DNA from: Candidatus Pacearchaeota archaeon
GTDB lineage: Archaea; Nanobdellota; Nanobdellia; Pacearchaeales; GW2011-AR1
DNA length: 36,665 nucleotides
Assembly (NCBI GenBank): GCA_017609915.1
Contig: JAFCDA010000008.1
Location: forward strand, 1 to 36,665
Direction: 5' to 3'
Shown here: piece after piece, positions 1-36,665 of the stretch
Position numbering within the stretch: the first letter of the stretch is position 1
Layout of the letters: each line of letters starts with the position of its first letter
Translations under genes and position numbers: made by a program
Notes under the pieces: model-generated
Told to the model about the DNA's origin: nothing
Seen by the model: only the letters and a program-made list of their open reading frames with translations
The model's database searches: none

Positions 1-231
1 TCATTTCCATCCACCCTTTTCAGTAATTATAAAATCATCATTATGTTCAGGAGCATTTTTAAGAAATCTTTTTTTAAACTCAAAATCGCATTTCTTACCC
101 TCACCTTCTTTTCTTTCAAACTCTTCTCTATCTACACCTATCTCAACCTTCTCAGAATCTACTTTAGCAAGTGCAGAAGCAAATTTATCTAAAATTTGCT
201 TAGCTTGTCTTTTAATTTTCTTTTCATCCAT
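1..231 (-). CDS. GatC-like small protein (Asp/Glu-tRNA amidotransferase subunit C-like)
   Basis: 76-aa ORF, MDEKKIKRQAKQILDKFASAL...DFIITEKGGWK, resembles the short GatC-like proteins of DPANN archaea; stop codon at window position 1-3. Confidence 0.55.
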   Translation of the reverse strand: MDEKKIKRQAKQILDKFASALAKVDSEKVEIGVDREEFERKEGEGKKCDFEFKKRFLKNAPEHNDDFIITEKGGWK

Positions 232-261
232 GTTTAGAAGTAGTTTAAAGGATATATAAAA

Positions 262-684
262 TTATTTGAAGCCTAATAAAACGACCCCAATAATAACCAA
301 AAATGTTCCAATACCCTTAATCAAACCAAATTCAGATTTAAATACAAAAATAGAGGCTATAACAACAACCAAAGTATTAACAGCAACAATAGCCAAAGTA
401 TATCCAGGATTTAAAGCAATTTTCATTGAATTAACTAATAATACATTTGCAATAACTCCTAAAAGAGCAGCTATTAAAATAAAAACAAAAGCATTTTTAC
501 TAACTGTTAAAGGTATTTTATTAAAATATAAATAAAAAAATAAAACTATTGTGGAAATTCCAAAATAATATAAAAACAACAATTCACTACTAACACCTAA
601 ATCAGCTATCTTTCTATATAAGAGAAATACCACTGAAAAAGCCAGCATTGAAACAAATGCAATTATAAACCAACTCATTTTCAT
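262..684 (-). CDS. EamA/DMT-like four-TM transporter
   Basis: 140-aa hydrophobic ORF with about four TM segments and an EamA-like C-terminus (GTFLVIIGVVLLGFK). Confidence 0.6.
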   Translation of the reverse strand: MKMSWFIIAFVSMLAFSVVFLLYRKIADLGVSSELLFLYYFGISTIVLFFYLYFNKIPLTVSKNAFVFILIAALLGVIANVLLVNSMKIALNPGYTLAIVAVNTLVVVIASIFVFKSEFGLIKGIGTFLVIIGVVLLGFK

Positions 685-714
685 AATAAATATAAGGATT
701 AAGCATATTTAAAA

Positions 715-1443
715 TTATTTGATTATTTCTGCATCTTTATAACTATCCAAAAACATCTGTTTCATAATTTTAGCCAAAGGCTTATCCCTAACCATTAAAG
801 TGACATTTGATTTTATTAATGCAATCATAACTTGTTCGTTATCTATAATTGACATAGCAACCCCTTCATTTGAAAATTTCCTTATATTCTTATTTATTTT
901 CAAATATTCTTTAGCATCTTTTTCTGTTTCTTTATCATACCTTGTTAAAGTTTTAATATCCCTACCTTTTTTCAAATTTTTTCTCAAATTCTCCGCCCAA
1001 TCTGGTCTATACTCTGAAGTCCATTTTATAGTATAATTATAATCTTCTGCATGTTTTAATTCTTTAACAATCTTATAAAATCCTTTTCTACCAATTTCCA
1101 TAACAATCGGATTTTTTTCTTTAACATCATAAAATTGTTTCATTTTCTTAGCCTTTTCTTTAGCTTTTTCCAATTTTTTCTGTTTTTCCTCAATAAATTC
1201 TATTAAATGTTTAGGGCTAGTTGGAACAAACTTCTTAGTTTTCTCAGGAATTACTTCTGCAAGCCCCTTATTTATCAAGGAATCTAAAATATTGTATATT
1301 TTACCATATGGAACACCACTTTCTCTGCTTAAATCTCCAGAACCTATTTTTCCAAGTCTAACTAATTGTTCATATACTTTAGCTTCATTTTTTGTTAATC
1401 CAAATTCTTCATATTCTTCCATAGTATTATATTTATTCTTCAC
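715..1443 (-). CDS. TrmB-family transcriptional regulator
   Basis: N-terminal wHTH (GLTKNEAKVYEQLVRLGKIGSGDLSRESGVPYGKIYNILDSLINKGL) typical of TrmB, plus C-terminal regulatory domain. Confidence 0.85.
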   Translation of the reverse strand: MKNKYNTMEEYEEFGLTKNEAKVYEQLVRLGKIGSGDLSRESGVPYGKIYNILDSLINKGLAEVIPEKTKKFVPTSPKHLIEFIEEKQKKLEKAKEKAKKMKQFYDVKEKNPIVMEIGRKGFYKIVKELKHAEDYNYTIKWTSEYRPDWAENLRKNLKKGRDIKTLTRYDKETEKDAKEYLKINKNIRKFSNEGVAMSIIDNEQVMIALIKSNVTLMVRDKPLAKIMKQMFLDSYKDAEIIK

Positions 1444-1471
1444 TTTTAAACTTATCTATTGCCACCCCCAA

Positions 1472-1532
1472 AGTGGTTGCATAGCTTTAAATACTATTTT
1501 GATTATATATTTGTAACCACTAAACAATGGTT
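1472..1532. promoter_or_regulatory. Candidate operator in the divergent trmB/HAD intergenic region
   Basis: AGTGGTT (1472-1478) and its inverse AACCACT (1515-1521), then AATGGTT, between divergent genes. Confidence 0.35.
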
Positions 1533-1549
1533 AAATAAACTAAAAACAA

Positions 1550-2188
1550 ATGAAAATGAAAAATATATACAAAAAAAAAGTAGCAATTTTCGACGTAGAT
1601 GGAACTTTAATTGATTCAAAAACAAAAATCATAAAAGATGTTATTAATGCTTTTAAAAGATTAGGTAAATCTATAACACCTGAACAAATAAGGGGTAATT
1701 GGTATGATCTTGCAAATAAATATAAAATAAGCAATAAAAATTTTGATAACGCCCTTAGCCAAAGAAAATCATGGGAACAAGCACTAAAAAACGGAGATGC
1801 CCCAATATTCCCAGAAACACACAGGGTTTTAGACAAATTAAAAAAGAAAGGTGTAAGAATGAGTATATTATCAAAATCTACACCAAGATACACTAACACA
1901 AAATTAGATTATTTTGATTTAAAAAAATATTTTGAACAAGTAATTACTATTAATCCTGACTCCCCTAACAAAACACAAGGATCAATAGAAGTAATTGAAG
2001 CTATGGATCCTAAAACAATTCAAAAAGCTTATTTTATTGGAGACAAAAAAGAAGATGTAACTATTGCAAACGACATAAATGAAAAATACAAACTTTCAAC
2101 TCAAGGAATATATGTTAATAGACAAGGAGAAACATTAGAAGGCTTTCACAATATTAGATCACTTGAAGGTTTTTTAGGATTAATATAA
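1550..2188 (+). CDS. HAD-family hydrolase (phosphoglycolate phosphatase-like)
   Basis: Motif I VAIFDVDGTLID, motif II SILSKST, motif IV GDKKEDVTIA. Confidence 0.85.
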   Translation: MKMKNIYKKKVAIFDVDGTLIDSKTKIIKDVINAFKRLGKSITPEQIRGNWYDLANKYKISNKNFDNALSQRKSWEQALKNGDAPIFPETHRVLDKLKKKGVRMSILSKSTPRYTNTKLDYFDLKKYFEQVITINPDSPNKTQGSIEVIEAMDPKTIQKAYFIGDKKEDVTIANDINEKYKLSTQGIYVNRQGETLEGFHNIRSLEGFLGLI

Positions 2189-2189
2189 A

Positions 2190-3137
2190 ATGGAAGACAA
2201 AATAAAACAAATAATTGAAAAAGAATTTAATGCAAACACATTAGAAATAAAAAGAATAACAGAAGGATATTCACATTTCATGTATGAAATAAAGATAGAC
2301 AAAGAACCTAAAACAGTTATAGTAAGATTTTCAAATAATAAAAAAGAAGATGTATGTCTTGAAAAAGAAAAGTATATTATTGAAAAATTAAGGGAAAATC
2401 AAATTCCTGCTCCAAAAATTCATGTTTTTAAAGAAGATTACATGATATTAGAAAAGCTTTCAGGAATTAGATTAGATTCTATTTGGGATTCATTAACAAA
2501 ACAAGAAAAAATTCAAGTAACTAAAGAAATAGGAATCTTGTTATCAAAAATTCATTCTATTAAATTAGAAAAATTTGGTAAAATTGAAGCTAAAGGAAAA
2601 ATAGAATCAGACGAGGCTTTTGAATTTAGAGCTATGGGAGAAAAAACAAAATATAATTTATTTTTAAGAGAATATCTTAAACATCATTTTGAAGATTTAG
2701 CAAGATTAGTCTCTTATGAACATGTATCAAAAGAATTTATAATAAATCTTTTTTCATATTTAATCAAAAATTTAGATAAAGTAAAATATTTAGGAGAACC
2801 TACTTTAATACATGGAGATTTTATGACCGGCCACCTTTTTGTTGAAAAAATAAATAATGAATATAAAATAATTGGAATAATTGATTTTGAATTTGCAAGT
2901 TCTTATTCTCCAGACTATGACTTTATTAAATTACATAGACAAGGATTTTTTGAAGATCTTGAATTAAAAAACGCTTTAGTAGAGGGTTATGGAAAAATAA
3001 ATGAACAAGGAGTAGAAATTCATAGATTAATAAGAGATATGGGCTTTGCTTGGGCTGTTTTAGAATCTGGAAATAAAGAATTATCAGATAAAAAAATTAA
3101 GGAATTAGAAGAAAAAATAAGTAAAAAAATCATCTAA
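2190..3137 (+). CDS. Aminoglycoside phosphotransferase (APH)-family protein
   Basis: LIHGDFMTGHLF and IIGIIDFEFASSYSPDYDF catalytic motifs. Confidence 0.8.
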   Translation: MEDKIKQIIEKEFNANTLEIKRITEGYSHFMYEIKIDKEPKTVIVRFSNNKKEDVCLEKEKYIIEKLRENQIPAPKIHVFKEDYMILEKLSGIRLDSIWDSLTKQEKIQVTKEIGILLSKIHSIKLEKFGKIEAKGKIESDEAFEFRAMGEKTKYNLFLREYLKHHFEDLARLVSYEHVSKEFIINLFSYLIKNLDKVKYLGEPTLIHGDFMTGHLFVEKINNEYKIIGIIDFEFASSYSPDYDFIKLHRQGFFEDLELKNALVEGYGKINEQGVEIHRLIRDMGFAWAVLESGNKELSDKKIKELEEKISKKII

Positions 3138-3963
3138 TAAACCTAACTTTCCCAACCTTCCCCTTTTTTTCATCATAATCAATAACTACGGCTTTTCCTT
3201 CATAAGCTGGACCAACATCAATAATCAATGTTTTTCCTATCTTATCTTTACCCTGATATTCATGCATATGCCCACAAAGATTAAGTAAAGGATTATATCT
3301 TTCAATAATTCTCCTAACAAGTTTTGAACCCTTTTCCACACCTTGAAGTTCTTTTGAGGCCTCTTTAGAATTAATCTTACTCAACTTTGTTTTATACGGA
3401 ACATTATGAGATACAAAGATTATATTATCTTTCCTATATTTTTTAAATAACTTATCCAGTTTTCTTCTAAGTTTCTTATAGCTTTTACTTTTAACTCTTC
3501 CAGGAAAAGTACTTGTAGCCATTCCTATAAACCTAATTTTACCAATTTTTATAGAAGCATAATCAAAAATCTTTATGTTTTTATATTTTTTAATTATTTG
3601 TGTAAAAAAATCCTGGCAAAGCCAATTCCATTTTGATTTTTTATAATCAAGAGCATCATACCATTTAGTGTGATCATTATTACCTGTAACAGAGATTACA
3701 GGAGTTTTTATTTTATTCAATTTCTTTAAAACATCTTCTCCTTTTTTCAAATCTTTTTTAACCAGCTCCTTCATTTTCTTTTTCCCAATAACTTCCCATA
3801 ATTCTTTATCTGTTTTATAACAATGTTTAAACCATATTTTTCTATAAGTAAAAGGACAATAATCTCCAACAGAAACAATCAAATCAACTTTTTCTTTCTC
3901 AATCTTCTTTCTCAATTTCACAGGAAACTTTCCATGAAAGTCACCAATCGCAAGAATTTTCAT
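3130..3963 (-). CDS. Metallophosphoesterase
   Basis: MKILAIGDFHGKF, VSVGDYC, GNNDH, CGHMHEYQGK calcineurin-like motifs. Confidence 0.85.
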   Translation of the reverse strand: MKILAIGDFHGKFPVKLRKKIEKEKVDLIVSVGDYCPFTYRKIWFKHCYKTDKELWEVIGKKKMKELVKKDLKKGEDVLKKLNKIKTPVISVTGNNDHTKWYDALDYKKSKWNWLCQDFFTQIIKKYKNIKIFDYASIKIGKIRFIGMATSTFPGRVKSKSYKKLRRKLDKLFKKYRKDNIIFVSHNVPYKTKLSKINSKEASKELQGVEKGSKLVRRIIERYNPLLNLCGHMHEYQGKDKIGKTLIIDVGPAYEGKAVVIDYDEKKGKVGKVRFIR

Positions 3964-5576
3964 TTTTTAGTTTTCTTTTTAATAGAAGAAATATTAACTT
4001 CTTTCAATTGTTTATCAGATAATCTAGAAGGAGCATTAAGCATAACATCTCTTGCTTCTTTATTTTTAGGAAAAGCTATAATCTCTCTTATTGATTCTTG
4101 TCCTAACATTAATTGAACTAATCTATCAAAACCAAATGCAATTCCTCCATGAGGTGGAGCCCCATAATTCAAAGCATCTAGTAAAAATCCAAATTTTTCT
4201 TTTGCTTCTTTTTTACTTATTCCTAATAAATCAAAAATCTTTTCTTGAATCTTAGAATTGTGAATTCTAATACTTCCTCCACCAATCTCAACCCCATTTA
4301 AAACAATATCATAAGCTAATGATTTAGATTTTTCATTAAAGTTTTTTTCAGCAGGCATTGTAAATGGGTGATGCATTGATTTATACCTTTTGTCTTCTTT
4401 ACTATATTCAAACAAAGGAAAATCAACAACCCAACAAAAAGCAAATTTTTCGCCCTTTTTCCTTAAATCAGGCCTATCTGTTTTATATTTTTTCATTGAT
4501 TCATCATAACTAATCCTTTGAAAAGGTATTTTAACATCTTGATTTAAAACTTTTTTAAAAACATATTTAACAAGTCTTTCAACAACATCAATTATATCTT
4601 CTTGTTCAATAAAACTCATCTCAACATCAATTTGAGTAAATTCAGGTTGTCTATCGCTTCTTAAATCTTCATCTCTAAAACATCTTGGAATTTGAATATA
4701 TTTATCAAAACCAGCAACCATTGATAATTGTTTAAACAACTGAGGGCTTTGCGGAAGAGCATAAAAATTTCCAGGAAAATTCCTACTTGGAACAATATAA
4801 TCTCTTGCTCCTTCAGGAGTTGATTTAGCTAAAATTGGAGTTTCAATATTAATAAAACCTTCTTCATAAAAAAAATCCCTTACTGCCTTCATTATTTTAC
4901 TTCTCATAATAATATTTTTTTGCATTCTATTACTTCTCAAATCTAAAAACCTATACTTTAATCTTAAATCCTCATTTGAAATATCTTCATTAATTTCAAA
5001 AGGCAGTAATGGACAAGAATTTAATATCTCCAACCCCTTAATAAAAACTTCAACCCTACCAGAAGAAAGCTCTTTATTTTCACTTCCTTTTGGTCTTGCT
5101 TTAACCTCTCCTTTAATTAAAACACAAGATTCTTTGTTCAATTTTTTAACTTTTTCAAAATCAGAATTTTTTCCAATAATAACACATTGAACTTTTCCAT
5201 ATCTGTCTCTTAAATCAAGAAAAATAACTTTTCCATGTTCTCTAATAGTATCTACCCAACCAACTAAAGTAACTTTCTTTCCACTTAATTTTTCATTGAC
5301 TTCTCCTAAATTATGACTTCTCATACCTTTACTTCTTTTTTTTGACTTATAAATCTTATCCTCTCTCAATAGAACAATTTTTCCATTATCTATTGAAACC
5401 CTATCTAAAGAAACTAAATAATCTAAAATAAGAGAAAAAGTTTGATACATCATTTTTTTAGGAAGACTATTCCATAACTTTTTCTTCCCTAACAAACCAT
5501 TCTTTTTTTTAATAGTCTTTTCAACCATTAATATACTATCTAATCTAGGATAATGCAATACCTTTTGTAAATTCAT
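3960..5576 (-). CDS. aspS: Aspartyl-tRNA synthetase, bacterial-type catalytic core lacking GAD insertion, with N-terminal winged-helix-like extension
   Basis: OB fold (VTLVGWVDTIREHGKVIFLDLRDRYGKVQCV), RCFRDEDLRSDRQPEFTQIDVEMSF, HHPFTMP, GGIAFGFDRLVQLMLG; N-term MNLQKVLHYPRLDSILMVEKTIKKKNG...KKMMYQTFSLILDYL resembles an archaeal wHTH-like protein. Confidence 0.9.
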   Translation of the reverse strand: MNLQKVLHYPRLDSILMVEKTIKKKNGLLGKKKLWNSLPKKMMYQTFSLILDYLVSLDRVSIDNGKIVLLREDKIYKSKKRSKGMRSHNLGEVNEKLSGKKVTLVGWVDTIREHGKVIFLDLRDRYGKVQCVIIGKNSDFEKVKKLNKESCVLIKGEVKARPKGSENKELSSGRVEVFIKGLEILNSCPLLPFEINEDISNEDLRLKYRFLDLRSNRMQKNIIMRSKIMKAVRDFFYEEGFINIETPILAKSTPEGARDYIVPSRNFPGNFYALPQSPQLFKQLSMVAGFDKYIQIPRCFRDEDLRSDRQPEFTQIDVEMSFIEQEDIIDVVERLVKYVFKKVLNQDVKIPFQRISYDESMKKYKTDRPDLRKKGEKFAFCWVVDFPLFEYSKEDKRYKSMHHPFTMPAEKNFNEKSKSLAYDIVLNGVEIGGGSIRIHNSKIQEKIFDLLGISKKEAKEKFGFLLDALNYGAPPHGGIAFGFDRLVQLMLGQESIREIIAFPKNKEARDVMLNAPSRLSDKQLKEVNISSIKKKTKK

Positions 5577-5618
5577 AGGTTATATAAGTTTATATAACTA
5601 TATAAATCCTCCTAAAAA

Positions 5619-7082
5619 TCACATCAATTTCTCAAGGATATCATTAACTTCTTTACCTGTAATCTTACCTTTAAATTCTTTCATAATCAAGCCCATATAA
5701 GCTCCTTTACTTAAACCAGGCTTATTCTCAATAAGTTTAGCAATCTCAGATTCTATTTCTTCTAAGTCAAGTTTTTCAATCTTAATGGCTTCATTAAAAG
5801 ACTTACCCTTAACAATCTCTGTCATAACATGTTTAACATCTGCCTTAGAAATATCTTTAGAAACAATATTATTAACTATGCTCTCAATAATATCTAAACT
5901 TAAAATTTCACTAACATCTTTTCCTTCATGACTGCTTATTTCTTTTGGTATCTCAACCAAGACTTGATAAATAAACCTAGGTTCATTAAAAAGCTTTAAC
6001 AAATTTTCAAAGTCTTCTAATTTATCTTCTCTTAATAATAATTTAATCATTTCATCAGAAAGTCCTTTTTTACTTAATTCTTTTTTAATTTCTGTTCTTA
6101 ATTTAGGTAATGTTCTTTTAGCTTCATCAATAATTGATTTGCTTATTTTTAATAAAGGTAAATCTGTTTCAGGATACATTCTTGCACTTCCAGGTAAAGG
6201 TCTTAAAAATTTAGTTGTCCCATCTTCATTAGCTCCTCTAACTTCTGGTTTTAATTCTTTTTTACCATTATCTTTTTCTAAACTGATTTTGTCACCATCT
6301 TTTTTTAAAAGACGGCTCTGTCTTTCAGCTTCTTTTTCAACAACATTAACAAAAGTCTTAGGATCTTGAAAACCTTTAATCTCTACTCTTGGATGTCCTT
6401 TAATACTAATATTAATATCTTGTCTTATTGTTCCAAGACCTCTTTTAACCTTACAACTTCTTAAAAGATCTCCAATATGTAAAGCAACTTCTTTACATTG
6501 TTCTGCTGATTTAATATCAGGAGCAGTAACAACTTCAACCAAAGGAATTCCTAATCTATCTAATCTAAAAATCTTCTTGCCTTCTTTTCCACCAACCTCG
6601 CGCGCAGCATCTTCTTCTAAATAAACATATGAAATTCCAACTTTCCCACTCTCAGTTTCAATATATCCATCTCTTCCAACTAAAACAGTCCTTTGAAAAC
6701 CAGAAGTATTACTTCCATTAATAACTGTTTTTCTCATTATCTGAGAAATAGGAACAATCTTACAGTTTAATAATAAAGAAATATGTAAGGCAATTTGTAA
6801 TGCTTCTTGATCTATCTTAAATGGAGGAGATTCGTCATATTCAAGCAAACAATTTGTATTAGAATATCCTTGATAAATAAACTTCTTTTCTTTTTCTGCC
6901 TCATGTTTTGCCGCTACATCTATTTCTCCCCCCTCACCTGCTACTGCATGAAGTTTTCTATTAATTATAACATCTGGAGAATCTTTTCTCAATATTGGTG
7001 GACAAAAGCAAAAAAGCTTTCTACTACTATCCAACTGTTGGTGAAGTTCTAATCCGGCCTTAATCTTAATCTTCTTTTCCAT
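5619..7082 (-). CDS. gatE: Glu-tRNA(Gln) amidotransferase subunit E (GatE), GAD domain apparently absent
   Basis: IKAGLELHQQLDSSRKLFCFCPP start and DGTTKFLRPLPGSARMYPETDLP motif; 487 aa with a short linker where the GAD domain normally lies. Confidence 0.88.
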   Translation of the reverse strand: MEKKIKIKAGLELHQQLDSSRKLFCFCPPILRKDSPDVIINRKLHAVAGEGGEIDVAAKHEAEKEKKFIYQGYSNTNCLLEYDESPPFKIDQEALQIALHISLLLNCKIVPISQIMRKTVINGSNTSGFQRTVLVGRDGYIETESGKVGISYVYLEEDAAREVGGKEGKKIFRLDRLGIPLVEVVTAPDIKSAEQCKEVALHIGDLLRSCKVKRGLGTIRQDINISIKGHPRVEIKGFQDPKTFVNVVEKEAERQSRLLKKDGDKISLEKDNGKKELKPEVRGANEDGTTKFLRPLPGSARMYPETDLPLLKISKSIIDEAKRTLPKLRTEIKKELSKKGLSDEMIKLLLREDKLEDFENLLKLFNEPRFIYQVLVEIPKEISSHEGKDVSEILSLDIIESIVNNIVSKDISKADVKHVMTEIVKGKSFNEAIKIEKLDLEEIESEIAKLIENKPGLSKGAYMGLIMKEFKGKITGKEVNDILEKLM

Positions 7083-7112
7083 CCTACTATTAATTTAAAC
7101 TCATTTATAATT

Positions 7113-7337
7113 TTAACTTCTTTCTATAATTGCATCAAAAAAATCTCTTAAAACTCCACTACAAAAAATTGGCTCATTTTTACAAGTATATCTTGGTTTA
7201 ATATCAAAAACATCTTCTGTTATTCTCAAAATCTCTTCAAAAGATTCTCCAAAAGATTCTGTATAAGCTTTAGAAAATGAAATTCCTCCAACCCTTAATC
7301 TTACAAATTTAGCAATTCTTAAAACCTTCTTATTCAA
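7113..7337 (-). CDS. Hypothetical protein
   Basis: 74-aa ORF downstream of gatE on the same strand. Confidence 0.4.
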   Translation of the reverse strand: MNKKVLRIAKFVRLRVGGISFSKAYTESFGESFEEILRITEDVFDIKPRYTCKNEPIFCSGVLRDFFDAIIERS

Positions 7338-7407
7338 AACTCAAGATATTAATAAAATATTAAGGAACAATATAATCAAAAATCAAAATATTTATAAACT
7401 ATACATC

Positions 7408-7425
7408 ACTATAGCATACTATAGT
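7408..7425. promoter_or_regulatory. Perfect palindromic operator candidate of the toxin-antitoxin module
   Basis: ACTATAG-CATA-CTATAGT, perfect 7-4-7 dyad just downstream of a TATA-like TTTATAAAC and upstream of the antitoxin start. Confidence 0.55.
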
Positions 7426-7442
7426 TAATCAATAAATAAAAA

Positions 7443-7709
7443 ATGAATATTACAACAATACAAATAGACAAAGAAATAAAATCTAGTTTAGATAAATTAA
7501 AAATCCATCATAGAGAAACTTATAATGAATTATTAGATAGATTAATTAACAACACCAAGCCTGTTAATGCGGACAGAGAAAGCCTTATTGCAACAATTGA
7601 AGTTCTTTCCGATCCAGAGTTAATGAAAGGATTAAGTGAATCATTAAAAAGAACAAGCTCAGGAGATTTTGGAACTCCTTTAAATGAAATAGAAAAAGAG
7701 TTAGGATGA
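7443..7709 (+). CDS. RHH-like antitoxin
   Basis: ITTIQIDKEIKSSLDKLKIHHRETYNELLDRLI, small DNA-binding antitoxin-like, directly upstream of a RelE-like ORF. Confidence 0.65.
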   Translation: MNITTIQIDKEIKSSLDKLKIHHRETYNELLDRLINNTKPVNADRESLIATIEVLSDPELMKGLSESLKRTSSGDFGTPLNEIEKELG

Positions 7710-7713
7710 TAAA

Positions 7714-7962
7714 ATGTACGAAATTACATTTGATATAAATGCAAAAAAGATTCTCAAAAAATTAAAAAAAAGTGAGCAGAAAAATATTTTAAACAAAATT
7801 AAAAATCTTAGAGAAAATCCTTATATGGGAAAACGTCTTTCAGGAAATCTTTATGGATTATGGAGATTAAGATTTGATAAGTACAGAATATTATATCAAA
7901 TAATAGAAAATAAATTAATAATAGTAGTCATGAATATTGCTCATAGAAAAAATATTTATTAA
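7714..7962 (+). CDS. RelE/ParE-family mRNA interferase toxin
   Basis: MYEITFDINAKKILKKL...GKRLSGNLYGLWRLRFDKYRILYQI...VVMNIAHRKNIY. Confidence 0.85.
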   Translation: MYEITFDINAKKILKKLKKSEQKNILNKIKNLRENPYMGKRLSGNLYGLWRLRFDKYRILYQIIENKLIIVVMNIAHRKNIY

Positions 7963-8116
7963 TTAATATTAAAATATTTACTAAAAACTCTAACAAAATT
8001 GCAAATATCTATATCTTATAAGTATAGACTCAAAAAATTAGTAAATATTGAAAAAATAACATAAAATAGACCTATATTCTCTAAAATATATATTACAGAA
8101 CATGTATTTTGCCAAA

Positions 8117-8147
8117 AAAAAGCCCTAAACAACAGAGCTTTTTTATG
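8117..8147 (-). terminator. Rho-independent-type terminator downstream of the 8161-9312 gene
   Basis: AAAAAAGCCCTaaacaacAGAGCTTTTTT hairpin with A/T tracts on both sides. Confidence 0.7.
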
Positions 8148-8160
8148 AGAATGTCTGAAA

Positions 8161-9312
8161 TTATCTAACTATCAAAGAAGGAATTTTCTTCCATAAAAAC
8201 CAAGAAGGAAACCTAATAAAAACACCTCTGCAAAAAGGAGCTAAAAGAACATTTAGTCCAGAGTCTACGTCAGGTTTCACAACTTCTAAAAGCTTTCCGT
8301 AGTTAAACAAACAAGCAATAGCTCTCCTTATTACCTCTGTTAAAGCCCCTGAAAAACAACCTGTTGCAAGAGCAATAGTCAAAAGAATCGCTCTATTGTT
8401 AAAATAAGGATAAGTTTGCCAAGCAAAAATGCTTGTAGTAATCAACGTAACCCCCAAACAGAGGAAATGGCCCCTCCTTATAGCAATTTCATATAATGCT
8501 TTTAAGAAAAGCAAAACAACTGCCACTGGAACGAAAACAAAAGTCAAGAAAAAGGCCCCTGTGCTAACAAAATACAAGACTATTAAAATAAGTGAAAAGG
8601 CAAAGACTAATTCTGTTAAGAAAAGTCTATATAATTGGTAAAGCATAAACCAAAGAATGCCTTTATTTGAATATACTTCAAAATCAAGATAATAGTCTTT
8701 CAAACATTCATAAAATAAACAAGGGCCAAGAGATCCAATAAACGATCCAAGTAAAACAATAAAAAGCATTAGGCTTAAAAAAGCCACAAAACCTTCACTT
8801 TCTGGAGCCCCTGTTTCAATACTTGCCCAAAGCCAGGAAAACGAAGGAACAAGCCAGATAAAGTTCACTAAAATATAAACAATTAAAGACACTAAAGCAA
8901 ACATCATAGCTCTATTCATTGGATGAGCTCTAAGCCAATTAATAAACGGGCTGGCTTTTACATTCAAGAAGTTTCCAAGACCCCTTCTTCGCTTAGAAAA
9001 AAAGGAAGAAATAGGAAACCAAACCCTCTTTCTCATACCTGAAAGAAAAATTCTTTTTGAAGTAAAGAATAATTTGCAAGATTTCACTTTCAAGTCAAGA
9101 GCCCTCTTTCTCTTTTTCCAAACAAGGATAGTTTCGTACCAAGAATCAATAAGAGCTTTGAAGATTTCTTGATACCAGTATCCTATCACCACACCAACAA
9201 AACAACTAACTGGCAAAAGGAGAGGATAAATTAATGCACAAGTCAAGATGCCTAAAACCCCTCCTAAAAAACCACCCAAAAAATTTCGATTTGTAATACT
9301 TCTTTCTTTCAT
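8161..9312 (-). CDS. Polytopic membrane protein, unknown function (start reset to MKERSI)
   Basis: SD AAAAGGAGA then ATTATTATG; many TM segments. Confidence 0.65.
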   Translation of the reverse strand: MKERSITNRNFLGGFLGGVLGILTCALIYPLLLPVSCFVGVVIGYWYQEIFKALIDSWYETILVWKKRKRALDLKVKSCKLFFTSKRIFLSGMRKRVWFPISSFFSKRRRGLGNFLNVKASPFINWLRAHPMNRAMMFALVSLIVYILVNFIWLVPSFSWLWASIETGAPESEGFVAFLSLMLFIVLLGSFIGSLGPCLFYECLKDYYLDFEVYSNKGILWFMLYQLYRLFLTELVFAFSLILIVLYFVSTGAFFLTFVFVPVAVVLLFLKALYEIAIRRGHFLCLGVTLITTSIFAWQTYPYFNNRAILLTIALATGCFSGALTEVIRRAIACLFNYGKLLEVVKPDVDSGLNVLLAPFCRGVFIRFPSWFLWKKIPSLIVR

Positions 9313-9345
9313 AATAATTCTCCTTTTAAACATTAATATTTTTTA

Positions 9346-9873
9346 TCAACTCCAACTCACAATACTCCACCGACCAAAGTAAAAGATCAAAGTCTTTATT
9401 GTTATCACTACAAGTGTTGCAGCAAAGGAAACACACAATGAGGATTTAATGTCTTCAGGAACAAAAAGAAAATACATCACTAAAAAAGTAGAAACCCCCA
9501 CTAAGAGGAGTATTAACACGTTCCAGCGAAAAAGGCAATAGACAAAGTTAGAAAAGATCATAGAAAGCCCAATAGTTAAAATAAATATCCCTATACCTAA
9601 GAGAATTCCAATTCCTATTACCTTCTTTGTTGGTTCAATCCCTGCCTTGTTCATCAACTCATTTAATCTGTTCAGTTTCTGTAATGAACTAGATATCTGG
9701 GACCCATTATCTTCAAATGGCCCTTCTTGTAATATCAAGAACAAAGACCAAAAAACCACATAGAACAGTATGGTTCCCATCAGCGCACCCATAACAATTA
9801 CTCTCCACCAAATCCCTGTTCTGTCTTCCCCATCATATAATTCTACATTTTCTCCACTCCCTAAGTTTTCCAT
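9346..9873 (-). CDS. Membrane protein, unknown function (start reset to MENLGSG)
   Basis: SD GAAAGGAGAAATTATTATG; four or more TM segments. Confidence 0.6.
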   Translation of the reverse strand: MENLGSGENVELYDGEDRTGIWWRVIVMGALMGTILFYVVFWSLFLILQEGPFEDNGSQISSSLQKLNRLNELMNKAGIEPTKKVIGIGILLGIGIFILTIGLSMIFSNFVYCLFRWNVLILLLVGVSTFLVMYFLFVPEDIKSSLCVSFAATLVVITIKTLIFYFGRWSIVSWS

Positions 9874-9902
9874 AATAATTTCTCCTTTCTCAAACAATGA
9901 AA

Positions 9903-9983
9903 CTAACCAAAAATAAGTGCAAGTAAAAAAAGCACCACACAAACAATCAATACCTCAATTATACAAAAACCTTTATTTTTCAT
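9903..9983 (-). CDS. 26-aa orphan prepilin-like leader/TM peptide, MKNKGFCIIEVLIVCVVLFLLALIFG
   Basis: Reverse strand ATG..TAG; pattern KGF(x)IIEVLIV matches the prepilin signal of the neighbouring GFTLVEVLIV pseudopilins; absent from the ORF track (too short). Confidence 0.5.
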   Translation of the reverse strand: MKNKGFCIIEVLIVCVVLFLLALIFG

Positions 9984-10108
9984 CTCCCAACCCCTTTCCT
10001 TTTTTCAAAAAAAGAGGGGGTTTGATTAAGGTGTCTTTAAATAAACAGCACAACATTTTCAGCTTAGAAACATAATCCCATAATAATCAAACCCTACCTC
10101 CTTAATTG

Positions 10109-10891
10109 TTATTTCCACTTAATCACGATTCCTATTCCAAAGACCCAGTCATCTTTCTGGTCTTTAATATCTGGCAATGAGAAAAAGTAAGTTACATCAG
10201 GAAAAACCAAATTTGCATTTTTCCCAAAACATAGCGGGAGCTTCCATGATAGGCTAGTATTAACCTTGCCATTAAAACCCGGACTTCCGAAAATATACCC
10301 ATCATCATAACCACAATCTCCTCCTAAAGACCAATCAAGACCTTCGTAAACATTAATGTTCTGAAGAACACCAGCACGAAAGTCCCAGCCATTTCCTTTT
10401 GACGAATTCAGCAAAGTATAATTTGAAACATTAAAAAAAGGCGTCATTGTTTGCCGAGGATTGATTTCAAAGGCTTTGCTGAAATTTGCATTAGTAAAAA
10501 ACAGGTCAATAGAATCTTCGCCACTGTACTTAAGCTGTGGCCCAAGATCCCAGAATGCAACACTAAAATTCACATCCAAACCGCCGGCCTGAAAAGCTTT
10601 TCCGATAATATAATTTGTTTCTGTTGCAAAACCAAGTTCTGCAGAATTTTCCATATCAAAGAAATGATTGTCTGCAGACCCTGAATGCCAGAATTTGCCG
10701 TACCATCCAGATACATGACGTGCAGTAATCCCTGTTTGAATTACCCAATCGTCATGAATACTGAAACCATCTGGCGAAACGTATTTGTCTTTCAGAAAAG
10801 ATTCAAATTCATAACTCCAGTCACCAGCAAAAACCTTGTTTGTGATGATTAAAATCATCAACACCATAATTGTAATTAATGCCTTTTTCAT
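10109..10891 (-). CDS. Sec-signal, beta-barrel-like outer-membrane-type protein
   Basis: MKKALITIMVLMILIITNKVFAGDW signal peptide; aromatic-rich alternating strands; C-terminal strand VFGIGIVIKWK; SD CGGAAAGGAGA 6 nt before the ATG. Confidence 0.55.
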   Translation of the reverse strand: MKKALITIMVLMILIITNKVFAGDWSYEFESFLKDKYVSPDGFSIHDDWVIQTGITARHVSGWYGKFWHSGSADNHFFDMENSAELGFATETNYIIGKAFQAGGLDVNFSVAFWDLGPQLKYSGEDSIDLFFTNANFSKAFEINPRQTMTPFFNVSNYTLLNSSKGNGWDFRAGVLQNINVYEGLDWSLGGDCGYDDGYIFGSPGFNGKVNTSLSWKLPLCFGKNANLVFPDVTYFFSLPDIKDQKDDWVFGIGIVIKWK

Positions 10892-10948
10892 AGACATCTC
10901 CTTTCCGAAACCATCTTTTAAAATAAGTTTCTACTTATGTTTTTGTTT

Positions 10949-11077
10949 CTATTTGTGTTTGTTTTTACGACAAGTTTTTTTCTTTTCTTTCCTTTTCTTT
11001 TTTGCTGCCTTCTTCTTTGCCATTCGTTTCTTCGTTGTTAGTCTCTTTTTTTTCGCTACCTTCTTTTTCTTTGCCAC
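10949..11077 (-). CDS. 42-aa lysine-rich histone-H1-like protein (GTG start)
   Basis: SD AAAGGAG-AACAGCT-GTG; MAKKKKVAKKKRLTTKKRMAKKKAAKKKRKEKKKTCRKNKHK; not in the ORF track. Confidence 0.55.
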   Translation of the reverse strand: MAKKKKVAKKKRLTTKKRMAKKKAAKKKRKEKKKTCRKNKHK

Positions 11078-11181
11078 AGCTGTTCTCCTTTATTCAAAGA
11101 CCATCAAACCAAGCATCACTACAGTAGCAATACTCCTTTAATACTAAACACAATTTCCATCATCCTCTGCAAGTAAATAAA

Positions 11182-11222
11182 AACAGGTAGGAAAAGGAAC
11201 ATTCAATTATTTCCTACCTGTT
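11182..11222 (-). terminator. Strong hairpin followed by T-rich tract
   Basis: AACAGGTAGGAAA / TTTCCTACCTGTT perfect 13-bp inverted repeat; minus strand continues TTTATTT. Confidence 0.65.
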
Positions 11223-11250
11223 ACTTAGCGTCCATGCTAACCTCCTCCAA
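11221..11250 (-). CDS. Candidate leader minicistron (TTG start, MEEVSMDAK; internal ATG gives MDAK)
   Basis: AAGGAGG 6 nt before TTG and GGAGGAGG before an in-frame ATG; stop codon sits at the base of the terminator hairpin. Confidence 0.3.
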   Translation of the reverse strand: MEEVSMDAK

Positions 11251-11497
11251 AGCAATCCTCCTTATACTCAACTCAACCCACTTGGAATCTTATTATCTTT
11301 AATTTAAGTTAATGAAAAGCTTAATCTCAGTAGAACATCTCTCCTTATGCTTATCAAATATTGATAAATAATATAATAACAAAAAAAGCCCCCAGCCACA
11401 GAGGAAAAGAAAAACCAGCCAAGGGCTTTTAAAAAGGCTCTGGAACGCCGCACAAAAAAGGAAAGTAAAAAAATCCCAGAGCCAAAACTCACATAAG

Positions 11498-11525
11498 TAA
11501 AATAAAATGATGCAAAGAAGCCCCT
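11498..11525. repeat. 28-nt direct repeat copy 1
   Basis: taaaataaaatgatgcaaagaagcccct, identical at 11648-11675, exactly 150 nt apart. Confidence 0.9.
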
Positions 11526-11647
11526 AGCTTTTTTAGAGGAGGAAAGGAGAGAAACAAACGAATCAAGCCAGGGGCTCAACAAAAAAAGACCTCTGCAGTA
11601 CAGACAAAAAGGAGAAACACCTGCACAAGGTCTAAGTGACACAAAAT

Positions 11648-11675
11648 TAAAATAAAATGATGCAAAGAAGCCCCT
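11648..11675. repeat. 28-nt direct repeat copy 2
   Basis: Identical to 11498-11525. Confidence 0.9.
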
Positions 11676-11849
11676 GCGGTGCGGAGGGAGAGGAAAAAGC
11701 GAGATTCCCGCAAGGGCTTGAAATGCAACAAAATAACTAATATAAAAAAGTAAAATAAGATAATAATGAAAAACCAAGGCCCTGGCTAGTGTGGAAAGGA
11801 GAGTAAAGTAAAAAAACCAGGGCCTGGTTAAGAATATCAAAACTTATTG

Positions 11850-12020
11850 TTAGTCGCGCCGACGTTTTTTTCGATTCCACTTCCTTTCTCTTCCCTTCTT
11901 ATTTTGTTCAGGGAAATGAGAAGAAAAAGATATTAAAATTCCTCCATCAGAATCTCCATCCTCTTCCTCACAAAAAGTTAATACATCTGAATTTTCTTGG
12001 GAACACTCGTTGTTTTCCAT
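11850..12020 (-). CDS. 56-aa small protein with acidic N-half and basic C-terminus
   Basis: SD GAAAGGAG upstream of ATG; MENNECSQENSDVLTFCEEEDGDSDGGILISFSSHFPEQNKKGRERKWNRKKRRRD; not in the ORF track. Confidence 0.5.
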   Translation of the reverse strand: MENNECSQENSDVLTFCEEEDGDSDGGILISFSSHFPEQNKKGRERKWNRKKRRRD

Positions 12021-12072
12021 TGTTCAAACACTCCTTTCATTTAACAATCTTTATAGATTTTAAAAACAACAA

Positions 12073-12158
12073 TGGAGCAGATAGAGATAGGATTCGAACC
12101 TACGAGTCACATCACAAATAAACCTATGATGATGCTTAAGCCTCTTGCATACTGCCCC
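12073..12158 (-). other. Aberrant tRNA-like element 1
   Basis: GGGGCAG...CTGCTCC acceptor-like pairing, D-like arm TGC-AAGAGGCTTAA-GCA, T-arm GTAGG-TTCGAAT-CCTAT; but 6 extra nt before the acceptor 3' strand and a non-canonical anticodon arm. Confidence 0.4.
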
Positions 12159-12231
12159 ACACTTATTCATCAGTTGAAAATCAAGTTGAATTAATAGATT
12201 CCAAGATGAATCAATCATCGTATTGTTAAGT

Positions 12232-12774
12232 CTATGTCTTATGCAACGGAAACGGCGAGACAATAATCTCTGGCTCAATATAAACCACCCTGCCATCGCC
12301 GGTCTTAGGATCAATCATAATTAACCAAGTGGCCGAGAGGGTCTGTGGCATAAATAAACCATTTGGCTCCGGTTGAGGCATTTTATCAAAAGGACCATAA
12401 CCAGCCATATCAACCCCCGCAACATGATCTATCGAAACTACCCTTTCCGGATTGGAATACTGAACACAATAAGGGAGACCATAACCGTAGCACTTGCCTA
12501 TGAAAACTAATTCTCCCTTAAACGGATTAAATAGGTAAGCATAACAAATAAACTTCTCTTGATCCCGAAGCTCATAGATCATCTTTAGAAGTTTCTTTTC
12601 CTGAAAATTAACAATCGCAGGCATACCTATTTGAGCATTTGCCTCTTTCATTGATTCGGCAGTTTGCTTTTGCATCTTCGCATCGGCATCATCTGTTTTT
12701 CTGGTACATCCAGCGATTGAAAAACCAATACAAAGCAATACAACAATCAACAAAATATTTTTAACACTATTCAT
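12232..12774 (-). CDS. Lipoprotein with bacterial lipobox
   Basis: MNSVKNILLIVVLLCIGFSIAGC lipobox; conserved-looking GMPAIVNFQEKKLLKMIYELRDQ and GYGLPYCVQYSNPERV; SD-like AAAGGG. Confidence 0.7.
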   Translation of the reverse strand: MNSVKNILLIVVLLCIGFSIAGCTRKTDDADAKMQKQTAESMKEANAQIGMPAIVNFQEKKLLKMIYELRDQEKFICYAYLFNPFKGELVFIGKCYGYGLPYCVQYSNPERVVSIDHVAGVDMAGYGPFDKMPQPEPNGLFMPQTLSATWLIMIDPKTGDGRVVYIEPEIIVSPFPLHKT

Positions 12775-12844
12775 AATCTACCCTTTCACTAACTAAATAC
12801 ACAATATTAATTTTTTCACATATGATTTACGCTTCTTGGCCTTA

Positions 12845-13198
12845 TTAAAATTTAAGGTCTGTTTCTCCGTACTTACATTTTTTGAGAAAATTTTTCAACT
12901 CAACGCTTTCTATAAGATTCTCATCATATTCAGCAAAGGAATGCCGAATCGCACTTGCAATAGCCTTCTTCGCAATATCATCTGTTGCAGATTCATACTC
13001 ATACTTAGCCTTGACAAGTTCCTGTAGTTTTCCCTCATTGTAACTACGGGTTTGTTTAAAGACTTCCCGGCGCACAGCTTCTCGCTTCGGACCAAAAAAT
13101 CCATACCATTTGATTCCTGCCCACTCAAGACCAAAAGCTGCACATAAAAGCACAGCCAGAATCAAAAGCCCTAACATTACATAACCAAAAGTCTTCAT
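12845..13198 (-). CDS. Small membrane-anchored protein, phage/plasmid-type hypothetical
   Basis: N-terminal TM then FFGPKREAVRREVFKQTRSYNEGKLQELVKAKYEYESA; SD AAAAGGAG. Confidence 0.65.
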   Translation of the reverse strand: MKTFGYVMLGLLILAVLLCAAFGLEWAGIKWYGFFGPKREAVRREVFKQTRSYNEGKLQELVKAKYEYESATDDIAKKAIASAIRHSFAEYDENLIESVELKNFLKKCKYGETDLKF

Positions 13199-13363
13199 TT
13201 TAAATCTCCTTTTAACTAAACTACAATCTTTTCTGTCTCAATCAACACAATCAAGACATACTATTTTTCACATCTTATTTCTATATTAAACTCACTCCCT
13301 TAAGTGAGATTATAAAGGTGACAAACCCTCCAATTCTTTTCAAAACTTTCCAACAACCCATAA

Positions 13364-13460
13364 CAGACCAGACAGGATTTGAACCTGTGTAAGTAACATA
13401 ATCCTTTATGTCATCACCCCAAAAATGGTGAGTAAAATCATGTTGTAAATCTTCTGGCCT
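13364..13460 (-). other. Aberrant class-II-like tRNA-like element 2
   Basis: 7-bp acceptor AGGCCAG/CTGGTCT directly following T-arm ACAGG-TTCAAAT-CCTGT; long variable arm ACATAA-AGGA-TTATGT; anticodon arm TCACC..GGTGA has an 8-nt loop; no GG D-loop. Confidence 0.45.
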
Positions 13461-13541
13461 AACCACAAACACGCTTCCTTGCTTCTCGGAGCACACCGAG
13501 TCTACACTAAAACAAAATTCAACGCACAGAACCTTATTTGT

Positions 13542-13766
13542 TCACAATGTAGAATAAACTTCCTTGCACTTTTCAGAAACATACTTGAAAAAGTTCCCTA
13601 TTTTTTCACCAGCCTCCTTGCACTGCCTTAACGTAATTTTACTTTTAGCAGAGAATACTATTTCATCACTCTCATCTTTTGACACCTCAAAATCTGTGAT
13701 TCCAATATATGTTACAATCACAAAAATAAACAGTGTCATTAAAACTAATCTCTTGAGAGTTTTCAT
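13542..13766 (-). CDS. Small membrane/secreted protein (start reset to MKTLKRL)
   Basis: SD AAGGAG upstream of ATTTATTATG; N-terminal TM. Confidence 0.5.
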   Translation of the reverse strand: MKTLKRLVLMTLFIFVIVTYIGITDFEVSKDESDEIVFSAKSKITLRQCKEAGEKIGNFFKYVSEKCKEVYSTL

Positions 13767-13803
13767 AATAAATCTCCTTGCCATTAAAAAATTAAAAGTT
13801 AGA

Positions 13804-14187
13804 TTATTCGTTAGGATCCTGTATTCTGGTTCCTTCTACAAAAAGCACAAGAGCACCCGGAGCTGGAGGATTTTCCCTATCAAATGTCCAAGTTCCTAAA
13901 TCCGCTATTTCACCTCTTTTTAAATCATCCTCAAGACTGAGAAAATACTGCTCAGAAAGTTCAAGGAATTTTTTCAGGTCATCCTCTTTTATTAAACAAA
14001 TTTTTTCATCCCGATAAGAATACTCCATTTTTACGCAGTAGTTAGACCTGAGATATTCAATAACTTCTGAATACCTATTCTGCGCTACACCTTCTTGAAT
14101 TTGTGGAACCACTATGCATGCCAAAATCACCAAGATGACAACAACAATCAGAACCTCCACCAATGTAAAACCATTTCGCGTCTTCAT
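13804..14187 (-). CDS. Type II/IV pseudopilin-anchored protein A
   Basis: MKTRNGFTLVEVLIVVVILVILACIVVPQI prepilin signal; C-term LGTWTFDRENPP...EGTRIQDPNE; SD AAAGGAT. Confidence 0.8.
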   Translation of the reverse strand: MKTRNGFTLVEVLIVVVILVILACIVVPQIQEGVAQNRYSEVIEYLRSNYCVKMEYSYRDEKICLIKEDDLKKFLELSEQYFLSLEDDLKRGEIADLGTWTFDRENPPAPGALVLFVEGTRIQDPNE

Positions 14188-14201
14188 AATAAAAATCCTT
14201 T
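14103..14201 (-). repeat. 99-bp exact repeat, copy 1 (leader plus pilin signal module)
   Basis: Identical by eye to 15569-15667. Confidence 0.92.
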
Positions 14202-14235
14202 ACAAGTTAAACAAAATTTTCTTTTTCCAAAAACC

Positions 14236-14276
14236 CATAACAGCTGACTCTTTGTAAAACAATACAAAAAGTCAGT
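14236..14276. terminator. Intergenic hairpin
   Basis: CTGACTCTTTGT..ACAAAaAGTCAG inverted repeat between pseudopilin genes. Confidence 0.45.
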
Positions 14277-14294
14277 TCGTTGCAAGTTCTCAGA

Positions 14295-14699
14295 CTATTC
14301 TTCCGGTTCTTCCAGGATTCTGGTGCCAATCCAATCAGAATAAATAAAAATAAGTTGTTGCTCAGAAATAGATACTAAATCTTTATCTAATTCAAAAGCC
14401 CAAGCACCTAGAAATCCTTTTTCTAACACCCCCCTAAGGTTAACAAAGTTCATGTTGCTAAAGTTAGGAAAAGATTTAGAAGAATCTTCAGCAACCTTTA
14501 TAGTCAATTCAAGCCCAGATGCTGAATATCTGATTTCTATAATCTTTTCAGGGCAATTGACCATAAATTGACAAACAGAAGAATACTTTACCCTATTCCT
14601 AACAGCCTGAATTGGAGGAATGATTAACCCTAAAAGAATCATTAAAAGCGCCAAAACAACTAGGAATTCAATTAGTGTAAACCCATTTCTCTTTTTCAT
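14295..14699 (-). CDS. Type II/IV pseudopilin-anchored protein B
   Basis: MKKRNGFTLIEFLVVLALLMILLGLIIPPI; C-term LGAWAFELDKD...DWIGTRILEEPEE; SD AAAGGAG. Confidence 0.8.
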   Translation of the reverse strand: MKKRNGFTLIEFLVVLALLMILLGLIIPPIQAVRNRVKYSSVCQFMVNCPEKIIEIRYSASGLELTIKVAEDSSKSFPNFSNMNFVNLRGVLEKGFLGAWAFELDKDLVSISEQQLIFIYSDWIGTRILEEPEE

Positions 14700-14736
14700 A
14701 ATCTTTCTCCTTTGCCCATAAGGCAGTTAAAAGTTT

Positions 14737-15147
14737 TTATTTTTCTTTTAGTTCTCGAGTACCTGTATAAATTATATATTCTTCTGCGTAGTCTTTTCCT
14801 CCTATAACCCTTTTCTTTTCTTCAAAAGTCCATCCTGTCCAATCTTTTTTCTCCCTCTTTGTTAGCGCTGATTCAAGACGCTCCCAATCCTCCTTATGTA
14901 ATTTGAACTCACTCTTTTTGTTTTTTCCTGTGATGATTAACTCTTCAGTATGTTCATTATAAACCATCTTAATGAAGGAAGGATTCATTGCTACCTCATT
15001 TTTTACAATCCCAGGAGAAACAAATCTTAAAGGGATGGCAATAAAACAAACTACCATCATTGGGAAGATAATTAAACAAAATAATACAATACCTAACCAT
15101 GAAGTTTGACAACCTATTTTTTCATTATTATTTTTTTCACTGTCCAT
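14737..15147 (-). CDS. TM-anchored paralog without prepilin signal (start reset to MDSEKNNN)
   Basis: Single TM (WLGIVLFCLIIFPMMVVCFIAI) then the same C-terminal pattern, WTGWTFEEKKR...YTGTRELKEK. Confidence 0.65.
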   Translation of the reverse strand: MDSEKNNNEKIGCQTSWLGIVLFCLIIFPMMVVCFIAIPLRFVSPGIVKNEVAMNPSFIKMVYNEHTEELIITGKNKKSEFKLHKEDWERLESALTKREKKDWTGWTFEEKKRVIGGKDYAEEYIIYTGTRELKEK

Positions 15148-15192
15148 AACATTTTCCCCTTTCAAAAACATTAACAAAAACATTTTTAACGG

Positions 15193-15258
15193 TGCACAGT
15201 AGCCCCTTCTCACCAAACCACCAAGCAAAAATAAAGCAAGAAGGGGTTGACTACGAAT
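15193..15258 (-). terminator. Hairpin between paralog genes
   Basis: AGCCCCTTCT ... AGAAGGGGTT inverted arms. Confidence 0.45.
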
Positions 15259-15260
15259 CG

Positions 15261-15653
15261 TTATTCTGGTTTTCGAGTGCCAGACCATCGAAGATATGAT
15301 TTACTAAGTTCTTTATTTCCTACAAAATACTCTTCTGATTCAAAAGTCCATCTTCCTAACTTAGGATCACTGCCCTTTTCTAAATTTGTTTTGAGTTTGT
15401 AAAAATCCTCAATATTAAGAGGAAGGAGTCTCTCGAAATTTTCTTTGGTAATTAAAAGAATTTCCCCTCCATACTCTTTAATTACTTCATCCCTCTCAGA
15501 ATATTCGATTCTCACATAATTTGGATCAAGGATGTTAATAACCCCTAAATCCCCTGGACCTGTAATTCGTGGAACCACTATGCATGCCAAAATCACCAAG
15601 ATGACAACAACAATCAGAACCTCCACCAATGTAAAACCATTTCGCGTCTTCAT
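15261..15653 (-). CDS. Type II/IV pseudopilin-anchored protein C
   Basis: MKTRNGFTLVEVLIVVVILVILACIVVPRI; C-term LGRWTFESEEY...RWSGTRKPE. Confidence 0.8.
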   Translation of the reverse strand: MKTRNGFTLVEVLIVVVILVILACIVVPRITGPGDLGVINILDPNYVRIEYSERDEVIKEYGGEILLITKENFERLLPLNIEDFYKLKTNLEKGSDPKLGRWTFESEEYFVGNKELSKSYLRWSGTRKPE

Positions 15654-15667
15654 AATAAAAATCCTTT
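15569..15667 (-). repeat. 99-bp exact repeat, copy 2
   Basis: Identical by eye to 14103-14201. Confidence 0.92.
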
Positions 15668-15722
15668 TTTCAAATCCTTTTTCCTGATTTTTCATAACAA
15701 TTTTCCCCTTTCATCTATAATA

Positions 15723-15873
15723 TAAGGTATTTCGCGTTAATTTTACCTTATTTTACAAGGTATTTCAAGTATATTGAAGGTATTCCGCATTCCGCGCAGA
15801 ATTCCTCTTAGAAATTGTATTATTGTTTACCTTTAGTTCAGTTTGTTATTTCCTAACAATAAAGGTATTTTAT
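15723..15873. repeat. Iteron-like repeats AAGGTATTYC
   Basis: AAGGTATTTCGCG (15724), AAGGTATTTCAAG (15757), AAGGTATTCCGC (15777), AAGGTATTTTA (15862), plus inverted TACCTTATTTT and TACCTTT. Confidence 0.5.
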
Positions 15874-16167
15874 CACATGTATTATGCAAGGCACAATCTC
15901 ATGTAACATCTGACTACATTTTTTCTTATAATCTTTATAGATTTAAAATCAAATTTTTGATTTTTATTTATCTATTTTTTATTAGATTATTGTTGTTTTT
16001 GCTTTTGTAGTTTGTTTTTGTGTTGTGTTAAATTTTGTGAATATGATTTTGTGATTTTATATTATTCTGCGTTTCCTTAATATCTCTACAAGCTCAATCG
16101 AGTTTGATTATCTGAGTCTTTTAAGCCCTCATCTTCATCTCTCCCTACGCTTAAGAGATATAGGTTT

Positions 16168-18192
16168 TTAAGCCAATTTTATAATCTTTTTCCAGCCCTT
16201 ATTATACTTGATTTCTTGAATCTTAATCTTGTTTTGTTCTATTAATTTATCCTTAATCTTGTTTCCTTTTCTTGCTGATAATCCTACTTGTTTATAGAGT
16301 TGAACAGTCCCTAATTCATGACTTGGATTTTCCTGCAGAAAAGCTAAAAATCTCTTCTGCGCATCATCTGATTCTTTCTTAAATAAAGCACTATTTTCCT
16401 GCTTATAAACCTTTTTGTTTTGTCTTCCCTCTAAAGTAACAACTCTATTATCTAATTCTTGGACTAATGCTTTAGAAATATCTTCATTACTATATTCTCC
16501 TTGTTCTTTTCTTTCCTGCATAAACCTTTGAATTTCATTAATATCCCATCCTTGACTTAATTTATCTTCAGCAAATTCATGCAATATTTCTTGTGCAGGT
16601 GTTAAATTAATAATTTTATTCTCTATATCTTTATTTATATCTCTTATATCTTCAAGTTCTACTATTTCTGATTGAGCAGCTTGATTAAGATTAGAATTAT
16701 CAGTTTTGTTTTCAGTTTCTGGATGCATTTTATCTTCAAAATCTGTTTTTAACTCATTAACTTCTTGAGCTTCTCCATCATATAATGGATGAGCAGGAAC
16801 TCTTACATCTTCAACTTCTCCTTTAACAGCTTTACTAAAATCATCTTCTCCTTGTTCTATTTCTTTACTTTCAAAAATAAATTTCATTTTCTCTTTAATA
16901 TCTTTATCATTAACTATATTTTTCCTTAAATCAGCTTTTTCAACTTCAATTAAAAAAGGATTTGTATATCTTTCAGCTAATTTAACAATAGCTGTTCCTA
17001 CCTGTAATTTAGAGAAAAATTCTTTTCTATCACTTAATTGCATTATCCCACTAATATCCCAAATATCTTGTGGTAACTGTTGCTGGAATGCAATATGACA
17101 AGCACTATTACCTTTAACAGTATCACTTAATTTTGAAATATGCTGATCTAAACAAATTAAAGAAGTTCCATATTCTCTCATTTCTCTATAAATCATATCT
17201 GTAACAGATTCTTTAACAAAATTAGTTTTATCTTTTAAGAAAATATTTTTTTTTAACTTGTAAATATATGTTAAAATAAACTCACAAAAAAACTTTTTTT
17301 CAATATTCCCAAGAGAATTTAATTCAAAAAGAACTTTTTTCTTAAGTAAATCTTCAACAGAAATACTTTGTTTTCCCTTATAATTTAATACATTTCCAAA
17401 ATCTCCAAAAGTTAATACACTAGCAATTCTTAATGCGCTTTCTAACCATCCAGATTCTCTTCCTTTTGCTTTTTCTAATTTTGTTTCTAATCTCCATTTA
17501 ATATAGTTCCAGGTAGGATAGTTTTCACTTCCTTCATAAACCCCATATTCTTTATAAGCATCATCTAATGTTTCTAACAAAACCTTGTGAACACCATAAG
17601 ATGTAAAAAAACTTTCTCCAACTAAATCACATAAAACATTAATCCATTCTTTAGGATTAACGCCTTTAGGGGGTTTATTTATATTTAATTTAAATAAATT
17701 ACTTACATCATTATTTCCAACTGTAAAACACATTAATTCTGAATCTAAAGTCATTAAAGGTCTAAATGATTTTTTCCAGTCAAATATTAAAAAAGGTTTT
17801 TCTTTGTCAATAAAATTTTTAATTATATGAAAACCAAGAGTTGTTTTTCCACTTCCACTCATTCCAGAAATACATAAGTGTCTAATCCAATCTTGTTCTC
17901 TTAAATTAAAATCATGAAGTTTTTTCCCTGCATAACTTATTGATGCAAGAGCATACTCCCCATCAATAATATCTTGTGCTGGAGGTTCTAACAACACAGA
18001 ATTATCAAGTAATCTACTAAGATTTTTCTCATAAAGAGCATTAAGAATATGCGCGATTTCTTCTCTTTCTTCTCTATCTTCAGCCATAACATATTTCAAA
18101 TAGATTTCATCTATTTTCTTGCCGAAAACAGGTTTAAGTTTTCTACATATTTCTTCAGTTGTTATTTGTCTTTGCATTTTAAAATTCTCCAT
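16168..18192 (-). CDS. HerA/VirD4-like P-loop ATPase with C-terminal winged helix
   Basis: Walker A CISGMSGSGKTTLGFHI, FDWKKSFRPL, Walker-B-like TSLICLDQHISKL; C-term ELGTVQLYKQVGLSARKGNKIKDKLIE. Confidence 0.75.
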   Translation of the reverse strand: MENFKMQRQITTEEICRKLKPVFGKKIDEIYLKYVMAEDREEREEIAHILNALYEKNLSRLLDNSVLLEPPAQDIIDGEYALASISYAGKKLHDFNLREQDWIRHLCISGMSGSGKTTLGFHIIKNFIDKEKPFLIFDWKKSFRPLMTLDSELMCFTVGNNDVSNLFKLNINKPPKGVNPKEWINVLCDLVGESFFTSYGVHKVLLETLDDAYKEYGVYEGSENYPTWNYIKWRLETKLEKAKGRESGWLESALRIASVLTFGDFGNVLNYKGKQSISVEDLLKKKVLFELNSLGNIEKKFFCEFILTYIYKLKKNIFLKDKTNFVKESVTDMIYREMREYGTSLICLDQHISKLSDTVKGNSACHIAFQQQLPQDIWDISGIMQLSDRKEFFSKLQVGTAIVKLAERYTNPFLIEVEKADLRKNIVNDKDIKEKMKFIFESKEIEQGEDDFSKAVKGEVEDVRVPAHPLYDGEAQEVNELKTDFEDKMHPETENKTDNSNLNQAAQSEIVELEDIRDINKDIENKIINLTPAQEILHEFAEDKLSQGWDINEIQRFMQERKEQGEYSNEDISKALVQELDNRVVTLEGRQNKKVYKQENSALFKKESDDAQKRFLAFLQENPSHELGTVQLYKQVGLSARKGNKIKDKLIEQNKIKIQEIKYNKGWKKIIKLA

Positions 18193-18898
18193 TTAATTCT
18201 TCATCTCTAAAAACAATTTCAAGATCTAAATCAGCAAAAATAGTATTAGAACAATTTAAATGTTTAACATAATCTGGAGTCCTATATTCTCTTTTTTCAT
18301 CTATTTTTACTACCCTATTTTCATAATTTTCATATAATTCAAATAAAGCTTCATCATCCATACCTTTTATTTCACCATTCTTAATCTTATTACATAAAGC
18401 AACAGATTTATCAGCTTGTTTTGCAAACCTTTTTTCTAATTTGTTGATTTTTCTTTTCTTTATCTCCTTCTCTAATTCAGAAGCAACTACCCAAATATGA
18501 TTTACATATTGGTCATAACAAGGATGTCTATTTCCAGTTAATCTTTCATATTCCTGATTTAATTTATACATTACACCTATTTTACCAAAATTCTTATTCT
18601 TTTTATTTCCTTTATGAATTTCTAATTCTTTTTTCAAAGCAAAAGTATTCAAACCTTTTAATTCTCCATGAACAAACCTATTAGCAAGTTCAAGAGCAAT
18701 ATTTGATTCAAATAAAAATTGATTTTCTAATTCATTAATCCTCTTAGGTTTATCTTGTTCATATTCCTTTAAATTATTTGGAAGATAATCTGAGAAAGTA
18801 TAATCTTTATCTGTAAATTTCATTCCATTTCTCTTAATTTCCATTAATGGTTTTAGTTCTTCAAAATTCATTTTATTTTTCCTCCAAAATCTTTCCAA
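18179..18898 (-). CDS. Hypothetical coiled-coil protein in ATPase operon
   Basis: 239-aa ORF overlapping the ATPase gene start. Confidence 0.55.
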   Translation of the reverse strand: MERFWRKNKMNFEELKPLMEIKRNGMKFTDKDYTFSDYLPNNLKEYEQDKPKRINELENQFLFESNIALELANRFVHGELKGLNTFALKKELEIHKGNKKNKNFGKIGVMYKLNQEYERLTGNRHPCYDQYVNHIWVVASELEKEIKKRKINKLEKRFAKQADKSVALCNKIKNGEIKGMDDEALFELYENYENRVVKIDEKREYRTPDYVKHLNCSNTIFADLDLEIVFRDEELNGEF

Positions 18899-19292
18899 AC
18901 ATTTCTAGTCTACCTTGTTTTTCATTTAATTCTCTTTGTTTTTCTCTTAATTCTTTTCTAAGTAAAGCAACATCTTTCCAAGAACTAACTTTTTCATTTA
19001 ATTGTAATTCAGATAATTCAACTCTTTTTTGTCTAAGAGAAATTTTTTCTCTTACATCATCTACTTCAGCAACACTATTTTTAGCATCAACTTCTAACAA
19101 AAAATTATCAATATCTCTTTTCTCTTTTTCAGCTTCTTCAAAAATCTTTTTACTAAGCTTTTTTCTAGAAATAATAAGTTCCCCTATTTCTTCAATAGCC
19201 TCTTTAAGTGAATCTAATTTTTCCTTTCCAATGTTGTCCAAGCTATCAGAGGTATTCCGGGGTTTTTCAAGTGAAATATCTTTAAATTCCAT
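18873..19292 (-). CDS. Hypothetical coiled-coil protein in ATPase operon
   Basis: 139-aa charged coiled coil overlapping the next gene. Confidence 0.55.
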   Translation of the reverse strand: MEFKDISLEKPRNTSDSLDNIGKEKLDSLKEAIEEIGELIISRKKLSKKIFEEAEKEKRDIDNFLLEVDAKNSVAEVDDVREKISLRQKRVELSELQLNEKVSSWKDVALLRKELREKQRELNEKQGRLEMFGKILEEK

Positions 19293-19554
19293 AGAAATAC
19301 CTGGATTTTACCTTTATAAATCTTTCTATCTATGACTACTTAAGAGTTACACTAACTATTTGTAATACTTACTAATCAAACTTACTAGTATTTTTATAAA
19401 TCTTTAAGTTTTGTTCTTCTATTTTCTTAAGCGACTCACCTTCATATCTCTCTATGCTTATCAAATATTGAGATTTTAATATTACCAGAACAGTCTTAAA
19501 CCACATAAGTTTTCAAAGGAAAACTTATATAAATCAAATTTTCCTATAGATTTT

Positions 19555-19998
19555 ATGCTAAAAGAAGTAAACAAACAAACAAACCTAAAAAAAGAAGTGA
19601 GAAAAATACAAAATGGAGTTAAAAAAACAATTAGTGAATTTACTCCTTTTTATGGTCATAGAAGAACCCTTGGTCAAAGAGCAGCAGATGGTTTAGCTAA
19701 ATGGGCAGGTAGTTGGACATTTATCTTTTTCTTCTTTGTTTTTTTAGGTTTATGGATGATGGCAAATGTATATATGTGGCTTCAAGAATGGGACCCTTAT
19801 CCTTTTATTTTACTAAATCTTGTTTTGTCATGTCTTGCAGCTATTCAAGCTCCTGTAATTTTAATGAGTCAAAACCGTGCAGCACAAAGAGATAGATTAA
19901 AAGCAGAAAACGATTATAAAGTAAACAGAAAAGCTGAAAGAGAAATCACATTAATAAAAAAACAATTAAACAAAATTGAAAAGAAATTGTTTAGTTGA
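19555..19998 (+). CDS. DUF1003-domain membrane protein
   Basis: GQRAADGLAKWAGSWTFIFFFFVFLGLWMMANVY...DPYPFILLNLVLSCLAAIQAPVILMSQNRAAQRDRLKAENDYKVNRKAE. Confidence 0.9.
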   Translation: MLKEVNKQTNLKKEVRKIQNGVKKTISEFTPFYGHRRTLGQRAADGLAKWAGSWTFIFFFFVFLGLWMMANVYMWLQEWDPYPFILLNLVLSCLAAIQAPVILMSQNRAAQRDRLKAENDYKVNRKAEREITLIKKQLNKIEKKLFS

Positions 19999-20204
19999 AA
20001 AAACAATTTTTTATTTCTTCTTATTAATATCTTACTGTATTTTTTAAGCTATGCACCCCCTCATCTTCAAATCTCTAAATTCAATATATTATTAATTAAG
20101 GAATTCATTACCTAATCTCTGATTAAACTCTCCAGCAATATTCTCACTCATTTTTCGAGCAGTTGCAACACTTCCTCTCCAAGAAATCTGTATATTTTAT
20201 AAGA

Positions 20205-20949
20205 CATCTCATGGGAACTATGCATACAAAACTCATTATTTCGTAATCCCTAATAAAATTTCTCTAAAAGAAAATCATCTTTCTGCCTTAGGTTTCTTTC
20301 AAGCAGAGGGTTCAAAAAAAGAACATCTACAGAAGCCGTGAACAGTGAACCAAGACTAATAAATTTATTCATTAGTTTTTTGAAATATTTAGGAATAAAA
20401 AAAGAAAGGTTATCTTTCAGAATAATCTTTAATAAAAAGATATTATTTAAAATGAAAATTAACAAAAAGGATTTAGAAAAAAATTCAAAAATTTTCTGGA
20501 ATAAAATAGCAAATGTAGAACAAAATAATTATAGAAAATTCAATTATTCTGGAACCCTAAAAGGGAGTTTAAGAAAAGAATCTCCAATATATGGTTCTTT
20601 AGCAATTGAATATTGCAGCACAATTTTCAGAGCTTTTCTCAAGGAATTACTCAAAGAAACAAAAAATAATTTAACTAATAAAAAAGAAATAACTGCCTAT
20701 TTAAGAGGATTTATTGCCGGAGAAGCTTATGTAGGGAAAAAAGATAGGGAGATACAAATAGCAAGTACAGATTTAGAAGAACTAAATTTTGTAAAAGAAC
20801 TTTTTAATAAGATAAATATCAAATGTTCCATAAGTAAAGAAACTTCTACATCTCCTCCAAGAATAATTATAACCAATCTAAAATCTTTTCTTATTCTAGA
20901 ATCCTTTGGTATTTTCAAATTTCATCCATTAAAAAAAGAAATTTATTAA
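20205..20949 (+). pseudogene. LAGLIDADG-type homing endonuclease, frameshifted
   Basis: Motif 1 HLSALGFFQAEGSKKEH read in one frame up to a TGA near 20337; continues in another frame with NSEPRLINLFISFLKYLGI and motif 2 TAYLRGFIAGEAYVGKKDREIQIASTDLEELNFV. Confidence 0.6.
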
Positions 20950-21049
20950 TAAAAATATTAAACTATAAATCAATAGAAAATAATCTAAGGAAAAAATTAA
21001 AAACAAAATTATATAAAATAAAAAAAGTGATAGAATTTAGAAAAATTGT

Positions 21050-22351
21050 TTAATATAAAAAGCTATCAACTCTAATTTTTTTCCTTATCTCTCCATGTAA
21101 ATCTTCTAACATTTTTATTTTTGTAGCAATGCTACCTCTCCAACCTCTATGCGCAAGAATCCATCCCAATTTTATTAAAGCTGTGGTTGAAAGCATTTCT
21201 TCTAAATAAACAACACCAATCTCTTGAAGTTTACGTCCAGGAGAATAAACATATGGATCAAGCCGACCATACAAAGTCTGGGGTGCAGCATAAACAAACA
21301 TTCCTTTTTCAATAATTTCCTTTAACTTGGGAATCCAATTATATTTTCCTTCACTTATTACATGACCTAATCCAGACATCTCAATAATAATCCCCCTATA
21401 TCCCTTTTTCCTATAAAAATCAAGAATATTAGGATTTTGTCCAGGATAAAATTTAATTAAACCAACCCTATCATCAAAAACAGCATCAACATTTATTTTC
21501 CCATTTTTTTTAGTTCTTTTATTAACATTATTATTAATCATTTCAATTTTTCCATTCTGCCAAATCCTAGCTATTGGAAAATCATTAATAGGTCTAAAAG
21601 TATCTCTTCTAGAAGAATGTAATTTACAAACATTTACACCACGAAGAGCATAACAATAATTATCATTAATATTTGCATGCCCTACTAACATAACTTCTGC
21701 AACATCAGAAAGAGCCATATGAGCAGAACAAATTAAATTTAATTGAGCGTCACTCGAGCCCCTATCAGAACTTCTTTGAGAATAAGTTAAAACAACTGGT
21801 TTATTAAGTTTCCCTAACATAAAAGATAAGGCAGAAGAAGTATAATGTAAAAAATCTGTTCCATGACTAATAATCACTCCCTTAACATGGGGGTCATTTA
21901 AACTTTTTCCAACAAGTCTAGCTAATCTAATCCAATCTTGAGAATCCATATTTTCACTTGCTTTATTAAAAGGACTTTTAAGCCTTATATCTGCAATTTC
22001 AAAAATATCAGGATACATAGAAAATAATTCTTTAGCATCAATCAACCATTTAACTCCTCCTGTTTCAGGATCTAACTTACTACTAATTGTTCCTCCTGTT
22101 AAATAAAAATCAATAATTGGTTTTTTACCACTAATCTTTAACTCTTCTTGTTTTTTCTTTTTCTTTTTTCTTTTTAAAATCTTAATCTCAGAAATATGTT
22201 CTTTTTTTAATCCAATATTATATCCATTATCTAATTTTAAAAGCAAAACACCTCTATCATGACTATCTAAAAGAATCCCTGTTTCAGAATTATCTTCCAT
22301 AATTACTTTAATTCTATCTCCTGCTTCAGGAGTTTTTGGTGGGGTTTTCAT
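21050..22351 (-). CDS. gatD: Glu-tRNA(Gln) amidotransferase subunit D (asparaginase-like)
   Basis: N-terminal SH3-like domain; IIDFYLTGGTISSKLDPETGGVKWL; GVIISHGTDFLHYTSSALSFML. Confidence 0.93.
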   Translation of the reverse strand: MKTPPKTPEAGDRIKVIMEDNSETGILLDSHDRGVLLLKLDNGYNIGLKKEHISEIKILKRKKKKKKQEELKISGKKPIIDFYLTGGTISSKLDPETGGVKWLIDAKELFSMYPDIFEIADIRLKSPFNKASENMDSQDWIRLARLVGKSLNDPHVKGVIISHGTDFLHYTSSALSFMLGKLNKPVVLTYSQRSSDRGSSDAQLNLICSAHMALSDVAEVMLVGHANINDNYCYALRGVNVCKLHSSRRDTFRPINDFPIARIWQNGKIEMINNNVNKRTKKNGKINVDAVFDDRVGLIKFYPGQNPNILDFYRKKGYRGIIIEMSGLGHVISEGKYNWIPKLKEIIEKGMFVYAAPQTLYGRLDPYVYSPGRKLQEIGVVYLEEMLSTTALIKLGWILAHRGWRGSIATKIKMLEDLHGEIRKKIRVDSFLY

Positions 22352-22409
22352 AACACCCTAATACATAAATACATATAAAAAACTTGTTATTAAATATTAT
22401 ATTAGAAAG

Positions 22410-22676
22410 ATGGAACCCATAATTAAAGACAAATATAACGATCCCTTACAGATTGGGACCTTTTATAGTGATAAATCTGGACAAACTCTTTTAATAGTTA
22501 ATATAACAGAAAATGAGTTAATAACAGATTATTTCAGTGCCAAAGTACATTCTCCAATAAAGATGGCCCTTAAAAAAGCAAGAGATTTTTCTCCCTTATC
22601 AGAAATTGAAATTAAAGATGAGATCGAAATAGATAGAGATCATGCTAACTGGCTTGAGAAAAATCTAACAACTTAA
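22410..22676 (+). CDS. Hypothetical protein
   Basis: 88-aa ORF between convergently/divergently placed gat genes. Confidence 0.45.
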   Translation: MEPIIKDKYNDPLQIGTFYSDKSGQTLLIVNITENELITDYFSAKVHSPIKMALKKARDFSPLSEIEIKDEIEIDRDHANWLEKNLTT

Positions 22677-22690
22677 AAGGTTAAGGTAAT

Positions 22691-24055
22691 TCATTTCAGT
22701 TCCTTCTCCAACATCTCTCTAACAACCTGATAATCTGCCCTTCTATTTGTTTCTTGCATAATTTTTCCAATCAAAAAATTAAGTGCTTGTTTATTTCCTG
22801 CTTTATAATCTGCAATTGTCTTTTGATTATTCTTATAAATTTTATGGATTATTTTTAATAATTTTTCTTTATCTGAAATTTTTTCAGAAGATTTTGCAAG
22901 TTTTAATGGGCTAAAAGATTTTGGAATAAATTTTCTTAAAATATTTTTTGCAGCTAATGCTGTTATTTTATTTTCTTTTAATAATTTTAATAATTCTATA
23001 ATATGTTGAGGATTAATATCTACTTCTTTCATTGTTTTTTTATTGTGATTCAAAACAGAAAGCCATTCTGTTGTTATCCAAGGTAAAGCAAATTTAGGGT
23101 TAATTTTTTTAATTACTTTTTCATACAATTCAACAATTTCAAGATTTTGAGTTAGAACCTCAGCATCTTTTGGATTTATTTTATGTTTTTTAATTATCTT
23201 ATCTAATTTTTCCTCAGGAGATTCTGGAAGTTTATTTTTAATATCTTGTACTCTTTGTTTATTAATTTTTATAGCTGGCAAATCAGGGTCTGGAATAAAT
23301 CTATAATCTGCTTGTTCTTCTTTTGTTCTCATTAACTGAGTTTTTTCTGTTATTGAATTCCATCTTCTTGTTTCTTGTTTTATTGGTTTTTCTTTTTCAT
23401 GCCTTCTAAGTTCTGATTTAATTGATTTAATTATCTCTGTTATTGAGTTAACATTTTTTATTTCAGTTCTTACTGTTAAACCTTTTATATTTACATTAAC
23501 ATCTGATTTAATTCCTGCATCTTTATTCAATGCTTTAATATAAGAAAGAGTTAAAACCAATTGTTTTAACCAGGTTTGAACTTGCTCTGAAGATGTAAAA
23601 TCTGGTTCTGTTACGATTTCAACTAAAGGAGCTCCACTCCTATTATAATCAATTGTTCCTTTATCTGGATTCCAAGCAGCAGGGTCTTCTTCTAAATGAA
23701 CTTCTCTAATTCTTATTCCAAGAAATTTTCCATTTTCAGCAACAGGAATTGAATGTGCTCCTGAAATTGTTATTTGATACCCCTTTGGCATATCTGGCCA
23801 ATTATAATGTTTTCTTTGCCATAAAAAAACAGGATTTACCTTACATCCCAACATTAATCCTATTTGTAAAAGTTTATCAATTGCAGATTTATTTGGAAGC
23901 ATTGGTTTAGAACCTGGCTGTCCAGTACATACTGGACACACATTAGTATTTGGTTTTATAAGCTTCATATCATGAAAATTTCTGCAATTACAAAATAATT
24001 TCTCTTTTGTTTCCAAATACCCATGTACTTCAAGCCCTATCATTGGTTTTTTCAT
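22691..24055 (-). CDS. gatB: Asp/Glu-tRNA amidotransferase subunit B
   Basis: IGLEVHGYLETKEKLFCNC, CPVCTGQPGSKPMLNK-like motif, MRTKEEQADYRFIPDPDLP. Confidence 0.95.
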   Translation of the reverse strand: MKKPMIGLEVHGYLETKEKLFCNCRNFHDMKLIKPNTNVCPVCTGQPGSKPMLPNKSAIDKLLQIGLMLGCKVNPVFLWQRKHYNWPDMPKGYQITISGAHSIPVAENGKFLGIRIREVHLEEDPAAWNPDKGTIDYNRSGAPLVEIVTEPDFTSSEQVQTWLKQLVLTLSYIKALNKDAGIKSDVNVNIKGLTVRTEIKNVNSITEIIKSIKSELRRHEKEKPIKQETRRWNSITEKTQLMRTKEEQADYRFIPDPDLPAIKINKQRVQDIKNKLPESPEEKLDKIIKKHKINPKDAEVLTQNLEIVELYEKVIKKINPKFALPWITTEWLSVLNHNKKTMKEVDINPQHIIELLKLLKENKITALAAKNILRKFIPKSFSPLKLAKSSEKISDKEKLLKIIHKIYKNNQKTIADYKAGNKQALNFLIGKIMQETNRRADYQVVREMLEKELK

Positions 24056-24203
24056 GTTTATAACAAAGAAAAAGGATTTTTATATCTTTTTACATTACTC
24101 TAAATAAAAATACAATCACATCAATCTCTTTTAAAATATAATACTGCTCTCCTCTTCTTCAGAACTTTAAGTCTTAAAAGTTATCTCAAATCCCTTTTTG
24201 AAT

Positions 24204-25361
24204 TCAAAAGAACCCAAAAAAGAATTCAAAAAAGATACCTGCAGCAAATAACAAACTTAATATCACAATAATAATCCAAGGAAGAGGAACTTTATATTCT
24301 GGTTTTCGATTTCCTTTTCCTTTAGCTTTCTTATTCATTAATAAAACCAGTATTCCAGTTACCCCCCCACCAACAACCCCGCCAATACTTAAAACCTTTA
24401 CAAAACTTAATAGACTAAAAATACTTATAAAAATATAAAGAATCAAAGGAAAGATCGAAACAAAAAGAAAATTTCTTAACTTAGAACTATTAAAATCAAA
24501 ATAAAACATATCTTTTAATGCAAAACTTAAAACAAAATAACTAGTAAGCATAGTAAAAATCCCTAAAACAGTAATAAAATTTCCAAAACTCAAGGTGGCT
24601 ACTTCTGTAACACTTTTACCTAATACTCCAACAAAAATAAAACTAAAAATAGCATAGAGAATTATAGAGATTAAACTTCCAATAACAATAATTTTCCACA
24701 TCTTTTTTTCATCTCCTTTAATTTCTCTTTCAAGTTCAGGAATACAAGCAAAACCTAATAATGCAAATAAAACAACTCCAAAAGGCAAAAAAACATATGA
24801 AAAATTAGTATAAGAAACATTGCTAACTTCTACTTGTGGAAAATACCATCCAAGCATTAATAAAACAATAAAAATAATTACTAAAACTCCCCAGGTTTCA
24901 ATTTTTCTCAGTCCCTTAATCCCTTCTTTTAAAAGAAAAGTCATAATAAACCAAAATCCAACACCAAAATAAATTGCATAATCAAGTCCTCCTGTAAACA
25001 ATCTTGAAAAACTTTGTCCTTCTCCAATAAGATAAGCTAATAAAGCAGAATAAATTCCAAAAACCATAGCAAAAAACATTAACTTTTTCCCCCATTTTCC
25101 TAAATATTTTTCAGCATATCCTGCTAATTGATGATTTCCTTTTGTTCTTAAAACAACTTCTCCTAAACATAATTTAACAAAAATTAAAATCCCTCCTAAA
25201 AATAAAAGCCATCCTAAACCAATTAAAAATCCTGATTTAGAAAAAGCATAAGGTAAACCTAAAATACCTGCACCAATCATTGTTCCAACAAGTGTAAACA
25301 CTGCTGCCCAAAACCTCTTATTCAAATACTTTTGACTAAAATCATTCCACCCCATTTTCAT
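24204..25361 (-). CDS. Amino acid permease (aromatic amino acid/Trp-Tyr transporter-like)
   Basis: FTLVGTMIGAGILGLPYAFSKSGF N-terminal motif, about 11 TM segments. Confidence 0.8.
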   Translation of the reverse strand: MKMGWNDFSQKYLNKRFWAAVFTLVGTMIGAGILGLPYAFSKSGFLIGLGWLLFLGGILIFVKLCLGEVVLRTKGNHQLAGYAEKYLGKWGKKLMFFAMVFGIYSALLAYLIGEGQSFSRLFTGGLDYAIYFGVGFWFIMTFLLKEGIKGLRKIETWGVLVIIFIVLLMLGWYFPQVEVSNVSYTNFSYVFLPFGVVLFALLGFACIPELEREIKGDEKKMWKIIVIGSLISIILYAIFSFIFVGVLGKSVTEVATLSFGNFITVLGIFTMLTSYFVLSFALKDMFYFDFNSSKLRNFLFVSIFPLILYIFISIFSLLSFVKVLSIGGVVGGGVTGILVLLMNKKAKGKGNRKPEYKVPLPWIIIVILSLLFAAGIFFEFFFGFF

Positions 25362-25487
25362 ATATAATTAACAAACCAAATTTATAAACATTCTCCTCAG
25401 CATATTACATCTTTAAGTTATGAATAGCTTAATCTTCTCATCTTCATATCATAATATTTCATTAAAATTCCAGAATAAAACAAAAAA

Positions 25488-25559
25488 TGGGCCTAGGAGG
25501 AGTCGAACCCCCACCAACGGGACCGAACCCCGGTACTCTATCCATTAAGCTATAGGCCC
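25488..25559 (-). tRNA. tRNA-Arg(TCG)
   Basis: GGGCCTATAGCTTAATGGATAGAGTACCGGGGTTCGGTCCCGTTGGTGGGGGTTCGACTCCTCCTAGGCCCA; 7-bp acceptor, anticodon TCG, no encoded CCA. Confidence 0.93.
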
Positions 25560-25618
25560 ATTAAATATATATCTAATTCATCCTTTAAAACATTTACCAT
25601 TAATTCAATCTCTCATCT

Positions 25619-25714
25619 GTACGTCTACATCTTTAAAACATACAAATCAAATGTAGACGTACAATACATACCTTACGTCTACATTTAGAAAGATTTATAA
25701 ATAATGTAGACGCA
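25619..25714. promoter_or_regulatory. Four-half-site operator at the proS promoter
   Basis: GTACGTCTACAT (25619), ATGTAGACGTAC (25651), TTACGTCTACAT (25673), ATGTAGACGCAT (25703) flanking TATA-like TTTATAAATA and the ATG at 25723. Confidence 0.75.
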
Positions 25715-25722
25715 TAAAATAT

Positions 25723-27417
25723 ATGGTATTTACTGAAATTAAAAAAAGAAATGATAAAAGATATTATTATAGAGTAAAATCTATAAGAAAAGGTGAAAAA
25801 GTAGAAAAACAAAGAATATACTTGGGTGCAAATATAACTAAAGAGCAATTAAAACAATTAGAACAAGATGCTGATAAAAAGATTGAAACAGGAAATATAA
25901 CCCCTATAACTTCTCAAGAAAAAGAAAAAGAGGTAAAAACAAAAAAACAAACAAAATCCTTTACAAAAGATAAAGAAAAAATAATATTTAATATAGATAA
26001 AAATAAAAATTTCTCAGAATGGTATACAGACATAATTAAAAAAGCAGAATTAGCTGATTTAAGAAATAATGTTAAAGGAACTATTATTTTTCAGCCCTGG
26101 TCTGTATTAGCTATGGAAAAAATGTATGATTATTTAGAAAAAATCTTACAAAAAAAAGGCCATAAACCTTATTGGTTCCCAACCCTTATTCCAGAATCAA
26201 ATTTAACAAAAGAAAGTGAGCATATTAAAGGATTCACTCCAAGTGTTTTTTGGGTTACTCATGGGGGGGAAACAGAATTAGAAGAAAGATATGCTTTAAG
26301 ACCAACTTCTGAAACAGTTTTTTATCAAATGTTTTCTCAATGGATTAGAAGTTATAAAGATCTCCCATTTAAAGCATATCAAAGAGCAAATGTATTTAGA
26401 TATGAAACAAAAGCAACAAGACCTTTTTTAAGAAGCAGAGAATTTCATTGGATAGAAACACATTGTGCTCATGCAACAGAAAAAGATGCTATGAAACAAG
26501 TTCAAGAAGACATGGAAACCACAAAAGAAGTTCTTCATGATATTTTTGGTTTGCCTTTTTTATTTTTTGAACGGCCTTCTTGGGATAAATTTCCAGGAGC
26601 ATATAGAACCTTTGCATCAGATGTTTTAAGTCCTGGAGGAAAAGTAGTTCAGCAACCTTCAACACATATAATTTCTCAAGAATTTTCAAAAGCTTTTAAT
26701 GTAAAATTTATGGATAAAAATGAAAAAGAACAATATGCTTGGATAACTTGTTATGGTCCTGCAATATCAAGAATTTTTGCAAGCATAATCGCAGTTCATG
26801 GGGATAATAAAGGACTTAGATTTCCATGGAAAATAGCCCCAATTCAAATAATCATAATCCCTATTGGACAAGAGGACAAGGTAACAAAAGAAGCAGAAAA
26901 AATAGAAAAAGAATTAAAACAAAACAAAATCTCTGTTGAAATTGATAACTCTGAAAAAAGACTAGGAGAAAAATTTTATTTTTGGGAAATGAAAGGAGTT
27001 CCATTAAGAATAGAACTAGGCAATAGAGAATTAAAAGAAGATAATCTAATGATTTTTAGAAGAGATCAAGATAAAAAAGAAACAATAAAAAGAAAGGATT
27101 TATTAAAATATATAGAAAAAACAGCCAAAGAGATAGATAAAAATTTAACAAAGCAAGCTGACCGATTATTTGATAATAATTTAATAAACACAAAAACAAA
27201 AGAGGAAATAAAAAAAGTAGTTGACGCTGGAAAGATAGCAAGATGTGGGTTCTGCTCAGTTGATAAAGATGGAGAAAAATGTGCAGAAATTATTGAAAAA
27301 GAAACTAGTGCAGAAGTTAGAGGAACAAAACTAAATGAAAAAAATAAAGATTTTTCAAAATGCGTAGTTTGCAATAAAAAAGCAAACCATACAGTTTATA
27401 TTGCAAAAAGTTATTAA
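25723..27417 (+). CDS. proS: Prolyl-tRNA synthetase (archaeal/eukaryal type) with N-terminal accessory domain
   Basis: FSEWYTDIIKKAELADL...GTIIFQPWSVLAMEKMY, ALRPTSET, RFLRSREFHW-like motif, C-terminal CGFC..CVVC zinc domain; N-term FTEIKKRNDKRYYYRVKSIRKGEKVEKQRIYLG extra. Confidence 0.93.
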   Translation: MVFTEIKKRNDKRYYYRVKSIRKGEKVEKQRIYLGANITKEQLKQLEQDADKKIETGNITPITSQEKEKEVKTKKQTKSFTKDKEKIIFNIDKNKNFSEWYTDIIKKAELADLRNNVKGTIIFQPWSVLAMEKMYDYLEKILQKKGHKPYWFPTLIPESNLTKESEHIKGFTPSVFWVTHGGETELEERYALRPTSETVFYQMFSQWIRSYKDLPFKAYQRANVFRYETKATRPFLRSREFHWIETHCAHATEKDAMKQVQEDMETTKEVLHDIFGLPFLFFERPSWDKFPGAYRTFASDVLSPGGKVVQQPSTHIISQEFSKAFNVKFMDKNEKEQYAWITCYGPAISRIFASIIAVHGDNKGLRFPWKIAPIQIIIIPIGQEDKVTKEAEKIEKELKQNKISVEIDNSEKRLGEKFYFWEMKGVPLRIELGNRELKEDNLMIFRRDQDKKETIKRKDLLKYIEKTAKEIDKNLTKQADRLFDNNLINTKTKEEIKKVVDAGKIARCGFCSVDKDGEKCAEIIEKETSAEVRGTKLNEKNKDFSKCVVCNKKANHTVYIAKSY

Positions 27418-27439
27418 ATCCTAAATAATTTATATTAAA

Positions 27440-27652
27440 ATGTTAAAAGAAATAAAAAAATTAAAAACAAAACATAAAATTATATTTGCAATATTAATAG
27501 GTTTTGCTGTTGTAAACTTTTGGAGAGGTGTTTGGGGATTAATGGATGAATATCTTTTACCAAACAACTATAAATTAAGTCTTTGGATTTCTACACTTTT
27601 AGGGATTATAATCCTAATAATTTTAGGATATGTTACAAAAGAATTAATGTGA
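27440..27652 (+). CDS. Small two-TM membrane protein
   Basis: 70-aa hydrophobic ORF. Confidence 0.5.
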   Translation: MLKEIKKLKTKHKIIFAILIGFAVVNFWRGVWGLMDEYLLPNNYKLSLWISTLLGIIILIILGYVTKELM

Positions 27653-27667
27653 TTCAGCAAAATCAAT

Positions 27668-27865
27668 TTACCAATAATAATAAGTGAGAATAAAAACAAT
27701 AGCAGCAATAATCAATTCAATAATCCCAAAGGTTCTAAAATAACCATTAGATTTTTTTATAAAATATCTCAAAAATCCTTTTACTTTTTTCGGAGCTAAT
27801 GTTGCAAATAAACCTTCTAACATTGCAAGCAAAGCAATAACCATAATAATTGTTTTAATTACCAT
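27668..27865 (-). CDS. Small membrane protein
   Basis: 65-aa two-TM ORF. Confidence 0.5.
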   Translation of the reverse strand: MVIKTIIMVIALLAMLEGLFATLAPKKVKGFLRYFIKKSNGYFRTFGIIELIIAAIVFILTYYYW

Positions 27866-27997
27866 TTCTTAATAAAAAAACATCATTTAAATATCTTTTG
27901 AGTTAGGATCTTTAAAAAGGTTTAAATCATATTACATTTCTCAAAAACTATTTTATATTGTATAAATGCCTATTAAAGAAAGAACATAACTATAAAG

Positions 27998-28276
27998 ATG
28001 GTTAGTTCAGAAAGTATCATAACTTATATTTTATTTTTTGTAGGATTATTAATTACTCTTTTAATGCCCCTTCCAATCAAAGAAGAATATAGGCTTTTTA
28101 TGATAACAACCATTATCCTTGCTTTCCTCATTATAATCTTATCAAGATATGATACAAATATAAAAAAACAAGATGAAGAGTTAAAAAACTTAAACAAAAG
28201 ATTTAAAACTTTAGAGAAGCTAAATGATATTAGATTAGACATAAAAGAATTAAAAAGAGAAGTATTTAAAAAATGA
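27998..28276 (+). CDS. Membrane protein with C-terminal coiled coil
   Basis: Two TM segments then coiled coil. Confidence 0.5.
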   Translation: MVSSESIITYILFFVGLLITLLMPLPIKEEYRLFMITTIILAFLIIILSRYDTNIKKQDEELKNLNKRFKTLEKLNDIRLDIKELKREVFKK

Positions 28277-28380
28277 ACAAGAAAGGTTTTACAGACAAAG
28301 ACATGTTGAATTTAATAAAAATAGCAATTGTTACAATAATTGGGTATATAATAATAAAAGCATTATTATCAGCAATTTAA
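28273..28380 (+). CDS. 35-aa single-TM protein
   Basis: ATGA overlap with the preceding stop; MNKKGFTDKDMLNLIKIAIVTIIGYIIIKALLSAI; not in the ORF track. Confidence 0.4.
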   Translation: MNKKGFTDKDMLNLIKIAIVTIIGYIIIKALLSAI

Positions 28381-29420
28381 ACCTTTTCAACCAACTCTTC
28401 AAACCTCTTTTTAAAAACTTTTAAATCATCAATATTCATTCTAGCTCCAGTAGCATGCTCATGACCTCCTCCTGTTGCACTTTCAAGACCTTTAATAGCT
28501 TTCAAGGTAATTTCTCTAACATCTACAAAACTCCCCCTTATAGAAGCATTTGCAAGATTCCCCTTAAGATAAACAACAACAACAATTTTTTTAGGAAATT
28601 CATAAACTAATTGATTAGCTAAATTAGCACTTAAACTCAAATCTCCACCATATTGAAAATAAATCATCTTCTCTCCAACATTTTCTCTTGCTTTTCCTAT
28701 TAATTTCTGATACCTTAAATTTATTTCATTATAACGTTTTAAAATTTGTTTTGTATTAAAATTTTCTTCTAAAACATCCATAGGCCCTTGTATTTTCATC
28801 ATAAACTTAAGCATTTTAACAACATTACTTGTTTTATCTTTTAAAGAAAAATCCAAAATCCTGGCAATTTTTCCAATTTCAGAATCGTAAAGCAAACCAA
28901 AAGGAGATTTAATATTTTTTTTACCTAATTCAGGATATTTTTTTTCAAATTCAGAATAAAAATCAGGAACATAAAAATCACTTATGCACCCAATAACTGC
29001 AATCCAATCATCTTGTTTTCTATTTGTAATTTTATAACAAAGATAAGAAACCGGCTCATTTGTTTTATCATTATGGTAAGGATTATAATAATTAATTTCT
29101 TCATTATCAAATTTACCAACATTATGATGATCTATCCAAACAACAGGAAGACTATCTTGTTTAAGTTTATCAAAAAACTTTTTATCAACAACAGGGACAT
29201 CTAAAATAAAAACATAATCTGGTTTTAACTCATCAATCCTCCTATATCCATTTAAATTTAAACAATTACCTTTAACTGCAACACCTTTTCCTCGATTAAT
29301 AAATCTTCTTAATAATAAAAAACTACACAATCCATCATTATCATTATCAAAAAAAAATAAAGGATTTTGAGCTTTTTCAAGATGCTCTTTTATTTCATCA
29401 ATCTGTTTCGGTGTTAGCAT
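28377..29420 (-). CDS. DHH/DHHA1 phosphoesterase (RecJ-like)
   Basis: FFDNDNDGLCSFLLL, VWIDHHNV, C-terminal ATGGGHEHATGARM. Confidence 0.9.
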   Translation of the reverse strand: MLTPKQIDEIKEHLEKAQNPLFFFDNDNDGLCSFLLLRRFINRGKGVAVKGNCLNLNGYRRIDELKPDYVFILDVPVVDKKFFDKLKQDSLPVVWIDHHNVGKFDNEEINYYNPYHNDKTNEPVSYLCYKITNRKQDDWIAVIGCISDFYVPDFYSEFEKKYPELGKKNIKSPFGLLYDSEIGKIARILDFSLKDKTSNVVKMLKFMMKIQGPMDVLEENFNTKQILKRYNEINLRYQKLIGKARENVGEKMIYFQYGGDLSLSANLANQLVYEFPKKIVVVVYLKGNLANASIRGSFVDVREITLKAIKGLESATGGGHEHATGARMNIDDLKVFKKRFEELVEKV

Positions 29421-29616
29421 AAGAAATAATCTTAAAACACATTTAAATAGTTTTCTTAATAAATTATGTGATGTTTTTTATCTTATCTTTAAAAATAAAG
29501 ATATGCTCTTCTGTTCTTTCATGCTTAATCTCAGAAGTTCAGAGCTTAATATTTTATAGAGATAAACCATTCCCTATCTCCCTATACTTATAAGATGATA
29601 ATAAATCAAAACAAAT

Positions 29617-30567
29617 TTATCTTTTCCTTACCAAAATCAAATACCAAATTATAAAAATCAGACATAAAACTATCAAAATAATTAGAATCACTATCATTAA
29701 AAAATACTTCCCTTTTTCTGAATAAAAATTTTGTTCACATGCAGGACAGTTCCCATTCTTTTCATTAACACAATCTACATCATCTTCATCATAATTTTTA
29801 ATACCATCAAAACAATAAGGAAAATAACTAAATTCATCAAATAAAATTTGAATGTCTAATTTCTTCTCTTTAATTCTGCTTAATCTTGAAATTAAAACTT
29901 CCTCTTCATCATAGATTTCTGTGTATTCCTTATCTCCTAATTGAATTATTTTTGTGGTTATAGGAGCTCTTGTTTGGCATTTTTTTGAATCAGAAAAATC
30001 TGATAAACATTTAGAATAATCTTTACAATATCTATACTGAAAACCAGATGCTGATTTATCTATTCCTAAACTATCTAAACCATATATTGCTTGACATTCT
30101 CCCCAATCACTACAAACAAAATTCGGTTTGCAGCCTTGTTCTCCAAGCATTAAAATAAAATTTCCTTTCCCATCAAGTTTAGGAATTATCTCTTCTCCAC
30201 TCATATCTCCAATATTCATTAACTCTTCAACACTTTCTTCCCTTAACTCTCCAGGATAATAATAAATTTCAGAGGTCTTTTCTTCTTCAAGAATAGTTGT
30301 GACTTCTAAATCATCTAATTCACTTAATGATTGAAGATTAAATAAAGATACCCTAGTGAGACTTCCATCTTGCCATTCAATTAAATATTTATTAGGAAAA
30401 GATATTCCTTGAACTTCTCCAATCATCCCTATTTCTTTATTATAAACAAGATCTCCAGTTTGAAACTGAGAAAAAAGATAAAAAGAAATACCAACTATGC
30501 CTACAATAATTAAAATTAAAAAAACAAAAAAAACATTAAATATCTTTCCTTTTTTCCTTTTTCCCAT
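29617..30567 (-). CDS. Membrane-anchored extracellular protein with Cys-containing repeats
   Basis: N- and C-terminal TM segments; CKPNFVCSDWGECQ motif common in DPANN surface proteins. Confidence 0.55.
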   Translation of the reverse strand: MGKRKKGKIFNVFFVFLILIIVGIVGISFYLFSQFQTGDLVYNKEIGMIGEVQGISFPNKYLIEWQDGSLTRVSLFNLQSLSELDDLEVTTILEEEKTSEIYYYPGELREESVEELMNIGDMSGEEIIPKLDGKGNFILMLGEQGCKPNFVCSDWGECQAIYGLDSLGIDKSASGFQYRYCKDYSKCLSDFSDSKKCQTRAPITTKIIQLGDKEYTEIYDEEEVLISRLSRIKEKKLDIQILFDEFSYFPYCFDGIKNYDEDDVDCVNEKNGNCPACEQNFYSEKGKYFLMIVILIILIVLCLIFIIWYLILVRKR

Positions 30568-30653
30568 TTTTTATCTACCTATCTTATTACTCTTTAATAT
30601 TTAATAAACCTTTACAAAAAGATTTTTATACTTCTTATCCTTTATTCAATAAA

Positions 30654-31199
30654 ATGGGTGATAATTTTATAATTTCTATGTATAATTATCTAGGAATAAA
30701 ACTAGTTATAGCTCTATTAATCTTATTTGTACTTATTTTATTTTTAATTATACTTGACCTAATTAGTAAAAAAAAGAAAACTAAAAATAAAGAAAAAACA
30801 AAAGACATTCCTAAAAAAATGAAATTAAAGATTTCATCAAAAGATCCTAAACATAATTTAATTTTACTTGACAAAAAAATAAGGGATCATTTTAAATCAA
30901 AATTAAAATCAGAATCAGAAATAACCTATGCAGAGATAACCAGAGAGTTAAAAGCAAAAAATAAACCAGTACCAGCAAGCTTTTTTCATAAAATGAATTA
31001 TCATTTGTATTCTCAAAAACAAACAACAGAAAAAGAAGTAAAAAACCTAAAACAAGAATTCTTAAACATAATTCAAAATAAAAAAACAAAACCTATAAAA
31101 CAAAAACCTAAAAAAGAAACAAAGAAAAAAACTAAGCCCAAAAAGATTTCCAAAATAAAGAAAAAGCAAATAAAATTAAAACTTAAAAAAAACCCTTAA
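30654..31199 (+). CDS. Membrane protein with Lys-rich C-terminal tail
   Basis: One TM segment then KKKTKPKKISKIKKKQIKLKLKKNP. Confidence 0.5.
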   Translation: MGDNFIISMYNYLGIKLVIALLILFVLILFLIILDLISKKKKTKNKEKTKDIPKKMKLKISSKDPKHNLILLDKKIRDHFKSKLKSESEITYAEITRELKAKNKPVPASFFHKMNYHLYSQKQTTEKEVKNLKQEFLNIIQNKKTKPIKQKPKKETKKKTKPKKISKIKKKQIKLKLKKNP

Positions 31200-31292
31200 A
31201 AAATAATATCATCCAATATTAAATATGTAGTTTCCTTAGTATCTCATTTCACCTTAAAGCTGTACACTTCGGTAGATTTTTTACATTTAAAA

Positions 31293-32216
31293 TCAAGGCA
31301 AAACTCTATATCTTGTATTTATAAGAATAAAATTAATTATAAAAAGAATTAACGCAATTACCATAAGAACTAAAGATAAATCATGAACTGCTCTTTTTTC
31401 TGTCCTACCAACAATATCATTTAAAGAATAATAAAAATCTTCTATATTTTGTATACTATAATATTCTCCCTCTGTGTTTTCTGCTATTGTCCTTAATGTG
31501 CTTTCTGAAAGTTTAAAAACTCCTCCGCTTTCATCTGTACCTCCTTCCTCAGTTCCTATTCCTAAACAATGAATTCTAACCCTATTTTTATTACTATAAT
31601 CAATTATATCCTGAAGTGTATTTATGTTAGCTTGCCCATCACTAATAAGAATAATAGTTTTAGCTTCTTCATTTCTTAATAAATTTGTAGAAGCAATCAC
31701 TGCCCCCAAAATATCTGTTCCTCCAATACTTTTGATGCCAAGATTAAATATAATATTTTCAAGTAACCCCTTATCTTCTGTTAACTCTTGTTCTACAAAA
31801 GTACTGCCTGAAAAAGAAACTACTGCAATCTTTGTTTTTTCAGGAACCATTTTTAAAAAATCTATTGATGTTTTTTTTGCAGCTTCCAATCTATTCGGAA
31901 GAATATCCTGAGCAGCCATACTTCCAGAAGAATCTATAGCTAAAACAAAAGATACTTGGCTTGCACCCACATTTCTAGTTATACTAACCCCTGAAACAGA
32001 GAGAACAACTAATACTATGATTATTATATTTATGTATAAGACTGTTACATTTTTTGAAAAGATTTCAACACCTTTAATTCTTGTTATAGCCTCAAAATTA
32101 GCAAATTTGATTGACTTTTTCTTTATACTCTTTAAAGAAATAATATGGAAAAAAATAAGTGCAGGAATAGCCAATAACAACAATAAGTATTCTGGGCGTG
32201 TAAATATAACCATCAT
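31293..32216 (-). CDS. VWA-domain membrane protein (BatA-like)
   Basis: FVLAIDSSGSMAAQDILPNRLEAAK (MIDAS), TIILISDGQANI. Confidence 0.88.
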   Translation of the reverse strand: MMVIFTRPEYLLLLLAIPALIFFHIISLKSIKKKSIKFANFEAITRIKGVEIFSKNVTVLYINIIIIVLVVLSVSGVSITRNVGASQVSFVLAIDSSGSMAAQDILPNRLEAAKKTSIDFLKMVPEKTKIAVVSFSGSTFVEQELTEDKGLLENIIFNLGIKSIGGTDILGAVIASTNLLRNEEAKTIILISDGQANINTLQDIIDYSNKNRVRIHCLGIGTEEGGTDESGGVFKLSESTLRTIAENTEGEYYSIQNIEDFYYSLNDIVGRTEKRAVHDLSLVLMVIALILFIINFILINTRYRVLP

Positions 32217-32396
32217 TTTAACATTTCACCTTTTTTATTCTATTCCTCTAGATCTTAAGTTTAAGATACTAGTTTTATTTAATTTAGTATCTTTAATCAT
32301 AATTCAGCTTTACTCTTCTATTCTTTAACTCGTTATTCATTAAGATATTGATATTGTTTGATTATCTTAAAAGATGTAGACTTTTTTAATTCAAAT

Positions 32397-33299
32397 TCAT
32401 CTTCTCGGAGCAACATATCTCCCTGTTTTAGTCCTTAATTTTAAAAATTGAGATAAAGGAATAATAAAATCCTTATCTGTATAAATATTTAACAAATCAG
32501 CACCAGCTTTTTTAAAAATCCCTTCAATTTTCCTTCTCTGAGCAAGAGCATGTTTCCTATATTCATGCCTTATTAAACCAGGATTTATTAATAACTGTCT
32601 ACTTGTATGAGTGTCTTCAATAACAAATTCTCTTTTTAAATCAGGAAGTTCTTCATCTATGCGGTCCCTAACCATTATCCCAACAGTTTCATATTTACTT
32701 GCAAAATTCCTCAAAATATCTGAACATTCTTCTCCCATTTTTATAAAATCTGAAATTATAAAAATAACTGTTGCTTCTTTCATATAAGGAAGGATTAATT
32801 CTAGAGTTTTTCCTAAATTAGATTTTCCTCCATAATTTTTTGAATCTTTTAAATTACTTCCAAAAATATAAAATTGTTTAACTCCAGAAGAAAATTCCCT
32901 TTTTATTTTTATATTCTCAGAATATAAGCTAAATCCAACACTATTCCCATTAACAATTGCTAAATGAGCCAATGAAGCTGCAATTTCTGCAGCAATTTCA
33001 TTTTTTAAATAATTCCCTGAACCTAAAACCATATTATCTCCAACATCAATTATAAAAAAAACTTTCAAATCTCTTTCTTCTAAATATCTTTTTACAACTA
33101 CTTGCTGTATCCTTAATGAAATTTTCCAATCTATTAAGCTAGCGTCATCACTTTCAGTATATTTACGTGGAGCATCAAATTCTAATCCTTTTCCCATAAG
33201 CATTTTTTTATAAAAAACAGATTTAATTAAAAACCTGTGTTTCATAGCTGATTCAAACTTACCTATATTTTTTGCAAAATTAACATTTAATTTTCCCAT
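32397..33299 (-). CDS. DUF58-domain protein
   Basis: GKGLEFDAPRKYTESDDASLIDWKISLR signature. Confidence 0.88.
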   Translation of the reverse strand: MGKLNVNFAKNIGKFESAMKHRFLIKSVFYKKMLMGKGLEFDAPRKYTESDDASLIDWKISLRIQQVVVKRYLEERDLKVFFIIDVGDNMVLGSGNYLKNEIAAEIAASLAHLAIVNGNSVGFSLYSENIKIKREFSSGVKQFYIFGSNLKDSKNYGGKSNLGKTLELILPYMKEATVIFIISDFIKMGEECSDILRNFASKYETVGIMVRDRIDEELPDLKREFVIEDTHTSRQLLINPGLIRHEYRKHALAQRRKIEGIFKKAGADLLNIYTDKDFIIPLSQFLKLRTKTGRYVAPRR

Positions 33300-33424
33300 T
33301 TTTTGTTTTTCCTTATTATAGTAATCAATCTTTAAGCTGAGTTGATGAGTAGCTTAATTTTTGTCACCATCTTTTTTTAAAAGACGGCCTCATAAGATAT
33401 TAGTTTTACTTCCCTCCTAAATCT

Positions 33425-34972
33425 TCAAATTTGAATTTCATTGAGTATCTGTTCGATAATATAATCTGAAGTAATATTATTTGCCTCTGCCTCATAACCC
33501 AGAATTAATCTATGTCTTAAAATATCAAAAGCTACCTTTTTAATATCTTCTGGGACAACAAAACTTCTTCCCCGAATCAATGCCTCTGCTTTACTTGCTA
33601 TAAAAAAAGCTATACTTGCTCTTGGAGAAGCCCCCCAATCTATATATTTAACATATTTATTTTTTTTATTTCTTGTATAATCAACTATATTAACTATATA
33701 ATTTTCCAATCTATTACTAAGATATATTTCTTTAATAAGTGACTGCATTTTGATAATTTCTTCAGGAGAAATAATCTGTTGTAAATTATAACTTTCAAAA
33801 CTCTTTAAGTCTACATTTTGCCTCATTATTAATTTCTCTTCTTCAATTTTAGGATAAGTTATAATTAATTTAAATAAAAATCTATCTACTTGTGCCTCTG
33901 GAAGTGCATAAACTCCTGAGGATTCTAAGGGATTTTTTGTAGCCATTACAAAAAAAGGTTTAGGTAAAACAAAGGTTTCTCTACCTATAGTAACTTGTTT
34001 TTCTTGCATTGCTTCAAGCAAAGCAGATTGAGATTTAGGAGGAGCTCTATTTATTTCATCTGCAATTATAAAGTTTGCAAAAATTGGCCCCTTGACAATC
34101 TCAAAACGAGAACCCCCTTTGTAAATTGTAAGTCCAATTATATCTGTAGGTAATAAATCTACTGTAAACTGTATTCTTTTGACTTCACAACCACTAACTA
34201 CTCCCAAAGATTTTATCAGCAAAGTTTTTGCTATTCCAGGAACCCCTTCTAAAATCACATGTCCATTACAAAGAAAAGCCCTAATTAATCCCTCAATAAC
34301 TCTTTCCTGTCCAACAACTATTTTCCCTATTTCTTGTTTTATTTTAATTACTCTTTCAGAAAAAGCTCTTATATCCTCTTTACTTATATTTTGTCTTAAA
34401 TTCTCTTTTTTAAATTTTCTTTTACTTACCTCAGAATCCACAATCTTTTTTTTAATATTTCTTTCCATATCATTCAAAACCATATCAAATTTTTGTTTTT
34501 TCTTTTGTTTTTCAAAATTATTTTTTCCTTGAACATTAAGAATATTTTCCTTAATCTGCTTTTCTTTATTATTTAAAGAAAAATTAGATTTTTTATTTTT
34601 GTTTATCTTTTTATTCTGTGTTTTAAACTTATTTCCTTTCTGAAAATTAATTATCTTCTGTTTGATGAGTTTTTCTAAATTATTCGATGCTACTTTTAGT
34701 TTTTTATTTCCAAATTTAGATTTATTCTTACGATTAAAAATAGATTTATTAGCATTAAGAATATTTTCCTTAATCTGCTTTTCTTTATTATTTAAAGAAA
34801 AATTAGATTTTTTATTTTTGTTTATCTTTTTATTCTGTGTTTTAAACTTATTTCCTTTCTGAGAATTAATTATCTTCTGTTTGATGAGTTTTTCTAAATT
34901 ATTCGATGCTAATTTTAGTTTTTTATTTCCTCTTTTATTTCCAAACTTAAATTTATTCTTACTTTTCATCAT
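33425..34972 (-). CDS. MoxR-family AAA+ ATPase with Lys/Asn-rich repeated N-terminal extension
   Basis: VVGQERVIEGLIRAFLCNGHVILEGVPGIAKTLL, ADEINRAPPKSQSALLEAMQEKQVTIG, ATKNPLESSGVYALPEAQVDRF. Confidence 0.93.
   Translation of the reverse strand: MMKSKNKFKFGNKRGNKKLKLASNNLEKLIKQKIINSQKGNKFKTQNKKINKNKKSNFSLNNKEKQIKENILNANKSIFNRKNKSKFGNKKLKVASNNLEKLIKQKIINFQKGNKFKTQNKKINKNKKSNFSLNNKEKQIKENILNVQGKNNFEKQKKKQKFDMVLNDMERNIKKKIVDSEVSKRKFKKENLRQNISKEDIRAFSERVIKIKQEIGKIVVGQERVIEGLIRAFLCNGHVILEGVPGIAKTLLIKSLGVVSGCEVKRIQFTVDLLPTDIIGLTIYKGGSRFEIVKGPIFANFIIADEINRAPPKSQSALLEAMQEKQVTIGRETFVLPKPFFVMATKNPLESSGVYALPEAQVDRFLFKLIITYPKIEEEKLIMRQNVDLKSFESYNLQQIISPEEIIKMQSLIKEIYLSNRLENYIVNIVDYTRNKKNKYVKYIDWGASPRASIAFFIASKAEALIRGRSFVVPEDIKKVAFDILRHRLILGYEAEANNITSDYIIEQILNEIQI
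34535..34931 (-). repeat. 219-bp near-perfect tandem duplication in the MoxR gene
   Basis: attaagaatattttccttaatctgc... at 34535 and 34754; only scattered mismatches. Confidence 0.85.
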
Positions 34973-35021
34973 CCTCTTTTTAGTTCTCCTTCTTTATTAT
35001 TTTAGCAGTTCTTTTAATATT

Positions 35022-36662
35022 TTAAACCTTTTTATTTCCTCTAAATTTAATTCTTTTATAGATATTAAATCCAATAGCTAAAACAATAGAAACTATAATT
35101 CCTATCACTAAATAAAACAAAATATCCTTATCAATTTCTCCTTTTAAAGCTGGATAAATAGCTCTGCTTGGTCCAGAAATAGATACTCTACATGCTTCTA
35201 CTGCATTATTTGATTCTAAAATAGCTCGATTAAAATCTCCTCTTTTAAATGCCGCTGTTGCTTCATCAATCATCCCCCTTAATTCAAGACACTCTGGATT
35301 CTCAACAACCATATTTTCCACAAATGATATCATTTTGTTAATCTCAGACTCATTTTCTCCAATAAAATCAAGAGTTATTATTTCAGAAGTTTGATACGCT
35401 GGGCTTCCTGAAGTAACAATTATCACAATTTCCTTGTCCAAATCTTCAACAGTCAAATCTGCTGTAAGTGTTACTTCTTTTTCTTCTCCAACTGCAAGAG
35501 AAGTGAAATGACTTTCACTAAATTCCACATTTATATCAGTTTCAACACCATCTTCTAAAACAGCCCCTGTTAAATCAACATCACTAAGACTTGTTTGCCC
35601 ATTATTATAAAGAATTACAGGAATCTCTATCTGCCCAGTTCCATAAAGAAAAACTATTGAAAGAGTATTTATTTCCAAAGAAACAATACTAGTACCTCCT
35701 CCACCGCCTCCCCCAGTAGTAACTGTTGTTGTCTCTACAACAACTATAAGATTATTTGTACCTGAACTTCCAACATTATTAAATTCATCTGTACAATTAA
35801 CTGAATAAATATGGGTTCCTGCAGAAGTTGTATAAGTTATAGTTTCTTCTGAACCAGTATTAGAAACCACTGTATCTACATCACCAACTTGAGCATTATC
35901 TAAAATTAAAGAACAATTTTCAATATTTGAACTATCTGTAACATTATACTTATAAGGAATAGTAGTAGTAGTTGTAATTCCTACTGGACTTATTAATCTC
36001 ACAATTGGATTTTGACTATCAATATTAAAATAAATAATTGTTGAATTCAGATTGTTTGTAGTATCATTGCAATATATTGTTCTATTATTACTTCCTTCTG
36101 TTCCGGTTAGATTGGTCCAGTTTGTTCCCATAGCAACTGTTGATGAATTAGCTACTCCTGAATTATTAGAATACCAGCAAAATCCAGGATTAGTTTCTAC
36201 ATAAGTGTAATTTAAATCAAATGTGGCTGATGAAAGATTTGAATTATTAATAGGATTTGTAATTGTTATTTCAGGATAAATTGTATCAATATTAAAATAA
36301 ACAATTGTTGAATTCAGATTATTTGTAGTATCATTGCAATATATGGTTCTATTATTATTTCCTTCTAATCCTGTTAAGTCAGTCCAGTTTACACCCATAG
36401 CAACAGTTGATGAGTTAGCTACTCCTGAATTATTAGAATACCAGCAAAATCCAGGATTTGACTCTACATAAGTATAATTCAAATCAAATGTAGCTGATGA
36501 AAGATTTGAATTATTAATAGGATTTGTAATTGTTATTTCAGAATAAGTTGTATCAATATTAAAGTAAATAATTGTTGAATTTAGATTATTTGCACTATCA
36601 TTACAATAAACAGTTCTATTATTGTTTCCTTCTACTCCTGTTAAACTCCAGTTTGTTCCCAT
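35022..36662 (-). CDS. Surface protein with 89-aa Asn/Ser-rich repeats, CARDB-like domain and C-terminal TM (5' end outside window)
   Basis: Repeats ITITNPINNSNLSSATFDLNYTYVESNPGFCWYSNNSGVANSSTVAMG; C-term FYLVIGIIVSIVLAIGFNIYKRIKFR. Confidence 0.8.
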   Translation of the reverse strand: MGTNWSLTGVEGNNNRTVYCNDSANNLNSTIIYFNIDTTYSEITITNPINNSNLSSATFDLNYTYVESNPGFCWYSNNSGVANSSTVAMGVNWTDLTGLEGNNNRTIYCNDTTNNLNSTIVYFNIDTIYPEITITNPINNSNLSSATFDLNYTYVETNPGFCWYSNNSGVANSSTVAMGTNWTNLTGTEGSNNRTIYCNDTTNNLNSTIIYFNIDSQNPIVRLISPVGITTTTTIPYKYNVTDSSNIENCSLILDNAQVGDVDTVVSNTGSEETITYTTSAGTHIYSVNCTDEFNNVGSSGTNNLIVVVETTTVTTGGGGGGGTSIVSLEINTLSIVFLYGTGQIEIPVILYNNGQTSLSDVDLTGAVLEDGVETDINVEFSESHFTSLAVGEEKEVTLTADLTVEDLDKEIVIIVTSGSPAYQTSEIITLDFIGENESEINKMISFVENMVVENPECLELRGMIDEATAAFKRGDFNRAILESNNAVEACRVSISGPSRAIYPALKGEIDKDILFYLVIGIIVSIVLAIGFNIYKRIKFRGNKKV

Positions 36663-36665
36663 AGC
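36037..36665 (-). repeat. 267-bp tandem repeats in the surface-protein gene
   Basis: attgttgaatt(c/t)ag at 36037, 36304, 36571: exact 267-bp period. Confidence 0.85.

Follow-up and report, generated by a model that had tools for sequence, protein, structure and literature searches.

A multi-hairpin, putative translational-control or 3'-end RNA in a bacterial-format cargo island beside a HerA/VirB4/CedD-like ATPase on an archaeal chromosome

The T-DNA of Agrobacterium consists of genes formatted for expression in another domain of life, which lie next to a DNA transport ATPase of the VirB4 type. Intrinsic (Rho-independent) terminators are GC-rich stems with short loops, found on the sense strand where genes end and followed by a U tract. 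Among small RNAs, LhrC1-5 of Listeria monocytogenes occur in several copies with CU-rich loop motifs (CUCCC..UUUU) that bind Shine-Dalgarno (SD) regions, each copy being a separate transcription unit with its own LisR-dependent promoter (PMC4132741). Archaeal integrons carry variable, foreign-type genes with hairpins between them (PMC9668308), and in the Ced system of the Crenarchaeota (CedB/CedD; PMC11868833, PMC9905601) CedD is needed in Saccharolobus for the import, and not the export, of DNA (PMC11868833).

A locus that resembles each of these in part lies in the stretch of 36,665 nucleotides of archaeal DNA analysed here (the window). As a whole it matches no kind that we could find, and no description of such a locus was found in the open-access literature searched. 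It shares with LhrC1-5 the several copies and the CU-rich loops, but those are separate sRNAs with promoters and terminators and here there are six stems in one stretch of an archaeal chromosome; no sequence relation between the two was found. GC-rich stems with U tracts on the sense strand at a gene end are also the marks of intrinsic terminators, although the loops of the array are not short, at 17-34 nt, and its six units are consecutive. As in archaeal integrons, variable genes of foreign type are accompanied by hairpins between genes, but the hairpins are without attC ends and no integrase was found in the window. The neighbouring ATPase is closest to CedD among the named NCBIfam families, but falls below the CedD cut-off and is followed by cargo genes in bacterial format. 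The likeness to T-DNA is that of genes in the format of another domain beside a VirB4-like ATPase; it differs in that no borders or relaxase are shown for the island. Of the signals that a bacterial recipient would read, SDs and terminators fit and sigma-70 promoters are not enriched.

The array (11384-11829) consists of six stem-loops, as the first-pass annotation had proposed and as folding bears out. By RNAfold each is more stable as read from the minus strand, at -15.4 to -24.1 kcal/mol compared with -10.4 to -21.5 kcal/mol for the plus strand. Read along the minus strand, hairpin 1 lies at 11772-11829 (loop ..ACUCUCCUUUCCACAC..; -24.1 minus, -21.5 plus), hairpin 2 at 11668-11719 (loop ..CUUUUUCCUCUCCCUCC..; -21.9 and -18.9), hairpin 3 at 11587-11633 (loop ..UUUCUCCUUUUUG.., followed by U7; -15.4 and -12.3), hairpin 4 at 11518-11577 (loop ..UUUCUCUCCUUUCCUCCUC.. 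with the core TTTCTCTCCTTTCC; -21.6 and -15.5), hairpin 5 at 11436-11483 (loop ..ACUUUCCUUUUUUG.., followed by U5; -18.4 and -14.0) and hairpin 6 at 11384-11430 (loop ..UUCUUUUCCUCUG.., followed by U7; -18.6 and -10.4). Over the 470-nt stretch the minimum free energy has a z of -7.2 on the minus strand and -3.4 on the plus strand, which, with the 12 G-U pairs that the stems contain in the minus-strand reading, identifies the strand as minus. The units measure 46-60 nt and within two neighbouring pairs of hairpins the spacing is just 6-10 nt. Most stems had been said to end in a U tract, and by reading this is true of four of the six (hairpins 1, 3, 5 and 6), which have a clean U run 3' of them, but not of hairpins 2 and 4, after which comes CUUCUUUGCAUCAUUUUAUUUU, belonging to a direct repeat of 36 nt. 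Within 653 kb of ATPase loci no other cluster of strong large-loop hairpins is as dense as this array, and no cluster of CU-loop hairpins above two was seen in 1.6 Mb of loci with the phage gene pair described below. Rfam gave nothing at gathering threshold, the best permissive match having an E value of 0.55, which is at chance level.

The stems, previously taken to be unrelated, are diverged tandem copies with arms AAGCCCYTGGC.. / ..GCYRGGGGCTT. Among the six there are 14 compensatory cells, in which both sides have changed and pairing is kept, counted in an alignment made by hand and thus biased toward pairing; MAFFT had misaligned the arms. The argument drawn from unrelated stems therefore falls, yet the evidence for kept pairing is strengthened.

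The loops have a pyrimidine fraction of 0.71-0.81 and are CU-rich on the minus strand as first described, although the lengths then quoted were too short. When Watson-Crick runs between the loops and nine SD regions of the island are summed they reach 348, where shuffled loops give 270 +/- 14 (0/300), and with G-U pairs included 493 against 409 +/- 20 (0/300); the complementarity to island SDs that had been claimed is thus better than that of shuffles. The spacers between the hairpins, which are equally T-rich, show no such excess of SD pairing, and CTCC/TTCC is present in the loops and not in the spacers. Three loops have CTCCTTT(C) in common with the end of bacterial 16S rRNA, and the tail CUCCUUUC of the loops is the 3' end of that rRNA; in five relatives of the host the 16S ends read CCUCCUA.. 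or CCUCCUUAAU.. (in DNA letters CCTCCTA.. or CCTCCTTAAT..). Taken together, these comparisons support the array being a minus-strand structured RNA whose anti-SD-like loops are selected beyond composition.

The core TTTCTCTCCTTTCC is also present in sense-strand hairpins with other stems in the islands of two related genomes (G052 and G219), with a variant in a third (G223). Across 181 genomes it is no commoner than a reversed control, which leaves three or four islands as the basis of its recurrence. The large-loop hairpins of other islands are mostly without anti-SD loops. In one such island (G207, locus L223, 1150-1860 nt after the ATPase) consecutive long hairpins precede an SD-led gene and their loops are not anti-SD, which favours a general structural role for tandem hairpins, the anti-SD loops being a local addition.

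Several other identities for the array were considered. An open frame of 179 codons (11304-11840, minus strand) spans it, a length reached in 0/1000 shuffles. A protein-coding array was nevertheless rejected, since the frame has no SD and its base composition does not vary with codon position, as it does in the barrel gene described below. A sponge for CsrA of the CsrB/RsmZ type, with GGA loops on the plus strand, was rejected because the plus strand folds worse and there is no CsrA in the assembly of the window's genome (G000, 521 kb, 65% complete). The classification as an LhrC-type multicopy sRNA, put forward in the first-pass annotation, could not be upheld: no unit has its own promoter, and the hairpins of the two close pairs leave no room for promoters between them. 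Sigma-70-like sites are no more frequent in the window's island than in shuffles.

Directly upstream of the array lies an SD-led gene for a 56-aa protein (11850-12020, minus strand; GAAAGGAG 9 nt 5' of the ATG), whose stop codon is 20 nt before hairpin 1 and whose product has no family match. From this arrangement we infer that the array is the 3' UTR of the gene or an RNA just after it. Just 3' of the array is an archaeal 35-nt repeat, ATAAGCATAAGGAGAGATGTTCTACTGAGATTAAG / ATAAGCATAGGRAGAGATGYTCTACTGAGATTAAG (11320-11354, minus strand), with 2 mismatches to the consensus; 0 are expected in shuffles, and the genome has 6 copies, for example before Rrp41 and ribosomal protein genes. An apparent diverged copy of ATAAGCATAGGRAGAGATGYTCTACTGAGATTAAG is seen at ~16130-16165 (minus strand), upstream of the first island gene. 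Next come, all on the minus strand, a terminator-like hairpin with a perfect 13-bp stem followed by U5 (11182-11222), an SD-led GTG gene for a Lys-rich basic protein of 42 aa (10949-11077) and an SD-led gene for a secreted, outer-membrane-barrel-like protein without a Pfam match (10109-10897). The barrel gene probably starts at 10891, where the SD (GGAAAGGAG-atgtct-ATG) fits better than at 10897.

On the other side of the 56-aa gene is a conserved phage gene pair (12232-13198, minus strand), a lipoprotein (12232-12774) and a small membrane protein (12845-13198), matching phrog_24725 (1.9e-37) and phrog_26268 (1e-8), respectively. Homologues of the two are adjacent in cyanophage S-SRM01, and the pair has 402 relatives in IMG/VR and 54 on genome contigs. 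No relatives of the barrel or of a pilin-like protein were found in viral, plasmid or phage sets. A tRNA-like stretch at 12070-12165 (minus strand) has a good T arm (GTAGGTTCGAATCCTAT) and perhaps also an acceptor stem, with no tRNA call at default settings.

The array is best read as an RNA of several hairpins that belongs to a cargo island in bacterial format and serves either in translational control or as a 3' end. More specifically, we tentatively favour, at somewhat below an even chance, a ~450-nt RNA element whose loops pair with SDs and damp translation. A minus-strand transcript would hold the six diverged stem copies as the 3' part of the 56-aa gene's message or just after it. Since the loop sequences are copies of the 3' tail of bacterial 16S rRNA, the RNA would pair with the AAAGGAG SDs of island or recipient mRNAs, and such pairing in trans may damp the translation of those mRNAs, while the stems and U tracts would stabilise or end the transcript. 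The anti-SD action would take place in a bacterial cell. It counts against this that an anti-SD RNA would repress its own island too.

It is nearly as likely that the hairpins form a tandem 3' end of the 56-aa message, whether as intrinsic terminators in series or as stabilising structures, and so end that message and shield the DNA downstream of it. The CU loops would then simply follow a T-rich non-coding strand and have no target in trans. The U tracts after four of the six hairpins are what such elements would have, and in a consensus scan the window's island has 15 terminator-like sites, almost all of them on the minus strand, where shuffles give 5.3; terminator-like hairpins on the sense strand are in fact a general trait of the islands, and the consecutive hairpins of G207 manage without anti-SD loops. 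Loops of 17-34 nt are however poor for termination, CTCC/TTCC is carried by the loops and not by the spacers, and six consecutive terminators are hard to explain.

The setting of the array had gone unnoticed in the first-pass annotation: the host is an archaeon, and the bacterial-format island adjoins a conserved DNA-translocating ATPase. Towards both ends of the window there are archaeal genes (GatD, GatE and tRNA synthetase genes of archaeal type), which have TATA-like boxes near the start codon and no SDs. Gene style, genome size and relatives suggest that the host is a DPANN-type archaeon. Between them the island (8161-15695, minus strand) has a GC content of ~0.35 compared with 0.27 outside, and its co-oriented SD-led genes have AAAGGAG 6-9 nt before nearly every start. 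The products comprise a lipoprotein, three N-methyl pilin-like proteins, the secreted barrel-like protein and membrane proteins. The three pilin-like genes (13804-15695) have an almost identical N-terminus and differ in their C-terminal parts, and several short repeats AAGGTATT lie in AT-rich DNA that separates the island from the ATPase (15726-15880). The island's far edge is marked by a ParDE/RelBE-like toxin-antitoxin pair (7443-7962, plus strand; PF05016), which is syntenic in a related genome, G010, with 56-59% identity (contig C14, 57.2-57.7 kb).

In G010 the flanks are homologous, with the ATPase, DUF1003, GatD and GatE on one side and the ParDE-like pair, a second GatE, a tRNA synthetase and a phosphoesterase on the other, and the 8 kb between these syntenic flanks shares nothing with the window's island. 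A co-oriented island after the ATPase is found in ~22 genomes with enough contig, in which 295/327 genes are co-oriented. SDs of at least 5 bases precede 208/295 island genes and 50/334 genes outside, and lipoboxes number 23 and 2, respectively. The automatic island borders use SD content, so that this comparison is partly circular, and a fixed window of 3 kb was therefore checked: after the ATPase 77/125 genes are SD-led (at least 5 bases) against 10/93 before it, with 11 lipoboxes against 0. Sixteen genomes of other families show the same tendency (33/54 after the ATPase, 8/28 before), though a few of these, such as G335, G287 and G298, have no such island. Terminator-like hairpins number 32 sense and 7 antisense in the islands, compared with 4 + 9 = 13 in the longer flanks. 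This is a systematic locus in which the island has a fixed place downstream of the ATPase, the flanks are syntenic and the content, SD-led genes for exported proteins, is unrelated between relatives; it thus differs from a chimera and from an ordinary sRNA locus alike.

The HerA/VirB4/CedD-like ATPase heading the island (16168-18192, minus strand; PF01935) has CedD as its best named function, the CedD model matching 22/22 homologues though far below the family cut-off. A model of the G010 homologue (pLDDT 71) matches HerA and VirB4 structures in Foldseek. Walker A and Walker B within a HerA/VirB4 fold are present in the relatives, but in an alignment the window's copy is without ~20 residues that include Walker B (IIVDEAH) and that nearly all of 21 homologues have, so the ATPase in G000 may be inactive or mis-assembled. 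Its conserved partner (18873-19292, minus strand; 32 homologues), predicted to be a long helical hairpin (pLDDT 84), accompanies it in 32 loci. The ATPase is present in 38/181 genomes of the family and in 70/378 sampled in the class, where some matches are weak. No CedA or pilus genes were seen in the window. Since CedD is an import factor in Saccharolobus, the direction of transport cannot be read from this likeness.

By analogy with T-DNA, DPANN archaea might deliver the hypervariable island as DNA to a bacterial partner through the CedD/VirB4-like pump, the envelope proteins and the anti-SD array being expressed there. We consider this cross-domain analogue possible but rather unlikely. Explanations of the island answer a different question from those of the hairpins, and the likelihoods given to the two sets need not sum.

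One such explanation, which we hold to be somewhat doubtful, is a transfer hotspot, in which the CedD-like ATPase imports bacterial or phage DNA that lands beside it, the genes and hairpins being inert passengers. The role of CedD in import rather than export (PMC11868833) suits this, as do a gene pair that is clearly phage-derived and the small share of SD-led proteins (12/176) for which another island holds a homologue. The content is however not random bacterial DNA: the genes are small, co-oriented (295/327) and preceded by SDs, and lipoboxes and hydrophobic N-terminal segments are frequent among them. Inert passengers would not account for the compensatory change in the array stems.

We are similarly sceptical that these are the internal genes of one long, ordinary archaeal operon, with SD sites as in leaderless archaea and proteins secreted by the archaeon itself. 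CCUCCU is present in the 16S of archaeal relatives, some SDs are used in the flanking archaeal operons too, and sigma-70-like promoters are not enriched in the islands. Against this, intrinsic-terminator-like hairpins lie on the sense strand, and the AAAGGA context is found in 91/178 cases in the islands compared with 10/49 outside; the base 5' of AGGA (A versus T), used as a test of bacterial or archaeal SDs, showed no difference, although the AA context did. Among the families in the islands, which include SbmA/BacA, PEP-CTERM, N_methyl, FHA and CBM96, there are also protein types that act in bacterial envelopes, such as SbmA/BacA and PEP-CTERM.

It is improbable that the hairpins act as single-stranded DNA of a transferred or replicating molecule, in recombination of the attC kind, packaging or second-strand start beside the DNA pump. 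Strand-biased G-T pairing would be tolerated in single-stranded DNA too, and island inverted repeats are indeed G-T-biased on the sense strand; a DNA-translocating ATPase adjoins, and the content is hypervariable between syntenic flanks. On the other hand, such hairpins would give the U tracts and anti-SD loops no role. An integron attC array was itself rejected, as the hairpins have no RYYYAAC / GTTRRRY ends and the array holds one chance occurrence of each. No integron tyrosine integrase was found among the scanned window proteins, a scan that did not reach the contig ends. An assembly chimera or contamination, in which an archaeal contig would have been fused with DNA of a bacterium or phage, could be suspected from the sharp change of GC and gene style at both island ends but has a vanishingly small probability. 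The arrangement recurs between homologous flanks in G010 and in many other genomes, which for practical purposes refutes it, and an archaeal repeat lies inside the island.

The array, if only an RNA, would be a new multi-hairpin anti-SD element. Its setting carries more weight: a class of DPANN-type archaea would keep differing gene sets with bacterial signals at a place fixed by the ATPase, marking either a dedicated site of gene capture or a means by which DNA reprograms a bacterial partner. The lifestyle and partner of these uncultured archaea thereby become testable, since island content points to the partner, and island transcripts in bacterial as opposed to archaeal cells would decide between the models.

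Two further loci of a related genome (G025) are of note. In L169 (2220-5197) eight near-identical hairpins, AGGCAACCTTTAATTGA..TTAATTGAAGGTTGCCTTT, lie between small genes in a cassette-like manner, and in L175 (9057-10019) a gene for an SbmA/BacA peptide transporter lies within an archaeal island.
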